The position numbers and the translations under genes were made by a program. From assembly GCF_029960785.1 (NCBI RefSeq), contig NZ_JASBQE010000015.1:1-64000 (forward strand): DNA of 64,000 nt. Direction: 5' to 3'. This document shows, one piece after another, positions 1-64,000 of the stretch. Source of the DNA: Polyangium sp. 15x6 (GTDB taxonomy: Bacteria; Myxococcota_A; Polyangia; Polyangiales; Polyangiaceae). The notes beneath the pieces were generated by a model that saw nothing but the letters and a program-made list of their open reading frames with translations, was not told where the DNA came from and searched no databases. How positions within the stretch are numbered: the first letter of the stretch is position 1; each line of letters starts with the position of its first letter.

Positions 1-1257
1 GGCGGCGGGCGCCGGGGGCGGCGCGGACGCGCTGCCGCGGGCCCTGCCGCGCGCGAGCCACGCCGGGAGCACGCCCTCGGCGCGCGCGAGCTCCTCGGTG
101 GAGAGGACCTCCGTCTCGACGGACTCTTCCTCGAAGATGTGCTGTTCCGCGGGACGAACCGGCTTCGGCGGCGCGGGCGGAGCAGCCTTCGCCGCGGGAA
201 CCGGCGGAGCGAGGGCCGGGGCGGCGGGCTGCGCGGCCGGGGCGGGCGCGGACGTCTTTTGCGGGGCGAGCGCGCGGATCAGCATCTGCACGTCGTCCCA
301 GCCGAGCTTCTGGCGGAGGTTGCCCATCGCCACGAGGACACGCCCGCGCTCGTCGCGCGAGAGCATCGGCATCTGGCCCCGCCAGGTCACGGTGCAGAGG
401 GCGCGATCCGTATCGATCCAGAGCGCGTCGCCGACGAGGTTGAGCTCCTGCGCCCCGCCGCGCGGTCGCTCGACGAACGCCTGCGGGCGGAGGCCCGGCA
501 GGCGGGTCGTGAGGCGCGGATGATCGGGGTGGAGGTGCTCGAGGACGATCTCGAGATCGGGCGTGATCTCGGGGAGGCGCTGATCGGCGGGCGCCGCGTT
601 GAAGTACTCGATCTCGATGTCGTCGGGCAGCGGCCGCGTGTGCCAGCCTTCGTGGGAAAAACTCCCGCGGTGGCGTCGGAGCCGGGTCTCGCGTTGCGGC
701 CACCCGGCGGCGATGGGCCCGAAGCCCACGGGCGAGCCGTCGTCTTTCAGCGTGTGTTGCCGGCGCGCTGGGTGCAGGTTCGGCAAGGGCCCGGGCGCGA
801 CGGGGATGCCGACCGGGTTCATGGTCCCGGGCCCGCCCTGCGCGCGCTCGTAGCGCAGGGGCATGTGGGTGAACGCGGGGCCGTCGGTGATCTGCGCCTC
901 GCCGGACCAGGTGCGGTCGGCGTGGACCTCGATGGCCTTGTCGAGCGAGCCCACGACCATCCGCGCGAGCAGCGACCGGCAAGGCTTGTGATGCGCCGCG
1001 AACGCGTGCCCGACGAGCGTGACGTCCGCGCCTTTGCGGAAAGGAACGAGGTCGCTCGGCGAGTAGACGCTGCGCCGGGCATCGTCGTCCCAGTGATTGT
1101 CGGCGTCGTTGATCGGCTCCTGGCCCGACGAGAGCCGGAGCTCGCCCGGGACCAGCTCGAACGTGGCCTTGCAGACGACGGTGAGCACCCACTCGCGGCT
1201 CTGCCTTTGCCAAGGGAGAGAGGCCACGTAGAACGGGCCGAGCGCGACGACCTCCAT
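1..1257 (-). CDS. DUF2169 family T6SS accessory protein (3' end outside window)
   Basis: Reading leftwards from ATG at 1257, the frame stays open to the window edge (419 residues seen). The start MEVVALGPFYVASLPWQRQS, then 'WVLTVVCKATFEL', 'DVTLVGHAFA' and a region that restates supplied material as 'PVGFGPIAAGWPQR', is the layout of DUF2169 proteins, which in proteobacteria sit beside vgrG/PAAR genes and are thought to assist T6SS cargo loading. After residue about 340 it becomes an Ala/Pro-rich linker, so a further C-terminal domain probably lies outside the window. It lies 57 nt after the kinase gene on the same strand. The family call is from recall; the T6SS role is inference, supported by the vgrG cassette 7.4 kb away. 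Confidence 0.75.
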   Translation of the reverse strand, partial: MEVVALGPFYVASLPWQRQSREWVLTVVCKATFELVPGELRLSSGQEPINDADNHWDDDARRSVYSPSDLVPFRKGADVTLVGHAFAAHHKPCRSLLARMVVGSLDKAIEVHADRTWSGEAQITDGPAFTHMPLRYERAQGGPGTMNPVGIPVAPGPLPNLHPARRQHTLKDDGSPVGFGPIAAGWPQRETRLRRHRGSFSHEGWHTRPLPDDIEIEYFNAAPADQRLPEITPDLEIVLEHLHPDHPRLTTRLPGLRPQAFVERPRGGAQELNLVGDALWIDTDRALCTVTWRGQMPMLSRDERGRVLVAMGNLRQKLGWDDVQMLIRALAPQKTSAPAPAAQPAAPALAPPVPAAKAAPPAPPKPVRPAEQHIFEEESVETEVLSTEELARAEGVLPAWLARGRARGSASAPPPAPAA

Positions 1258-1314
1258 TCGGCCGACAGTACCACAACGGACGGAAGGGGTGAGGGCGAAG
1301 GCGGCGTGGCCCGG

Positions 1315-4300
1315 TCAACGTGCGGCGCTCGGCTTCGCCTCGGCCTCCGCGAGCGCCGCGCCCCGCTCCCGCGCGAGCAGCGGGTTCTCGCGGAGCGCGG
1401 ATTCGAGCAGGGCCCTGGCCTCGCCCCTCGCGCGGATCGCGGCCTCCTCGTCGCTCGACGCACGCGCCTGCGCGAGCCTGAGCGCGCCTTTCGTCGCGAG
1501 CGCCGTCGCCATGCGAGGGTTTTGGGCGAGCGCCGCGTCGCACAGGGCGATTCCGCTCGCGAGATCTCGATCGGCGGGCTCTTTTCTCGCGGCGAGCCAG
1601 GAAGCGCGCATCTCGTGAAGCTCGGCGAGCGTCTGGTAGAGGTGCGGATCGGCGCGCTCTTCTGCGAGGAGGCGCCGGAGGGGCCCGATCACGTCCTCGA
1701 ATGCAGCCGCGTCTGCCCGGCCCTTCGAGACGGCCCAGCGCAGGTCGAGGCGTTTTACGCGCGCCTCGTTCAGGCGAGCGTCGATGTCCCAGGGCGCCGC
1801 CGCGACCAGCGCTCGGAACGACGCGCGCGCCGTTCCGAGCGCCGCCGTCGGATCTTTTCCTTGCCCGAGGAGCCACGAGGCCTCCGTCATGGCGAGCAAT
1901 CCCTGGATCTCGCGGCTCGCGGACGGCGGCCCGAGCCGCTCCATTTCGCGAACGAACGCCCCGGCGCGCTCGAGCGAAGGGCGCGGATCCCGGCCCGCGC
2001 CTTCGGCGTGTGTCGCCTCGATCCAGAGCGCCCACGCCGAGAGGTTCGCCGAATCGAGGGCGTTCGTCTCGTGGACGGCGGCCGCCGACGCGAGCGCGCT
2101 CGCCACGGCGTTCTCCGGCGAACGGCCTTGCCACGCGAGATATTGTGCTCGTCGGAAAAACGCGAGCGCCTTGTTGATGGCCGGGTACGTGAAGCTCGGA
2201 TCCCGCGCGATGGCCTCGTCGCAACGCGCGACGGCGCGCTCGACCGAGGTGCCCGGATCGACGCCGCGTGAGGCCTCGATCCGGGCACGCTCCGCATAGG
2301 AAGAACAAACCTCGTTGTAGGGCCAGAGGAAGGCCGGATCGAGCCGGATGGCCTCCTCGTAGGCGGCGATGGCGCGGCCCATGGCTTCACGCGCGTCGAG
2401 CCCTCGGCTCATCAGGTAAAGAAACTTCGTCCTGTGCGCCGCGCCCACGAGGTAATGCGCCATGGCGTCGTCCGCACGGACCCGCGCGGCGTCCTCGGCG
2501 CGCGCGATCGCCTCCCGGATGATGGGCTCCGGCTCCGCCGTCTCCGGCCCGTACACGGTGCGGAATGCGAGGATGCTGTGCAGGAGCGCCATCTCGAGCC
2601 GCGCCGACGAACGCTGCGCGTCGGCCGAAATGGCCCGGTCGCAGGCGCGCCTCGCTTTCTCGAAGCTCGGACGGAGGAGCGCGGGCCGCGCGTCCGACGC
2701 GAGGACGACCTGGATCCAGAGCTGGCATTCGGCCTCGTGCACGGCCGGATCGCTGCGCGCGATCTCGGCCGCCGCCGCGTAGGCCGCCGCCGCCGGCTCG
2801 AAGGCCTGCATCATCCTGTCGAGATCGAACGCCGCGTCGCGCCGGAATCGGCTGCCCTCCGCGAAGAGTGCGTCCCCTTCGAGCTTCTTCGCCTCGTAGA
2901 GCCAGGGCGATTGCCGGAACGCCTCGCGCGCCTTTTCGAGCGCGACGTCGTTCTTGCCCTCGTGCAGCGCGATGAGCCCCTCCACGAATGCCAGCGACTC
3001 GAACCGCGCCCCGAGCGACGCGCGCAGGTGCGCGAGCGCAGGCTCCTTGTATTCGGCGGCGAGGGCCGCGATCCTCGCATTCCTGCGCTCGCGGTCCTGG
3101 ATCCTCTTCGTCTCCTCGAGCGCCTTTTGATGCTTTTCCACGAGCGCGAGCCCCATCGCATACCGGAGCGCCGGCTGCGTGTATCCGGCGTCATGGGCGC
3201 GGCGCAGATGGGAGAGCGCCTCTTCGGGCTCGTGGAGCGCGAGATACCCTCGCCCGAGCGCATCGTGCCCCGGCCCCTCCGCGGCGGGGCCGAGCTGCGC
3301 CATTCGCCGCTCGATGCCTCGCAGCCGCTGCCGCACGATGTCCCGTTCGCGCTCGATGTCGTGCAGCGGCATCACCTGCGCGTGCCGCAGGAAGAGCTCC
3401 ATCTCCTTCACCTCCTCGCCGAGCTCCCGCGCGATCGCGGTCCTCTCGGCCGCGGCGCGCCGCTCCCCGACCCAGAGGACGAGCAGGACCACGGCCGCCG
3501 CGACGAGCGCCGCCCCGAGCGCCACGCGCGCCTTGTGCCTCCGCGCGGTCTTCCAGAGGACGTATCCGAGCGACGCGCGGCGCGCCTTCACGGGGACGCC
3601 GTCGAGGAAACGCGCGAGATCGTCGCCGAACGCCCACGCGGATTCATACCTGCGCCCCGGCTCCCGTTCGAGGCATTTCATCACGACGGCCTCGAGGTCC
3701 TCCGGCAGCTCGGGGCGGACCTTCCGGAGCGGCGTGGGCTCGTCGAGGAGCAGGCTTTGCAAGACCTCCATCACGTTGCCCTCGAAGGGCGGCCGCCCCG
3801 CGAGCAAATCGTAGAGCGTGGCGCCGAGCGCATACACGTCCGTCCGCCGATCCAGCGCATGCGGGTCGCCCTCCGCCTGCTCCGGCGCCATGTATCCGGG
3901 CGTCCCGGCGAACGAGCTCGTCGTGGAGGGGCTCGCCTCGCCCAGGTCCCGTGCAATGCCGAAATCGGTGATGTAGGGCTTGCAGACCCCGTCTTCTCCC
4001 CGCTCGATCATGATGTTGTGGGGCTTCACGTCGCGATGGATGATCCCGAGCCGGTGCGCCTCGTGGAGGGCCGCGGATACATGCAGCATGACGCGGACCT
4101 TTTCTTCGAGCGTCATCCGGGCGCTCGCGACGTCGAGCGGCTCGCCGTCGATGTATTGCATCACGATGTACGGCCTGCCGCCGAGGGCGGCCGCCTCGTA
4201 CACCTTGCAAGCATTCTCGTGCTCGAGCCTCGCCTGCGACCGCGCCTCGCGGAGGAGCTTTCGGTTCGTCTCCGCGTCCGACCCGTGCAGGAACTTGAGC

Positions 4301-4464
4301 GCCACGTCGCGCCCGAGCTGTTTGTCCCGCGCGCGATACACCGAGCCCATCCCGCCGCGGCCGAGGAGCACGAGGCCGTCGAATCGCGAGCGCAGCACGA
4401 CCGGGACGCTCGGCGGATCCGCGGGCGAGGCGCACGACGTGAGGACGTCCTCGGTCTCCACCAT
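1315..4464 (-). CDS. Ser/Thr protein kinase with TM helix and TPR-rich C-terminus
   Basis: This is a 1049-residue Hanks-type kinase. The Gly loop is LGRGGMGSVYRA (about 34-45), the ATP lysine is in DVALKFL (K57), and HRDVKPHN, DFG and GTPGYMAPEQ follow, so all catalytic residues are present. A transmembrane helix (ALVAAAVVLLVLWVG) follows at about 320-340. The remaining 700 residues are Ala/Leu/Arg-rich helical repeats of TPR type, presumably outside the membrane. I chose ATG 4464 because residues match kinases right from there and it lies 16 nt past the upstream lipoprotein stop; the longer frame to 4548 is filler. It sits in a probable operon of lipoprotein, kinase and DUF2169 protein. Kinase-TPR fusions of this size are typical of Polyangiales; the substrate is unknown. 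Confidence 0.92.
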   Translation of the reverse strand: MVETEDVLTSCASPADPPSVPVVLRSRFDGLVLLGRGGMGSVYRARDKQLGRDVALKFLHGSDAETNRKLLREARSQARLEHENACKVYEAAALGGRPYIVMQYIDGEPLDVASARMTLEEKVRVMLHVSAALHEAHRLGIIHRDVKPHNIMIERGEDGVCKPYITDFGIARDLGEASPSTTSSFAGTPGYMAPEQAEGDPHALDRRTDVYALGATLYDLLAGRPPFEGNVMEVLQSLLLDEPTPLRKVRPELPEDLEAVVMKCLEREPGRRYESAWAFGDDLARFLDGVPVKARRASLGYVLWKTARRHKARVALGAALVAAAVVLLVLWVGERRAAAERTAIARELGEEVKEMELFLRHAQVMPLHDIERERDIVRQRLRGIERRMAQLGPAAEGPGHDALGRGYLALHEPEEALSHLRRAHDAGYTQPALRYAMGLALVEKHQKALEETKRIQDRERRNARIAALAAEYKEPALAHLRASLGARFESLAFVEGLIALHEGKNDVALEKAREAFRQSPWLYEAKKLEGDALFAEGSRFRRDAAFDLDRMMQAFEPAAAAYAAAAEIARSDPAVHEAECQLWIQVVLASDARPALLRPSFEKARRACDRAISADAQRSSARLEMALLHSILAFRTVYGPETAEPEPIIREAIARAEDAARVRADDAMAHYLVGAAHRTKFLYLMSRGLDAREAMGRAIAAYEEAIRLDPAFLWPYNEVCSSYAERARIEASRGVDPGTSVERAVARCDEAIARDPSFTYPAINKALAFFRRAQYLAWQGRSPENAVASALASAAAVHETNALDSANLSAWALWIEATHAEGAGRDPRPSLERAGAFVREMERLGPPSASREIQGLLAMTEASWLLGQGKDPTAALGTARASFRALVAAAPWDIDARLNEARVKRLDLRWAVSKGRADAAAFEDVIGPLRRLLAEERADPHLYQTLAELHEMRASWLAARKEPADRDLASGIALCDAALAQNPRMATALATKGALRLAQARASSDEEAAIRARGEARALLESALRENPLLARERGAALAEAEAKPSAAR

Positions 4465-4480
4465 GGCGTTCCTCGCGGCG

Positions 4481-5314
4481 TTACAGGGGCAGGTGGAGAT
4501 CGCAGAGCGCCGCCGCTTCGAGCGTCGTCTGGATCGCCGGCTTGCCATTGCACGTGAAACGTCCGTCCTTGCCCGTGCAGGCGCTCGCCATGTCGTACCG
4601 GATCGAGACGCCGCACGTGTTCAGCAAGGTGCCGCAGAGCCGCGTGATCCAGGAGAGCTGGGTGCAGAGCCCGCAGGTCGAGAGCAGGTCGACGCGGGGC
4701 CATGCGTGATACACGGGGGCCTGGCCAGGGCCCGGGATCCGTACTTGCCAGAGCGCCTCCGTGACGGTGAATCCGAGATCGCCCGCGTTCTCCGTCCCGG
4801 CCACGCTGGGCCCCGAGAGGAAAATGGGCACGGGGAAGCCGAGGGGATTCAGGTGCGCGACGATGCACGTGAGCACGTCCTCCTGCGCCGACGTGGCGAG
4901 GCCGGTCGTGAGCCACGTGGAGGTGGTGCGCAGAATGCCCTCTCCCTCGTACGTCTTGTTCCCGCTCGCGAGGTTCGTCCCCGCGGGCAGGGCGCAGCGC
5001 GTCGCATAACGAAACACCTGGCGTCCGCCCGAGGTATCCAGGAGGCCCGTGGCTTCGATCGCGGGATTCACGGCCGATGGATCGGATGGATCCGCCGCGG
5101 GAACCGCGAGGGCCGCCAAGAGCTCCATCACGTTGGCGTGGTATGCCAGCGGGCTCGCGCCGTTGATGCCGCCGGAGCCCGCGGGGCCGCCGCCCTGCAG
5201 CTCGAACGCTGGGCTTTCCGCGAGCTCGAAGGCGCCCGGAGCCGCTTCGCCGCAGCCGATCGAGAAAAGGAAAGCGCCCAGGGCAAGTGCCCGCGCTCCT
5301 CGAACCAAGGACAT
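4481..5314 (-). CDS. predicted lipoprotein, unknown function
   Basis: This 277-residue protein has a lipoprotein signal (MSLVRGARALALGAFLFSIGC, lipobox FSIGC), so it is probably anchored in the outer membrane or periplasm. A Gly/Ser linker follows, then a globular domain with six or more cysteines in its last 90 residues (CGLCTQLSW, CGTLLNTCG, CTGKDGRFTC), suggesting disulfides. A strong AGGGGAGGGG ribosome-binding site precedes ATG 5314. It is first in a run with the kinase 16 nt downstream, so it could be the kinase's sensor or partner (inference). I do not recognise the domain family. Confidence 0.8.
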   Translation of the reverse strand: MSLVRGARALALGAFLFSIGCGEAAPGAFELAESPAFELQGGGPAGSGGINGASPLAYHANVMELLAALAVPAADPSDPSAVNPAIEATGLLDTSGGRQVFRYATRCALPAGTNLASGNKTYEGEGILRTTSTWLTTGLATSAQEDVLTCIVAHLNPLGFPVPIFLSGPSVAGTENAGDLGFTVTEALWQVRIPGPGQAPVYHAWPRVDLLSTCGLCTQLSWITRLCGTLLNTCGVSIRYDMASACTGKDGRFTCNGKPAIQTTLEAAALCDLHLPL

Positions 5315-5660
5315 GACCCCTCCCCTGGGGCGCTCTTGCTGCCCCGGACATCATGACAACGCAATGCGATCACGTTGAATCGTGTTTGCGGTGGTTGGGC
5401 GGCCTCGCCCGGCGCACCGCCGCGTTATCGGAGCCTAGCTTCGTGGTGGGAGGGGGCGCCATGAGAGATTGGTCCCCATGAGGCGTACGGCATTCCCTTG
5501 CGGTCATCGAGCCGCGGCGGAGGCACAGCGCTACGATGTGTAAAGAGAAGCACAACGGTTTGGAGCGGAGGCGCGTGCGCGTACACTTGCGGAGCCGTTT
5601 GTTGTTGCCCCCCTGCCCGGGCGCATCCAAAGCTCTGGCATGCACTTCCGTTGCTACCGG
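5315..5660. other. divergent intergenic region without a visible gene
   Basis: This 346-bp gap separates the lipoprotein gene (minus) from the zinc-ribbon gene (plus), so it must hold both promoters. I see no convincing -35/-10 or -24/-12 element and no repeat of the intergenic families found elsewhere. The only clear signal is the AGGGGAGGGG ribosome-binding site for the minus-strand gene at the left border. Confidence 0.5.
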
Positions 5661-6257
5661 ATGCGCGTGATCTGCGAAGAATGCGGCTCGAGCTGCCCCG
5701 TCGACCAGCCCGCGCTGGCCGTGCGTTGTGCAGCCTGCGGGAACGATGAAGAGCTCCCCGTCGACTATCTCCGCGACCACGTCTTCGGACTCACGCTGAA
5801 GCAGGTAATGCCGCTGGCTCCCGGCGAGGAGCGGCCCCTTCTCATGCTCAGCGCCGGCACCCAGTTCTTCGGCATGCAGAGCCTCCGCTCGCCCACCTGC
5901 AATGCGTGTGCGACGCCCACCGATCTCTCGTGGCTGCCTCTGGGTAGCACCGGCCAGGCGCCTTGCAGGGGATGTGGGGCCATGATGGCCACCTATCCAG
6001 CGCCGGCATGGCTTCGCTCGCTCGGGCGGCACGCCGCGCAGGTCTTCGTCCCCCTGGCCGCCGAGGCGCCCCGGTCTCTCCGACCCATCACGCTGGGTTG
6101 CCCCGAATGCGGCGCCAAGCTCAAGGTCGGCGCCGGCGATCGACGCATCGTGACGTGCGGCTATTGCGACTCCGATGTCTTCCTGCCCGAGGAGGTATGG
6201 CGAACGTTTCATCCGGTGAGGAGACGCGCGTCCTGGTTCATCTGGTTCGAGGAGTGA
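5661..6257 (+). CDS. zinc-ribbon protein of unknown function
   Basis: This 198-residue soluble protein has three pairs of CxxC knuckles: C5/C8 with C23/C26, CNAC with CRGC in the middle, and CPEC with CGYC near the C-terminus. Such an array suggests three rubredoxin-like or zinc-ribbon folds joined by short globular stretches. It has no signal peptide and no membrane segment. The start is uncertain: MRVICEECG at 5661 places the first knuckle near the N-terminus, while ATG 5640 adds seven residues; neither has a good ribosome-binding site. I do not recognise the family. A role in nucleic-acid or protein binding would be a guess. Confidence 0.7.
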   Translation: MRVICEECGSSCPVDQPALAVRCAACGNDEELPVDYLRDHVFGLTLKQVMPLAPGEERPLLMLSAGTQFFGMQSLRSPTCNACATPTDLSWLPLGSTGQAPCRGCGAMMATYPAPAWLRSLGRHAAQVFVPLAAEAPRSLRPITLGCPECGAKLKVGAGDRRIVTCGYCDSDVFLPEEVWRTFHPVRRRASWFIWFEE

Positions 6258-6370
6258 TGGGCCAGCTTCCTGCCACACACTTCCCTTGACGGCTGAGCGT
6301 GCTCGGTCGTACTGTCCTCCGCAACTCCCATCCGGCTTCATCATTGCTCCAGGGAGAGAGGACCGACGAC

Positions 6371-7084
6371 ATGCAATTACCCGACGTGAACGCAGCGAGC
6401 GAGGTATACGAGAAACACACCGACCATTTCGGAGGCGCTGCCGAGGGGTGGGGCGACGCCGAGACGCTGACGGCAGCGCAACGCGCGGCCATCGTCGAGG
6501 CGGCTGCCGTCGTCGCGACGGCCGCGGATCTGCTCGGCGGCGCTGTCGTGATCGAGAGGGCTGCCCGGAGGGCCGCGACCAAGCTCCGCGCGCGTTATGG
6601 CATCCGTGACGTCGTCCTCGACCTGCGCATCATGGGCGTGAGCGACGCGATCTTGAATGGCCCCGCCATGCGGAGCCGTGACAATCCCATCTACAAGCAC
6701 GTCTTTCAGGAGGGCAGCGCCGGGGAGATCACCGAGGCCAGGATCCGCGAGGAGCCCGAGCTCGCCGAGCGGATCCTGGAGCGGTTCGGGGGGATCGAGG
6801 ACTTCCCGGGCAAAGCCGCTGCCTACGCCGGGCTCGAGCAAGCGCTCGAGAAGAGCTTCACGGCCCGCGACGCGCTCGACGCCGCCGAGACGGCGCAAAA
6901 CAAAGCCGGCGATGCCGAGATCCAGGGCCGGCTCGCGGTCCGCGCGGCGCTGGAAAAGGCGTACGGTATGCTCCGCACGGCATTCCCGGGGCAACGCAAG
7001 CTCGTCGAGTCGTTCTTCTTGCGGCGCGAGCGCAGCGCCAAGAAGGGCGCCGGCGGGAGCGGCGGCGAGGGCGACGAGGACTGA
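6371..7084 (+). CDS. helical protein of unknown function
   Basis: This 237-residue protein starts at ATG 6371 after a GGGAGAGAGGA ribosome-binding site. It is Ala/Glu/Arg-rich and mostly helical. After the first 40 residues come an Ala-rich helix (AAIVEAAAVVATAADLLGGA), an acidic middle part and a long helix ending in a charged Lys/Gly/Glu tail. There is no signal peptide or recognisable motif. It follows the zinc-ribbon gene by 113 bp on the same strand, so the two may be cotranscribed. The codon use is normal for the window, which supports a real gene; function is unknown. Confidence 0.65.
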   Translation: MQLPDVNAASEVYEKHTDHFGGAAEGWGDAETLTAAQRAAIVEAAAVVATAADLLGGAVVIERAARRAATKLRARYGIRDVVLDLRIMGVSDAILNGPAMRSRDNPIYKHVFQEGSAGEITEARIREEPELAERILERFGGIEDFPGKAAAYAGLEQALEKSFTARDALDAAETAQNKAGDAEIQGRLAVRAALEKAYGMLRTAFPGQRKLVESFFLRRERSAKKGAGGSGGEGDED

Positions 7085-7141
7085 ACGCCGAAACGGCGCT
7101 TTCGTCGCTGGCAAATTCTGCCCCGAGATCGGGATCCCGTC

Positions 7142-7379
7142 TTCGAGCATGCTCGAACGATGCACCGGAGCCCCGGAACGACGCATTTGCCCCCTCCAAA
7201 ATGCGCACGGGACCGCCGCGGCGCCGTTCGGGCTCCGAAAACCGTCGCGCCAGGCGCTGCCGGTGCTCTCGCGCGCGTCCGAACGGCCCGCCGGGGCTCC
7301 TGTGCATCGTTCGGACATCTTCAAAAGTAAACCACGCCACTCCTGTGCCTCGTTCGAGCATGTCCGAACGAGGCACAGG
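7142..7379. repeat. paired inverted repeat plus hairpin between convergent genes (family C)
   Basis: The 389-bp gap between the convergent genes ending at 7084 and 7474 holds no gene. Arms 7148-7176 and 7291-7319 are inverted copies, 25 of 29 bases matching by hand, with a 114-bp centre. The left arm starts in a 16-bp perfect palindrome (7142-7157). Just right of the second arm, 7342-7356 pairs perfectly with 7365-7379 (15-bp stem, 8-nt loop), and this hairpin shares the TCGTTCG / CGAACGA core of the arms. There is no U-tract, so it is not a classical terminator by itself, though a bidirectional stop signal is plausible. Confidence 0.75.
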
Positions 7380-7473
7380 GAGACCGTCGCGAGGTTTGCG
7401 CACGCCCGAAAGCGAAAACCTGCTTTCAGGGCGTGATTTGCCGGCATCCGAGGGCATCTTCGCGAGCGCCGCG

Positions 7474-7893
7474 CTACACGTGCTCGATCCACTGCCGAAC
7501 GACGTTCACGAAAGCAGCCCGTTTCGCCTCGAGGTCCTGCGCATCCCGGAACTTCACCGAGGCCCGGTCCTTGCCGAGCCATTCGAGCAGCGACGCCGGG
7601 TCGTCGATGGCAAACCCTGGGGACTCTCGCTTCTTCGCGCCGAGGTGCAGGATGACCTGCACGCCGTCTTTCGCTCGCAAATGGAACGTCGCGAAAAACT
7701 CCGACGTGCGGAAGCTCGGCGCGTTCCACTTGATGCCCTCGCCGATACGGGCATCGGCGCCGAGGATCGCCTGCCGGATCTCGCGAATCTCCTTCTCGAA
7801 AGGATGATCGAGCGACGCGAGGAACGCCTCGACGTCGTCGGGCGCGGGCGCGGACCGTTTCGTCGTCTTTTTGGGGGCGGCTTTCGTGGTCAC
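7474..7893 (-). CDS. DUF1801 domain protein
   Basis: This 139-residue cytoplasmic protein has a Lys/Pro/Ala-rich N-terminal tail (TTKAAPKKTTKRSAPAPDD), then a DUF1801-type domain: 'FEKEIREIRQAILGADARIGE', 'IKWNAPSFRT', 'VQVILHLGAKK' and a C-terminal helix. The IKWNAPSF stretch is the family signature. GTG 7893 is preferred over the longer open frame because GAGGAG lies 8 nt upstream and similarity begins there. It is 14 nt downstream of the GST gene on the same strand, so the two form an operon. The biochemical role of DUF1801 is not established. Confidence 0.8.
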   Translation of the reverse strand: MTTKAAPKKTTKRSAPAPDDVEAFLASLDHPFEKEIREIRQAILGADARIGEGIKWNAPSFRTSEFFATFHLRAKDGVQVILHLGAKKRESPGFAIDDPASLLEWLGKDRASVKFRDAQDLEAKRAAFVNVVRQWIEHV

Positions 7894-7907
7894 GGGGACG
7901 CTCCTCG

Positions 7908-8540
7908 TCACAGATCGATGGCCGCGCCGCCCGCCGCCGTCCAGGCGGCGCGGGAACGGATTCGATCGCGGTACGCGGTCACGGCGGGAAATGCCTCCGG
8001 GGTATCGAGGCGCGTGCCGCGGAGGAGGTTCACCATCACGCCGACGCTGCAATCGACGAGCGTGAATTCGCCGAGCAGATAGTCGCGGGACGCGAGGTGC
8101 GTTTCCAGGACGCCGAGCGCACGGCCGACGTCGGTCGCGACCTGCCCCACGAGCTCCGGTCCGGCGGCGGGGCCGGTGCGCCCGGTCTTCGGGGTGAGCA
8201 CGTCGGCCCACCAGAGGCGCCCGGCATACCCGAAATTCGCGGCGTCGAAGAAGAGCCATTGCAGCGCCTCGGCCCGCGCGGCCGGGCTCTTCGGCCAGAG
8301 CCCGGCTCCATACGTATCGCCGAGGTAGGCCACGATCGCGTCGGATTCACGGAGCACGAGCGCCCCGTCTTCGAGGACCGGGACCTTGCCGTGGGGGTTC
8401 CTGCCGAGGAAGGACGCATCCCGCTGATCGCCGCGGAGGAGATTCACCTCCACGGCCTCGTACGCGAGGCTGAGCTCGGCGAGCGCCAGGCGCGCTTTGA
8501 GGGCGTTGGGGGACGGGGGGAATGTATAGAGGCGCAGCAT
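7908..8540 (-). CDS. glutathione S-transferase family protein
   Basis: At 210 residues this has the usual GST length. The N-terminal thioredoxin-like domain (MLRLYTFPPSPNALKARLAL) carries the NPHGKVPVLED motif with the cis-proline and the 'LRESDAIVAYLGD' segment that binds the glutathione gamma-glutamyl group. The C-terminal half is the helical domain with 'DYLLGEFTLVDCSVG', the N-capping/hydrophobic staple region. The likely role is glutathione or related thiol conjugation in the cytoplasm; the substrate cannot be told. It is cotranscribed with the DUF1801 gene, and transcribed away from vgrG. Confidence 0.9.
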   Translation of the reverse strand: MLRLYTFPPSPNALKARLALAELSLAYEAVEVNLLRGDQRDASFLGRNPHGKVPVLEDGALVLRESDAIVAYLGDTYGAGLWPKSPAARAEALQWLFFDAANFGYAGRLWWADVLTPKTGRTGPAAGPELVGQVATDVGRALGVLETHLASRDYLLGEFTLVDCSVGVMVNLLRGTRLDTPEAFPAVTAYRDRIRSRAAWTAAGGAAIDL

Positions 8541-8661
8541 CGACTGTGGAGGCTAGCGGGAGGAGCCGCGGGAAGGCCAGGCCTTCGCACGGGGCCATCG
8601 CTCGCGTTGCTTCCGTCTTCCCGCCCGCCTTGCGCTCGCGTATCGTTTCGCACGCTGTCCC

Positions 8662-11600
8662 ATGGAAAACCTAGAGCTTCGTTTCGCAGCGAAGGACATC
8701 AACCTCTCCGTGCGGAGCTTTTCGGTCGTCGAGGAGATGTCGACGCTCTTCGACGTCTCGCTCGTCGCGCGATCGGCGGACGAGGACATCGATCTCGACG
8801 CCCTCGTCGGAAACGGCGCGGGGTTCAAGGTCGCGGGCGGCCTCGCCTGGACCGGCGTCGTGCAGTATGCCGAGCAGATCGAGGTCGAGCCCGACGGGCT
8901 CTCGACGTACTTCCTGCGGATCGTGCCGGCGCTCTGGCGCACCTCGCAGCGCCGCAACCAGCGCATTTTCCAGCACCTGTCGATCCCCGACATCACGAAG
9001 AAGCTGCTCGCGGACTGGGAGATCGAGCCCGTGCTCGAGCTCGACGCGGGCACGTTCCCGAAGCTCGAGTATCGCGTGCAGTACGGCGAGACCGACTTCG
9101 CGTTCCTCTCGCGTCTGCTCGAAGAAGCGGGCATCAGCTACCATTTCCGCGCGCCGGATCCGGGCAGCGAGACGCCGAGCAAGCTCGTCCTCGTCACCGA
9201 TCCCACCGTGCGCGAGGCCGGCGCGCCGCTGCTCTACGTGAACAACCTCGAGCACGCGAAGTCGCGCGACGCGATCACGCACGTAAAGGTCTCGCACCAG
9301 GTGCGGCAGGGCCGCATGACGCTGCGCGATCACGATTTCCGCAGGCGGCCCGACTTCCAGCTCATCGCCGAGTCGAAGTCGACGTTCGATCAGGAAGATC
9401 GATACGAGAGCTACAGCTACGTGCCCGGCGCGTTCGTCGTGGATCCGGGGCGCGTCGACGAGCGCGAGGCCAAGGCGCTCGCGGCGCGCAGGCTCGACGG
9501 CACGCGGCAAGGCCGCCGCAAGGTCCTCTTCCAGACGACCGCGCTCGGCCTTTCACCCGGCGACGTGTTCTGCATGGAAGGGCATCCGCGCGAGGATCTC
9601 GCCAAGGAAAAGCGCCTCCTCCTCGTGCAACGCACGCTCGAAGGGACGAGCGAGGGCGACTGGTCGAGCACGGGCACGGCGGTGTTCGCCGACGATCCGT
9701 ACCGGCCCGTGTCCGTCACGCCGAAGCCGCGCATGGGCGGCCTCCAGAGCGCGGTCGTCACAGGGCCGCCCGGCGAGGAGATCCACGTCGACGAGTACGG
9801 CCGCGTGCGCGTGCAGTTCCACTGGGATCGCGAGGGCAAGTACACGGACGAGAGCTCGTGCTGGATCCGCGTGAGCCAGGTCTGGGCCGGGCGCGGTTAT
9901 GGCAATGTCGCGATCCCGCGCGTCGGGCAGGAGGTCCTCGTCGATTTCCTCGAGGGCGACCCCGATCAGCCGATCATCGTCGGCCGCGTCTTCAACGGCA
10001 CCTCGCCGCACCCGTACAAGCTGCCCGATCACAAGACGAAGACCTCGTGGAGGAGCGATAGCTCGCCCGGATCCGGCGGCTTCAACGAGATCACCTTCGA
10101 GGACGCCAAGGGGCGCGAGAGGGTGTTCATGCACGCGCAGAAGGACCGCGAGGAGGTCGTCCGGGAGAAACACACGCTCCAGGTCGGCACGGATCTCGAC
10201 GTGCAGGTCGGCGAGCGCGAGACGCGCAAAGTGGGCGCGGATCAGACGCTGCACGTCGTCGGCAGCCGCACGACGCGCGTCGAGCAGAGCGACGTGCTCG
10301 TCGTCGGGGGCGAGTGCCACATCCAGGTCGGCGAGACGGGCGCGTCGCTGTCGAACGATCGGGTCGTGCTCTCGACGGGCAAGGCTTCGCTCACGCTCGC
10401 GGGCGGCGACATCTTCCTCGACGCGAGCGGCAGCATCAAGGTGAGCGCCGGCGGGCTCGCGGGGCTCGCGGGGCGCGAGGTGCACATCGACGGCGCGCCG
10501 AACGTCCTGCTCAACACCGCGGGCGCGAGCTCGCCCGTGCCGATGTCGCTCGGCGCGGCCGAGATCAACCTCGCCGATCTCTCGTTCCCCGAGGCCGTGA
10601 ACAACGCGGCGAAGGCGCTCCAGGCGAAGATTTTCGACGAGATCCCGGGCGGCTTCGACGAACAGGCCGTCGAGGGAGCGCTCCGGCGCCTGCTCGAAGA
10701 GCCGCCCGCCTCGCTCGCGGACGCGCCGGGTTACTTGATGGTGCCCGAGGCCATCAACGAGCAGCTCCAGGGGGCGATCGACAAGGTGCTCGGCGTGCCG
10801 GGCGTGATCGTGGACGACATCCTCGATCGCGTGGCGCTCGAGCAGAAGAAGCTCCAGGAGCGCATCGATCAGATCCGCGCGCGGGCCGGCGAGATCGCGG
10901 GCGACGTGCAGGAGAAGATCCGCGGCGCGGTCGAGGATCTCCGCGCGCGGGCCGAAGCCGCGAAGCAGATGGCCATCGCGAAGTTCGAGGAGGTCAAAGC
11001 CAAGCTCGAAGCCGCCAAGGCGCAGGTGCAGGCCAAGATCCAGGAGCTCCGCGGCAAGCTCGAGGAGGCCAAGGCGCGCGCCGTGGCGATCGTCGAGGAG
11101 TTCAAGGGCAAGCTCGAAGCGGCGAAGGCGGCCGTGCTCGGCAAGGTGGCCGAGGTGAAGGAGAAGTTCGCCGAGGCCAAGGCGCGGGTGCAGGCCAAGA
11201 TCGACGAGATCAAGGGCCGCATCGAGGCCGTCAAGGAGCAGGCCAAGGCGAAGATCGAGGAGATTAAGGGCCGCATCAACGACCTCAAGGAGCAGGCCAA
11301 GGCCAAGGTGCAGGAGATCAAGGAGCGCGTGATCGCGCTCAAGGATCAGGCCGTCGAGCGCTTCCAGGAGATGAAGAAGCAGGCGGGCGAGATCATCGAG
11401 ATGGCCAAGACGCAGGTCGAGGCCGCGAAGGCCCGCGTGCAGGAGCTCAAGGCGCGGATCGAGGGCGCCAAGGAAGAGGTCAAGCAGAAGGTCCAGGAGT
11501 GGAAGGGCAAGGTCGAGGAGTGGAAGGCCCAGGCCAAGGCCAAGGTCGAGGAGATCAAGGGCCAGGCGAAGGCCGTCGTCGAGGAAGTGAAGGGCCAGAT

Positions 11601-12540
11601 CGAGAGCGCGAAGGAGACGGTCAAGCAGACCATCGCGGACGCGAAGGAGGTGGTCGCCGACATCAAGGCCATCCCGAAGGAGTTCGTCGCCGAGACGAAG
11701 GCCGCGTGGAACGAGATCAAGACCGACGCGAAGGAGACCTGGAACCAGACCAAGGCCGACGCCAAGCAGACCTGGGAAGAGGCCAAGGAGACCTGGAAGC
11801 AGACCAAGGCCGACGCCAAAGAGACCTGGAACCAGACCAAGGCCGACGCCAAGCAGACGGTCGAGGACGCGAAAGAGGCCTGGAAGCAGACCAAGACCGA
11901 GGCGAAGGAGACCTGGAACCAGACGAAGGACGAATTCAAGCAGGCGGGGCAGGACGCGAAGGACGCCTGGAAGGACATCAAGGGCGACGCGAAGGACGCC
12001 TGGGGCGACATCAAGAACGAGGCCGAGGACTTCTGGGGTGACCTCGAGGGCCAGGGCAAGGACGCCGCCGAGGGCACGAAGGACGCACTCGGCGCGGCCC
12101 AGGATCAAGGCCAGGGCGCGCTCGGCGACGTGAAGGGCGCGCTGCAGAACGCGTTCGGCGGGAACGGTTCGAATGCGCTTTCGGGCCCGCAGGTGAACCT
12201 CGGCCAGGGCGCCGCGCCGGACGGCGGATCGCTCGGGCAGATCGTCTCGCGCGCCGGTGGTTTCACGGGCGACGACGTCGCCTCGGCGATCAACGGGGGT
12301 TCGAAAGGCGCGACGATCCTGCAGAGCCCCGGCGAGGGTCAGCTCTTCGTGATGAAGACGCAGGGCGCGGTGCCGGTCTCGGGCACCGAGCTCGAGGCGA
12401 ACCTCGTCGAGGCGCAGATGAACGGGTTTTCATCGAGCGACGCGTTCATTCACACCCTCACGAAGAAGGGATACGTGGTCTACGAGCGGCCCTGGGGCGA
12501 GCTCGCCGAGGCCTTCGTGAAGCGCGCCGCGGTCATTTGA
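8662..12540 (+). CDS. vgrG: VgrG/TssI T6SS spike protein with very long helical tail
   Basis: This 1292-residue protein begins with a normal VgrG. Residues 1-350 are the gp27-like region ('VQYGETDFAFLSRLLEEAGI' is the family signature). Residues 359-451 are the gp5 OB-fold (VHVDEYGRVRVQFHWDR type, GFEVLVDFLEGDPDQPIIVGR type). Residues to about 617 form the beta-helix needle. From about 735 to 1130 the chain is a highly charged amphipathic helix rich in Lys, Glu, Ala and Gln with 11-residue periodicity, resembling LEA or apolipoprotein sequences; ETWNQTKADAK-type units recur near 1020-1080. A small globular domain ends the protein (about 1210-1292). The spike pierces target membranes; the tail may be an effector, a scaffold or cargo carrier. 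No catalytic motif is visible in it. First gene of a three-gene tip cassette. Confidence 0.95.
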   Translation: MENLELRFAAKDINLSVRSFSVVEEMSTLFDVSLVARSADEDIDLDALVGNGAGFKVAGGLAWTGVVQYAEQIEVEPDGLSTYFLRIVPALWRTSQRRNQRIFQHLSIPDITKKLLADWEIEPVLELDAGTFPKLEYRVQYGETDFAFLSRLLEEAGISYHFRAPDPGSETPSKLVLVTDPTVREAGAPLLYVNNLEHAKSRDAITHVKVSHQVRQGRMTLRDHDFRRRPDFQLIAESKSTFDQEDRYESYSYVPGAFVVDPGRVDEREAKALAARRLDGTRQGRRKVLFQTTALGLSPGDVFCMEGHPREDLAKEKRLLLVQRTLEGTSEGDWSSTGTAVFADDPYRPVSVTPKPRMGGLQSAVVTGPPGEEIHVDEYGRVRVQFHWDREGKYTDESSCWIRVSQVWAGRGYGNVAIPRVGQEVLVDFLEGDPDQPIIVGRVFNGTSPHPYKLPDHKTKTSWRSDSSPGSGGFNEITFEDAKGRERVFMHAQKDREEVVREKHTLQVGTDLDVQVGERETRKVGADQTLHVVGSRTTRVEQSDVLVVGGECHIQVGETGASLSNDRVVLSTGKASLTLAGGDIFLDASGSIKVSAGGLAGLAGREVHIDGAPNVLLNTAGASSPVPMSLGAAEINLADLSFPEAVNNAAKALQAKIFDEIPGGFDEQAVEGALRRLLEEPPASLADAPGYLMVPEAINEQLQGAIDKVLGVPGVIVDDILDRVALEQKKLQERIDQIRARAGEIAGDVQEKIRGAVEDLRARAEAAKQMAIAKFEEVKAKLEAAKAQVQAKIQELRGKLEEAKARAVAIVEEFKGKLEAAKAAVLGKVAEVKEKFAEAKARVQAKIDEIKGRIEAVKEQAKAKIEEIKGRINDLKEQAKAKVQEIKERVIALKDQAVERFQEMKKQAGEIIEMAKTQVEAAKARVQELKARIEGAKEEVKQKVQEWKGKVEEWKAQAKAKVEEIKGQAKAVVEEVKGQIESAKETVKQTIADAKEVVADIKAIPKEFVAETKAAWNEIKTDAKETWNQTKADAKQTWEEAKETWKQTKADAKETWNQTKADAKQTVEDAKEAWKQTKTEAKETWNQTKDEFKQAGQDAKDAWKDIKGDAKDAWGDIKNEAEDFWGDLEGQGKDAAEGTKDALGAAQDQGQGALGDVKGALQNAFGGNGSNALSGPQVNLGQGAAPDGGSLGQIVSRAGGFTGDDVASAINGGSKGATILQSPGEGQLFVMKTQGAVPVSGTELEANLVEAQMNGFSSSDAFIHTLTKKGYVVYERPWGELAEAFVKRAAVI

Positions 12541-12557
12541 GGAGATTTGAGGAGCGA

Positions 12558-13004
12558 ATGTCGCGATACGAGAGCCGAGACGTCTCCTTCGACGTACCCC
12601 GCCACTGGGAGGACCGGACGATGGTGGCGTTCGCCGCCACGCCGCGGCCTGGACAATCCACGGCGCCGAACGTGGTCATGACCCGCGACGTGCTCTCCCC
12701 CGAGGAGACACTCGTGTCCTACGCGGACAAGCAGCTCGCCGAGCTCGGCAAGCGCCTCGAAGGGTTCGAGCTCAAGGATCGGAAAGAGCGCACGCTCGGC
12801 GGGCAGCCGGGGATCGAGCTGCATTTCACGTGGCGCGCGCAGTCGGGCGAGCTCGAGCAGAGGCTCGCGATGGCGCTCGGCCGGCGGCGCACGGTCTTTT
12901 GCTTCAATGCGACCGCGGCCAAGGTCGACGCGGATCAGATGAACCCGCTCTTCGATCGGATCCTGTCCACGGTGCGTTTCCCCCGCCCGGGGGAGGAGGC
13001 GTGA
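12558..13004 (+). CDS. DUF1795/DcrB-type T6SS chaperone (Eag-like)
   Basis: This 148-residue protein starts at ATG 12558 (GAGGAG 5-8 nt upstream), 17 nt after vgrG. 'SFDVPRHWEDRTMVAF', 'EETLVSYADKQLAELG', 'GGQPGIELHFTW' and 'FDRILSTVRF' fit the DUF1795/DcrB fold, which in T6SS clusters forms Eag chaperones that hold hydrophobic helices of PAAR-linked effectors before loading on VgrG. The gene lies exactly between vgrG and the PAAR gene, as expected for such an adaptor. That it serves the neighbouring PAAR protein is inference from order. Confidence 0.82.
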   Translation: MSRYESRDVSFDVPRHWEDRTMVAFAATPRPGQSTAPNVVMTRDVLSPEETLVSYADKQLAELGKRLEGFELKDRKERTLGGQPGIELHFTWRAQSGELEQRLAMALGRRRTVFCFNATAAKVDADQMNPLFDRILSTVRFPRPGEEA

Positions 13005-13012
13005 GGGCGTAA

Positions 13013-14089
13013 ATGACGACGGCGCATCTCGCGGCGAAGGTCGGTTCGAGGCTCGCGCATGCGGCGATGCCGCTCGTCACGCCGAGCCAGGCGATGGTCG
13101 CGGCGACGCTCGGCAGCGAGGTCGTGGGCCCGGCAGGGCTCGGCGGCGCGGGCGCGGCGAGCCTCGGCGCGGGCATCGGAGCTGCGCCGGCCGGGACGAT
13201 GATCTCGATCGTGGACATGGTCCCGATCCTCACGACGGGCGTCGTGGCCACGGGCGCAGAGGACGTGATGCTCGGGCCGGGGCAGATGGCCGTGCTCGCC
13301 CCTTCCCTGCCCCAGCCATGCGGGCCGCACGTGGCGCAGCCGATCGTCGCGGGGAGCCCGAGCGTGCTCGTGCACGGCAAGCAGCTCGTGCGGGTCGGCG
13401 ACAAGACGAGCTGCGGGGCCACGGTCTGCGACGGGGTGAAGACCGTCGTCGTGGGCGGCGCGGCCGCGGCGGCGAAGCCGGTCTCGCTGAACGATCTCGC
13501 GGGCTCGCTCGGCGCGGTCGTGCTCGGCGCGGTGCTCACGAAGACGGGCGCGATCGAGCGGATGAACGAGCTCGGCGCGGCGCTCGTCGAGGGCGCGGAG
13601 AAGGTCTCGGCGGCGGCCGACAAGGTCACGGGCGCGGTGTCGAAGACGCTGGACTTGGCGCAGGCGAAGGTCGACAAGGCGCTCGACAAAGCCCAGGGCA
13701 AGGCGAACGCTACGCTCGACAAGGTCGACACGAAGGTCAACGCGGCCATCGACAAGGTGACGGGCGCGATCGACAGGACGCTCGACAAGGCCGAGGCGAA
13801 GTACGAAAAGGCGCTCGAGAAGACGACCGGCGCGGTCACGGGCACGATCGACAAGGCCACGGGCGCCGTGACGGGCACGATCGACAAGGCCACGGGCGCG
13901 GTCGACAAGACGCTCGGAAAGGCCCTCGGCGCCGCGGAGAAGGCGGCCGACAAGGCGGGCGCGGCCGTGGACAAGGTCTCCGGCGCGGCGGGCGCGGCGC
14001 TCGGCAAGGTCGGCGATCTCGTGGGCTCGGTGGGCGGCGCGCTCGAATCGATCCTCGGCGGCGCGCTCCTCTTCGGCGGCGGAAAATAG
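13013..14089 (+). CDS. PAAR/DUF4150-type T6SS tip protein with helical repeat tail
   Basis: This 358-residue protein begins 8 nt after the chaperone stop, with GAGGG upstream of ATG 13013. Residues 1-150 form a PAAR-like domain ('VAQPIVAGSPSVLVHGKQLVRVG', 'DKTSCGATVCDGVKTVVVGG'), the cone that caps the VgrG needle; two hydrophobic Gly/Ala-rich stretches lie before it. A short hydrophobic segment (SLGAVVLGAVLTK, about 165-180) follows, then about 150 residues of helical repeats such as 'GTIDKATGAVT', 'DKVTGAV' and 'DKVSGAAG'. It ends in Gly-rich 'GGALLFGGGK'. No toxin motif is seen. The tail resembles in style the VgrG tail, an unusual shared feature. Confidence 0.88.
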   Translation: MTTAHLAAKVGSRLAHAAMPLVTPSQAMVAATLGSEVVGPAGLGGAGAASLGAGIGAAPAGTMISIVDMVPILTTGVVATGAEDVMLGPGQMAVLAPSLPQPCGPHVAQPIVAGSPSVLVHGKQLVRVGDKTSCGATVCDGVKTVVVGGAAAAAKPVSLNDLAGSLGAVVLGAVLTKTGAIERMNELGAALVEGAEKVSAAADKVTGAVSKTLDLAQAKVDKALDKAQGKANATLDKVDTKVNAAIDKVTGAIDRTLDKAEAKYEKALEKTTGAVTGTIDKATGAVTGTIDKATGAVDKTLGKALGAAEKAADKAGAAVDKVSGAAGAALGKVGDLVGSVGGALESILGGALLFGGGK

Positions 14090-14154
14090 GTCCCGTTCGA
14101 GTGCCCCGACGACGTGAAGCCGCTCGACCAGGAAAAAAAGTCCGGGCGCGGCGC

Positions 14155-14961
14155 ATGGTGATGCTCGTCCTCGGGACGATCGTGGGGCTCTATCTGCTCG
14201 TCTGCGTGCTGCTCTTCGCGGCGCAGCGCCGCATGGTCTTCCCTGGCCCGAAGCTCGGCCTGCGCCCGGAGAGCGGCCTGGGCGAGCTCGTGTGGGTGGA
14301 GCGTGGCACGCCCATGCTCTTCCGGAAGCCGCCCGCAAACAAACCCGTGTTCGTGTTCTTTCACGGCAACGGCGAGCAGATCGCGGACGTGGCATGGCTG
14401 GCCGATCACCTGGCGCGTGTGAACGTGGGGTTCGCGGCGATCGAGTATCCGGGCTACGGGCTCGCCATGGAGCAGGGAACCCCCTCGGAAGCCGCGATCC
14501 TCGAAGCGGCCGAGCGGGGCATCCGCCACATCCTCGACAAGGAGAACGTCCCGCGGGACCAACTGGTCCTCGGGGGACAATCCCTCGGCACGGGCGTGGC
14601 CATGGCGATGGCCGCGCGTGGGTTCGGCGCGCGCGTCGTGCTCCTTTGCCCCTTCACGTCCCTTCCAGACGTGGGCGCGGAGATCTTTCCCTTCCTGCCC
14701 GTGCGCCTCCTCCTGCGAGATCGCTTCGACTCCGCCGAGCGCGCGAGGGACGTGAACGTGCCCGTCCTCATCGTGCATGGCGTGCAGGACGAGCTCATCC
14801 CCGTGGAGCAAGGACGAGCGCTCGCCTCGCGGCTGCCGAACGCGCAGCTCGTCCAGATCCCGTGGGGCGGCCACACCAACCTGTGGTCGTTCCCGGAGAC
14901 CACGGCGGCGGTGCTCGCGTTCGTTCGGGGATGGAATCCGGACGTGCCGGCGCCGCGCTGA
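14155..14961 (+). CDS. membrane-anchored alpha/beta hydrolase (BEM46-like)
   Basis: The 268-residue product has an N-terminal membrane helix (MLVLGTIVGLYLLVCVLLFA), then 'RMVFPGP', the oxyanion segment 'VFFHGNGEQ', the nucleophile elbow GGQSLGTG, 'PVLIVHGVQDELIPVEQG' with the acid, and 'WGGHTNLW' with the catalytic His. This is the plan of BEM46/ABHD13-like hydrolases, probably facing the periplasm or cytoplasm from the inner membrane. ATG 14155 gives a clean signal anchor; GTG 14101 is in frame and would add 18 basic residues. It starts 65 bp after the PAAR gene, so cotranscription is possible, but a membrane anchor argues against it being a secreted T6SS effector. Confidence 0.85.
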   Translation: MVMLVLGTIVGLYLLVCVLLFAAQRRMVFPGPKLGLRPESGLGELVWVERGTPMLFRKPPANKPVFVFFHGNGEQIADVAWLADHLARVNVGFAAIEYPGYGLAMEQGTPSEAAILEAAERGIRHILDKENVPRDQLVLGGQSLGTGVAMAMAARGFGARVVLLCPFTSLPDVGAEIFPFLPVRLLLRDRFDSAERARDVNVPVLIVHGVQDELIPVEQGRALASRLPNAQLVQIPWGGHTNLWSFPETTAAVLAFVRGWNPDVPAPR

Positions 14962-14968
14962 GAGCCTT

Positions 14969-15301
14969 TCAATCGTCGTCCGGCTCGACCGTGATCCGGA
15001 GCGGCATCCCGTACTCGCGCGCGTGCTCCTGGACGAGCTTCGCCTTCGTCTCGGCGACGTCCTTCGTGTAGACGCCGGCCACGCCGCGGCCGGTGTTGTG
15101 CACGACGAGCATGAAGCTCAGCGCCGACGTCTCATCCATGTGGAAGAAGCGGACGAGCACGTCGACCACGAACCATTTCGTCGTGTAGTTGTCGTTGTGG
15201 AAGACGACCTGCCAGCGCTTCGCCTTCTCGACCTTGCGCTTTTGCTCGGTGGCGAGGTCGGAATCCGTGTCGTCGCTCCGTCGCTTCGGGTCGTTCGCCA
15301 T
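14969..15301 (-). CDS. clpS: ATP-dependent Clp protease adaptor ClpS
   Basis: This 110-residue protein has a disordered charged N-terminus, then the ClpS core: '[20 protein letters not shown]', '[21 protein letters not shown]', '[21 protein letters not shown]' and '[10 protein letters not shown]'. The NDNYTT and HMD/V..H elements form the pocket that binds N-degron residues and delivers such substrates to ClpAP. No clpA lies next to it, unlike in many proteobacteria. It converges with the hydrolase gene, with 7 bp between stops. Confidence 0.95.
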
Positions 15302-15372
15302 GCCGAGCGGGGATCTTATCCTCGCGCCCGCCCTCCACAAGCCTCGCCGCGCCGCATGCGCTAGGCTCGGAC

Positions 15373-16239
15373 GTGGCCTCGTCGCTCTCCGCGTCTTCCA
15401 GCTCCGAAGCGAACGACCTCGCCCCCGCCTCGCGCCTCGCTCGCCTGCTCGACGGCCGGCGCATCGTCGCGCTCGCCGGCGCGGGCATGAGCACGGAGTC
15501 GGGTATCCCCGATTATCGAGGCCCCGAGACCGCGCGCCGCGCCCGCAATCCCATGCAAGCGCGGCAGTTCTTGCACGACCCCGCCTCGCGGGCGCGCTAC
15601 TGGGCGCGCAGCATGAACGGCTGGCCGAGGATCGACGCGGCCCGGCCGAACGCGGCGCACGTCGCGCTCGCCGCGCTCGAACGGGCGGACCGGCTCGCGG
15701 GCACGATCACGCAAAACGTCGACGGGCTGCACCAGGCCGCGGGCAGCGAGCGCGTGGTCGAGCTGCACGGCGCGCTCGCCCGCGTTCGTTGTCTCGGCTG
15801 CGGGACGATCGAGCCGCGCGCCGCTTTGCAGGAGCGCCTCATCGCGGAAAACCCTTCCTTTTACAGGTGGGGCACGGCCCTCGCGCCCGACGGCGACGCC
15901 GACCTCGACCACGACGCCTTCGCCGATTTTCATGTCCCCGTTTGTCTCGGATGCGGCGGCACGCTCAAGCCCGACGTCGTCTTTTTCGGCGAGAACGTGC
16001 CGGCGCGCGTCACCGAGGCCGCGTGGGCGCTCTTCGACGAGGCCGAGGCGTTGCTCGTCGTGGGTTCGTCGCTCACGGTGTACTCGGGTTATCGGTTCGT
16101 GCGCCGCGCGAGCGAGCGGGGCGTGCCCGTGGCCATCGTGAACCTCGGCCCGACGCGCGGCGACGAACACGCCGCCGTGCGCGTGGACGCGCGGCTCGGC
16201 GAGCTCTTGCCGCACCTCGCGGCGACGCTCGGCGCGTGA
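15373..16239 (+). CDS. Sir2-family NAD-dependent protein deacylase
   Basis: This 288-residue sirtuin carries '[15 protein letters not shown]' at about 36-50 (NAD binding), '[13 protein letters not shown]' and 'VELHG' with the catalytic His. Two zinc knuckles are C140/C143 and C191/C194, followed by '[12 protein letters not shown]' and '[12 protein letters not shown]'. All catalytic residues are present. It removes acyl groups from lysines with NAD as cosubstrate. The start is GTG 15373 after an Ala/Ser-rich lead; a later start is possible, as the core begins near residue 20. It is divergent from clpS with a 71-bp gap. Confidence 0.93.
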
Positions 16240-16364
16240 GGCCCCGCGCGCCGGGTCTCCCTGGTAACGCCAAGAACCAGACCTGATAATTCGAGTGACC
16301 AAAACGCCTTGATCCCAGACGGCCTTCATGCATCATGGAAGGTTGGCACTGGAGGCGCTCACTC

Positions 16365-19300
16365 ATGGCTTATGGTTCCGAACCGTCGAGAACCCCGTTG
16401 TCCCGGGGGTTGCTCCCCCTGTTCGTGGTGCCTTTCTTATTCGTGCTCCTGGCCTGCAGCCAGGGAGCCGACGATCTTCCTCCGCGCGGCTCGGACCCGT
16501 CGATGGGCGGCGACAATGGCGTGGGGGGCGCGGGAGAAGGCGGTTTTGGGGGCGAAGGCGGATCGGGCGGCGCGCCGGCGCTTTGCCAGGAGGGCCAGAA
16601 GAAGACGTGCACCGTGGAGCTCGGCGAGCACAACGGCGTGAAATCGTGCTTCAAGGGCGTCCACGTCTGCAAGAATGGCAAGTGGGGGCCGTGCCAGGAG
16701 GACAAGGCTTCCCTCGCCCCGGGCGGCGCGCCCAGTGAAAAACCCGCGCCTCCGGGCAGCAGCGTCCTCGCCGATTGCGCGAACAACCCCTGTGATCCCT
16801 CGTGCCAGGTCTTCGACGAGGATCCGCCCGGGGGGCTCAAGCCGTTCGCGCAGACGCCCATTTTCACGTGGCAGACGGGTGATCTCGGCAATTATCCGCC
16901 GGACCTCGTCGCGCAGGGCGTGGGCCAGCCTTGCGACGAGGGCGTCGATTGCCAGTTCAATCAATACTGCTCGGCGCCGGTGTTCGGCACGTGCAACCAC
17001 AACAAGTGCGCCGTCGGCGCGCCGCTCGGGTACGGCTGCGATCCCTGCGTGGACGACATCTGCGCCATCGACCCGACGTGCTGCGAGACGTCGTACGGCG
17101 GGACGTGCGGCCACGATTACTGCGAGGTCGGCGCGAAGCTCACGGACGGCTGCGACCCGTGCGTCAGCGCGATCTGCGACGTCGATCCGAAGTGCTGCGG
17201 TCTGCCGACCTGGGGCACTTGCAGCCACGATTATTGCAAGACGGGCGGCTCGCTCACGACCAATTGTGATCCTTGCGCGGCGACCGTCTGCGCCGACGAT
17301 CCGAAATGCTGCAACCTGGGCACGACCGGCACGTGCTCGCACGGGTATTGCTCGACGGGCGCCGCGCTCGTCCCGGGGTGCCATTCGTGCGTGGCCGACA
17401 TCTGCGCCGCCGAGCCGAAGTGTTGCGACTTCACGCCGGGCACGGTCGCTTGCACGCACGATTACTGCATCACGGGCTCGAAGCTCAACGCGGCCTGCGA
17501 TCCGTGCGTCGCCGCGGTGTGCGCCGCGCAGCCGAGCTGCTGCAACAATACCTGGAACTCGACCTGCGTGAACCTCGTCGCGTCGGTCTGCCAGCAGAAC
17601 GACAAGTGCCCTTCGCCGAAATGGACGTCGTCCTGCGTGGACAAGGTCACGACCGTCTGCGGAAACTCGTGCACCGCGGGCTGGGCGCAGCGATGCGTCG
17701 ACAAGGTCCCCGCCTTGTGCGGCAAATCCTGCGATCCGGCGAGCTGGACCGCGGACTGCGTGGACAAGGTCGGCAGCGTGTGCGGCAAATCGTGCGGGCC
17801 GTTCGCGTGGGACTCGGCCTGCGTGGGCATGGTCGACACCGTCTGCGGCGCGAAGTGCTACCAGGATCCGCCTTGCTCCCACAACAAATGCGACTCGGGC
17901 GAAAAGCTCGATCCGGCGTGCGATTCGTGCGTCGCCACGATCTGCCAGGAGCTGCCCGATTGCTGCAACGTCGCCTGGACGAACCTCTGCGTCGACCGCG
18001 TGAAGACGCTGTGCGGCCAGGGCTGCCCGGTCAAAGGCGACTGCGTGCCTTGGTTGCCTGGACAGACCGATCCGGAGTGCGCCGGCTACGACCTGTCGAT
18101 CGGCGTGCCCTGCAGCGGGTCGGTGCCGGTGTGCAACCACGGAAACACCGCGGTCCCCGCGGGCGTGAAGCTCATCCATTACGCCGCGGGCTCCGGCCAG
18201 TTCGGCAAATGCAACCCGAACCAGGCGCTCGCCGGCGTCCAGAGCTGCACGACGCCGAGCCCCATTCCGCCTGGGAAATGCATCAACGTCCCGGCCGCGA
18301 GCTGCGGCCTCGGCGCCTCGAAGCGCGAGATCATGGTGAACCCGCCGAGCTACGGCGGCTACACGCAGCTCGACGAATGCCTGTGCCTCGACAACTGGGC
18401 GTCGTTCGCGCCGAACGTCGCCTGCGGCTCGCCGAGCTGCTCGAACACGACGACCGCGACGGTCAAGCGCGTGAACATGTTCGTCGCCCTCGACCGCTCG
18501 GGCTCGATGACCACGGACATCGGCGGCGGCGAGACGCGCTGGTCGGCGACCGTGAAGGCGCTGAAGAAATTCTTCCAGGATCCCGGCTCGGCCGGCCTCG
18601 GCGTCGCGCTCCGGTTCTGGCCCGACAACGCGCCGGTCTCGGGCTGCAACGACACGAGCTGCAGCGCCACGGCCTGCCGGTCGCCGCTCGTCGACGTCGG
18701 CATCCTGACGCTGCAATCGGCGCCGGCCGACGCCCAGGAGAAGAAGCTCGTCGACGCCGTGAACGGGAAATCGCCGAACGGCAACACGCCCATGTACCCC
18801 GCGCTCTCGGGCGCGACGCAATGGGCCATCAATTACAAGAATGCGAACCCGAACGAGGACGCCATCGTGGTCTTCGCGACCGACGGCGATCCGGTCGGCT
18901 GCAACGAGAACGAGTCGGACATCTCCGACCTCGCGGGCAATGCGTTCTCGACCAAGGGCATCAAGACGTACGCGATCGGCATCCAGGGCGCGAACCAGGC
19001 GTTCATGAACCAGATCGCATCGAAGGGCGGCACGAAAAAAGGCTTCTTCGTCGCGCCCGGCGGGAACGTCGAGAACGAGCTGCTCTCGGCGCTGATCCAG
19101 ATCAAGGGCGATACGCTCTCCTGCGATTTCGTGGTCCCGAACGGCGGCGTTTACGATCCGAGCGCCGCGAAGGTCACCTTCACGCCGACGTCGGGCGCGC
19201 CGGTGGTCCTCGGCAACGTGGCCTCCGCGGGGGCCTGCGGGGCGGGCTGGTATTACGACGACCCGGCGAACCCGGCCCAGCTCAAGCTTTGCCCCTCGAC

Positions 19301-19748
19301 CTGCCAGACGGTCCTGAACGACGCGGGCGCCAAGCTCTCCGTCGATCTCGGCTGCCCCGGCGGATACGATCCCGCGACGTACACGTACAAATACGAGGCA
19401 GAGTGTCCGCAGGGAACCAAGGTCCAATGGGGCTTCCTCGCGTACGACACGCTCACGGCCGCCGATACGAACGTCGTCTGGAAGGCGCGCACGGCGAACG
19501 CGGAGGCGGCCCTCGCCGCCGCGACGTACAAGACCCTCGCGACCGCGAAGGCCTCGCCCAACACGCAGGTTTGTCCGATGGGCGGTCCGGCGCCGTGCCC
19601 GATCTCCCTCTACGACAAACTGGGCCAGGCCGACGCGCAGCGGAGCCACCTCGAGCTCTCGATCACCTTGAATCCCGCGTCGAACAAGAGCGCGGCGGCC
19701 ATCGTGAAGAGCTGGGACCTCAGCTACTCCTGCCCGGACTCCGAATGA
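16365..19748 (+). CDS. Cys-rich repeat lipoprotein with von Willebrand A domain
   Basis: This 1127-residue surface or periplasmic lipoprotein has signal LLPLFVVPFLFVLLAC with lipobox VLLAC. Residues about 200-520 hold at least seven 35-45-residue Cys-rich units of the type HDYCxxGxxLxxxCDPCVxxICxxxPxCC, plus shorter units with 'WTxxCVDKVxxVCGxSC'. A VWA domain begins near residue 700 ('NMFVALDRSGSM'), with a complete MIDAS DxSxS. GGAGG 9 nt before ATG 16365 favours this start over ATG 16335. It overlaps the next lipoprotein gene by 4 bp. The disulfide-rich stalk plus metal-dependent adhesion domain suggests cell-surface or matrix binding; this is inference. Confidence 0.85.
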   Translation: MAYGSEPSRTPLSRGLLPLFVVPFLFVLLACSQGADDLPPRGSDPSMGGDNGVGGAGEGGFGGEGGSGGAPALCQEGQKKTCTVELGEHNGVKSCFKGVHVCKNGKWGPCQEDKASLAPGGAPSEKPAPPGSSVLADCANNPCDPSCQVFDEDPPGGLKPFAQTPIFTWQTGDLGNYPPDLVAQGVGQPCDEGVDCQFNQYCSAPVFGTCNHNKCAVGAPLGYGCDPCVDDICAIDPTCCETSYGGTCGHDYCEVGAKLTDGCDPCVSAICDVDPKCCGLPTWGTCSHDYCKTGGSLTTNCDPCAATVCADDPKCCNLGTTGTCSHGYCSTGAALVPGCHSCVADICAAEPKCCDFTPGTVACTHDYCITGSKLNAACDPCVAAVCAAQPSCCNNTWNSTCVNLVASVCQQNDKCPSPKWTSSCVDKVTTVCGNSCTAGWAQRCVDKVPALCGKSCDPASWTADCVDKVGSVCGKSCGPFAWDSACVGMVDTVCGAKCYQDPPCSHNKCDSGEKLDPACDSCVATICQELPDCCNVAWTNLCVDRVKTLCGQGCPVKGDCVPWLPGQTDPECAGYDLSIGVPCSGSVPVCNHGNTAVPAGVKLIHYAAGSGQFGKCNPNQALAGVQSCTTPSPIPPGKCINVPAASCGLGASKREIMVNPPSYGGYTQLDECLCLDNWASFAPNVACGSPSCSNTTTATVKRVNMFVALDRSGSMTTDIGGGETRWSATVKALKKFFQDPGSAGLGVALRFWPDNAPVSGCNDTSCSATACRSPLVDVGILTLQSAPADAQEKKLVDAVNGKSPNGNTPMYPALSGATQWAINYKNANPNEDAIVVFATDGDPVGCNENESDISDLAGNAFSTKGIKTYAIGIQGANQAFMNQIASKGGTKKGFFVAPGGNVENELLSALIQIKGDTLSCDFVVPNGGVYDPSAAKVTFTPTSGAPVVLGNVASAGACGAGWYYDDPANPAQLKLCPSTCQTVLNDAGAKLSVDLGCPGGYDPATYTYKYEAECPQGTKVQWGFLAYDTLTAADTNVVWKARTANAEAALAAATYKTLATAKASPNTQVCPMGGPAPCPISLYDKLGQADAQRSHLELSITLNPASNKSAAAIVKSWDLSYSCPDSE

Positions 19749-20899
19749 AACGATCGATCCTCGTGCTTGGTCTCTTCGTGACGGCCCTCGCCGCGTGCGG
19801 CGAGGGCGCAGGCCTCCCGCCGCGCGGCAATACGGCTTCGAGCAGTTCGTCCGGCGCGGGACCGGGGGGCGCGGGTGGGCAAGGCGGAGCGGGCGGCGGC
19901 GCCGGCGGCGCCGGCGGGCAGGGCGGCGCCGGAGGTCAAGGCGGCGAGGGTGGCAAACCCGCGCCCATTTGCGGCGATGACGCGCTCGATCCCGGCGAAG
20001 AATGCGACGACGGGAACAGCGACGCCGGCGACGGTTGCTCGCCGGAATGCACCGTGGAGCTCGGTGAAATCGAGCCGAACGACACGCCCGGCCAGGCGAA
20101 CCCTTACAAGGACCCCTTCCCGGCGAAAATGGACGCCGAAGGGGACGTCGATTTCGTCTCCTTCACGGTCGCGGCCGCGAATAGGAGCGTGATCGCGCGT
20201 ATCCTCGACGTCGGCGACGGAGGGTGCGCCACGGGCGCGATCGACACGATCCTCGAAGTGCGCGGGGCGGACGGGACGACGGTCCTCGCGAGCGACGACG
20301 ACGCCGGGGAGGGAGCTTGCTCGCGCGCCGTCCTGCCGAGCCTCGCGCCCGGATCTTATTTCGCGCGTGTCGTGGCCTCGGCCTCCGCGTCGAGCCCCAC
20401 GTTCGTGTATCGATTGCGCATCGACCAGGTCGTCGACGTCTGCGGCGACGGGCAGAAGACGCCCGCCGAGGCCTGCGACGACGGCAATACGTCGCCGGGT
20501 GACGGGTGCAGCCCGACCTGCTCGATCGAGATCACGGAGACCGAGCCCAACGGCACCGCCGCGACGGCCGACGCCTTTTCGGAGCCGTGGAACGGGGTGC
20601 TCACGCCGCTCGGGGACGTCGACGTGGTGTCCGTGGTCCTGGGCGCGCCGGCGGCGAGCCTGACGGCGACCACGACCGATCAAGGCACGAATGCCTGCGC
20701 CGCGAAAACACTCGACACGATCGTCGATATCCTCGCGCCCGACGGCACGACCGTGCTCGCCACGGGGGACGACATCGTGGGCAACTGCGGATCCGCGCTC
20801 GCGAAGAACCTCGCGGCGGGCACGTATTTCGTGCGCACGCGCGGCGGCTCCCTCGCCGGGAACCCGAGCCCGTACGGCCTTCAGATCGTCATCCAGTAG
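19745..20899 (+). CDS. lipoprotein with myxococcal Cys-rich repeats and PPC-like domains
   Basis: The 384-residue product starts at ATG 19745, sharing ATGA with the previous stop, so translation is coupled. A lipoprotein signal (MKRSILVLGLFVTALAAC) leads into a long Gly/Ala linker, then two alternating modules. Each has a Cys-rich repeat (CGDDALDPGEECDDGNSDAG type, starting near 76 and 233) followed by a beta-sandwich like pre-peptidase C-terminal domains ('EIEPNDTPGQANPY', 'TEPNGTAATADAF', 'LAPGSYFARV', 'LAAGTYFVRT'). This is a binding or structural exoprotein and has no enzyme motif. It is likely the partner of the VWA lipoprotein. Confidence 0.85.
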   Translation: MKRSILVLGLFVTALAACGEGAGLPPRGNTASSSSSGAGPGGAGGQGGAGGGAGGAGGQGGAGGQGGEGGKPAPICGDDALDPGEECDDGNSDAGDGCSPECTVELGEIEPNDTPGQANPYKDPFPAKMDAEGDVDFVSFTVAAANRSVIARILDVGDGGCATGAIDTILEVRGADGTTVLASDDDAGEGACSRAVLPSLAPGSYFARVVASASASSPTFVYRLRIDQVVDVCGDGQKTPAEACDDGNTSPGDGCSPTCSIEITETEPNGTAATADAFSEPWNGVLTPLGDVDVVSVVLGAPAASLTATTTDQGTNACAAKTLDTIVDILAPDGTTVLATGDDIVGNCGSALAKNLAAGTYFVRTRGGSLAGNPSPYGLQIVIQ

Positions 20900-20917
20900 G
20901 TTTTTCCGGCGAAGGCG

Positions 20918-22510
20918 TCAGCGCGGCAGGCAATCCCGGCAGCGCTCGGCGCCGTTCGCGGGGAGCGACGAGCAACGATCGCGGAGACGCGACACGAGCT
21001 TCGCAAATTCGGGGTCGTCCTTCAGCGCCGCGAGCGCGGATTTTACTTGCTCGGCGCGCGTCCGGTTTCTCCCCTGGAACCCGTCCGGGAGTGCGAACGC
21101 GAGCTCGTAGAACGCCTCGGCCTGGGCGAGGAGATAGGCGCGCGGCGGCGGGCCTTCGAGCGCCGCGTGGAAGAGGATGTCGTTCGTGATCCACTGCAGC
21201 CGCGTCGCGCGCCCGCCAGCGCCCTCGCGGGCTCTCTGCGAGTAGATCCGCGCCTCCTCGATGCGCCCGAGCTCCTTCTCGATCGCCGAGATCATCGAGT
21301 ACCAGTAATGCGGCGTGTCCGAGCGCTCGGCCTCCGCCTTCAGCATGTTTCGAGCTTCGTCGTGCGCGCCCACGCGCCTGAGGAGGTACGACGCCGTCGA
21401 GACGACCGAATACCGCTCCTCGGGGGTCTTCGCTTCGCGATCGGCGCGCGCCACGGCGGCGAGGACGTCGGCCCGGAGCGGCTCGGGCACGGGGCCCTCG
21501 GGGTTTTCGTGCCGGAAAAAATCGATCGAGGGCCCCACGGCCGCGAGCCGGACGTCGACGGACGCGCCCTCGCGTGACCGGAGCGAAGCCGCGGCCGCGA
21601 GCCATTTCGTTTTCCACGTGAGATAGGCCGCGTCCTTGCGATCCGCGGCGAGCCAGGCCGCGAGGGCTTCGGCCCGGTGATTGACGAGCGAGCGCGCGGC
21701 CCACGTGGTCTCGGCGTTCGAGAAAATGAGATCGAGGTACGAAGGGGCGCTCGCGGCGGCGGCGCGAGTCTCGTCCGCGAGCGTCGGATCCCGCCGATCC
21801 GACGAGGCGAGCCCGAGGAGCGTGCCCGCGAGCAGGGCGCGCTCGCGGTTCATGGTGGAAGGACAAACCTCGATCGCCTTGCGCAGGGCCGCGAGGATCC
21901 GCGTCTGGCTCCACGTCTCCTCGGGCAAGAGCTCCCACGCCGCGTGGGCGAGCGTGCTGCAATCCTCCGCGCTCGGCTTGCCCTCGTCGAGGCGCGCGGC
22001 CGCCGCCCGGAAGCTCTGCGCCTTGCCGCGCACCGCCCCGAGCGCGCGATCGAGCTCGTCGATGTCGACGCTCCCGTTCAAGCGCAGGAGCTCCTCGCGC
22101 TCGGGGCTCAGCACCAGGATCGTCGGATAACTCGACACGGAGAGCGCCTCGCCCACGCGTTGCGCGTCTTCCGTGTCGCCGTCGAGGTGGACGGGCACGA
22201 AATCACGCATCATCTCGGCGAAACGGGGCTTCGAGAAGACCTCCGATTTCAGATCGTTGCACGGCGGGCACCAGGCCGCGCCCCAGTACAGAAAGACGAG
22301 CTTGCCCTCGGCGCGCGCCCGGACGAATGCGCGGTCGGGGGTGAGGTCGGCCCAGGGCCCGGGAAAAGAATGTGAGGCCGGGGCCGTCGCGGACGCCGTC
22401 GTCGCGGCCGCGGGACGCTCTTCCGGCGCAGGCGCGCGCTTGCTGCACGCGGCCGCGAGCGCGAGCGCCGCGAACAGAGAACCTCGAAGCGCAGCGCGGC
22501 CGTCTCGCAT
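20918..22510 (-). CDS. lipoprotein with N-terminal thioredoxin-like domain
   Basis: This 530-residue protein has a lipoprotein signal (LFAALALAAACSK) and a Pro/Ala/Thr linker. A thioredoxin-fold domain follows with redox motif WCPPC in 'FLYWGAAWCPPCNDLKSEVF' and the cis-Pro loop 'VSSYPTILVL'. The last 350 residues are helical, TPR-like, with little sequence signature. It probably acts as a periplasmic thiol oxidoreductase. The cysteine pair is intact and the domain resembles the thioredoxin_7/DUF255-like group. Its stop is 18 bp from the stop of the convergent Cys-rich lipoprotein gene, so a redox enzyme lies next to two disulfide-rich proteins; a functional link is speculative. Confidence 0.85.
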   Translation of the reverse strand: MRDGRAALRGSLFAALALAAACSKRAPAPEERPAAATTASATAPASHSFPGPWADLTPDRAFVRARAEGKLVFLYWGAAWCPPCNDLKSEVFSKPRFAEMMRDFVPVHLDGDTEDAQRVGEALSVSSYPTILVLSPEREELLRLNGSVDIDELDRALGAVRGKAQSFRAAAARLDEGKPSAEDCSTLAHAAWELLPEETWSQTRILAALRKAIEVCPSTMNRERALLAGTLLGLASSDRRDPTLADETRAAAASAPSYLDLIFSNAETTWAARSLVNHRAEALAAWLAADRKDAAYLTWKTKWLAAAASLRSREGASVDVRLAAVGPSIDFFRHENPEGPVPEPLRADVLAAVARADREAKTPEERYSVVSTASYLLRRVGAHDEARNMLKAEAERSDTPHYWYSMISAIEKELGRIEEARIYSQRAREGAGGRATRLQWITNDILFHAALEGPPPRAYLLAQAEAFYELAFALPDGFQGRNRTRAEQVKSALAALKDDPEFAKLVSRLRDRCSSLPANGAERCRDCLPR

Positions 22511-22612
22511 GACGTTCGTCCGATCCCGAGCGGAGCGTATCGCGGGCCCGAGAGGGCGTCCACGCGTTGCCCCGGATGACAGCCGCCGCGGCCGCCGCTA
22601 CCATCGGCCGCG

Positions 22613-23683
22613 ATGCTCCTCTCTCCGCTGGCCCGTGCCCGCGTCAAGGTCGCCCGTACCCTCGCGGACGCCATTCGCAGCTCGAAAGGGCTCTCCGCGC
22701 GCCTCCTCGGCTTCCGCGCGCGGCCGGTCGAGGGCTGCACCGTCGATCCGGACCTCGCGCTGATGCTCGCGCTCGACGACGTCCTGAAATCGAGCGACCT
22801 CCGCAGCTTCGCGCCGCACGTGGCGCGCGCGCGCATGGCCGAGTCCGTGTGCATGGTGGAGATCCCGCGCCTCGAGGGCGTCTCCGTATCCGACATGCGC
22901 CTGCGCGGCGATGCCGGTCCGATCCCGGCCCGGAAATATGTGCCGGAGGGCCTCGCCGCGCCTTCGCCGTGCGTGGTCTTCTACCACGGCGGCGGGTTCG
23001 TCACGGGCGACCTCGACACGCACGACACGTTTTGCCGGCAGCTCGCCGTCGAGGGCCGCGTGCGGGTCATCGCCGTCGACTACCGCCTCGCGCCCGAGCA
23101 CCGCTTCCCCGCGGCCGTCGACGACGCGGTCGCCGCCTTCCGCGACATCGCCGCGCGCGCGGCCGATTTCGGCGTCGATCCGGCGCGGATCGCGGTCATG
23201 GGCGACAGCGCGGGCGGCAACCTCTCCGCGGTCGTCTCGCTGAAGACGCGCGGCGAAGCCCACAAGCCCGCGCTGCAGGTGCTCCTCTACCCCGGGCTCG
23301 ACGCGACCTGCGCGCACCGCTCGCACGCGGTGTATGCGAACGGCTGGATGCTCACGAAGGGGATGATCGACTGGTATTACGAGCATTATTTCGGCCTCGA
23401 TCCGGCGGTCCGCCGCCACCCCGACGGCTCGCCGCTCCTCGCGCCGAGCGTCGAGGGCGCGCCGTCGGCGCTCGTGTTCACGGCGGGATTCGATCCCCTG
23501 CGGGACGAGGGCGCCGCGTACGTCGAGCGCCTCACGGCCGCGGGCGTCCCCGCGCGACACGTCTGCCACGAGTCGATGATCCACGGCTTCGTGCTCATGG
23601 GAGGCGTCGCGCCCCCTTGCCGCGAGGAGACCTCGCGCATCATCCGCGAGGCATCCGCGGCCCTACGGAACGGTTTTTCCTGA
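22613..23683 (+). CDS. alpha/beta hydrolase, HSL/Aes-type esterase
   Basis: This 356-residue enzyme has the hormone-sensitive-lipase family motifs: HGGG oxyanion loop in 'VVFYHGGGFVTGDLDTHD', 'AVDYRLAPEHRFPAAVDD', nucleophile elbow GDSAGG, 'GFDPLRDEG' with the acidic residue and 'MIHGFVLMGG' with the His. It has no signal peptide and is likely a cytoplasmic carboxylesterase on short-chain esters. Its 3' end overlaps the convergent Cys-cluster gene by 21 bp. Confidence 0.92.
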   Translation: MLLSPLARARVKVARTLADAIRSSKGLSARLLGFRARPVEGCTVDPDLALMLALDDVLKSSDLRSFAPHVARARMAESVCMVEIPRLEGVSVSDMRLRGDAGPIPARKYVPEGLAAPSPCVVFYHGGGFVTGDLDTHDTFCRQLAVEGRVRVIAVDYRLAPEHRFPAAVDDAVAAFRDIAARAADFGVDPARIAVMGDSAGGNLSAVVSLKTRGEAHKPALQVLLYPGLDATCAHRSHAVYANGWMLTKGMIDWYYEHYFGLDPAVRRHPDGSPLLAPSVEGAPSALVFTAGFDPLRDEGAAYVERLTAAGVPARHVCHESMIHGFVLMGGVAPPCREETSRIIREASAALRNGFS

Positions 23684-24445
23684 GGAACCCGGGCGCACGT
23701 TCGTCTCGATCCATTCGGCGTCCTTCGCCGCCGAGAACACGGGCAGCCGCTTGTGCCAGCGCTCGCCGGCGGTGGGCCTTTCGAGCGTGATCCGGAGCGC
23801 CGCGATGAGCTCGAGCGGCGTGCCGTCCCGGCCCGCGTCGAAGCATGCCTTGCCGAGCCCCGCGAGCACGGCCTGCGCGAGCTCGTAGCCGATCGCCCAT
23901 TGCGGCGGCGTTTGCTTTCCGGCCGGCGCTTCCCAGTACCGCTCGCAAGCGCCTGCGTCGTAGGACGTCCAGCTCCGGCACACGAGCGGCCGCGCCGCAT
24001 GCACGCCGCAGCCGCCGTCCGCGTCGAGCAGCGGACAGGACACGTGCGCCGCGGCTCGCGCAGCGCGCGAGAGCCCGCGCGTCCGGGCGTCGGCCGCCTG
24101 CACGCGGCCGAGCAAGTCCGCGAGCTCCTCGGGCGAACGCGTGGCCCGGAGGTGCGCGGCGATGCGGAGAACCTCGGGCGCCACGACGAGCACCTTGGCC
24201 TGACAACACGTCGAGCAGCCGCGACGGCACGCGATCGGCGCGTCGGGCGGCTCGTGCGCGTGCGCGGTCGCCGTGAGCGCCTCCGCGCGCTCGCTCGCGA
24301 TCCGCGCGGCCTCGATCGCGCGCTCCGTGCCCTCCGCGACGAGCGGCGCGAGCGCCTGGCTCTCGCCCTCCGCGATGCCGACGTAGATCTCGGGCGAATA
24401 CCGGCTCGGGCGCGCGAGCGGCAAGGAGCGGCGTTCGTCCGTCAT
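23663..24445 (-). CDS. YkgJ-family cysteine-cluster protein
   Basis: This 260-residue cytoplasmic protein has Cys residues in 'ACRRGCSTCCQAKVLV', then 'CPLLDADGGCGVHAARPLVCRSW' and later 'CERYW'. This is the CxxxCxxCC ... C ... C ... RPxxCR pattern of YkgJ/UPF0153 proteins, thought to bind zinc or an Fe-S cluster. Function is unsettled. ATG 24445 is chosen because the upstream open frame is compositional filler; 108 bp separate it from the divergent small gene. It overlaps the esterase stop by 21 bp tail to tail. Confidence 0.82.
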   Translation of the reverse strand: MTDERRSLPLARPSRYSPEIYVGIAEGESQALAPLVAEGTERAIEAARIASERAEALTATAHAHEPPDAPIACRRGCSTCCQAKVLVVAPEVLRIAAHLRATRSPEELADLLGRVQAADARTRGLSRAARAAAHVSCPLLDADGGCGVHAARPLVCRSWTSYDAGACERYWEAPAGKQTPPQWAIGYELAQAVLAGLGKACFDAGRDGTPLELIAALRITLERPTAGERWHKRLPVFSAAKDAEWIETNVRPGSSGKTVP

Positions 24446-24553
24446 GGACCAGGGGATATCAGCACCACGCGCGTCCCGCCAAGTCGGGCAGATCCCGCGG
24501 CGGGCAAGCGCGGCCCGCACTTCCCGTGTAGACTGCCCCGTGGTACTGCCGCC

Positions 24554-24892
24554 ATGACCCATTACCTCGACGCGATCATCTCGGCGATCCGGGACGCCGG
24601 GCAGCACCTCGACGCCGCCAAGGTCTGGCTCGGCCGCGCGGAGAAGGCCGCCGGCTCGACGTGGCAGATGCCGCTCTTCGGGGCCGCGGAAGAGGCGCAC
24701 GCCGCGGCGCGGGCGCGGCTCGACGCGGCGGAGGCGTCTCTGCGCGAGCTCGGCCCCGCGGACAAGCTCCCGCCCGTCCTCGATGAGCTCCCGAGCCGCG
24801 TCTCGGCTTTGCGCCGCGCCCTCCACGCCTCCGAGAAGCGGCTCATCGACGCCGCGCTCCTCGCGGCCGCTCGTCCGCTCGGGCACGCCTGA
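24554..24892 (+). CDS. small helical protein of unknown function
   Basis: This 112-residue soluble protein (MTHYLDAIISAIRDAGQHLD...) is predicted all helical with heptad-like Ala/Leu/Arg spacing and no Cys or membrane segment. It is 62 bp upstream of the bestrophin gene on the same strand and could be cotranscribed. I recognise no family; codon usage is typical of the window. Confidence 0.55.
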   Translation: MTHYLDAIISAIRDAGQHLDAAKVWLGRAEKAAGSTWQMPLFGAAEEAHAAARARLDAAEASLRELGPADKLPPVLDELPSRVSALRRALHASEKRLIDAALLAAARPLGHA

Positions 24893-24954
24893 TTGCCGTT
24901 GGTGCACCAACGGCATCGTGCTAAGGCCCGCCGCCTCGCGCGGGATCGTGCCCC

Positions 24955-25902
24955 ATGATGGTGACGGAAAAACGATATTCCTGGCTGCGCCTGCTCCTCA
25001 AGTACCGCGGGACGGCGCTGTCGCGGATCCGTGGCCGCATGGCCCTCACCACCTTGCTCGCCGTCGGGGTGACCGTCACCGATCTGAAGTACGGGTTTTT
25101 CCACCCGGACCTCACGACGATCCCGTTCACGCTCATCGGCCTCGCGCTCAGCATCTTCCTCGGCTTCCGGAACAACACGAGCTACGACCGCTTCTGGGAG
25201 GGCCGAAAGCTCTGGGGCGGCCTCGTCAACACGACCCGCACGATCACGCGCCAGATCCTCACGCTCGTGAACGATCCGGCCGATGGCGCCCCCGACAGCG
25301 ACGCCGTCGCGGCGTTTCGACGGGAGATGGTCTATCGGATCATCGGCTACACGCACGCGCTTCGGCTGCACCTCCGGGATCAGGATCGGCTGGAGGAGAT
25401 CGAGCCGTTCCTCGCGGCGACCGAGATCGACGGATTGCGGGGCGAGCTCAATCGACCCACGGCGATCCTCCAATCGGCCGCCTTCCGCCTGCGCGACGCC
25501 TGGCAGCGCGGCTGGATCCACCCCTACCACCTGTCCGTGCTGGAGCAGAGCCTCACCACCCTCACGGACCTCCAGGGCGGCTGCGAGCGTATCAAGAGCA
25601 CGCCGATCCCGCTCTCGTACACCTCGCTCATTCACCAGCTCGTGGCCATTTATTGCTTCGCGCTGCCGTTCGGGATCGCGAAGACGGTCGGGGTGTTCAC
25701 GCCGGTCGTGGTCGGGATCGTGGCGTATGCGTTCTACGGCCTCGACGCGATCGGCGACGAGATCGAAAACCCCTTCGGCACGGACGCGAACGATCTGCCG
25801 CTCTCGGGCCTCTCGCGCATGATCGAGGTGAACCTCCGGCAGCGGCTCGGCGAGACGGATCTGCCGCCCCTGCTCAAGCCGAAGGGCGGCCTCCTGACCT
25901 GA
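24955..25902 (+). CDS. bestrophin-family anion channel
   Basis: At 315 residues this has the usual bacterial bestrophin (UPF0187) length. It has the N-terminal 'KYRGTALSRIRGRMALTTLLAVGV' helix, then 'TIPFTLIGLALSIFLGFRNNTSYDRFWEGRKLWG', the conserved RNN.S.DR.WE.R..WG signature, and later 'PIPLSYTSLIHQLVAIYCFALPF' with the channel-neck proline-rich turn. It is an inner-membrane pentameric channel for anions (some bacterial members pass cations). ATG 24955 and ATG 24958 are equally possible starts. Confidence 0.93.
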   Translation: MMVTEKRYSWLRLLLKYRGTALSRIRGRMALTTLLAVGVTVTDLKYGFFHPDLTTIPFTLIGLALSIFLGFRNNTSYDRFWEGRKLWGGLVNTTRTITRQILTLVNDPADGAPDSDAVAAFRREMVYRIIGYTHALRLHLRDQDRLEEIEPFLAATEIDGLRGELNRPTAILQSAAFRLRDAWQRGWIHPYHLSVLEQSLTTLTDLQGGCERIKSTPIPLSYTSLIHQLVAIYCFALPFGIAKTVGVFTPVVVGIVAYAFYGLDAIGDEIENPFGTDANDLPLSGLSRMIEVNLRQRLGETDLPPLLKPKGGLLT

Positions 25903-25948
25903 TCGGCGCTTGCGTCTCCGCCGGTCCGGGGGCGACAATCGCCCGCGG

Positions 25949-27325
25949 ATGCCCCCCTCGCCCTCCTCCCACCCAGCGGTCGCGAAGTACGCGGAGCACA
26001 TCAATCCCGCCTTCGTGAAACTCCTCGGCGCCTTCGGGTACGGCCGCGTCTTCGTCCGCGCGAGTGGGACGACGCTCTGGGACCACGAGGGGCGCGAATA
26101 TCTCGATTTCCTCTCGGGGTTCGGCGCGCAGAGCCTCGGGCACAACCACCCGAAGCTCCGGGCGAACATGGCCGCGTTCCTCGCGGACGACGTGCCGAAC
26201 CTGGTGCACGTGGGCCCGCCGGTGCACGCCGCCGAGCTCGCGTCCGCGCTCGCGCGCCGCGCCGGGCCGCTCACGATGTGCCTCTTCTCGTGCACCGGCG
26301 CCGAGGCCGTCGAGGCCGCGCTGAAGCTCGCGCGCGCCGCGACCGGGAAGAAGACGCTCCTCTATTGCAAGAATGGCTATCACGGGTTGAACCTCGGCAC
26401 GCTGTCGACGTCGGGCATCCCGCGCATGCGTGAGCTCTTCGAGCCGCTCTTGCCGGCCTGCCAGGAGGTCCCGTTCGGCGATCTCGACGCGCTCGACGAG
26501 GCCCTCGGAAAGACCCGCGCCGCCGCGTTCCTCGTCGAGCCGATCCAGGCCGAGGGCGGCATGCTCGTCCCGCCGAAAGGGTATCTTCGCGCGGCGCAGG
26601 AGCTCTGCAAAAAGCGCGGCGCATTGCTCGTCCTCGACGAGGTGCAGACCGGCATGGGCCGCACGGGCTCGCTCTTCGCTTGCGAGGCCGAAGGGTTTTT
26701 CCCGGACGTCCTCGTGCTCGGCAAGGCCCTCGGCGGCGGAATGGTGCCGATCTCGGCGACGCTCACGACGCCCGATCTGTGCAAGCGCGCGTTCGGCACG
26801 GCGGAGCGCTTCGATCTGCACGGCTCGACGTACGCGGGCAATGCCTTCGCTTGCCGCACGGCCGGGGCGATCCTCGACATCCTCGACGAGGAGGGGCTCG
26901 TGCAAGCGAGCCGGGAGAAAGGCGAGCGGATGCTCGGCGCGCTCCGGGATCGCATCGGCAAACACCCGCTCGTGCGCGAGGTGCGGGGCCGCGGGCTCTT
27001 CGTGGGGATCGAGCTCGGGCCGACCGAGAAGGGCGGGCTCTTGCATCGGGCCTTGCCGGGCCTCGTGGAGGCGGTCTCGCGGCGCATTTTCGGGCAATGG
27101 CTCAGCGTGCGGCTGCTCGAACATGGCATCGTGGCGCAGCCCGCGAGCCAGCAATGGAACGTGCTCAAGCTCGAACCGCCGCTCACGGTGACGGACGCCG
27201 AGATCGATCGCGTCGTGGATCGGATCGGCGCCTTGCTCGACGAATACCGCGAGGTGGCCCCGATCGTGCGCGACGCGACGGCGCGGCTCGGCCAGCAGTT
27301 CGCCGGCGGCTGGAGGTTCGGATGA
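25949..27325 (+). CDS. class-III PLP-dependent aminotransferase
   Basis: This 458-residue enzyme has the fold-type I class-III signature: 'YLDFLSGFGAQSLGHNHPKL', 'FSCTGAEAVEAALKLARAATG', 'KNGYHGLNLGTLSTSG', 'LVLDEVQTGMGRTGSLFACE' and 'VLVLGKALGGGMVPISA', where K259 is the Schiff-base lysine. It resembles ornithine/4-aminobutyrate-type transaminases; the substrate is not clear. ATG 25949 fits the family N-terminus; the frame from 25910 is not needed. Its stop overlaps the next start by 4 bp (ATGA), so translation with the radical SAM gene is coupled and the two probably act on one pathway. Confidence 0.92.
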   Translation: MPPSPSSHPAVAKYAEHINPAFVKLLGAFGYGRVFVRASGTTLWDHEGREYLDFLSGFGAQSLGHNHPKLRANMAAFLADDVPNLVHVGPPVHAAELASALARRAGPLTMCLFSCTGAEAVEAALKLARAATGKKTLLYCKNGYHGLNLGTLSTSGIPRMRELFEPLLPACQEVPFGDLDALDEALGKTRAAAFLVEPIQAEGGMLVPPKGYLRAAQELCKKRGALLVLDEVQTGMGRTGSLFACEAEGFFPDVLVLGKALGGGMVPISATLTTPDLCKRAFGTAERFDLHGSTYAGNAFACRTAGAILDILDEEGLVQASREKGERMLGALRDRIGKHPLVREVRGRGLFVGIELGPTEKGGLLHRALPGLVEAVSRRIFGQWLSVRLLEHGIVAQPASQQWNVLKLEPPLTVTDAEIDRVVDRIGALLDEYREVAPIVRDATARLGQQFAGGWRFG

Positions 27326-28341
27326 GCTTCGCCACGTGGAAAAAAGAGGCCGCGTTCGCCGCGACGCTCCTCCGCAAGCGCCCGTTCTCGTGCCTGATCC
27401 AGGTCACGAACCGCTGCAACATGGAATGCAGCTTCTGCGATTTCTGGCCGAACCCCGCGCCGCCCAAGCAGGAGCTCTCGCTCGCCGAATACCGCCGCGT
27501 CGCGGACGAACTCGCCGAGCTCGGCACGTTCGTGATCTCGGTCGAGGGCGGCGAGCCGCTCGCGCGGCCCGACATCGTGGAGATCGTGCGGATCCTATCG
27601 GAGAAGCACATCACCGCGCTGTTCACGAACGGCTGGTTCGTGACCGAGGAGAAGGCCAACGCGCTCTGGGATGCGGGGCTCGTGCACGGCAACGTGAGCA
27701 TCGATTACCCCGAGGCGAGCCGGCACGACGGAAAACGCAGGCTCGCGGGGACCACGGATCGCGCCTGGAAGGCGGTCGAGCTCCTCCGCGACACGGCGCC
27801 GCGCGGGGGCAAACAGGTGCACGTGATGACGGTGCTGATGGAGGACAACTGGCGCGATCTCGAGGCGCTGCTCCAGCAGAGCGAGGCGCGCGGGGTCGGC
27901 CATCAGCTCACGCTCCTCAGCATCGCGGGTTATCGCCGCGGCAAGGAGGGCCCCGACAAGCTGCCGCCCGTGGGCGTGTCCGCGCACGTGCTCGCGCTCT
28001 GGGAGAAGTACCCGCACCTGCGGTATTTCCGCGATTATTTCGCGCGCATGGACGCGTTCCTCTCGCAGGGCGAAATGCCCACGTGCAGCGCGGGCAAGAC
28101 GGGGTTCAACATCGATCACGTGGGCAACGTCTCGCCCTGCATCGAGCGGATCGACGAGAGCGTGGGCAACGTGCGGGAGGCGAGCCTCGGGGAGCTTCAT
28201 CGGCGGCTCGCGGAGAAGCAAGCCGAGATCGCGACGTGCCAGCAATGCTGGACCGCTTGCCGCGGGATCAACCAGGCGCTCGGCAATGGCGGGTCGACGC
28301 GCAGCCTCTTCGATCTCGGCACTAGGATGCGGACGAGCTGA
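27322..28341 (+). CDS. radical SAM protein with C-terminal Cys-rich (SPASM-like) region
   Basis: This 339-residue enzyme has the [4Fe-4S] motif C32-x3-C36-x2-C39 in 'TNRCNMECSFCDFWPN' and 'VEGGEPLARPDI', the GGE motif that holds SAM. The C-terminal cysteines in 'CSAGKTGFNIDHVGNVSPC' and 'CQQCWTACRG' look like a SPASM or twitch auxiliary-cluster site. The start ATG 27322 overlaps the aminotransferase stop. The 3' end overlaps the convergent sterol-desaturase gene by 20 bp. The substrate could be a peptide, sugar or lipid head-group; the pairing with a class-III transaminase suggests a small-molecule or lipid modification route (inference). No RiPP precursor is visible nearby. Confidence 0.9.
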   Translation: MSFATWKKEAAFAATLLRKRPFSCLIQVTNRCNMECSFCDFWPNPAPPKQELSLAEYRRVADELAELGTFVISVEGGEPLARPDIVEIVRILSEKHITALFTNGWFVTEEKANALWDAGLVHGNVSIDYPEASRHDGKRRLAGTTDRAWKAVELLRDTAPRGGKQVHVMTVLMEDNWRDLEALLQQSEARGVGHQLTLLSIAGYRRGKEGPDKLPPVGVSAHVLALWEKYPHLRYFRDYFARMDAFLSQGEMPTCSAGKTGFNIDHVGNVSPCIERIDESVGNVREASLGELHRRLAEKQAEIATCQQCWTACRGINQALGNGGSTRSLFDLGTRMRTS

Positions 28342-29452
28342 ACGCGATCGCGAGGCCGAGCGCGGCCGTCGCGGCGACCCGCACGCCCTCCCGCTTGACC
28401 GCGCCGTCGCGTCCGTCGAGGACCCCGCCCATCGTGGACAGGCCCCAGAGGACGACGAGCGCCCCGGCCGCGAGCTGCCAGAACGGATGCCGATCGCGTA
28501 GCCAGAGCAGGTGCAGCGCGAACGCGAGCGTCGCGGCGAACGCGAGCGCGGCATAAACCTTTGTACGCGTAGAAATCGCCGCGTCGGGCCGCGCAGGCGG
28601 GTGGCGCGGGAAGACGATGCCCTCGGGGGTCCAGCCAGGGTGGCGTACGAAGGTCCGGACCTTGTCGCCGAACGTCTTCGCTTGCCGGGCGACGGCGATG
28701 AGGTCGCGGAAAAACACCCATTGCGCCCGCGCGCCGTCGTGCGTCTGGTAGCCGAACGGCGTGCCGAGGACCGGCGGATCGGCCGGATCGACCTCCACGT
28801 GCGTGCCGAACATCCGGTCCCACACCGTGAACATCGCGCCGAAGTTCTTGTTCAAATACCGCCGGTTTCTCGAATGATGCACGATGTGCGTCGCCGGCGT
28901 GACCAGAAACCAGAGCCCCGGGCGGTGGAAGACGCGCGAATGGACGGTGAGCGCGTAAAAGGAGATGATGGAGATCGCCACGAAGAAATGCAGCGGCGGG
29001 ACGCCGAGCATGGGGATGGGCGCGTAGAAGAGGAAGGCGTACGTGTCGGAGAACCAGGGGTGGCGTGTGGCGACCGAGACGTTGAAATGCTCGGACTGGT
29101 GGTGGACGCCGTGGATGGCCCAGAGCGCGGCCACGGAATGGCCGGCGCGGTGGTACCAGTAATACCCGAGGTCGCCGAGCGCGAACGCGAGGATCCAGGG
29201 GACGATCGAGCCCTCGGGCCAGCGCACGAGGGCGAGTTCGTCGTAGGCGAAATCGTAGAGGCCGAGGAGCAGCGGGCCGAGGAAGAGGCCGAGGACGATC
29301 TCGCCGAGCCCCGCCGAGAAGCTCCCGAGCGTGTCGGCGAACCCGTAGACGCGCTGCCCTTTGCGGCGCGAGAGCGCGATCTCCAGGGCGATGATGGCGA
29401 GGTAAAAAGGGACCCCGAGCGCGTAGTACCCATTCGTCTCGAGGCGGCTCAT
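28322..29452 (-). CDS. sterol desaturase / fatty-acid hydroxylase family membrane protein
   Basis: This 376-residue inner-membrane di-iron enzyme has the His boxes HRAGH, HGVHHQSEH and 'THIVHHSRN', which bind the two irons, surrounded by at least four hydrophobic helices ('LGSFSAGLGEIVLGLFLGP' and others). Extra helices at the C-terminus (about 290-376) extend the usual 280-residue core. It probably inserts a hydroxyl or double bond into a lipid. It is divergent from the P450 gene (144 bp apart), so two lipid-type oxygenases share a regulatory region. Confidence 0.92.
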   Translation of the reverse strand: MSRLETNGYYALGVPFYLAIIALEIALSRRKGQRVYGFADTLGSFSAGLGEIVLGLFLGPLLLGLYDFAYDELALVRWPEGSIVPWILAFALGDLGYYWYHRAGHSVAALWAIHGVHHQSEHFNVSVATRHPWFSDTYAFLFYAPIPMLGVPPLHFFVAISIISFYALTVHSRVFHRPGLWFLVTPATHIVHHSRNRRYLNKNFGAMFTVWDRMFGTHVEVDPADPPVLGTPFGYQTHDGARAQWVFFRDLIAVARQAKTFGDKVRTFVRHPGWTPEGIVFPRHPPARPDAAISTRTKVYAALAFAATLAFALHLLWLRDRHPFWQLAAGALVVLWGLSTMGGVLDGRDGAVKREGVRVAATAALGLAIAFSSSAS

Positions 29453-29596
29453 GCGCCGAGACTACGGAATCGCGCCCGGGGCGTAAAGGGCGGGGTTCAT
29501 GACCATGGGAACACCTTTTTCAAGCCATCCGGTACGCTCGTGAGCACACGACGCGCCCTTGCCTGGCCCTTTCACGCGCCCCACCATGCATCCCCC

Positions 29597-30802
29597 ATGC
29601 ACCCCTTGTTCACGCTGGAGGGCCGCAAGGATCCTCACCCCATCTACAAACGCCTCCGGGCCGAAGAGCCCATCTCGAAGGTCATCGAGCCCTATCGGAA
29701 AGTGCCCTTCTGGCTGCTCACGCGGTACGCCGATTGCTCCGACATGCTGCGGGATCCACGCTTCGGCAAGGATTTCACCCAATGGCCCCCCGAGGAGCGT
29801 TCGCGCCTGCGCGTAGCGGGCGAATTCGACGTGCTCGGCAAGCACATGCTGGCGGCCGATCCGCCGGACCACACGCGGCTTCGCTCCCTCGTGGCCAAGG
29901 CCTTCACGCCGCAGATCGTCGAGGGTCTCCACAGCCGGATCTCCACGATTGCGGAGAACCTCGTCTCGGCCGCCCTCGCGCGCGATTCGAGCGGGATGGA
30001 CCTCGTCTCGCAGTTCTCGTATCCGCTGCCCGTCACGGTCATCGCCGAGATGCTCGGCGTTCCAGCCGCGGACCAGGACGATTTCCGGCGCTGGACCACG
30101 ACGCTCTTCACGCCCGCGGACACCGAGGAGCAGCTCGCGCACCTGCGCGCCACCGGATTCGAGTTCTTCCAGTATTTCATGGCGCTCATCGAGCGCCGCA
30201 GGGCCGAGCCGAAGGACGATCTCGTGAGCGGGCTCGTGGCGGCCGAGGAAGGCGGCGATCGTTTGAGCACCCAAGAGCTCGTGGGAATGCTCTTCCTCCT
30301 GCTCGTCGCGGGCCACGAGACCACGGTCAATCTGATCACGAACGGCATGCTCGCGCTGATGGATCACCCCGAGGAGCGCGAGCGCCTCGTCGCCGCCCCG
30401 TCGCTCCTCGAATCGGCCGTGGAGGAGATGCTGCGATATTGCGGGCCAGTGGAGACGACGACGTACCGCTTCGCGCTGGAGGACGTGGAGATCGGCGGGG
30501 TGACGATCCGAAAAAACGAGCTCGTGCTGGCATCGCTGCTCTCGGCCAATCACGACGAATCACGCTTTCCGGACCCGGACCGCTTCGACGTGGGGCGAAA
30601 GCCGAACAAGCACATCGCATTCGGCTACGGGATCCATTTCTGCCTCGGCGCGCCCCTCGCGCGGCTCGAAGCGGTCATCGCCGTGGACACGCTCCTCCGG
30701 CGCCTGCCACGGATGAAGCTTTCCGTCCCGCGCGAGACCCTCGAGCCGAGCTCGATGCTCCTGCTGCTGCACGCGAAGAAGCGATTGCCCGTCCAGTTCT
30801 AG
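29597..30802 (+). CDS. cytochrome P450
   Basis: This 401-residue soluble bacterial P450 has the I-helix 'LLVAGHETTVNLI', the K-helix ExxR in EEMLR and the heme loop 'FGYGIHFCLGAPLARLE', where C349 is the heme ligand; 'ADPPDHTRLRSLVAKAFTP' is the C-helix signature. It is close to the CYP107-like class that hydroxylates secondary metabolites or lipids. The start ATG 29597 gives the normal length; the huge upstream frame is antisense to the desaturase gene. No ferredoxin gene is adjacent. Confidence 0.95.
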   Translation: MHPLFTLEGRKDPHPIYKRLRAEEPISKVIEPYRKVPFWLLTRYADCSDMLRDPRFGKDFTQWPPEERSRLRVAGEFDVLGKHMLAADPPDHTRLRSLVAKAFTPQIVEGLHSRISTIAENLVSAALARDSSGMDLVSQFSYPLPVTVIAEMLGVPAADQDDFRRWTTTLFTPADTEEQLAHLRATGFEFFQYFMALIERRRAEPKDDLVSGLVAAEEGGDRLSTQELVGMLFLLLVAGHETTVNLITNGMLALMDHPEERERLVAAPSLLESAVEEMLRYCGPVETTTYRFALEDVEIGGVTIRKNELVLASLLSANHDESRFPDPDRFDVGRKPNKHIAFGYGIHFCLGAPLARLEAVIAVDTLLRRLPRMKLSVPRETLEPSSMLLLLHAKKRLPVQF

Positions 30803-30810
30803 TCCAGGCC

Positions 30811-31140
30811 TGAAGCCGCTGCGCTGGGGCGTTGCCCCAGGCCCCACCAGGGGCTATCCGCCCCTCGACCCGGACCAGCCAGGGGCTGGACCCGGGGTCG
30901 ATGAACTGCGCGATGCGCAGTTCATCGAACAGGCCGAGTCAAGACCACCCACCACCCTGCCAACCAAGACAGCCGCGCTGCCCTTTCGACGGGCGAGGCG
31001 GTCCAACGGGCCCGTTGGAAGAACTGCGCGGAGCGCAGTTCTTCCACCCTCGGTCCAGGCCGTGCCTGGTCCGGGTCGAGGGGCGGACAGCCCCCGCGGG
31101 GCCCGGGGCGGCGCCCCGGCGCGGCGGCTCCAGATGAGAG
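30811..31140. repeat. paired inverted intergenic element, family A (first pair)
   Basis: The 353-bp gap between the convergent P450 and histidine-kinase genes is filled by two head-to-head copies of a roughly 120-bp element. The left copy (about 30811-30950) holds hairpins at 30824-30840 and 30898-30928 (14-bp perfect stem, GAT loop). The right copy (about 31000-31140, reversed) has its matching hairpin at 31017-31045 (13-bp stem, GGA loop) and the same GC-rich outer part containing ATCCGCCCCTCGACCCGGACCAG-like sequence. 88 bp lie between the hairpins. The same element recurs at 38171-38290 and 54266-54585. There is no coding potential and no U-tract. Confidence 0.85.
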
Positions 31141-31155
31141 ACCCGTACTTCAGGT

Positions 31156-33036
31156 CTAGACCTGGTCGCTCCCTGGCGGCAGCGGGAGTTTTACGCAAAA
31201 GGTCGCGCCCTTTCCCTTCTCGCTCGAGACGGAGATCGTGCCCTTGTGCGCTTCGACGATCGCGCGGCAAACGAAGAGGCCCGCGCCGAGCCCGGCGTGT
31301 GCGTCCTGCCTCCGCTGGAACGGCTCGAAGATCCTCTCCTGCTCCTCCGGCGTGATGCCGACGCCGCGATCTCGCACCGAGACGACCGCGAAGCCCGGCT
31401 CCTGGCCGATCGATATCGTGATCGGCTGTTTGCTGCCGAATCGCGCCGCGTTCGACAGGAGGTTCACGAAGACCTGCTCGAGGTGCACCCGATCCCAGTG
31501 ACCGTACACGGGGCCCTCGCTCTGGATTTCTGCGGTGCACCCCTCGGCCGTGAGCTCTGCCTGCATCTTCCGCGCGACGTTCCGTACGAGCTCCTCGATC
31601 TCCACACGCTCGAGGTTCAGCACCGCGTTGCCCGCGGCGACGCTCGACAGGACGAACATGTTGTTGATGACCTGCGTCATCCGGCGAAGCTCGCGCGTCG
31701 AGACCTTCAAGAATCGGCTGACGTCCGCCTGGCTCATCGCGGGCGTCGCGTCCTCGGGGCGGGGTCGAAGCATGTATTCGTAAAGGAGCCGCAGGCTCGT
31801 CAGCGGCGTGCGGAGCTCGTGCGACGCGAATCGCAAGAACTCTTCGCGCGCGTGAACCGCGCTCTCGAGCTCGCCCTCCACGCGCTGGAGACGGTCGATG
31901 CGCTCCTCGAGCTCGGTCCGGAGCTCCCGCTCCCGAGCCAAGCTGCGGCCGAGGGCCTTCGCGCGCTGCTGCAAAATGAGGGTCAGCACGAGCGTGATGC
32001 CGAGTCCGACGATGAACGTGCGCAGGACGACCTTGCGCGTCGCGGTGAGGGCACCGTAAGCCTCCGCCTTGTCGAGCTCGGTCGCGATCCCGAGCTGGAG
32101 CTCCGGATCCCATACCCAGGCCCCGATCACCTCCACGCCTCGATAATCACGATAGCCGTCGACGTCGATCCCGGATTTCCCGGTGACGGCGCTCATGGCC
32201 ATTCTCGTCAAGGGCTGCCCCGAGCGGGGTACGTCGGAGCGAAAGCCGCGGAGCATGTTGCCGCCCGGATCACGCAGCTCGATCTCGTGGCTCGAGTGCT
32301 GGCCGGCCGCGAGCAACCCGATGTCGCGCAGGAGCGGCTCGAACCGGCTCTCCGTCGCGAGGCGCGCGTGACGATCGAATGCATACGTCTCGCCCGTCTC
32401 GCCGACCCGGCCCGACTGCGTGATGCGCGAGAATTCTCCGGTGGGATCGATACGGAAGACGAGCGCCGCCACGATCGCCCCGTCCTCGTCGCGCACGGGC
32501 GTCGCGACCAGCATCGTCGGGACGTCGACCTCCAGGTTTGGGTCGCGCATGAGAAAGGGCGCTCCGGTCACGGTCGAGCCACGAAGCGCCGCGGTGAGGG
32601 TCTCCGGATCCAGGCGGCTCAGCGTGTTCGTCGCGACGGCGTCGCCGTGATCGGAGGCGATTTCAATGCCATCCGGGGCGATGATGTCGAAGCCCATGTA
32701 CTGCTTCTGCTGGACGACGTCCCGCAACAAGCGCCGCAGCTCGCCGAGGTACGGGCCCTCGTGGAGCGCCCCTCCGCCGCTCCGGCGCTTCGACTGCGCC
32801 AGGACCGCGCGCCGCACGCCGGCCTCGCCCGCCCAGCTCTTCGCCGTCGCCTCCATGTGCCGCTCCCAGGTCACCAGGCCCTCGCGGGTCGCTGCGAGCA
32901 CCGTCTGTACGGTCGCCGCGGCCTGGCGGCGGTGAATCGCGTCGATCTGGGACAAGCCAATCCACGTGCTCAGACCGATTGGCACGAGCATGACCAGGAA
33001 GAGCAGCCAGTCCGCACGTTGGGTCTCGACTTTCAC
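31156..33036 (-). CDS. sensor histidine kinase with extracytoplasmic Cache-like domain
   Basis: This 626-residue inner-membrane kinase has TM1 (WLLFLVMLVPIGLSTWIGL), a 300-residue periplasmic region with Cache-type features ('FDIIAPDGIEIASDHGD', 'VDVPTMLVATPVRDEDGAIV') and TM2 ('TFIVGLGITLVLTLIL'). A coiled coil, H-box 'FASHELRTPLTSLRL', N-box 'NLLSNAARFG', G1 'DRGVGI' and G2 'GLGAGLFVCRAI' follow. It senses a small ligand and phosphorylates an unidentified partner; no response regulator is adjacent. GTG 33036 gives a natural membrane start; the open frame up to 33159 is non-coding in character. The start has no good ribosome-binding site. Confidence 0.9.
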   Translation of the reverse strand: MKVETQRADWLLFLVMLVPIGLSTWIGLSQIDAIHRRQAAATVQTVLAATREGLVTWERHMEATAKSWAGEAGVRRAVLAQSKRRSGGGALHEGPYLGELRRLLRDVVQQKQYMGFDIIAPDGIEIASDHGDAVATNTLSRLDPETLTAALRGSTVTGAPFLMRDPNLEVDVPTMLVATPVRDEDGAIVAALVFRIDPTGEFSRITQSGRVGETGETYAFDRHARLATESRFEPLLRDIGLLAAGQHSSHEIELRDPGGNMLRGFRSDVPRSGQPLTRMAMSAVTGKSGIDVDGYRDYRGVEVIGAWVWDPELQLGIATELDKAEAYGALTATRKVVLRTFIVGLGITLVLTLILQQRAKALGRSLARERELRTELEERIDRLQRVEGELESAVHAREEFLRFASHELRTPLTSLRLLYEYMLRPRPEDATPAMSQADVSRFLKVSTRELRRMTQVINNMFVLSSVAAGNAVLNLERVEIEELVRNVARKMQAELTAEGCTAEIQSEGPVYGHWDRVHLEQVFVNLLSNAARFGSKQPITISIGQEPGFAVVSVRDRGVGITPEEQERIFEPFQRRQDAHAGLGAGLFVCRAIVEAHKGTISVSSEKGKGATFCVKLPLPPGSDQV

Positions 33037-33197
33037 TTGATTGCCGCGGCGCGGGCGGGAGGCAACCAAGAAAGATGCCACGAGCGCCCTGTGTGGTTCC
33101 TGCCCGCCGAGGGGGCTCCACGAGGGAGCGGCGAGAAACCAAGCCGCCGGCCGCCGCAAGGACGTGTCGGGTGAGCCGCTGCGAGCGGACGCGTGTG

Positions 33198-34169
33198 CTA
33201 GCGGCGGAGCGCGAACGCAATGCCGCTCTGCAGATTGCTCCGCATGACGATTCCCTCGAAATCGGTGCCGATCTCGAGGAGCGTCCGCGCGAAATCGGGC
33301 CGCACGCCCGTGACGACCACGCGCGCGCCGAGGAGCCGCGCGGCGCGGGTCGCCGAGACGATCGCGGTCGCGACGTTCGTGTCCACGGTGCGCACGCCCG
33401 TGACGTCGAGGATCACGGTGTGTGCGCCGTGGTGGCCGACGCCGTCGAGGAGCGTGCTCATGATCCGCTCGGCGCGCACCTCGTCGACGCTGCCGACGAT
33501 CGGCATGGCCACGACGCCGTCGGCGATCGGGATGAGGGGCGTGGAGAGCTCGCGCAGCGTCTCGTCCTGCGCGGCGATCACCTGCTCGCGCAGGTACAGG
33601 AGGCGGAGCGCCTGCTCCTTTTGCTCGGTGACGTCCGTGGCGATGCCGCAGACGCCCATGAGCGCGCCATAGCTGTTCAGGATGGGGAACTTGATCGTCA
33701 CGTAATGGTGCGTCTTGCCCCCGAATACGACGGACTCCTCGAACTGAATGGGCTCGCCCCGACGCACCGCCTCCTCGTCCTTCTCCCGCATCGCGTGAGC
33801 GACCTCGGGCGGGAAGAATTCGCTGTCGGTCCGGCCGAGCAGCTCCTTTCGGCTCTTGCCGTACAGGCGCTCGGCGTCGCGGTTCAAGAGGATGTACCGA
33901 CCTTCCGCATCCTTCACGAAAATGACGCCCGGCGAATGGTCGATGATCGCGTGGAGGAGGCGCCTCCGCTCGTTGTCCACGCGCTCGACCACCGCGGCGC
34001 GCATCGTCGCCATCCGGGGCGGCGCCTGGGCCCGCACGTCCATGAGCGCGCCCTCGAGCGCGATCACCTGCGCCTTCAGCGAGGCGTTTTCGCGCTGCAG
34101 CGCTGCGATCTCCGCCTCGAGCGCGGCGACGTCGACCGCCGCGCCCTCCGCCGTTCGTTCAGATCCCAT
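33198..34169 (-). CDS. RsbR-like PAS-STAS regulator (paralog 1)
   Basis: This 323-residue cytoplasmic protein has a coiled coil (about 15-60), a PAS domain ('AIIDHSPGVIFVKDAEGRYILLN' to 'GIATDVTEQ', about 85-205), a linker helix, then a STAS domain ('TPLIPIADGVVAMPIVGSVD', 'VILDVTGVRTVDTNVA', 'LLGARVVVTGVRPDFARTLLE'). This is RsbR stressosome architecture with the globin part replaced by PAS. T264 and T296 lie where RsbR is phosphorylated by RsbT (my recall of the alignment). GGAAGGGG precedes ATG 34169. No rsbS or rsbT is adjacent. It lies 161 bp upstream of the Cache kinase on the same strand. Confidence 0.88.
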   Translation of the reverse strand: MGSERTAEGAAVDVAALEAEIAALQRENASLKAQVIALEGALMDVRAQAPPRMATMRAAVVERVDNERRRLLHAIIDHSPGVIFVKDAEGRYILLNRDAERLYGKSRKELLGRTDSEFFPPEVAHAMREKDEEAVRRGEPIQFEESVVFGGKTHHYVTIKFPILNSYGALMGVCGIATDVTEQKEQALRLLYLREQVIAAQDETLRELSTPLIPIADGVVAMPIVGSVDEVRAERIMSTLLDGVGHHGAHTVILDVTGVRTVDTNVATAIVSATRAARLLGARVVVTGVRPDFARTLLEIGTDFEGIVMRSNLQSGIAFALRR

Positions 34170-34281
34170 GGTTCCCCTTCCGAGTATTTCTACAACCGGG
34201 GCCGAAACGCAAGCCAGCGCGTTCACGCTGCACTCCCTGGTTGAGTCGATGGTGGTGTTCGTGACACCCTCTCCATTCACC

Positions 34282-35178
34282 ATGCAATCGAATGTCTTCA
34301 CGGCCGTGTTCATGCCGCTCGCGCTCGGCGTCATCATGCTCGGGCTCGGCCTCGGCCTCGGGCTCGAGGATTTCCGCCGCGTCGTGGTGTATCCGCGGGC
34401 CGTCTTCGTGGGGCTCTTCTGCCAGACGGTGCTCCTCCCGCTCGCCTGTTACGGCATCGCGAAGGGCTTCGGGCTCCCGCCCGAGCTCGCCGTGGGGCTC
34501 ATGTTGCTCGCCGCCTCGCCGGGCGGCGCGACGGCGAACCTCTTCAGCCACCTCGCGAAAGGCGACGTCGCGCTGAACATCACGCTGACCGCCACGAACT
34601 CCATCCTCAGCTTGTTCACCTTGCCGTTCATCGTGAACATGTCGCTCACGGCGTTCCTCGGGACCGAAAAGAGCATTCCGCTCCAGTTCGACAAGGTGAT
34701 CCAGGTCTTCGCCGTGGTGCTCGTGCCCGTGGGGATCGGGATGCTCATCCGGGCGAAGCGGCCGGCCGCCTCGGATCGGCTGCAGAAGCCGGTGAAGATC
34801 ACCTCGGCCGTGTTCCTCGTGCTCATCATCGCCGCGGCCGTGCTCAAGGAGCGGGCGAACCTCTTGACGTCGTTCCGACAGGTGGGCCTTGCCGCGCTCG
34901 TGTTCAACCTCGTCAGCATGGGGATCGGGTATCTGGTGCCCCTGCTCGTGCGGCTGCCGAAGCGGCAGGCGACCGCGATCGGGATGGAGATCGGCATTCA
35001 CAACGGGACCTTGGCGATCGCCATCGCCTCGGCGCCGACGCTGCTCAACAATTCGACGATGGCCATTCCGCCGGCCATCTACAGCCTGATCATGTTCTTC
35101 ACGGCCGCCGCCTTCGGGAGCCTCGTGGCCCGCGGAAACGAAAAAGACGCGCCGGACCCGCAGCCGAAGGCGGCGTGA
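34282..35178 (+). CDS. bile acid:sodium symporter family (SBF/BASS) transporter
   Basis: This 298-residue inner-membrane protein has nine or ten hydrophobic helices. Family signatures are 'LLAASPGGATANLFSHLAKGDVALNITL' (first crossover, Na+ site) and 'GMEIGIHNGTLAIAIA' (second crossover). It imports an organic anion with sodium. ATG 34282 puts the first helix directly after the start; ATG 34249 is in frame. It is divergent from the PAS-STAS gene (112 bp). Downstream stop is 10 bp from the convergent ABC permease stop. Confidence 0.92.
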   Translation: MQSNVFTAVFMPLALGVIMLGLGLGLGLEDFRRVVVYPRAVFVGLFCQTVLLPLACYGIAKGFGLPPELAVGLMLLAASPGGATANLFSHLAKGDVALNITLTATNSILSLFTLPFIVNMSLTAFLGTEKSIPLQFDKVIQVFAVVLVPVGIGMLIRAKRPAASDRLQKPVKITSAVFLVLIIAAAVLKERANLLTSFRQVGLAALVFNLVSMGIGYLVPLLVRLPKRQATAIGMEIGIHNGTLAIAIASAPTLLNNSTMAIPPAIYSLIMFFTAAAFGSLVARGNEKDAPDPQPKAA

Positions 35179-35188
35179 AGCCCGCGGT

Positions 35189-37321
35189 TCAGGCGCGCGC
35201 TTTGGCCTCGCGTGGCTCGCGTAGGAGGTAGATGCCGAGCGCGAGCACGAGCGCCGCGGCGGCCCCGAGCCCGACGGACAGCCCCTCCCCGAAGAGCCTC
35301 TCCAGCCACGCAGGCTGCACGACGAGTATCGTCATGACGAGGGCATTGTTGATCCCGTGCACGAGGATGCCGGGCAAGAGCGACCGCGTCGTGTGGCGGG
35401 CATACCCGAGCAAGAGGCCGAGCGAGAACGTGGGGATCATTCGGTAAATCGAGCCGTGCGCGAGGCTGAAGAGCAAGGACGAGGCGATGAGCGCGACGGC
35501 GATCCCGGCGCGCGAGAGGCCCGAGAAAAGGAACCCGCGGAAGAGCGTCTCCTCGCAGAGCGCGGGCAGGACGGCGACGACGAGGATCAGCACCCCGAGG
35601 GGCTGGCCGTCGAGCAGGAGCGCGTCGCTGAGCTTGTCCGAGAACTCGCGGGGGACGGGCACGAGGCGGAGCGCGATCGCGCTGACGGCGACGCCCCCGG
35701 AGAGGCCGGCGAGGACGGCGCCGACGAGGGCGCGCGGGCGCGGCAAGCGCAGGCCGAGCGTCTCGCGCATCGAGGCGCCGGACACGGCAATCGCGGCGAG
35801 GGCGGGCAGGAAGATCAGGCCGAGCTGGGTGCTGGCGAGCTGCACGGTCCTGTTCGTGGTCTTCTCGAGGAGGACGCTCGCATAGAACATCACGACGAAG
35901 ATGACGGCGAAGGCGCCGAGGGAATACCCGAGGCTCGGGGTCCCGCCTTTTTGCCGCTCGAACGTGAAGACGGCGCGGAAGGAGCCGCGGCCGCCGAGCA
36001 GGACGTCCTCGCGCTCGAAGACACGCGCGGCGAAGAGGAGCGCGAGCGCGGCGAACAAGGTGGACGAGCCGAGCGTGAAGAAGACGAGATCGGGCGCGAC
36101 GTCGCCGAGGTAAATCGCCTTGATGAGGAGGGCGACATTGAGGAGCGGCACGAAGGACGTGGCGACGGAGAGCTCCATCCCGGGCAAGGACGTGAGCATC
36201 GAGAGGAGCATGACGGGCAGATAGACGGGCGTGAGCAGGTTCTGCGCGTCCTTGAAATCGCGGGCGAAGGCCGCGACGGCCAGGAAGAGGGCCGAAAAGA
36301 GGAGCGTGACCGGGATGAGGAGCGCGAAGGTGAGCGCGTGGGCCGAGAAGGGCACGTCCATTTCGCCGGGGAGGATGCGGCGGAGCGTGAAGCCGAGGCT
36401 CGCGACGTTGACGAGGGCCGTGACGAGGGAGACGACGAAGACGGCGAGGAATTTGCCGGTGATGATCTCGAGGGGCAAGAGCGGCGCGCAGAGCAGGGTC
36501 TGCATGGTGCCGCGCTCCTTTTCGCCGGCGGTCATGTCGGCCGCGCGGAGGAAGCCGCCGAGGAGGGACATGAGGATCAGCATCATCGGCATGAGCGTGC
36601 CGAGGACCTTGCCGACCCGACGTTCGTCGGGCGCGACGTTGCGCGAGACGACCTCGAGCCCGGAGGTAAAACCCTTGGGCAAACCCTTTTCGCCCTCGCG
36701 CGAGACGAGGAGGCCGTCGCGGGCACGGGCGAGCGCGTAATCGAGGCGATCGGCCGCGAAATCGGAGTCGCCCCAGACGGAGTCGTAATAAATGGTGACG
36801 CGGGCGGCCTTGCCGGCGCGGACGTCCTCGGAAAAACCCCGCCAGGGGACGAGCACGGCGTGCGCCTCGCGAGCGCCGACGAGCGCGCGGGCGGCGAGGG
36901 CGACGGCGGCGTCGGGCCGGCCCGTATCGTGTTTTTTCGTGTCCGTGCTCGGCCCAGCGCCGGGGTCTTTGCGGGGTGGCCCGGGCGGGCGCGGGGGCGC
37001 GGGCACGGGCGGCGGAATGGATCCGGCTTCGAGGTCCCGGCGGAGCGCCTCGGGGGCGCCGAGCCAGGGCTGGATTTCGAGTTTGTTTTCGCCTGCCGCG
37101 AGCGTCGCGGAGACGTCGGGGGAGAGCTCGCCCCAGACGGCGATCTTCGACGGGCGCGCTTCGAGCGCATCCATCTCCGCGCCCGCCATCTGGCTCATGA
37201 GGAGCGCGAAGAGCGGATAGAGCAACATCGGCAGGAGGACGAGGCTCACGAACGTGCGGCGATCCCGCAGCGTCTCGACGAGCTCCTTGCGCAAAATGAC
37301 GAGGACGATGAAGAGCCTCAC
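35189..37321 (-). CDS. ABC-2 permease fused to CPBP intramembrane protease
   Basis: In this 710-residue fusion, residues 1-400 are a NatB-type ABC-2 permease: TM1 'FVSLVLLPMLLYPLFALL', a 200-residue extracytoplasmic domain, then five TMs including 'GTLMPMMLILMSLLGGFLRAADM'. The last 250 residues are a CPBP (CAAX-type) metalloprotease domain with 'LPALCEETLFRGFLFSGL' (EExxxR) and 'SLLFSLAHGSIYRM' (His). Both active motifs are intact. ATG 37321 overlaps the ATPase stop by 4 bp, so the two form one exporter. The fusion type is known in deltaproteobacteria and planctomycetes; substrate unknown. Confidence 0.92.
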   Translation of the reverse strand: MRLFIVLVILRKELVETLRDRRTFVSLVLLPMLLYPLFALLMSQMAGAEMDALEARPSKIAVWGELSPDVSATLAAGENKLEIQPWLGAPEALRRDLEAGSIPPPVPAPPRPPGPPRKDPGAGPSTDTKKHDTGRPDAAVALAARALVGAREAHAVLVPWRGFSEDVRAGKAARVTIYYDSVWGDSDFAADRLDYALARARDGLLVSREGEKGLPKGFTSGLEVVSRNVAPDERRVGKVLGTLMPMMLILMSLLGGFLRAADMTAGEKERGTMQTLLCAPLLPLEIITGKFLAVFVVSLVTALVNVASLGFTLRRILPGEMDVPFSAHALTFALLIPVTLLFSALFLAVAAFARDFKDAQNLLTPVYLPVMLLSMLTSLPGMELSVATSFVPLLNVALLIKAIYLGDVAPDLVFFTLGSSTLFAALALLFAARVFEREDVLLGGRGSFRAVFTFERQKGGTPSLGYSLGAFAVIFVVMFYASVLLEKTTNRTVQLASTQLGLIFLPALAAIAVSGASMRETLGLRLPRPRALVGAVLAGLSGGVAVSAIALRLVPVPREFSDKLSDALLLDGQPLGVLILVVAVLPALCEETLFRGFLFSGLSRAGIAVALIASSLLFSLAHGSIYRMIPTFSLGLLLGYARHTTRSLLPGILVHGINNALVMTILVVQPAWLERLFGEGLSVGLGAAAALVLALGIYLLREPREAKARA

Positions 37322-38097
37322 GCCGCACCTCCAGGAGCCGCGCCGTCCGCGCGGGGGGCGCCACGCTCGACGTGGTAAAGGAACGCATCCGTGAGGTTCT
37401 TCGCGTCGCCGGCGCGCGCGCAGAGGGCCGGGACCTCGCCCTCGTCGACGATGCGGCCCTCGTGGATGAGGGAGATCCGATCGCAGAGATATTCAGCCTC
37501 GCTCATGATGTGCGTGGAGAAGAGAATGGCGCGGCCCTTCGCGCGCTCCTTGCGGATGGATTCGACGATGAAGCGGCCGGAGAGGACGTCGAGCGCATTC
37601 GTGGGCTCGTCGAGGATGAGGACGGAGGGCTCGTGGAGGAAAGCGCGCGCGATGTTGGCGCGCTGCTTTTGCCCGGCAGAGAGGGTGGCCGAGGGCCGGT
37701 CGGCGAACGAGGCCATTTCGAGGTCCCGCACGAGGTCGTCGATCCGCGCGGCGAGGCGCGCCTCGGAGAGGCCGTGCAGGCGGCCGAAATACTGCAATGT
37801 CTCGCGCGGAGAGAGCCGCTGGTAGAGCTGGGTGTCGCCGGAGAGAAACCCGATCAAGGCTTTGGCTTCGAGCGGGCGCTCGGCCATGTCGATGCCGCCA
37901 ATCCGGACGCGTCCCTGCGTGGGCCGGAGGATGCCGGCAAGCATGCGCAGCGCGGTCGTCTTGCCCGCCCCGTTCGGGCCAAGGAGGCCGACGACCTCGC
38001 CAGGACGAACGGCGAGATCGAGGCCGGCGACGGCGATGGTGGGGCCATAATGCTTGACGAGGCCCTCGGCGGCGAGGGCGGAGGCTTCCGAGGACAT
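37318..38097 (-). CDS. ABC transporter ATPase, NatA/CcmA-like
   Basis: This 259-residue nucleotide-binding subunit has Walker A 'GLLGPNGAGKTTALRMLAG', Q-loop region 'IGFLSGDTQLYQRLSP', a signature motif read here as LSAGQKQR (SGGQ-like), Walker B 'SVLILDEPTNALD' and switch His in 'ILFSTHIMSEAEYLCD'. It drives the permease-protease fusion encoded immediately downstream (ATGA overlap). ATG 38097 (MSSEASALAAEG) is chosen over GTG 38106. Confidence 0.95.
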   Translation of the reverse strand: MSSEASALAAEGLVKHYGPTIAVAGLDLAVRPGEVVGLLGPNGAGKTTALRMLAGILRPTQGRVRIGGIDMAERPLEAKALIGFLSGDTQLYQRLSPRETLQYFGRLHGLSEARLAARIDDLVRDLEMASFADRPSATLSAGQKQRANIARAFLHEPSVLILDEPTNALDVLSGRFIVESIRKERAKGRAILFSTHIMSEAEYLCDRISLIHEGRIVDEGEVPALCARAGDAKNLTDAFLYHVERGAPRADGAAPGGAA

Positions 38098-38170
38098 CGG
38101 GAGCACTCTGGCAGCGACCGCGCGTCGGTCAACGGGAGCTGCTGAGCATTGGTTTCATCTGGGGGCGCTT

Positions 38171-38290
38171 CGCTGGGGCGTTGCCCCAGGCCCCACCAGG
38201 GGTTGTCCACCCCTGGACCCGGGGCCTGCGCAAGCGCTGGACTCGGGGTCGATGAACTGCGCGATGCGCAGTTCGTCGAACAGGCCGCAG
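38171..38290 (+). repeat. single copy of intergenic element family A
   Basis: It lies in the 386-bp divergent gap between the ABC ATPase and VOC genes. Positions 38171-38202 are identical to 30822-30853, and 38249-38279 form the same hairpin (14-bp stem with one G-U pair, GAT loop) followed by the same AACAGGCC edge. No reversed partner is recognisable in 38291-38483, so it is a solo copy. The rest of the gap shows nothing clear; the promoters for both flanking genes must lie in it. Confidence 0.8.
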
Positions 38291-38483
38291 CTACCGCCCC
38301 GGCCGGTGCGTGGGGCAACAGTTCCGAGGTGCAGGATTTTGTCTCGGGGGACCGATGAGTTTTTCCTCGGCCCGGGGTCCAAGGACGTGAAGCACCTCCG
38401 CGGGGAGTTGTCGTACGCTCTCGACGAACCCGGCCGCTCCCGTGGTTCCTCCGTCACGTTGGCGAGAACAGCGAGAAAAGACC

Positions 38484-38984
38484 ATGCAAAACAGGTTTCA
38501 GCGCATCACGCCGTTCCTCTGGTTCGACACGCAGGCCGAGGAGGCGGTGAAGTTCTACACGTCGATCTTCCCGAACTCCCGGATCATGATGGCCACCCGG
38601 TACAGCAAGGAGGCCGCGCAGCAGTCCGGCCGGGCGGAAGGGTCGGTCATGACCATGGGCTTCCAGCTCGACGGGCAGGACTTCACCGCCATCAACGGCG
38701 GCCCGCAGTTCACGTTCAGCGGGGCGATCTCGTTCGTCGTGCATTGCGAGAACCAGGAAGAGGTGGACCACTACTGGAACCGCCTCACCGAGGGCGGTGA
38801 CGAGAAGGCCCAGCAATGCGGCTGGCTTCGCGACCGCTTCGGGGTGTCCTGGCAGGTGGTGCCGAAGCAGCTCGTCGAGCTGCTCTCGGATCCCGACCCG
38901 AACCGAGCGCGAAGGGCCACGATGGCCATGCTCGGGATGAAGAAGCTCGACATCGCCGCCCTGCAAAAGGCCGCGGCGGGCTGA
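38484..38984 (+). CDS. VOC family protein, PhnB/3-demethylubiquinone-methyltransferase-like
   Basis: This 166-residue cytoplasmic protein has 'RITPFLWFDTQAEEAVKFYTSIFPNSRI', 'GSVMTMGFQLDGQDFTAINGGPQF', 'SFVVHCENQEEVDHYWNRL' and 'CGWLRDRFGVSWQVVP'. These are the hallmarks of the PhnB-like VOC subgroup (often misnamed 3-demethylubiquinone methyltransferase). The fold is a paired beta-alpha-beta barrel that binds a metal or small ligand; activity is unknown. ATG 38484 starts the conserved part. Its stop lies 14 bp from the convergent carboxypeptidase gene. Confidence 0.9.
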   Translation: MQNRFQRITPFLWFDTQAEEAVKFYTSIFPNSRIMMATRYSKEAAQQSGRAEGSVMTMGFQLDGQDFTAINGGPQFTFSGAISFVVHCENQEEVDHYWNRLTEGGDEKAQQCGWLRDRFGVSWQVVPKQLVELLSDPDPNRARRATMAMLGMKKLDIAALQKAAAG

Positions 38985-38998
38985 AGCCCATCGACGCA

Positions 38999-40048
38999 TC
39001 ACCTCGGGGCGCACGCGGGCTCGACGAGCCGTAACGACGGCCCCGCCGGGTCGAGCTCCGCGAGCACGCCGAGAGGCATGACGAGCTGCGGATCCGTGTG
39101 GCCGAAATCGACGTTCGTGACGATCGGGATGTCGGTCCGGCCAAATTCACCCGCGACGATCGAGACGATTCGCTCTTCGAGCTCGCGCTTCTGCTCGGGC
39201 GTGTAGCCCCGGGCCCGCCCGAAGACGATCCCCGCCACCCGATCGAAGATGCCCTGCATCCCGTAGTTACGCAGGAAATACCCCACGCGCGCCGGAGGCG
39301 GCACCTCCTCGGAGGTCTCGAACAGGAGGATACGCCCCGTCCAGAAGGCAGGCTCGGGCCAGAAGGACGTGCCTTTCATCATCTCCAGGACCTCGATGCA
39401 GCCGCCGAAGAGCCGCCCCAGGGCCGGGCTCGTGCCCTGGAGCCGGCGAAAGCCGCCCGGATCGTCGCGGAGGGGCTCGACGAGGCCGACATGCGCGGGG
39501 TCGTTCCAGTCGGGATAACCTTCGACATACGCGCCATAAGGTCGATAGGTGCAGGCCGGGGCGGCCGAGAAGAGTATTTCACGCAGGTGCGCGGCGCAGG
39601 CGGGCGGCAAGGCGCGGAGCTGGGCAAAGCCGGCCATGACCGATGGGCCGTGGAAGGTGACGAGGCCGAGCTGGTTGGCGAATGTGAGCAGTGTGGTGGT
39701 ATCGGAAAAACCCATCAGGATCTTGGGGTTCGTCCGGAGGATCTCCCCGTCGAGGTAGGGCAGGACGCGGACCGAATCCTCGCCGCCGATGGAGGCGAGG
39801 ATCGCGGCGATTTCGGGGTCGGCGAAGGCGTGATGGAGGTCGGCCGCGCGGGCCCGAGGGTCGGCCTGGAGGGCCGCCGGGGTCATGCGGGCGGTCTTCA
39901 TCTCCCGCACGCGGAGGCCGAAGTCCTCGCGCAAGACGGCGAGGCCTCGCTCGAAGACGTGGGGAAACAGAGCCGGCCCGCCCCAGGAGGGCGAAACGAC
40001 GGCGACGGTATCACCGGGACGCAGGTGTCGGGGGCGAATGGGATCCAT
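38999..40048 (-). CDS. S66 LD-carboxypeptidase (LdcA/MccF-like)
   Basis: This 349-residue protein has 'HLRPGDTVAVVSPSW' at the start, 'ADPEIAAILASIGGEDSVRVLPYLD', the nucleophile loop 'LMGFSDTTTLLTF' (Ser), 'GRLFGGCIEVLEMMKGT' with the Glu region, 'ILLFETSEE' and 'VDFGHTDPQLVMPLG' with the catalytic His. Family enzymes trim the D-Ala from cytoplasmic murein tetrapeptides or cleave microcin C-type adducts. GGAGAGG lies upstream of ATG 40048. The longer frame to 40516 is noise. Confidence 0.93.
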   Translation of the reverse strand: MDPIRPRHLRPGDTVAVVSPSWGGPALFPHVFERGLAVLREDFGLRVREMKTARMTPAALQADPRARAADLHHAFADPEIAAILASIGGEDSVRVLPYLDGEILRTNPKILMGFSDTTTLLTFANQLGLVTFHGPSVMAGFAQLRALPPACAAHLREILFSAAPACTYRPYGAYVEGYPDWNDPAHVGLVEPLRDDPGGFRRLQGTSPALGRLFGGCIEVLEMMKGTSFWPEPAFWTGRILLFETSEEVPPPARVGYFLRNYGMQGIFDRVAGIVFGRARGYTPEQKRELEERIVSIVAGEFGRTDIPIVTNVDFGHTDPQLVMPLGVLAELDPAGPSLRLVEPACAPR

Positions 40049-40206
40049 TGGTATGTCCTCTCCTTCGTCAATGCTCCGATGCCGACCGAGCTCCATCCTT
40101 TCCCGCGAGCCCGGGATGCTCCCGGAGCGCGTCGGTCCCCCCCGCGTCACCGTTTTGTCTTCCAATCTGGACACACGCGTGCGACATGGACGTCGGGTAG
40201 AAGACC

Positions 40207-41064
40207 ATGATCCGTTCCGAAGAGACGCTCGATGAGTCCGGGGAGGACCACGCGCTCGTACGCACGCTCGAAGCGAAGGTGCGGGCGCTCGAGGACGAGC
40301 TGCGTTTTTTCCGCGCGCTCGCCGACGAGCTGCCGCTGAGCCTTTATCACAAGGACCGCGAAGGGCGCTGCGTCTGGGCCAACGCGGCGCTGCTCGAGAG
40401 CGTCGGCACCGGGCTCGAGGGCGCCCTCGGCAAGACGGTGTTCGATTATTACCCGCGCGAGCTCGCGGAAAAATACGACGCCGACGACCGGCGCGTGGTC
40501 GAGACGGGCGAGACATGGCAGGGCGTCGAGGAGCATCAGGCGCCCGCCACCGAGGGCTCGCGTTACGTGGAGGTCAAGAAGGTGCCCGTGCGGGACGCGG
40601 AAGGCGCGATCTCCGGCTCGATGGGCATCTACTGGGACGTCACGGGCGTGCGCCGCGCCGAGCGCCTGGAGGAGGAACGACGCGCGCAAGCCATCACGTT
40701 GCGCGAGCTCGGCGCGCCGCTCTTGCCGCTCGCCGACCGGGTCCTCGCGATGCCCCTCATCGGCCGCATCGACGGCGCGCGCGCCGCCCAGGCGCTCGAT
40801 TCCCTCCTCCACGGCGTCTCGGAGCGCCAGGCCGCCGTGGTGCTGCTCGACGTGACAGGTGTCACCATGATCGACCACGAGGTGGTGCGCCTGCTCGTCG
40901 ACGCCGCCGGAGCCGTGCGGCTGCTCGGCGCGCGCGTGGTGCTCACCGGCGTCAAGGCCGCCATGGCGCAGGCCATGATCGAAATGGATGCCCGTCTGGA
41001 CGGGATCGTCACGCTGTCGACGATGCAGGCAGGCGTCGCATGGGCGCTCGCGCGGCGGGGATGA
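40207..41064 (+). CDS. RsbR-like PAS-STAS regulator (paralog 2), altered phosphosites
   Basis: The 285-residue product has the same plan as the 33198-34169 protein: short coiled coil, PAS domain ('FRALADELPLSLYHKDREGRCVWAN' to 'GIYWDVTGVRRAE'), then STAS ('APLLPLADRVLAMPLIGRID', 'VVLLDVTGVTMIDHEVV', 'LLGARVVLTGVKAAMAQAM'). At the two places where paralog 1 has Thr it has H224 and A256. If the alignment holds, RsbT-type phosphorylation is lost and the protein would be a constitutive or differently controlled scaffold. It is divergent from the carboxypeptidase gene. Confidence 0.87.
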   Translation: MIRSEETLDESGEDHALVRTLEAKVRALEDELRFFRALADELPLSLYHKDREGRCVWANAALLESVGTGLEGALGKTVFDYYPRELAEKYDADDRRVVETGETWQGVEEHQAPATEGSRYVEVKKVPVRDAEGAISGSMGIYWDVTGVRRAERLEEERRAQAITLRELGAPLLPLADRVLAMPLIGRIDGARAAQALDSLLHGVSERQAAVVLLDVTGVTMIDHEVVRLLVDAAGAVRLLGARVVLTGVKAAMAQAMIEMDARLDGIVTLSTMQAGVAWALARRG

Positions 41065-41086
41065 CCCTTCTGCGGGCGGAGTCGCC

Positions 41087-42460
<1,374 letters not shown>

Positions 42461-43984
42461 AAGGGCAAATATACGCGAAACCGGCTGCCTTTGCCCACCT
42501 CGCTGTCGACACGGATGAACCCCTCGTGCTCGCGCACGATGCCATACGAAACGGAGAGCCCGAGCCCGGTCCCCTCGCCCACGTCCTTGGTCGTGAAGAA
42601 AGGTTCGAATATATGGGCCACGATGTCGGGCGACATCCCCTCGCCCTCGTCGCGGACCTCGATGCAGGCATACGTGGCAACGTCCCCGCCGATGTCACCG
42701 GGGGGCGCCGCGCGCTCTTCGTGGACCTCCACGCAGAGCTTTCCGCCCGCCTTCATGGCTTGGATGCCATTGACCACGAGATTGGTGAGCGCTTGCTGGA
42801 TCTGCGCGGGGTCGGCGTCCGCCTCGATGGGCGCTTCGCCCGCCACGACCTCGATCGACACGTTCCGCTTATCCGCGAGCGGCCCGAGCAGCGACACGGT
42901 GCGCCGCGTGACGCCGTGGAGGTCGACGCGCGATTTCTCGACGCCGCGTCGGCGCGCGAAATCGAGGAGCTGGCGCACGATGCGGATGATGCGATCGGTC
43001 TGCTCGGCGATGATGCGCGCGTCCCTCTCGACCTCGTCGGGGCTCGCCCCGTCCTCGCAGAGCATACGCGCGCGACCCGAGATGACCTGGAGCGGCGCCC
43101 CGAGCTCGTGCGCGATGCCCGCCGCCAGCTTGCCCACGGTCGCGAGGCGATCGGCATGGCGGAGCTGCCCGAGCGCGGCGATGCGCGCCTCCGTCTCCCG
43201 CGCCGCGCGCGCGTTGGCCTCGGCGAGGCGGTCGCACATGAGGTTCATCTCGTGGGCGAGCTGGCCGATCTCGTCGCGCTGGGACAACGCGAGGCGCGCG
43301 GAGAGATCACCCGCGCCGACGCGGCGCGCCTGCGCGATGAGGCTCTGCATCGGCCGGCCGACGAACCATACGCCGAGGCCCGTGGCAATGAGTCCGCACA
43401 CGAGCGCGACCGCGAGGTTGGCGAGGAACGTGTTGAAGAGGGCCGTCCGCACGTATCGCTTCTCGCCCGCCAAGGACTCCGCGAGCTCGATGGCGCCGAG
43501 GGATCCTCCGCCCTCCGCGACGACGGGCACGAACGTGACGAGGTACTCTTCGTGAACGTCGTCGAGGTGTGGGAGCCTGAGCACGAGCTCTTCGCCCCTC
43601 GCGACGGAATCGAGCTCGGCGCGGGGCGCAGCGGGGGCGTCGGGGCTCTCCGCGGGCACGTCGAGGGAGACCCAGCGGATGCGCACGTGGTTCTCGCGCT
43701 GGTTGGCGAGCTCCACGATGGCGCGGGCCCGCTCGCGCCCGTCGGCGTGGACCACCGCAGCGACGGCCCCGGCGAGGGCGCGGCCATAGGCGTGCGAGTC
43801 GTGGCGGATATCCGTCTCGAAGAGCGCGATCAGCCGTCGCACGCGGAAGTAGGCGTGCACGGCGACAACCGCGAATACGCCCAGGATGAGGGCGATGGCG
43901 AGCTTGCGGGCGAGCTTCACCGAGGGACCGTACCACGAGCGCGCCCTCGGGATGGCCGACGGGCCCGCCGCGAAACGGGCGTCA

Positions 43985-46327
43985 TCATGGCGTAACCGTG
44001 AGCGTCGGAAGCTGGGTCACCTCGAAGAAGAGCCCTGCATTCGAGCCTGCGCCGTTCAGATCACAATAGGTCCACTTCGTCCCGTCGAGGCTCACCCGGT
44101 AGGCGTACCGGTACGAGCCCGAAACGGCGGGCGCGAGGAACGAGGCCTTGTATTCGTCGTCGTTGCCGATCTGCGTGTCGTAGGTGGCCGGGAAGAACTG
44201 CCAGCCGCTCTGGGTGGTGGGATTGATGCTGGCCGGGCCGAAGCCCACCTCGGCCTTCAACGTAGCGCTCGCCCCGGCGGCCTCGGTCACGCCCGCCTCG
44301 TAGACCCGACCGTAAATGACGGGCGTCATCGCCGACGCGGATACCGTCATCGAGGCCGGGGATTGCACATGGCAGGAATCGATCTCGTACGCCTGATCCG
44401 ATTCGTTGGCCGTGATGTCGCCCGCGCAGGCGCACGCGCTCACCATGCTCGCCGAATTGCGCGGCGCGACCGAGGTCGCCGCGAAGTCGGCCTTGTTGTT
44501 GTCGGTGTCGGCGCACGCGCCGGAGAGGCGTTGGATCGATTGCGCGGCGCTCGACGCTCCGGGCGCCGCGCCGCTCCCCTCGACGCAGTTCGCCGTGCTT
44601 CCATACCCCACGAAGTCCATGATCTTTGCGCCGCTGGGGCAGCCGCCGCTGAGCGCCGTGGTGGTGTTGACCAGCGCGACCTTGCCGGCCGAGGCGCTCA
44701 TGTTCGTGGTGCCCGTCGCGTCGGACATCGGCAATGCCGCGCCATTCGCGCCGCCGGCTTGCTGGATCAGGAAATAACCGCCGGGCGCGATGGTGCCGCT
44801 CAGGTTCGTCACGAGCCACGTCGTCCCGGCTGCGCTCCCGTATTGCACCGACCAGCCGGCGAGGCTCACCGAGGTGTTGCCGCGGTTGTGGAGCTCGACG
44901 AAATCGTTCTTGTACGTGGCGCCGGCGTTTCCGCCTCCGCCATAAATCTGGCTGATCACCACCGTGCTCGCGCAGGGCGCAGAGGACGGCGGCGCGACGG
45001 TGCCGAAGCCGACGCTCGACGTGTACACCGCCGCGAGCGCCGTACCGTCGGCGCCCTTGGCCGCCGTGGTGACGCGGACGCGGTACGTCGTGCCATACGA
45101 GAGCGCCGGCGACGGGGTCCACGTGGCCACGGCGCCATTGCCCGACATCACGGGCGAGGCAGAGGCGAAGCCGAGGCAGGTGACGAATCCATCGGTCGAG
45201 AGCTGGACCGTGCCGGCGCAAGGTCCGACCGTGGTCTGCGCGGTGAGCGACGTCGGATCCATGGCCCCACCGAACGTGACCGCCACCGTGGAGGTCACCG
45301 GAATGCCGGTCGCGGCGTCCTCGGGCGACGTGCCGACCACGGCCGGAGGCTCGCAGAGGCCGGCAGCGCAGAGGCCGCTCTTGCAATCCGCCGGCGCGAG
45401 ACAGCTCTCGCCCACCCCGCAGCCGGAACAACCCGCGCCGCCGCAATCGACATCCGTCTCGGAGCCATTCTTCACGCCGTCGGCGCAGCTCGCCGCCTTG
45501 CACACGCCGCTCGCGCAGACGCCGCTCGGACATTGTGCGCCGGTATTGCACTGGACGCACAGGCCGCCGCCGTTGCAGATCTTGCCTCCATCCTGGTTGC
45601 ACGCCGTGTCGGCGGCGAGCGGCGGATTGGAAGGCGCGCCGGACGTGCAGACGTCGGACGTGCAACCATTGCCGTCGACGGGCACGTCGCCGTCGTCGAC
45701 CTCGGAAGAAGTCCCGCCGGAGCCGTCGCAGATCGTCTGCACGCAATCGCCGGCCATCTGGGAAGGAAGGGGCGTGCCCGCAGCCGCATACTCGACGCCG
45801 CACACCCCCATCGCGCACACGCGGGTCTGGCACGGGGTATCCTGCCCCGGGCAATCGGTGACGGTGAGGCATTCGACGCACGCGCCCTTGCCGTCGCAGA
45901 TCGATCCGGCGTCGTCGCAGGCCGTGCCCGACGGGACGGGCGGGTTCGCACCGATGCCGCTCGTGCAGATGTCCTTCGTACACGCATTGCCGTCGACCGG
46001 CACGTCGCTGTCCTCGTGAACCGGGACCACACTTCCGGCGCCGTCGCATTGCTGCACCACGCAATCGCCCGGCTGCTGCTCGGGCGCGGGCGTGCCGGCC
46101 GGCTTGGGCGAGGTGCCGCAGGCGCCGTCGTCGCAAGTGGCTGTCACGCAAGGGTTCGCCGGGGCCGGGCAATCGTCGGGTTTCCGGCAGGACGCCCCCC
46201 CGCCCTGGCCGCCGTTTCCCCCTCCGCCGTCGGGGGGCGTCCCCTCCGCACACGCGCCGCCGAGCACAGCGAGCGCTCCCAACAAGATCGCCCTGACAAT
46301 CCTCTTCTTCATACCCTCGTCTTTCAT
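43985..46327 (-). CDS. Cys-rich lipoprotein with Big_5-like and lamin-tail domains
   Basis: This 780-residue exported lipoprotein has signal 'KKRIVRAILLGALAVLGGAC'. Cys-rich EGF-like repeats fill about 30-290 (C...DGKGACVECLTVTDC types). A bacterial Ig-like domain follows ('TSPEDAATGIPVTSTVAVTF'), then a lamin-tail domain ('VVISQIYGGGGNAGATYKND' ... 'FVELHNRGNTSVSLAGWSVQ') and a C-terminal beta domain. ATG 46327 is preferred: AAGG precedes it, whereas ATG 46312 has GAGGG too close. The start shares ATGA with the stop of the PD40 relic. Lamin-tail domains mark secreted nucleases or envelope proteins; no nuclease domain is seen here. Confidence 0.85.
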   Translation of the reverse strand: MKDEGMKKRIVRAILLGALAVLGGACAEGTPPDGGGGNGGQGGGASCRKPDDCPAPANPCVTATCDDGACGTSPKPAGTPAPEQQPGDCVVQQCDGAGSVVPVHEDSDVPVDGNACTKDICTSGIGANPPVPSGTACDDAGSICDGKGACVECLTVTDCPGQDTPCQTRVCAMGVCGVEYAAAGTPLPSQMAGDCVQTICDGSGGTSSEVDDGDVPVDGNGCTSDVCTSGAPSNPPLAADTACNQDGGKICNGGGLCVQCNTGAQCPSGVCASGVCKAASCADGVKNGSETDVDCGGAGCSGCGVGESCLAPADCKSGLCAAGLCEPPAVVGTSPEDAATGIPVTSTVAVTFGGAMDPTSLTAQTTVGPCAGTVQLSTDGFVTCLGFASASPVMSGNGAVATWTPSPALSYGTTYRVRVTTAAKGADGTALAAVYTSSVGFGTVAPPSSAPCASTVVISQIYGGGGNAGATYKNDFVELHNRGNTSVSLAGWSVQYGSAAGTTWLVTNLSGTIAPGGYFLIQQAGGANGAALPMSDATGTTNMSASAGKVALVNTTTALSGGCPSGAKIMDFVGYGSTANCVEGSGAAPGASSAAQSIQRLSGACADTDNNKADFAATSVAPRNSASMVSACACAGDITANESDQAYEIDSCHVQSPASMTVSASAMTPVIYGRVYEAGVTEAAGASATLKAEVGFGPASINPTTQSGWQFFPATYDTQIGNDDEYKASFLAPAVSGSYRYAYRVSLDGTKWTYCDLNGAGSNAGLFFEVTQLPTLTVTP

Positions 46328-46620
46328 GGTACCTTCGCGTCGACCTCGATCACGCTTCCGGGCTTTCGCGGCTCCCATCGTAGCGAATCGCCGAGCAGCG
46401 TCGAGATTCGCTTCGGCCGCCCACCATCGAGGCGCATGAGGTAGAGCCCGGGCCCTTCGCCGGAGCTGCGCGTCGAAAAGAACGCCAGGATACGGCCATC
46501 GGGGCTGCACGCGGGATACCCATTTCGACGCCACGAGATCCGTGTCCTTGCCGCTGCCCACGGCGAACACCACGCGCACGCCCTCCGAATGAAACGGAGT
46601 TGCTTTCGCATCGGCGTACC
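46324..46620 (-). pseudogene. frameshifted relic of a TolB/PD40-type beta-propeller gene
   Basis: One frame reads 'FHSEGVRVVFAVGSGKDTD'. Just downstream a second frame reads 'YPACSPDGRILAFFSTRSSG' and 'LYLMRLDGGRPKRISTLLGD', the classic PD40/TolB repeat with its SPDG motif. The two parts join only if a frame change near 46530 is allowed. The stop (46324-46326) overlaps the lipoprotein start, as in an operon. No credible start or earlier propeller blades lie upstream before the receiver gene at 46640, so only one or two of the usual six blades remain. Confidence 0.6.
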
Positions 46621-46639
46621 TCCGAAAGGGACAGGGAAT

Positions 46640-47119
46640 TCATCCGGATGTCGGGCCCACGGCGCCCGGGTGCCGGCCGGCGTTGAGCACGACCGTGCGC
46701 AGATCGTCGACATCGAAGGGTTTGTCGAACACCGCGAAGGCGCCCGCGGCGCGCGCGCGCGCGTGCGTCGCCGCGTCACCGAACGCCGTGGTCAGCACAC
46801 AGGGCGTGCGCCACCCGACCTCGCGCAGGGAGGTGAGCACGTCGAGCCCGCTCTTGCCGGGCATGCGGATATCCGAGACGATGACGTCCGGGAGGCTGTC
46901 TTCGGGCGCGTCCCGCGAGAGCACGCGCAAACGTTCGAGGAGCTGCGTGCCGCTCTCGAACTCGATCACCGTATGCCCGTCCTTGCGCAGCGCGTGCGCG
47001 AGGAGACGACGCACCTCCAGGTCGTCCTCGGCGAGGAAGACGCGCAGCGGCTCGCGGCGCCGCAGGTCTTCTCCGCCGACCGAAACGTCCCACGCCGCGC
47101 TCCATGTGCGTTGCGCCAT
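46640..47119 (-). CDS. single-domain response regulator
   Basis: This 159-residue protein is mostly one receiver domain: 'LRVFLAEDDLEVRRLLAHALRKDG' (acid pair), phospho-Asp in 'DVIVSDIRMPGKSGLDVLTS', 'CVLTTAFGD' (switch Thr) and 'VFDKPFDVDDL' (Lys). About 30 residues precede it, and no output domain follows. ATG 47119 (MAQRTWSAAWDV) is chosen; the open frame to 47338 looks non-coding. It could feed the orphan Cache kinase or another sensor; no kinase is adjacent. Confidence 0.88.
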   Translation of the reverse strand: MAQRTWSAAWDVSVGGEDLRRREPLRVFLAEDDLEVRRLLAHALRKDGHTVIEFESGTQLLERLRVLSRDAPEDSLPDVIVSDIRMPGKSGLDVLTSLREVGWRTPCVLTTAFGDAATHARARAAGAFAVFDKPFDVDDLRTVVLNAGRHPGAVGPTSG

Positions 47120-47282
47120 TCCGCTCCGCCCGACTGCAAACGGTGCGCCACATCGATCCCCGCCGAACGTCCGCCGATACGTGACGACGCGACGCGCGCG
47201 GGTGCCGTGTTTCGCGGCGCTGTCGCATTCTGCGACGGCGACGCGTTTCGTCAGTCGTTCTCGGGGAAACGAGCGAGCATCC

Positions 47283-47972
47283 TCACCGCCCCGCGATCCA
47301 CCCGTCGAACGTCCCCTCGCCGCCCGCGCTCCCGGCATCGACCTTGATCCACAAATTGAGGAATGCCGTCCCCGCCGTCCGCTCGGGGTATTTCCGGTAC
47401 GTCGCCGGCACCCGCGCCCCGAGCCCGTGGAACGTCACGATCCGCGTGCCCACGGGCGCCGCGTCGAGCGCCGCCTCCACCCGCGCCGTGTCCTCGCGAA
47501 AACGATCCTCGGTCAGCGGAATGGCGTCGTCGAGCCGCCTCGCCTCGGGGAAGATGTTCTCCTCGAAAGGATTGCAGAAGTAATAGGCTCGGTACACATC
47601 CCAATCGATGTCGTCGAGCGTGCCTCGACGCACCTCGGCCCGGCCCGCGAGCCCGAGCGCGTCGATCACCTCCATCGCGGTCTCGACGAGGGCCGCGCGA
47701 TGCTCGATGCCATGGAACACCGCGTCGGTCGTGAGGGCGCCCGTGAGGCAGAGCTTGCCCACGCCGGCGCCGACGTCGAGCACGGGGCCGCCTTCCTCGG
47801 CGAGGAGGCGGCTCACCTTGCGGGCGACGACGAGCGGCGTCCAGAAGCGTGACGAGACGCGCCGGATGGGCTCGGGGAAGAGCTGATCGAAGGCGCGATC
47901 GGAGACGGGGCGCCCCGCGCGGAGATCGCCTATCACCTGGCGGAGATCGGCGTCGAGTTCGGGGCGCGTCAT
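47283..47972 (-). CDS. class-I SAM-dependent methyltransferase
   Basis: This 229-residue cytoplasmic protein has the SAM-binding motif I 'GGPVLDVGAGVGKLCLTGAL' and the acidic motif II 'FHGIEHRAALVETAMEV', followed by 'YYFCNPFEENIF', in the place of the motif-IV NPP-type site. The substrate is unknown. ATG 47972 is 7 nt after the stop of the NlpC/P60-like gene, so the two form an operon. The frame upstream of 47972 is antisense noise. Confidence 0.85.
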   Translation of the reverse strand: MTRPELDADLRQVIGDLRAGRPVSDRAFDQLFPEPIRRVSSRFWTPLVVARKVSRLLAEEGGPVLDVGAGVGKLCLTGALTTDAVFHGIEHRAALVETAMEVIDALGLAGRAEVRRGTLDDIDWDVYRAYYFCNPFEENIFPEARRLDDAIPLTEDRFREDTARVEAALDAAPVGTRIVTFHGLGARVPATYRKYPERTAGTAFLNLWIKVDAGSAGGEGTFDGWIAGR

Positions 47973-47979
47973 GCAGGGA

Positions 47980-48351
47980 TCAGAAGCCGGTGTAGCGCAG
48001 GAACGCGTCCGGCTTCTTGCCGCCGTACGAGCCGTTCCAGTAGCCCTTCTTGTAGTTCGCCTCGGCCACACCCGTCGAGGTCTGCGAGCCGATGAACGTG
48101 CCCTGATCCGGATCGAGCACGATACCGATGTGCCCCGGCCAGTGGACGAGGTCACCGGCCTGGGGCTCGGTCACCTTCTGGAAGTAGGGCGAACTCCCGA
48201 AGTCGTTCGCCAGCATGTACGGAAACTTCGGGTTCACCGAGGCCCGCAGCACGGCGACGACGAACTGGTTGCACTTCATCTCGGCGTAGGAGATCTCGCG
48301 GCCTTGCATCCGCTCGTAGTTCCGGGCCACCTGCGCAATGTCGTATCCCAT
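47980..48351 (-). CDS. NlpC/P60-like cysteine hydrolase without signal peptide
   Basis: This 123-residue protein has 'YAEMKCNQFVVAVL', placing a Cys nucleophile at C27, and 'AGDLVHWPGHIGIVLDPDQG' with a His at 74, the spacing and motifs of NlpC/P60 or amidase-type cysteine hydrolases (GDLV.W..H.GI). It has no signal peptide, so secretion would need another route such as T6SS, or it acts inside the cell. GGGAGGA precedes ATG 48351. The downstream methyltransferase gene follows by 7 nt. No obvious immunity gene is next to it. The family call is moderate; the T6SS idea is conjecture. Confidence 0.7.
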   Translation of the reverse strand: MGYDIAQVARNYERMQGREISYAEMKCNQFVVAVLRASVNPKFPYMLANDFGSSPYFQKVTEPQAGDLVHWPGHIGIVLDPDQGTFIGSQTSTGVAEANYKKGYWNGSYGGKKPDAFLRYTGF

Positions 48352-48432
48352 GGAAGAGTCCTCCCGCTTCGCGAAGAATGGTCCAAGTTTACACGCAGAT
48401 GGCGCCGATGAAAACCCCCTTTTGGTACGTCC

Positions 48433-49536
48433 TCAGGGCAAAAGGCCGCGGAGCGCTGCGGCAAGCGCCGGCGCCGCGTCGGGCAAAGGGCCACGACAAG
48501 CACGACGCGCAGCGTCGAGGAGGACCTCGGGGCGTGATAACGCGGCGCGCGCGTGCGCTTCGTCGGTGAGCCGGACACCGAGGCCGAGCGCCTCGACGTC
48601 GTGGGCGAGGCGCACCGACTCGGGGCTGCCGAGCAGCGGGAAGACGGCGAGCGGCACGCCGGCAATGGCGGCCTCGGCGAGCGTCGAATAACCGGCCTTG
48701 GCGAGGACGAGGTCGCAGGCGCCGAAATAACTCTGCGGGTCGGGCGTGATTGCGGGGAAATGGACGAGGGGGCCGCGCGGCCGCGAATCCGGGGCGTGGG
48801 AGGGCGCGAGGAGCCGCACGCCGGAGGCCGGCGCGGAGGCCGAGAGGACGTCGTACAGGACGGCGTCGAGGCTGCCGCCGAGGCCGAGGCCGAGGAGAAG
48901 GTCGCCGTCGGAGACGCCGAGCTCGCGGCGGATGGCCGCGCGATCCCGGCGCGGGCGTCGGGCGAGGACGCCGTCCGTATCCTGAATGGCGGAGAGGCCC
49001 GCGAGGGGCATGGCGCCGAGGCGGAGGCGATACCCGAGGCACGCGCGGGCGTACGCATCGGCGAGGATGTCGTCGACGTCGGCGCCGAATCGGCCGGCAT
49101 ACATGTCGAGCCACGTGAAGTTCGAGCAAACGACGGCGGGAATGCCTGCGCGTTCGGCGGCGAGGAGCGCGGCGGCGGGGGCGTCGGCGACCACGAGCGC
49201 GGCGCCGAGGGACACGAGGCGCTCGGCCTCGGCCGCGACGAGGCGGGGGAGCTCGGCGCGCCACGCGGCGAGGGCCTCGCGGGAGCGGTCGAGGTCGAAG
49301 TCGAGGGCGCCCGCGCGCGGGGCGAGGCCGGGATCCAGCGAGGCCGCGGCGAGGTCGACGGGCGCGGCGAGGAAGGGCAAGGCGGCGCGGATCATGGGCG
49401 CGGCGGCGCCGGCGCAGAGCGTGACGGGGACGCGGTCCTCGGCGAGGCGGGCCGCGAGCGCGAGCATGCGGGCGGCGTGGCCGAAGCCGTGATCGGAGGC
49501 GTAGACGACGATACGCGCAGGGTGCGCCGCAGGCAT
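48433..49536 (-). CDS. GT-B glycosyltransferase, UGT/MurG-like
   Basis: This 367-residue soluble protein has the N-terminal Rossmann half 'RIVVYASDHGFGHAARMLALAARL' (GFGHxxR as in MurG-like and L-arabinokinase N-terminal domains) and 'AALVVADAPAAALLAAERAGIP'. In the C-terminal half is 'YFGACDLVLAKAGYSTLAEAA', the donor-site motif of GT28/GT1 enzymes. The sugar and acceptor are unknown. ATG 49536 is chosen from the start of similarity. It is divergent from the NIF3 gene, 60 bp apart. Confidence 0.85.
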   Translation of the reverse strand: MPAAHPARIVVYASDHGFGHAARMLALAARLAEDRVPVTLCAGAAAPMIRAALPFLAAPVDLAAASLDPGLAPRAGALDFDLDRSREALAAWRAELPRLVAAEAERLVSLGAALVVADAPAAALLAAERAGIPAVVCSNFTWLDMYAGRFGADVDDILADAYARACLGYRLRLGAMPLAGLSAIQDTDGVLARRPRRDRAAIRRELGVSDGDLLLGLGLGGSLDAVLYDVLSASAPASGVRLLAPSHAPDSRPRGPLVHFPAITPDPQSYFGACDLVLAKAGYSTLAEAAIAGVPLAVFPLLGSPESVRLAHDVEALGLGVRLTDEAHARAALSRPEVLLDAARRACRGPLPDAAPALAAALRGLLP

Positions 49537-49596
49537 GGCCCTCTGGTAGCGCAAAAGGGCGCGGCGTGGGCGGGCTTTGTGATAAGAGCGGAGATC

Positions 49597-50403
49597 ATGC
49601 GCCTGTCCGACGTGCTCGCCGTGTTCGAATCGATCGCTCCGCTCCGGCTCGCCGAGGGCTGGGACAACGTGGGCCTGCTCGTGGGCGACCCGGCGGCGGA
49701 GATTCGCGCGGCGCTGCTCTGCATCGATTACACGCCCGGCGTGGCGGCCGAGGCGCGCGAGAAGGGCGTGGATCTCGTGTATTCGTACCACCCGCCGATC
49801 TTCGAGGCGATGAAGCGGGTGGTTTCGCCGGGGCCGATCTTCGAGGCGATCCGGGACGGGATCGCCATTTACTCGCCGCACACGGCGCTCGACGTGGCCG
49901 AGGGCGGGACGAACGATTTCCTGGCCGACCTCCTCGGCCTCGGCCGCGGTCTGCCCGCGCGCCGTCCGATGCGCGCGCCGGGCGCGAAATTCGGTCCGGC
50001 GCCGGAAGGAGAATCGCTCGGGCTCGGGCGCATCGGCGCGCTGGAAGCGGAGGCGTCGCGGGAGGAGCTGTTCGAGCGAATCAAGCGAGGTCTCGGGATC
50101 GAGGCGCTGCTCGTGGCAGGTCCGACGACAGGAATGGTGCGCACGGTGGCAGCGAGCGCGGGGGCGGCGGGGGCGATGGTGGAGGACGCGCTCGGTCAGG
50201 GGGCAGAGCTCTACCTGACGGGCGAGATGAGGCACCACGACGCGCTGCGAGCAGCGAAGCTCGGCATGACGGTGGTGTGCGCGCTGCACTCGAACAGCGA
50301 GCGAGCCGTCCTGCCGCGCATCCGGGAGCGAATCGCCGGGTCGCTGCCGGGCCTCTCGGTGTTCGTGAGCGGGGCGGACCGGGATCCGTTCGTGGTGAGG
50401 TAA
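49597..50403 (+). CDS. NIF3-like dinuclear-metal protein of eukaryotic NIF3L1 type
   Basis: This 268-residue protein is of the NIF3/YbgI hexamer family: 'LAEGWDNVGLLVGDP', 'VYSYHPPIFEAMKRV', 'IYSPHTALDVAEGGTNDFLA', 'TGEMRHHDALRA' and 'ALHSNSER' with metal-site His and Glu. The first His of the usual bacterial HHPLIF is Tyr (YHPPIF), as I recall for human NIF3L1. It lacks the long CutA-like insert of many bacterial members. Family role is debated (GTP cyclohydrolase-1 type 2 annotations are unreliable). ATG 49597 fits; the large frame upstream is antisense to the glycosyltransferase. Confidence 0.92.
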   Translation: MRLSDVLAVFESIAPLRLAEGWDNVGLLVGDPAAEIRAALLCIDYTPGVAAEAREKGVDLVYSYHPPIFEAMKRVVSPGPIFEAIRDGIAIYSPHTALDVAEGGTNDFLADLLGLGRGLPARRPMRAPGAKFGPAPEGESLGLGRIGALEAEASREELFERIKRGLGIEALLVAGPTTGMVRTVAASAGAAGAMVEDALGQGAELYLTGEMRHHDALRAAKLGMTVVCALHSNSERAVLPRIRERIAGSLPGLSVFVSGADRDPFVVR

Positions 50404-50417
50404 CCAAACTCACGCCC

Positions 50418-50760
50418 CGACCCGTCTCGCGCCGATATCGGAAGGTCGAACCGCCGGACGACCCTTCCTCGCCGGAACAACGGTTCCGTTTTTTGTCGCC
50501 CGACCCTTCCTTCCCAAAAAACGGAAGGCTCAGCGGCGTCACGACCCTTCCTTTCCGGACCGCGCCTCCCCTCGGCGCGCCGCGGACCGGTCTGGCGCCG
50601 GTTCGGCCTCCCTTTTTTTCGCAGGCGACCCTCCGGCGGCGGATTTGGCAAAGGCCTTCCGCACAAAAGACGGGTCGCGAGGCGATTCAGGGAACCGTTG
50701 TTTCGTCGAGGAAGGGTCGAACGCGGGATCGGGAGTCCGATATCGGGCGAAGACGGGTCG
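50418..50760. repeat. paired inverted intergenic element, family B
   Basis: The 388-bp gap between the convergent NIF3 and amine-oxidase genes contains two reversed copies of one 70-bp arm: 50418-50487 and 50691-50760. By hand 55 of 70 positions match, with the blocks CGACCCGTCT, CCGATATCGG, CGACCCTTCCTCG and AACAACGGTTCC at equal offsets. The 203-bp centre repeats the CGACCCTTCCT block at least twice more and contains two T-rich runs (near 50490 and 50616). It shares no sequence with families A or C. Nothing coding is seen. Confidence 0.8.
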
Positions 50761-50791
50761 AAACGCTTCTCGAGTCCCCTGCCCCCCGTCC

Positions 50792-52396
50792 TCAGCCAGC
50801 CTTTTCAGGGGCGGCGGGAAGAGGCGGAATGCCGAGCTTGCCAAGCACGATGTCGGCGGTCTGCAAGGCGCCCTCCACCCATCCCTGGGCATCGGAATAA
50901 GCCTCGCCGCAGATGTACACCGGCGCGTCGCCGACCGGCTGGGTGATCCGATCGCGCACATCCGCGCTCTTCACCCCGACGTTCCAGCTGTTCCAGCCGC
51001 CGCCATAAGGATCGTCGCCCCAGTCCATGTACGCCGCCTCCTGGACCTCTGGCGTGTACGAAAGTCCGTGCACCACGGCGAGCTGGCGCTCGATCTCCTT
51101 CACCATGCCCTCGGGCGCCGCGTGCGCCTTCCACTCGGGCTCCATATCGTCGCCGCGCCCCGCGCTCTCGCGTACCCCCTTGAACTTTTTCTTCTCCGGC
51201 ACGAGCTTCGCGAGCTTCTGCCAGCCGCGGCCGCGCTTGTCGCGGAAGCTATCCCAGAAGCCAATGTTGTTTCCGTCGTCGTAGCTCGCCAGGAGCATCG
51301 CCGGGCCCTGCTCGACCGCCTTGCCTTCGCGGGTCGGCCAGTAATACGTCTGCCGCACCGGCAGATCGGTCGTCGTGCGGCCCGTTTGCACGCCGGCGGG
51401 CCGCCACCACGGGTACTGGTACGTGGTGAAGAGCTTGAAGAGCGGTTGCGGGGTGACGGAGCGGATCAGCTTGTCCACCGATTCCCTCCGCAAAAACTCG
51501 CTCCCCTCCGCGAGCAGCTCCAAGGACCGGCGCGGCATGGCCAGAATCAACGCTTTCGCGGTGATCGGCGGGCGGTCGCTGAATTCCACCTGCACGCTCC
51601 CGTCCGTCACCTCGAAGCCTTTGACCCGCGCCCCGAGCTGGATCGTGCCGCCCGCCGCCTTGAACCGCTCGGCGAGGGTCAAAGGCACCTGCTGGAAGCC
51701 TTGCTTGAACCCCTCGTAATGGGGCGTGATGCCGAAATCCGTCAGATACCAGGGAATCGCGTCCGCCGCGTTCCAGTTGTTGATCGTCGACTGGTATCCG
51801 CCGGCGGCGAGGGCAAGCTGATAAGCCTCCCCGCTCATCACGCGGGCGAGCACCTCCCAGAACCCCTGCTCGTGGAGCGGCTTGCCGTCGAAGGTGGCCC
51901 GGCGGGCCATCTCGTGGCGCTGCTCGTCGTTCAGATCCGGATTCGTGATTCCAGGCACGATTTGTTCGATCGCGCTGACCACGATGGCCCCGGCGGTCTT
52001 CCCGTGCTCCTGAAAACGCAGGCGGTAGGGCACCTTGGCCGGCTCGACCTCGAAGTCGTCGAGCCGCAGGTGGGTGCCGCGAAGGTAAGCGATGTTCGCG
52101 GGGGCGTCGACGGGGAAGTCATAGGTCTCGATCTTCTGCTCGGCGTCCTTGTTGAGCTCGTAGAGGAGGTTGACGATGCGCTTCTGCACCGAGGGCAGGA
52201 TACGCATGCCCCCGAGCTCGGCCTTGGCAAGGCCGGGGGCTCCGGGCGGGGTTACCGAGAGGAGGCGGCCGCCAATGCGATGGCTCGCCTCGAGCACCAC
52301 CACGCGCTTCTGTTTCTCGGTCGCGAGTCGCCATGCGGCATACACGCCGGAGACGCCTCCTCCCACGATGGCCACGTCGAAGATGGAATCACTCAT
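50792..52396 (-). CDS. flavin-dependent amine oxidase (L-amino-acid oxidase type)
   Basis: This 534-residue FAD enzyme has dinucleotide motif 'DVAIVGGGVSGVYAAWRL' at the N-terminus, 'VLEASHRIGGRL', the monoamine-oxidase family GMR region 'AELGGMRILPSVQKRI' and the C-terminal FAD motif 'PVYICGEAYSDAQGWVEGAL'. It oxidises an amine or amino acid to an imine with H2O2 release; no signal peptide is seen. The substrate is unknown. It lies 243 bp downstream of, and on the same strand as, the heme-barrel gene. AAGGACAG precedes ATG 52396. Confidence 0.92.
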   Translation of the reverse strand: MSDSIFDVAIVGGGVSGVYAAWRLATEKQKRVVVLEASHRIGGRLLSVTPPGAPGLAKAELGGMRILPSVQKRIVNLLYELNKDAEQKIETYDFPVDAPANIAYLRGTHLRLDDFEVEPAKVPYRLRFQEHGKTAGAIVVSAIEQIVPGITNPDLNDEQRHEMARRATFDGKPLHEQGFWEVLARVMSGEAYQLALAAGGYQSTINNWNAADAIPWYLTDFGITPHYEGFKQGFQQVPLTLAERFKAAGGTIQLGARVKGFEVTDGSVQVEFSDRPPITAKALILAMPRRSLELLAEGSEFLRRESVDKLIRSVTPQPLFKLFTTYQYPWWRPAGVQTGRTTTDLPVRQTYYWPTREGKAVEQGPAMLLASYDDGNNIGFWDSFRDKRGRGWQKLAKLVPEKKKFKGVRESAGRGDDMEPEWKAHAAPEGMVKEIERQLAVVHGLSYTPEVQEAAYMDWGDDPYGGGWNSWNVGVKSADVRDRITQPVGDAPVYICGEAYSDAQGWVEGALQTADIVLGKLGIPPLPAAPEKAG

Positions 52397-52639
52397 GCCA
52401 CTGTCCTTTCTCGATGTTACGCTGTACGGCGGGTTCAGGAGACGAACTGGGGTCCGTGCCGCCTCGGGCCAGACGTGTCGCTCGGGTCGCGCCCTCACCG
52501 CGGCTGCCGAGGACTGCGGCGGCGTCGGGGCGATGTGGACATCGAACACGGGCGATCGACGGAAGCCTCCGGCGCACGACGATTGTCGCACGATTCGCGG
52601 AACGCGGGCGGACGCGGCCGACACGTCCCGCCCGTGGGC

Positions 52640-53728
52640 TCAGGCTTTTTTGCGCAAGGTGTTGATCTGAATGTGGGGCCAACGGGTGGTCTTGCCGCTC
52701 GAGCCGAACATGAACTCGAAAAACGTGATTTGTTCATATTGCAGCTGGAGAATTTCCTTACCGTCTTCGACCACGGTTTCGATCCACAGACGCAGCTTCA
52801 TGTCGGCGGCGCGGGCGAAACGTTGGATGAACGGAGTATTCAAGATCCCGCCTTGGGGGCCGCCGTCATGGTTGGTGGAGAGCTCGATCAAGGTGTAGCC
52901 CTTGATGTTTTGGTCTTTGATCGCGTCGCGCAGGCGCAGGTCCGGGCGGGCCGAGTACGGGTAGTGGCTGTCCGCCAGAATCCGCTGGATGTAGGTGCGA
53001 TTGCCGTCGGGGTCGATCACCGGCAGCGATTTGTCATGCACCCAGTCCGGTGCCGGTCTGTCGAGGTTGATCGGATCTTTCTCGGATACGCCCATGCTGG
53101 ACGACATCGAGAGAAACGGGATTTGCCACGCGGCGAGGCCGCTGGGGAATTCGGGTTTACCGTTGTCCACGACTTGAAAGCCCCCGGTGAGCAAAATCGA
53201 GCTGCCGTGCGGAATCGTGCCGCTACGTGCGATGGAGTAGGGCGGCACGAAATTGGGGCCGTTCGCGCCCGCGCCGATCGAAATGCCGGGATAGCCGTTG
53301 TCTTCCAGCACGGATTGTTCGTCCGCCGGATGGTTGTACATTTGATTCAGCCACAAATACATCCCGTCTTCTTCGTGGATGCCGACCCCGTCCCTGACCC
53401 GCTGGATGCTTTGGTTGTATTTGACCGCGCCGACGAATTGTTCATTGGTCCCGCCGCGATTACGCACGCCGCCGTCCACCAAGGTAAAGGTGAGCTCTTC
53501 CGTATAGTCTTCGCATAGGAAGTGGAAGATGCCGAAAATGGTCTCCGTGTTGGTGCCGGGAGAGGGCATGCAGGTGGTGTGGAGTCCCCAGCCGATGTTG
53601 CTCTTGGTCGGGTTGTCGTTGACCCAAGTGCCTTCGAGTTGCGCCAACACGCCGTAGTTGGCCGGCTCGCGCAGAACCGCATCGGTGTAAGTGGGATAGG
53701 GGGGCTGGGGGGTCGTGGGAATCGACAT
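52640..53728 (-). CDS. heme-binding beta-barrel (nitrobindin-like) protein
   Basis: This 362-residue protein has 'YGVLAQLEGTWVND', 'TIFGIFHFLCEDYTEELTFT', 'YLWLNQMYNHPAD', 'YSIARSGTIPHGSSILLTGG' and a long C-terminal part ending 'LQLQYEQITFFEFMFG' and 'WPHIQINTLRKKA'. The 'L.GTW.N' opening and His-bearing strands resemble heme-binding barrels of the nitrobindin/THAP4-like group; this is from recall, moderate certainty. Codons are visibly less GC-biased than in the neighbours (many CAA, TTG, TTT, GAA, ATT), suggesting transfer. GAGGT precedes ATG 53728, and a sigma-70-like promoter lies upstream. Confidence 0.7.
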   Translation of the reverse strand: MSIPTTPQPPYPTYTDAVLREPANYGVLAQLEGTWVNDNPTKSNIGWGLHTTCMPSPGTNTETIFGIFHFLCEDYTEELTFTLVDGGVRNRGGTNEQFVGAVKYNQSIQRVRDGVGIHEEDGMYLWLNQMYNHPADEQSVLEDNGYPGISIGAGANGPNFVPPYSIARSGTIPHGSSILLTGGFQVVDNGKPEFPSGLAAWQIPFLSMSSSMGVSEKDPINLDRPAPDWVHDKSLPVIDPDGNRTYIQRILADSHYPYSARPDLRLRDAIKDQNIKGYTLIELSTNHDGGPQGGILNTPFIQRFARAADMKLRLWIETVVEDGKEILQLQYEQITFFEFMFGSSGKTTRWPHIQINTLRKKA

Positions 53729-53771
53729 GGGTTGACCTCATTACTTTCGAATGAACCAGCGACAGTAAGCG

Positions 53772-53801
53772 ACAGTACGCGAGCGAAGCGAGGCATGTCA
53801 A
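53772..53801 (-). promoter_or_regulatory. sigma-70-like promoter for the heme-barrel gene
   Basis: On the minus strand TTGACA (53796-53801) and TACTGT (53772-53777) are separated by 18 bp. The -35 is a perfect match to consensus, the -10 matches T, A and final T. A direct repeat TACTGTCGC / TTACTGTCGC covers and follows the -10 (about 53761-53777), a possible operator. A GAGGT ribosome site follows before ATG 53728. A perfect -35 is rare in this window and the composition is low in GC. Confidence 0.6.
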
Positions 53802-53835
53802 GTCGACTGGGGTTCGGAACAACGTTTGAGGCGCC

Positions 53836-54258
53836 GTGCCGGCCTCCCCCGCCAACGCACCCAACACGGCCGAAGATGCAGAACCCGCTTCGAGCACCAA
53901 GTCGAAAGAGCTTGACTTTGATCGTTACATGCGTCTCGCCGATGCGGCGCGCGCTGCGGGCTCTAACGAGATGGCGCTGCGGGCGTACCCGCACGCCCTG
54001 CGGGTTCGGCCGGGCGAACCCACGGCGCTTGGCCGGCTCGGGCTTTCCGCGGCAGCGGCCGGCGATTGGGTGATGGCCACGCGCTACCTCTTCGAGGCAA
54101 TGTTGGACGATGGCGGCGCAACCCCGGAGGAGGCGCAGATATTCTCGAGCACCTTCACGCGTGCTCGAGGCGAGGTCGCCAAGGTCAACGTGACGGCTGA
54201 CACGCTCGGCGCCTCCGTATGGCTCGACGGGAACGAGCCGCCGATCCCGAAAGGCTGA
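53836..54258 (+). pseudogene. truncated TPR/PEGA-type protein gene
   Basis: The 140-residue frame has a TPR helix pair ('DFDRYMRLADAARAAGSNEM', 'ALRVRPGEPTALGRLGLSAA') and a short beta tail 'VAKVNVTADTLGASVWLDGN' that is the beginning of a PEGA domain, then stops after 'EPPIPKG'. Full-length myxobacterial members have a signal peptide, complete PEGA and a TM segment. Here the N-terminus has no signal, the start is GTG with no ribosome site, and the C-terminus ends just before element family A at 54266. It is most simply a gene remnant cut at both ends, though a short expressed protein cannot be excluded. Confidence 0.55.
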
Positions 54259-54265
54259 ACCGCCC

Positions 54266-54585
54266 GCCGCGCCGGGGCTCTGCCCCGGGCCCCGCGGGGG
54301 CTATCCGCCCCTCGACCCGGACCAGCGCAAGCGCTGGACCTTTAGGGGAAGAACTGCGCGATGCGCAGTTCTTCCCACAGGCCGGTGCCAAGACCAGGGA
54401 CGGTGTTGCCGGCCACGGCGACCTCAGTTGGCAGGATCACAACTTGTCTTGCCTCGACCTGTTCGATGAACTGCGCATCGCGCAGTTCATCGACCCCGGG
54501 TCCAGCGCTTGCGCTGGTCCGGGTCCAGGGGTGGACAACCCCTGGTCGGGCCCGGGGTGAAACCCCGGCGCTACGGCTGCCCGAT
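54266..54585. repeat. paired inverted intergenic element, family A (second pair)
   Basis: The 333-bp gap between the TPR remnant and the convergent lipoprotein gene holds two reversed copies. The left copy has hairpin 54346-54376 (14-bp stem, GAT loop), the right copy hairpin 54463-54493 (14-bp stem, ATC loop, i.e. GAT read from the other strand). Both copies continue outward into GC-rich sequence matching 30840-30890, including TATCCGCCCCTCGACCCGG on the left. The inner sides share ACAGG.CG..GC.AAGAC, and the right copy has CCTGCCAAC as does 30955-30963. The centre between hairpins is 86 bp, against 88 bp in the first pair. Confidence 0.85.
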
Positions 54586-54591
54586 GGGGCC

Positions 54592-55269
54592 TCAGGGCTG
54601 CTTGGGCCAGGCGCGGACGAAGGTCGAGAAGAATGGCAATGCGTGGGCGGAGGGGTGGGGGTCGACCTGGGTGTCGACGCCGCTCCGCGTGCTGGAGAAA
54701 TCTCCTTCCCACACGATGGCGCCCGAGGTTGTATCGACGATCGACACCTTCCCTGAAAGCGTGGATTCGACGGCGTTGCCGCCCATGCTCCCGGCGCCGT
54801 GGACGGTTTGCTCGTAATGCAGGCGCGCCAGGACGAAGTATCGCGCGTCGAGGGAGGCCTTGAGCTCGGCGAGCCGGCTCGGGTCGGTGCCTCCTTCCTC
54901 GTAGACACGCAGGTACTTGGACTCTTCTTGGAGTGCACCCTGGAGGGCTTGATCGTGCTCGGCGTTGCTGACGATCGGGATGTCTTGTCGGTTCTGCCGG
55001 GTCGCGCGAATGAACTGCGCGACCACCAGCGAGCGCTCCCTGGGGCCCACGTGGGTGGTGTCGAACTTCACGGGCATGATCGCGATCCTGCCCGTGACGA
55101 GCTCCTTGGAGGTGAATGCGGGATCCACGCGGAGGTTCGTGGGCTGCCAGGCGCAGCCTGCGACGACGCCGAGCCCGAGCATGGGCATCGCGGCGATGAG
55201 CAACGTGGAGGCCGCGCGCTTGATGCGACCAAGGTATTTCGATGACTGCGAGGAGTGCATATCGTTCAC
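54592..55269 (-). CDS. predicted lipoprotein, unknown function
   Basis: This 225-residue protein has an N-terminal charged stretch, hydrophobic core 'LLIAAMPMLGLGVVAGC' with lipobox VVAGC, then a compact domain ('VTGRIAIMPVKFDTTHVGPR', 'LDARYFVLARLHYEQTVHG', 'STLSGKVSIVDTTSGAIVWE'). The pattern of a beta strand, 'ARLH', then 'IVDTTSGAIVWEGDF' resembles the CsgG/FlgO/LpoB-like group of outer-membrane lipoproteins, but I would not name a family with confidence. GAGGG precedes GTG 55269; ATG 55260 is an alternative start. Confidence 0.75.
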   Translation of the reverse strand: MNDMHSSQSSKYLGRIKRAASTLLIAAMPMLGLGVVAGCAWQPTNLRVDPAFTSKELVTGRIAIMPVKFDTTHVGPRERSLVVAQFIRATRQNRQDIPIVSNAEHDQALQGALQEESKYLRVYEEGGTDPSRLAELKASLDARYFVLARLHYEQTVHGAGSMGGNAVESTLSGKVSIVDTTSGAIVWEGDFSSTRSGVDTQVDPHPSAHALPFFSTFVRAWPKQP

Positions 55270-55324
55270 GGAAACCCTCGCTCTCTGGATCGAGCGTCCG
55301 AATCGTGTGTGTTCGTGCCAAACA

Positions 55325-55354
55325 ACACTAACCGGAATGACAGGATGATGTCAA
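55325..55354 (-). promoter_or_regulatory. sigma-70-like promoter for the lipoprotein gene
   Basis: TTGACA (55349-55354, minus strand) and TAGTGT (55325-55330) are spaced 18 bp, the same spacing and a nearly identical -10 (TANTGT) as the promoter at 53772-53801. The transcript would start about 48 bp before GTG 55269. It is a good candidate by sequence only. Confidence 0.55.
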
Positions 55355-55368
55355 GCGGAGGTGATGGG

Positions 55369-55689
55369 TCACGCGATCGGCGTGTCGTCTTCGCGCACCA
55401 ACCATTCATCTCGTAGCGATTGCTCCTGAACGAGCCGATCGGCTATCGCCTCGAGCGTGGGTCGGTCCGCGACGTCGACGATGAGGTCCGGACCCACCGT
55501 GAAGACAGGAGCCGAGCGCTCCTCGTGCAGCTCTTTTCGTAGCTGCTCGACGAACGCGAAGGTCCACACGTTCAAGGCGTACTCTCGGCCGTCGTGGAGC
55601 CGGATCATCATGTTGAAGAAATCGGGCACCTCGTCCGGCGGCTCCCATTCCTCGAATTCGAGCCACAAGGATGCGATTTGGGGGGTCAT
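55369..55689 (-). CDS. small protein of unknown function
   Basis: This 106-residue acidic protein (MTPQIASLWLEFEEWEPPDE...) has no signal or membrane segment. Strands such as 'NMMIRLHDGREYALNVWTFA' and 'VGPDLIVDVADRPTLEAIAD' suggest a small alpha/beta fold. Its start is 11 bp after the stop of the EEP phosphatase gene on the same strand, so it is likely cotranscribed. I do not recognise the family. Confidence 0.65.
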   Translation of the reverse strand: MTPQIASLWLEFEEWEPPDEVPDFFNMMIRLHDGREYALNVWTFAFVEQLRKELHEERSAPVFTVGPDLIVDVADRPTLEAIADRLVQEQSLRDEWLVREDDTPIA

Positions 55690-55700
55690 GGCCTCACCTC

Positions 55701-56774
55701 TCAACGGTCTCTGCTGGGCGCGTGGCGAAACGAAAGCGTCGCGACGACCGGACGGTGATCGCTGCCGCCGTCGCCTGGACCGAGCCGCGCGTCGATCGTT
55801 TCGAGTGCGTTCGAGTGAAAGATGTAATCGATTCGCACGAGCCAGGTCGGCACGGGCACGCCGAGGAGGACCGGGCGTGAGCCGCCGCGCTCGGGCGTGG
55901 GTTCGCCCGGGAACGTGTGCCCGAAGCCCCACCCCGCGTCGCGAAAGGCGTCGCGCATCACGCGGGTGACGATCGCATGCGCCGCGTTCTGATCGGTCGC
56001 GTTCAGATCACCCGCGAAGATCAAGGGGCCCACGTGCGCGGCCGCGAAGTCGGAGAGGGCCCGCGCTTGTTCGTCGCGCGCGCGCGCATTCGCGGGCCCG
56101 GCGACGGTGTGGAAGTTGACGAAGGTCACGTGTTCTGTCCCGATATCGAGCTCCACGACCATCGGTGTACCTATCCACGCGATACGATCGAGGGGGCTCG
56201 CATCGACTTTGCGGAGCGGATGGCGGCTCAGAAGGCCGCTGCCCGTCACGCCGGGTCTCGCATCGAGCAGGCGGTAGGGATACCTTTCGGAGAGCGCTTG
56301 CTCCAGCGCGGCCGCATGCTCGGGGGTCACCTCCTGCAGGGCCACGATGTCGGCATCCACCTCGCGGATCACGCGTATCGTCGCGGCCGTGTTCGGATTG
56401 AAGCCGAGGGTATTGTAACTCATGACGCGGAGCGCGTTCTCGGTTGCCTGCGCGGTTCCACCGCGCGGCACGAAAAGACCGCCCCAGAGCCACGCGAAGA
56501 GGAGCGCCGAAAGGCCGACGATGGCATACCCCTCACGCCGGCGACGAAGCGCGACCGCCAGCAGAATCACGGGCGCTGGCAAGAACGCGTAAAGAAGCAA
56601 CGCGTTCGCCGCGAAGGACCACCAGGTCCGATCCCCGAGCCCGTAACGCGTGATCAGCACGGCGACGAGGACCAGGCCGTAGGACCAAACGAGGGCGTCG
56701 AGGAATCGGTCGCGCCAGGACCGACGGTCGCTCGAACGAGGAGCTTCCTGGGTCGGTGTGTCGGCCGGGGGCAT
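55701..56774 (-). CDS. membrane-anchored endonuclease/exonuclease/phosphatase (EEP) family protein
   Basis: This 357-residue protein has three N-terminal hydrophobic helices (about 25-110), then an EEP domain: 'LRVMSYNTLGFNP', 'ADIVALQEVTPEHAAALEQA' with the metal Glu, 'FVNFHTVAGP', 'LIFAGDLNATDQN' (GDLN motif), 'IDYIFHS' and 'GGSDHRPVVATL' with the catalytic SDH. All active-site residues are present. Such proteins are phosphodiesterases or lipid phosphatases (VanJ-like annotations exist) acting at the outer face of the membrane. ATG 56774. Confidence 0.92.
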   Translation of the reverse strand: MPPADTPTQEAPRSSDRRSWRDRFLDALVWSYGLVLVAVLITRYGLGDRTWWSFAANALLLYAFLPAPVILLAVALRRRREGYAIVGLSALLFAWLWGGLFVPRGGTAQATENALRVMSYNTLGFNPNTAATIRVIREVDADIVALQEVTPEHAAALEQALSERYPYRLLDARPGVTGSGLLSRHPLRKVDASPLDRIAWIGTPMVVELDIGTEHVTFVNFHTVAGPANARARDEQARALSDFAAAHVGPLIFAGDLNATDQNAAHAIVTRVMRDAFRDAGWGFGHTFPGEPTPERGGSRPVLLGVPVPTWLVRIDYIFHSNALETIDARLGPGDGGSDHRPVVATLSFRHAPSRDR

Positions 56775-56846
56775 ATCGGGAGGTTTAGCACTCGGAGACG
56801 AGAGGAACGAGCCGTTCCCGTGGCCAGCCGAGGGCCGAGACGCGCG

Positions 56847-57287
56847 TCATCTGCAGTAACGCTGGCCGACCCTGCACATCACCGTCGCGGGATACGCCGA
56901 GTCCGTGTCGATCCAGGAGCCGTACCTCCACAACCAGCTCCGGCCGGTGTCGAGGTTTCTCAGCCTGATCGATTCCATGCACCAGCCGTCGGTGCCGCTC
57001 AGGTTGATGCGCAGCCACCGGAGGACCCCGATGTTCGACGCCGACACCTGATACGTATCCACCTGATTGCGCCGGAAGTCGTTCCTCTCGGGCGATGCAG
57101 GCCGAAAACCCTGGACCCTCCCCCGATCACCGACGATGTCGATCAGCACATCCGAGTCGGTGCCGGCATCCTCGCGATCGCAGGTCCGGGTCTCGATCTC
57201 GTAGAGATCGGCAAACGCCGGAAGCGAAAAGAGGAAGCAGACGGCGAAGGTGGGAAGCATCTGTTTCGCAATGATTCCATTTCTCAT
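56847..57287 (-). CDS. secreted PLAT/LH2-domain protein
   Basis: This 146-residue protein has a signal peptide (MLPTFAVCFLFSLPAFA) followed directly by a single PLAT/LH2 beta-sandwich: 'LYEIETRTCDREDAGTDSDV', 'DTYQVSASNIGVLRWLRINL', 'DGWCMESIRLRNLDTGRSW'. The AGTDSDV turn and W/C.ESI strand are family marks. PLAT domains bind lipids or proteins next to enzymes; here it stands alone, with cysteines suited to disulfides. A strong GGGGG-rich ribosome site precedes ATG 57287. Confidence 0.85.
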   Translation of the reverse strand: MRNGIIAKQMLPTFAVCFLFSLPAFADLYEIETRTCDREDAGTDSDVLIDIVGDRGRVQGFRPASPERNDFRRNQVDTYQVSASNIGVLRWLRINLSGTDGWCMESIRLRNLDTGRSWLWRYGSWIDTDSAYPATVMCRVGQRYCR

Positions 57288-57424
57288 GACGGCGCCCCCT
57301 TTTTCACGATGATCACCCTTCGCGAGCATCCGCTCGCGTGCCTCGGGTTGCAGCAATGCCTGGGCCACTTCGGCGCGTGCCGTGGGTGCGGCGCGCCCGC
57401 TTTTCGGTCATCCTGACGCGCGTC

Positions 57425-58462
57425 ATGCCGCGGAGACCCCAGGACCCGGTTCCCCCGTTCCCCTACGAGGAGCGCGACGTCTCCTACGAGGGAGCCTCTC
57501 CCGAAATCACACTCGCCGGCACCCTGACGCTGCCGCGGGGTGTGCCAAAGGCGCCGGCCGTGCTCTTCGTGACGGGCTCAGGACCGCAGGATCGGAATGA
57601 AGAAGTCGCGGACCATCGCCCTTTCCTCGTTCTCGCGGATCACCTGACCCGGCGCGGATTCGCCACGCTGCGCGTGGACGATCGGGGCGTGGGCGGCTCC
57701 ACGGGAGACGATACCCGAGCGACCCAGGAGGATCTCGCGCGGGACGTGGCCCGGGGCCTTGCATTCCTGCGGCAATACGAAGCGGTCGATCCGAGACGGA
57801 CCGGGCTCCTCGGGCACAGCGAGGGCGCCCTCGTGGCGGCGATGGCGGCGGCGCATGACCCGGAGCTCGCGTTCCTCGTCATGCTGGCCGGACCCGGTTT
57901 GCCCGGGATCGATGCAATCCACCTGCAGAGCGCGCTCCTCGCCCGGAGCCGCGGCGCAGACGAAGGCGCCGTCCTGCGCGAACGCCGCATGAACGAGCGT
58001 GTCTTCGCAGCCGTGCTCGCCGCGCCGGACCCGGGCGCGGCCTTCGACATGGGAAAACGTGTCCTCCTCGAAGAGCTCGCGGCGCTGCCCGAGGGCGAGC
58101 GCCCGGCGGACGAAGAAATGGAGCGAACCGCCGAAACCATGGCCACCATCGTGAGTGCTCCCTCGTTCACGAGTTTCCTGCGCTCCGATCCGGAGCCATT
58201 CCTGCGCGCCGTCCGCTGCCCCGTGCTCGCCCTCGGGGGCTCTCTGGATCTCCAGGCGCCGGCGCGCGAGCACCTCGCGGGCATCGCGGCCGCGATCGAG
58301 GCCGGAGGCAATCCACGCGCAGAGGTGATCGAGCTGCCGGGGCTCAATCATCTATTTCAGACCGCGGTCACGGGGGCCATCGAGGAATACGAGCAGATCG
58401 AGGAGACCTTCGCGCCGGCGGCCCTGCAACGGATCGCCGCGTGGCTCTCGGCATGGGAATGA
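57425..58462 (+). CDS. alpha/beta hydrolase (dienelactone-hydrolase/peptidase-like)
   Basis: This 345-residue cytoplasmic enzyme has 'PKAPAVLFVTGSGPQDRNEE' (oxyanion loop), 'TLRVDDRGVGGSTGDD', nucleophile elbow GHSEG in 'GLLGHSEGALVAAMAA', 'PVLALGGSLDLQAPA' with the acidic residue and 'ELPGLNHLFQTA' with the His. This is the plan of an esterase family with GHSEG. ATG 57425 is chosen; the frame to 57338 looks non-coding. It converges with the large kinase gene, 27 bp between stops. Confidence 0.9.
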   Translation: MPRRPQDPVPPFPYEERDVSYEGASPEITLAGTLTLPRGVPKAPAVLFVTGSGPQDRNEEVADHRPFLVLADHLTRRGFATLRVDDRGVGGSTGDDTRATQEDLARDVARGLAFLRQYEAVDPRRTGLLGHSEGALVAAMAAAHDPELAFLVMLAGPGLPGIDAIHLQSALLARSRGADEGAVLRERRMNERVFAAVLAAPDPGAAFDMGKRVLLEELAALPEGERPADEEMERTAETMATIVSAPSFTSFLRSDPEPFLRAVRCPVLALGGSLDLQAPAREHLAGIAAAIEAGGNPRAEVIELPGLNHLFQTAVTGAIEEYEQIEETFAPAALQRIAAWLSAWE

Positions 58463-58489
58463 ACGTCTCGTCCCCGCGCCCGGGAGGGT

Positions 58490-61400
58490 TCACCTCGGCC
58501 GCGCAATCCCATACCGTTCGAGCCGGCGATAAAAGGTCGCGCGTGGAATGGCGAGCGTTCGGGCCGCCTGCGCGGCATTCCAGCCATTCTCGGCGAGCGC
58601 GCGCAGGATGGCCTCGCGCTCGGCATCCCCGCGCGGCCGCTCGATGCGCCGCGACGGCAAGGGCCGCGCCTCCCGGAGGCCGAGGTCGCCGGGTCGGATC
58701 ACCTCGCCCTCGGCAAGCACGATCGCCTTCATGAGCACGTTTTCGAGCTCGCGCACGTTGCCGGGCCAGGAATGGGCGAGCAGCACGCGCATCGACGACG
58801 GCGTGATGCGCGGAGCGGGCCTGCCGAGCTCACGGGCCGCGCGCGCGACGAGGTGCGCCGCGAGCTCCGGCAGGTCTTCGAGCCGGTCGCGGAGCGGGGG
58901 CAGCGTGACCTCCACGACGCCGACGCGGTAATAGAGATCCTCGCGAAAACGGCCGACGCGGACCTCGGTCCGGAGCGTCCGGTTCGTCGCGCACACGAGC
59001 CGGAAATCGACGGGGACCGTGGTGTCGCTGCCGAGCGGGCGCACCACGCGCTCCTGCAGGACGCGGAGCAATTTGGCCTGGACTTCGAGCGGCATTTCGC
59101 CGAGCTCGTCGAGGAAGAGCGTGCCGCCCGACGCCGCCACCATGAGGCCCCCGCGATCGCGATCCGCGCCGGTGAAGGCGCCTCGCTTGTGGCCGAAGAG
59201 CTCCGCTTCGAGGAGGCTCGCAGGCAATGCGGCGCAATTGATCCCCACGAAGGGGCCCGCCCGGCGCGGGCTCCCGTCGTGCACGGCCCGCGCGACGAGC
59301 TCCTTGCCGGTGCCGCTCTCGCCGAGGACGAGCACCGGGAGCGGCGATGCGACGACGCGATCGAGCGTCGCGAGCACGCGGCGCAGGGCGGGGCTCCGGC
59401 CGATGATGCCCCGATCGTCGTGGCGATGGTCGAGCGCCTCTTGCTTCGCGCGCACCTCGTCGCCGAGGCGTACGATCTCGGCGGCCTGGAGCCGCGCGAG
59501 CTCCTCCACTTTGCTGCGCTCGGCTTCGAGCTCCTCGGTGCGGCGCCGAAGGTCCTCGATGAGGCGCGCGCGCCGGAGGACCAGCGCGACGTGATCGGCG
59601 AACCCGAGGAGCAGGTCGATGTCGGCCTCGCGAAACCGCGCCTCGGTGAATCGATTGTCGAGGTAGAGCGCGCCGATCACGCCGTCGGGCGACCGGATCG
59701 GGACGGCAATGACGGACCGGAGGCGCATGGCGTGCACGGAGGCATTTTCACGGAAACGTTCGTCCTCGCGCGCGTCGGCAGTGCAGACGGCCTCTGCCGT
59801 TCGCATCGCCTGCTCGGCGATCGAGCGGCTGAATTTGAGGTGGCTCTTGCCGATCTGCTCGCGATCGACGTTCCGCGCGGCCGGCACGTAGAGCGCCCCG
59901 GAGCGCGGGTCTTCGAGCACGAGGAAGCCTCGTTCGGCGCCCGTGAGCTCGATGGCGGCGTCGAGCGCCATGACGAGGATGCCATTCGCCTCGTCGGTGC
60001 CATTGAGCTTCCGGTAGAGGTCGAGGAGGCGCGCGAGTTTTTCCGTGCGTCCCTGGGGCGCGCCTCGGGCGTGGAGCTCGGCAGGCGCCCGCGGGCGCCG
60101 TCGTGGATGGGCGAAAAACGCGCTCCGGAGCTCGGGCGCGAGGCCCGAGGCGGCTTCCTCCCAGAGCGCGTCCGCGCGGGCGCGCAGCGGTATGGCGCGC
60201 GCCCGTTCGCCGGAGGGGTCGAGCGCCGCGGCGAGCCGGCTCGCGCATACGGCAATGAGGTCCGGCTGCCCCGCGCGCTCGGCGAACGTGAGCGCTTCTT
60301 CGAGTCGCGAACGTTCGCCCGCGGGCGCGCCACGCAGCCGGTCGAGCTCCGCCCGCCCGAGCGCTTCCCGCGCCGCGACGTCGGGCGCCTCGCGCGCCTC
60401 GCCGGCCACCGCATCGAGCGCGCGCGCCGCGGCCGAGAGGTCCCCGGCCGCGAGGTCGATGTCGGCCCGTTCGAGCGCGACTTCGGCGGCCTCGCGCGCC
60501 ATGCCGAGCCGATCGAACGCCCCGCGGGCCCGCTCGGCGGCGTCGCGCGCGAAGGCGAGGTCGCCGAGACCGAACGCGTTTTCCCCGACCGCCGACGCGG
60601 CCGCCGCGGCGATGGCCACGAGCCCGGCGGCCGTGGCGTCCGCCTCGGTTTTCGTCGCGGTGCGCAGGCCTCGCTCGAAGGCGCCGACGTCGGCCCATAA
60701 CTTCGCGAGGTTCGAGGCGAACAAGAGGCCGACGTCTTGCTGCCCGAGCGCGCGGCTGACCCGCGCGCCGCGCTCGTAGGCCTCGAGCGCCTCGGCGAAC
60801 CTGCCGATCTGGTGGCACGCGGTGCCGAGGTTCGAACACGTCCGCGCGATGGCGTCGCTCAGGCCGTGCTCCTCCGCGATCCAGAGCGCCTCGCGATGGC
60901 CGGCGAGGGCCGCGCGGACGTCGCCCGCGCGGTAGTCGTGAATGGCGCGATGGCTCCGCGCGCGGAGCAGGCGCCGCGGCGAGCGCTCGGTCGCGGCGGC
61001 CGAGAGCGAAAGATACTTCCGCGCCGCGCGGAGATCGCCGAGGTGGGTCGCGGCGACGACGAGATCCTCCACGAGGTCGGCGCGCACGTCGTCGTCTGGC
61101 AGCGCGGGCGCGGCTTCGAGCGCGGCCTCGGCGACCACGCGCGCCTCCGCGTGACGCCCGAGCCGCGTGAGCGCGCGTGCTTCGAGATCCGCGCGCCGCG
61201 CCCGGCCCACCTCGTCGAGAGGCTCGCGCGCGGCCTCCGCGAGGACCGTGAGCGCCCGCTGCGCCTCTCCCTGCTGCGCGAGGCAACTCGCGAGCGTGAG
61301 GAGCGCGCCGCCGCGCCGCGCCCCGTTCGCGAGGCGTGGGAGCCTTCGTTCGATCGCTTCTCTCGCGCGCGCTGGATTGCCGGCGAGCTCGATGACACGC

Positions 61401-63304
61401 ACGGCGAGCAGCCACGCTTCGTCGTCGGCGTGCTCGGCGTCGACCACCGCCTCGGCCGCGCCCCGGAATGCGCGGGGTTGCCGGACCGCGTCGGCTCCGT
61501 GTTCGGCGAGCCGACGTGTCGCCTCGGTCGCCCGTCCCGCGAGCGCCCAGTGCCGCACGGCCTGCCCTGCCGCGTCCAGACGTTCTTCCAACGACGCCGC
61601 GGCATCCGCGCGACGCGCATCGAACGATCCCGCGATCGCCGCGTGCGCCGCGCGGATCGCCTCGTCGCTCAAGGCGAGCGTGGCCGCCTCGCGTCGCGTG
61701 ATCCGCAGGGCATCGGCGTCCCGCCGCGCGAGGCCGCGGCCGACCAGCGCGGAGACTTCGGCTTCATCGACGCCGAGGCTCGACAGCAGGGGGAGACGCG
61801 CGCGGCCGGAGAGCGCGACGAGCAGCGAAAGCGCGCGCTCCTCGGCCGGCGGCAGGGCGCTCGTGACGGCGGCTCGGGGCCTCTTCGGGACGAGGCTCCC
61901 CTTCGTGATCGCACGATCGAGCTCTCCCTCCGCCGCGCTGCCGGCTTGCAGCTCCGCGACGACCTCGGCGATCGCCGCGGGGTGCCCGCCCGTCGTCGCG
62001 AAGAGCTCGGCCTCGACGCCGGAGAGGCCGACATCCAGCATCCACCGCTTCACCGCGTGCGCCGCGAGCGGCCCGAGCCCGATCACCGAGGCCCCCGCGG
62101 ATTCGCCGAGGAACACGCCCTTCGCGTGGTCGATCTCGGTGACGACGAGGAGCACCGGATCGGAAGGATCGAGCGACCGCGCGAGGGCCGAGAGCGCCTC
62201 GCGGTCGTCGTCGGGCAGGAGGTGGACGTCGTCCACGAGCAGCGCCACCGGTGTGCCTCGACGAACCAGCCGATCCCGCGCCTCGAGCGCGGCGCGCAGG
62301 CTCCCTTCGGCCAGCGGCTCGGAGGCGGCGCGCGTGACGAGGGATGCGAACGGCCTTCGTGTCGTGGCGAGGGCTTCGACGGTCGCGACCCGCGTCTGCG
62401 CGATCCACTTGAGCTCGCGAAGCAGGCGGCTCCTCCCTGCCCCTTCCGGGCCGCGGACGATCGCCATCCGCGGCCCGGCCATCCCCGCTTCGAGACGATC
62501 GAGCAGCGCCACGAGAAGGCCGAGCTCCGCCTCCCGACCCACGAGCCGTGGCGCTTCCCGCGGCGGGACGTGTATCCACGACGCGTGCCCGCCGAGCGCC
62601 TCGATGACCTCCTCCGCGGACGCGGGACGCGCGGCGGGATCCGGATCGGCGAGCCGACGCGCGAGGCGCTCCACCAGAGGAGGCAGCCCGTGCCCGCGCG
62701 CGAGATCGAGCAGCGTGACGCCGACGGCGTAGAGATCGCTGCGCGCATCGGCGCGCTCTCCGCGTAACACCTCGGGCGCGATGAACCGCGGCGTCCCGCT
62801 CGGCGCCGCCACGCTCCCGAGCCGGCCCGCGCACGACAGATCGAGCAGCACGCCACGACCACGCTCGTCGACCATCACGTTGGCGGGCTTGAAATCCCCG
62901 TGCCGGAGCCCGAGGCGATGCAGGAACGCGAGCGCGGACAGGGCATCGACGAGCGGCCCGCGGAGCGCCTCGAACGAAGGCGCCGCCCGATCGAGCTCGC
63001 GCCCGGCGACGACCTCGGTTGCGAGGTAGTGCAGCGCCGCGTGTTCGCCGTCCCGCGGAAGAGACCCGAAATCGAGCACGCGGACGAGGTGCGGGTGGAC
63101 GAGGCCCGCCAGGTAGCCGAGCTCCGCGCGCAGGGCCCATTCGTCCTCCGCGCGCCGTAGCACCTTCAGCGCGACGTCGGTCTCGAGGACGAGGTCTTTC
63201 GCGAGGAACGTCCGCGCGAGGCCGCCCTCGCCGAGCGTCGCGACGACCCGATAGCGGTGGGCGAGGATCTCTCCCGGGGCGACCAAGCCCGCGGAGTGTC
63301 TCAC
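58490..63304 (-). CDS. Ser/Thr kinase-AAA-TPR-GAF-sigma54 activator fusion
   Basis: This 1604-residue soluble regulator has these parts. A kinase (1-240) with Gly loop '[12 protein letters not shown]', Lys in 'DVALKVL', catalytic loop '[10 protein letters not shown]' (HGD for HRD) and 'LLDLSCAG' (DLS for DFG). A STAND/AAA-like ATPase (about 250-500), whose Walker A reads '[12 protein letters not shown]' with Arg for Lys. TPR-like helices (about 560-1050). A GAF domain (about 1108-1248), a coiled coil, and a sigma-54 AAA+ domain (about 1300-1518) with GESGTGKE, canonical GAFTGA and '[11 protein letters not shown]'. A Fis HTH ends it ([20 protein letters not shown]). It could couple a cytoplasmic stimulus to sigma-54 transcription. 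The start is GTG 63304, inside the TGTCTCACA repeats. Confidence 0.92.
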
Positions 63305-63331
63305 ACGTGTCTCACATGTCGCAACGAGACA
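63297..63331. promoter_or_regulatory. candidate upstream activating sequence
   Basis: TGTCTCACA occurs at 63297-63305 and again at 63308-63316, exactly 11 bp (one helical turn) apart. The reversed core GAGACA follows at 63326-63331, where TGTCGC (63317-63322) and GAGACA form an imperfect palindrome. The array lies about 70-125 bp upstream of the sigma-54 promoter at 63396, the right distance for an activator with a Fis HTH, and overlaps the start of the activator gene itself, so autoregulation is possible. Confidence 0.65.
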
Positions 63332-63395
63332 CTTCCTGCGGGCGAATCACGCGTCCTGCCTCGTGAATTCGCGCGTCCTGCCCCCGGGTGTCGCC

Positions 63396-63412
63396 TTGGT
63401 ACGCCCCCTGCT
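63396..63412 (+). promoter_or_regulatory. sigma-54 (-24/-12) promoter
   Basis: TTGGTACGCCCCCTGCT differs from the TTGGCACG-N4-TTGC consensus at two bases, keeps GG and GC, and their spacing is right (GG 63398-63399, GC 63410-63411, 12 bp). Transcription is expected near 63423, only two bases before ATG 63425, so the mRNA would be almost leaderless. It lies between the sigma-54 activator gene and the lipoprotein gene. Confidence 0.75.
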
Positions 63413-63424
63413 AACGGCCCGCGC

Positions 63425-64000
63425 ATGCATTCCGGTCGCGTGCTTCTTCGTCTCCTCGCCGCGTCGCTCGCCCTGGGGGCGTGCATCGTGAGCCCCCAGC
63501 CGACGCCCCCCGAAGAACCCACGCTCCTCGCGGATCTCGTCTCGACGGGTGGGCCCATGGACATGGCCACCACAAAGCGCTTCGTGGGCGAGCCCGGCGC
63601 GGTCACGCCGCCGCGAGGCAACGTCGTGGTCACGAACCTGGACACGACCGACGCGCCGGGCGTGGCGACGGTCGCCGCGGACGGGAGCTTCGACATCACC
63701 GTCGACGGCACGGAAATGCACGAGTTCCGCGTCGAGATCGTGGGCCCGGACGGCCTCCGCTCCAAGCCCCTCGATCTCGTCCTGAATGCCGCCGGCAGCG
63801 CGTACGAGCCCGGTCCGCGGCCGCTTGCCGAGTGCCTCGTGCTCGACCCGGCGTTTTCCCTCTCGTTCGACGGCGCCGGCGACACCCGGAGCCTCGTCGT
63901 CCGCAACGATTGCCCGGACGAACTCTCGTTCCTCGCGCCTCGTCTGCGCCGCGGGCAAGCCGCATACGGGTTCGATCCGACGGCGCCGTTCGTCCTCGCG
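63425..64000 (+). CDS. predicted lipoprotein under sigma-54 control (3' end outside window)
   Basis: 192 residues are visible. The signal peptide is 'RVLLRLLAASLALGAC' with lipobox LGAC, then 'IVSPQPTPPEEPTLLADLVS'. The mature region is rich in beta strands ('NVVVTNLDTTDAPGVATVAA', 'EMHEFRVEIVGPDGLRSKPL', 'FSLSFDGAGDTRSLVVRND'), like a carboxypeptidase-regulatory or Ig-type sandwich. No enzyme motif is seen. ATG 63425 follows the promoter by two bases. This architecture, a lipoprotein divergent from a kinase-sigma54 activator, makes it the probable regulated target. Confidence 0.75.
   Translation, partial: MHSGRVLLRLLAASLALGACIVSPQPTPPEEPTLLADLVSTGGPMDMATTKRFVGEPGAVTPPRGNVVVTNLDTTDAPGVATVAADGSFDITVDGTEMHEFRVEIVGPDGLRSKPLDLVLNAAGSAYEPGPRPLAECLVLDPAFSLSFDGAGDTRSLVVRNDCPDELSFLAPRLRRGQAAYGFDPTAPFVLA

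Follow-up and report, generated by a model that had tools for sequence, protein, structure and literature searches.

The BIMEs and ERIC-like elements of enterobacteria are mosaic palindromic elements that often lie at the 3' ends of genes. Related arrangements are known elsewhere: in the accessible parts of the two reports, the REPINs of Pseudomonas (PMC3116915) and the GTAG and CGTC REPs (PMC3733652) form inverted doublets of palindromic units around a variable spacer, and the latter lie predominantly in convergent and tandem spacers. BrickBuilt, from Porphyromonas gingivalis, is a MITE with an internal minisatellite that the accessible text of PMC4596501 describes as small, repeated, intergenic and bounded by inverted ends. 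For the IS50/Tn5 group, the group table in PMC2266710 gives lengths of 1350-1550 bp, CW ends, direct repeats of 8-9 bp and the end consensus CW------Y---CA-A--W-.

A repeat family of Polyangium, which we call Family A, can be compared with the REPINs and REPs, BrickBuilt and the IS50/Tn5 group. It shares with the REPINs and REPs the inverted doublets with a variable spacer, and with the GTAG/CGTC REPs the preference for convergent and tandem spacers; unlike either, as far as those partial texts go, it has a unit of four stem-loops without a tag tetranucleotide, and its ends, like its target duplications, are those of a DDE element rather than of a RAYT system. It is small, repeated and intergenic with inverted ends, as BrickBuilt is, and can hold a tandem array inside, although only in rare long forms. 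The organism and the sequence are different, the repeat of the array measures 43 bp against the 23 bp given in the accessible text of PMC4596501, and the array of Family A is flanked by two four-hairpin units. Family A departs from the IS50/Tn5 group in that it has no transposase itself and in that two copies (L288 and L300) have 10-bp duplications. MITEs, IS50-group elements and REP doublets in convergent or tandem spacers are known kinds, the last from the accessible parts of PMC3733652 and PMC3116915. What appears to be new in Family A is that REP-like multi-hairpin doublets are joined with Tn5-like ends; our searches of open-access text found no such case and no paper on Family A. A REP-like hairpin family would thus be tied to a named DDE transposase group through visible ends and target duplications, and its spread would be directly testable rather than assumed to be the work of RAYT. 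We conclude that Family A is very probably a MITE (non-autonomous DNA transposon) family of Polyangium related to an IS4-family, IS50-group element, an assignment that rests on common ends, target duplications, empty sites and full-length Tn5-like transposase genes in congeners.

The window, by which we mean the whole 64,000-bp stretch that was analysed from the 13.4-Mb genome of Polyangium sp. 15x6 (G000), contains the following features.

29606..30802, + strand: cytochrome P450 gene (Pfam p450, E 6e-35; home-made gene call)
30815..31128, no strand: core of a probable MITE (doublet) of 314 bp, made up of left unit, spacer and inverted right unit
30815..30936, + strand: left unit with four stem-loops (covariance-model match of 135.6 bits, E 4.8e-24; the unit is itself in the model)
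30825-30839, 30847-30867, 30875-30889 and 30898-30928, + strand: SL1, SL2, SL3 and SL4 of the left unit (consensus fold mapped via the alignment)
30937..31007, no strand: variable spacer separating both units
31008..31128, - strand: right unit, with SL4 at 31016-31046 (covariance-model match of 100 bits, E 5.5e-17; the unit is itself in the model)
31129..31155, - strand: what is probably left of a degraded right terminal repeat, reading GGTCTCTCATCTGGA on the - strand (by-eye comparison with the intact end CTGAGCATTGGTCTCATCTGGGA)
31156..33036, - strand: sensor histidine kinase gene, convergent with the P450 gene (HisKA and HATPase_c)
38142..38163, + strand: nearly intact terminal repeat, TGAGCATTGGTTTCATCTGGGG at 38143-38164 (2 mismatches against the end motif)
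38164..38287, + strand: single unit, probably half a MITE (covariance-model match of 134.8 bits; unit in the model)
54263..54384, + strand: left unit of a third probable MITE (covariance-model match of 120.4 bits; unit in the model)
54455..54577, - strand: right unit of the third probable MITE (covariance-model match of 146.2 bits; unit in the model)

The doublet at 30815..31128 lies between two convergent genes. A gap of 12 nt separates the TAG stop of the P450 gene from the left unit, whose terminal repeat is unrecognisable, and the TAG stop of the kinase gene lies directly beyond the remnant of the right terminal repeat. A first-pass annotation of the window had described two reversed copies of an element of roughly 120 bp at this site. 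The units are real, at about 122 nt each, but each is better read as one arm of a single MITE, an element that has terminal repeats and is flanked by target duplications. The inward hairpins that it pointed out are indeed present as two perfect 14-bp stems with 3-nt loops, 87 bp apart, and they sit within 100-bp inverted arms that are 81% complementary. Its recurrence of 30822-30853 at 38171-38202 is exact over 32 nt, and the five copies of the hairpin core that it counted in the window compare with 0.16 expected from shuffles. At the third probable MITE, a 140-aa ORF that has no gene call (53836-54258, +) lies immediately upstream of its left unit, and its right unit is 14 nt from the TGA stop of a gene call at 54592-55269(-). 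The single unit at 38164..38287 is located where synteny with the congeners breaks, the synteny blocks stopping near 38.1-38.5 kb. Within 38100-38500, long blocks shared with the congeners G002, G004 and G005 stop just before the unit, and the block shared with G003 stops at the unit's end, which suggests that the repeats mediate rearrangement.

Family A extends far beyond the window, as the first-pass annotation had supposed in proposing a family. With two mismatches or fewer allowed, the 15x6 genome has 532 hairpin cores against 6 matches for a reversed-pattern control, a difference that excludes chance. The five Polyangium congeners have 59, 463, 385, 241 and 247 copies (controls 3-5), and the other 33 of the 38 relatives scanned have 0-3 hairpin cores each, which is the control level. 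The covariance-model search that had been proposed as a check agrees: with model R1 and 91 candidates scored per genome, Family A was detected at E 1e-4 in 6/6 Polyangium genomes and in 0/33 others. A scan of genome contigs found at least 74 stretches that carry the family, all of them from Polyangium among the matches listed. Neither the 50,697 phage records nor the 72,556 plasmid records searched gave a match, and one scan of viral contigs with an exact pattern gave none. Family A is genus-specific to Polyangium. Because draft contigs often terminate inside these repeats, the copy numbers are probably too low.

In the consensus fold, the unit of about 122 nt forms four stem-loops in a row. 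Units that lie less than 300 bp apart almost always face each other with their arms outside and SL4 inside (52 of 53 pairs; one pair has the same direction and none is back to back). Doublets account for 78 of the 91 units sampled in 15x6, their cores have a median length of 319 bp (n=104), and the whole doublet folds as a long hairpin (z -13.4). SL2, SL3 and SL4 each exist in several sequence versions, nearly all of them paired: those of SL3 are CCAGCGC/GCGCTGG, CCAGGGC/GCCCTGG, CCAGGC/GCCTGG and CCAGCC/GGCTGG, and those of SL4 include CGATGAACTGCGC, GGAAGAACTGCGC, TTGAAAAACTGCGC, GCATCGACTGCGC and TGCATCGACCGC. Some copies are longer. Long forms have a 43-bp repeat in about 8-10 tandem copies, and each copy could fold into a small hairpin (GAGGACG..CGTCCTC, GAGCACG..CGTGCTC). 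In 15x6, such arrays were found at five loci (C22:175594-175960, C23:10.5-10.9 kb, C7:10.5-10.9 kb, C198:299.4-299.9 kb and C239:5.66-6.04 kb), all of which adjoin Family A units, on both sides in C22, C23, C239 and C198, and a further locus is listed in G004 (C20:286.6 kb). P. fumosum has a different array, of period 64, in a comparable position. Another small insert (GGTCAACGATGGGGC...) is nested in or beside SL2 of some units (G004b 24.1 kb, G005b 71.1 kb, C23:22.8 kb and C7:31.3 kb).

The ends of the element are recognisable in a minority of copies. Of 285 units, 42 have the outer motif TGAGCATTGGTCTCATCTGGGA, where shuffles gave none; the motif occurs 38 times in the 15x6 genome (control 0), and all 30 occurrences that were fetched adjoin a unit. 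Two-unit copies with both ends (n=19) carry variants of CTGAGCATTGGTCTCATCT at both ends and measure 320-392 bp, too short for a transposase gene. We scored target duplications of 8-11 bp with at most one mismatch between end pairs 230-2300 bp apart; the resulting rates apply to copies with recognisable ends, that is, to loci fetched by the end motif or where both ends were listed. Duplications were found in 21 of 31 distinct end pairs, compared with a mean of 0.8 and a maximum of 4 in 200 reshufflings. They flank 13 of 19 two-unit MITEs shorter than 450 bp, mostly at 9 bp, 1 of 2 longer two-unit forms, 5 of 5 complete IS copies and 2 of 5 other pairs, namely a 252-bp derivative and a 2090-bp element; six of the ten pairs that have no duplication are two-unit MITEs. 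In a set of 19 doublets with some form of the motif at both ends, the flanking 9-mers are identical at 4.0 of 9 positions against a null of 2.83 (sd 0.31). Individual duplications reach 9/9 at L232 and 8/9 at L234, L236 and L237 in 15x6, and in congeners 9/9 at L286, L287, L290, L294 and L299 and 10/10 at the MITE copies L288 and L300; failures are L301 (0/9), L292 (6/9) and L226 (4/9). When all 104 doublet cores are taken together and their ends ignored, no target duplications are seen (z -0.2), as would follow from the loss of most ends.

The targets themselves show raised symmetric pairing about their centre (5.9/10 vs 4.3, sd 0.4). This is partly explained by six of the 21 duplicated sites, which fall in SL3-like hairpins of Family A itself. 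Insertion into pre-existing hairpins is not a general rule, as the other 15 sites have no excess of folding (3/15 with z below -1.5, controls 25%).

Empty sites are found both at the window and elsewhere. The window site is empty in G002, G003, G004 and G005, where the P450 and kinase genes are present with no Family A hairpin and the gaps between the aligned flanks are 7, 47, 48 and 119 bp; G004 has other small hairpins there. In G001 the P450 gene is present and the kinase side has no match. Other sites are likewise filled in some species and empty in others. With copies in the hundreds, gene ends that have the element in one sister species and not in another make up a natural experiment, one that would measure the effect of a hairpin module on transcript ends and show how a palindrome can change its sequence and yet keep its pairing. 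Two sites point to DNA having been replaced or deleted at the element: at about 126.8 kb and 141.4 kb of G003:C114, a doublet stands in place of other DNA, whose counterpart is about 1.9 kb in G000 and G005 or about 0.86 kb in G005. The anchor at C198:205-209 kb gave no synteny.

A candidate for the source of the transposase is found in the congeners. In G005, the ends CTGAGCACTGGTCTCATC and CTGAGCATTGGTTCCATC, nearly identical to those of the MITE, lie 1504 bp apart at four places. The IS that they enclose encodes one transposase, a 475-aa protein with Tn5 DNA-binding, DDE and Tn5-dimerisation domains (Tnp_DNA_bind, DDE_Tnp_1 and Dimer_Tnp_Tn5), which scores 254.6 bits against the IS4 model NF033590 (cut-off 160). 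A structure search returned the Tn5 transposase 1mus at E 2e-36, and Tn5 transposases are its sole relatives at E 0.001 among solved structures. Two of the G005 copies have 9/9 duplications, one has 8/9 and one at best 7/8 (L284). G002 has an open relative of 1503 bp, 84% identical, with AACCAGGGC duplicated; an IS junction that both have suggests that G002 is Polyangium sp. 6x1. These features, together with CT ends and the motif Y(2)R(3)E(6)K in the form YSQRWRIEDFFRTWK, are those of the IS50/Tn5 group in the accessible part of PMC2266710. Against the consensus CW------Y---CA-A--W- of that source, compared by eye, C1, T2, T9, A16 and T19 match at both ends and C13 at one end only; position 14, matched by neither end, is a point of difference. 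By the evidence of its sequence, the partner IS belongs to the IS4 family, IS50 group (Tn5-like), and we infer that its transposase moves the MITE.

Of the 60 nt compared at the ends, only about the first 19 bp are common to the IS and the MITE, so the comparison does not identify the MITE as a deletion derivative of the IS; the ends of Tn5 are 19 bp long. Elsewhere, transposase matches are partial: many in G003, most of them where contigs stop, which is what a repeat that interrupts assembly would give, some in G001 and only two in 15x6, with none in G004. Several IS copies are inserted in SL3 of Family A units (GGCACGGCC in CCAGGCACGGCCTGG), which makes Family A a target of its own probable mobiliser. 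The loci at which IS copies and the 252-bp derivative lie within SL3 are L283, L285, L293, L296 and L303.

Family A is found mainly at the 3' ends of genes. We counted positions in about 0.87 Mb of the 15x6 genome and 1.1 Mb of congeners, with genes called by a home-made codon-usage caller; densities are biased, as part of the 15x6 stretches had been chosen for listed hairpins. A gene reads into the arm side of 108 of 151 sampled units, and 94 of these 108 start within 40 nt of the stop codon. The arm side faces a gene start in the other 43, two of them within 40 nt. By spacer type, 27 of 49 doublets are convergent, 18 tandem and 4 divergent, against length shares (elements included) of 12%, 55% and 33%. 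In tandem spacers, 15 of 18 doublets lie within the quarter nearest to the upstream stop (KS p 6.5e-8). The distance from stop to unit is mostly 0 to about 30 nt and varies with the trimming of the outer end; at five units, the gene call ends on the TGA of the terminal repeat itself.

These observations suggest the following mechanism. A two-ended copy consists of a 19-bp end (CTGAGCATTGGTCTCATCT and variants), a four-stem-loop unit, a variable spacer, and then unit and end reversed, and it would be mobilised in trans by an IS4-family, IS50-group (Tn5-like) transposase, with insertion staggered by 9 bp or sometimes 10 bp. Copies lie mostly behind stop codons and often between convergent genes, with each gene entering a unit at the arm side. 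The transcript of a flanking gene would then end in four GC-rich hairpins with no T run, and a doublet between convergent genes would offer the same kind of structure to each. A scan for T-run (intrinsic) terminators found none at the window doublet, its single hit (31293-31277) falling within the kinase gene, and no promoter-like site was seen at the doublet. Over time the outer end may be lost and the copy become immobile, with SL1-SL4 usually remaining paired. Such remnants could serve as U-less 3'-end structures in termination, 3' protection or the insulation of convergent transcription. We consider this role plausible, and about as probable as having no function.

The pairing of the stems bears on this question. 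A covariance model built from 10 units gave 152 matches in 1.62 Mb, of which 150 were aligned. In this alignment, which was fitted to the structure, standard pairs fill 95.1% of the cells against 85.0% in shuffles, and substitutions that keep the stems thus far outnumber those that break them, in line with the first-pass proposal. Changes on both sides affect 24 of 39 pairs compared with 16.8 in shuffles, and the covariation score is 0.259 against 0.094, falling to at most 0.034 when the partner is slid by one to three columns; one helix, the foot of SL3, has lower pairing (75.1%). An alignment of 281 distinct units made from sequence only has 8400 of 8450 core cells in Watson-Crick pairing, compared with 89.7% for sides that vary independently. 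Over all units, the variability of stem columns is about half that of the remaining columns (0.113 vs 0.243). Within the window, the differences between the stem variants GATGAACTGCGC and GAAGAACTGCGC are matched by changes in the opposite arm, as had been noticed at the outset, and one of the five copies (38249-38279) has a one-sided change, GTTCGTC.

The paired changes had also been read as a sign of selection for structure. The covariation is strong, but it does not by itself prove selection for an RNA structure, and the G-U counts argue against ordinary selection at the RNA level. G-U pairs are the usual intermediates of RNA helices; in SL4 they are no commoner than other mismatches, which leaves RNA-level selection unsupported. 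The SL4 mispairs comprise 3 G-U, 10 A-C and 13 others among 3720 cells. A second count gave 4 G-U, 9 A-C and 7 others among 2055 cells, with a hairpin finder that, by choosing the best stem, trims off mismatches at the stem foot; a finder that treats G-U as paired gave 11 G-U of 27. Exchange among hundreds of copies, or a process acting on the DNA, could produce the same pattern of pairing. Family A may thus serve as a warning that strong covariation is not in itself evidence for RNA.

If the outer end marks mobility, pairing does not track it, as units that retain an end are not the better paired. SL4 is fully paired in 61 of the 66 units (of 91 sampled in 15x6) that have no recognisable end, and in 42 of the 49 such units among 60 from relatives, compared with 23/25 and 6/11, respectively, of the units that retain one; the trimming finder described above underlies these counts also. 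At orthologous gene ends (21 groups), the finder that treats G-U as paired shows different SL4 stems in 45 of 65 unit comparisons, with both stems fully paired in 23 and at least one non-Watson-Crick cell in 22; the remaining 20 have an identical, fully paired SL4 stem.

The alternative that survives best accepts the MITE and denies its remnants a function: insertions elsewhere would have been removed by selection, and the stems would look perfect because the families are young or are made uniform by exchange among hundreds of copies. We regard this as a serious possibility, though somewhat short of probable. The location behind stop codons could reflect purifying selection on insertions rather than function, and the scarcity of doublets in divergent spacers (4/49) agrees with this. 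Species differ in their SL4 family at the same gene end, and at one gene-end site the two subtypes have changed places between species, a pattern that exchange or repeated insertion would produce. The lack of G-U enrichment fits as well, as does the fast evolution of the spacer, which at orthologous copies at other sites diverges far more than the units. Moreover, genes that have no element are not generally trailed by strong hairpins: 15% of 108 such genes fold with z below -2 in the 60 nt past the stop (mean -0.49), compared with 6% for a coding control. Harder to reconcile with functionless remnants is the fact that, at sites shared between species, where flanks are 73-97% identical, 52 of 61 units have no recognisable end and 46 of these 52, as counted with the trimming finder, still have a fully Watson-Crick SL4. 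The reduced variability of stem columns also speaks against it, as does the variable trimming of the outer end beside a unit that stays near the stop codon, as if the unit alone were kept.

A stronger reading, which we put forward only tentatively and think rather unlikely, is that the MITE has been domesticated across the genus as an exchangeable 3'-end module whose hairpins are kept Watson-Crick perfect by a process at the DNA level. Mobile ends would have been lost and the four hairpins behind stop codons retained. The process might be a function of cruciforms or single-strand hairpins, or copying between arms and between copies, and the sequence of a stem would be free to change while its pairing would not, even at a single gene.

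It is improbable that Family A is instead a structured RNA, a cis element or small RNA selected as such at gene 3' ends, with mobility incidental. The strong covariation and the orientation and distance relative to the stop codon would suit such an RNA; against it stand the transposon features and the fact that, even with the sense strand known, SL4 shows no preference for G-U over A-C. Nor does any known Rfam family account for it, as Rfam 15 gave 0 matches above the gathering score in the window and, with E allowed up to 1, four that fall far short of their gathering scores.

A REP/REPIN family of the kind that RAYT, a Y1 HUH transposase, moves in Pseudomonas or E. coli would account for the head-to-head doublets, the long hairpin of the folded doublet, the intergenic position and the restriction to one genus, and PF01797 does match in G001 (2) and G003 (1), but as an account of mobility this reading can be dismissed on the terminal repeats with 9-10-bp target duplications, the absence of PF01797 matches from G002, G004 and G005 (15x6 has one partial match) and a unit of about 120 nt against the 20-60 given for REPs in the accessible part of PMC3116915. 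Nor are the tags conserved: GTAG occurs within the first 12 nt of 27 and CGTC of 49 among 285 units, and the commonest SL4 flanks are not tags. The partial match in 15x6 (G000:C74:3078-3251, L016) covers positions 63-121 of the Y1 transposase model and looks IS200-like by eye. The window also contains direct tandem repeats at 10936-12011 and 16985-17858, which have periods divisible by three (21/33/54, 114 and about 63 nt) and probably lie within repetitive proteins.
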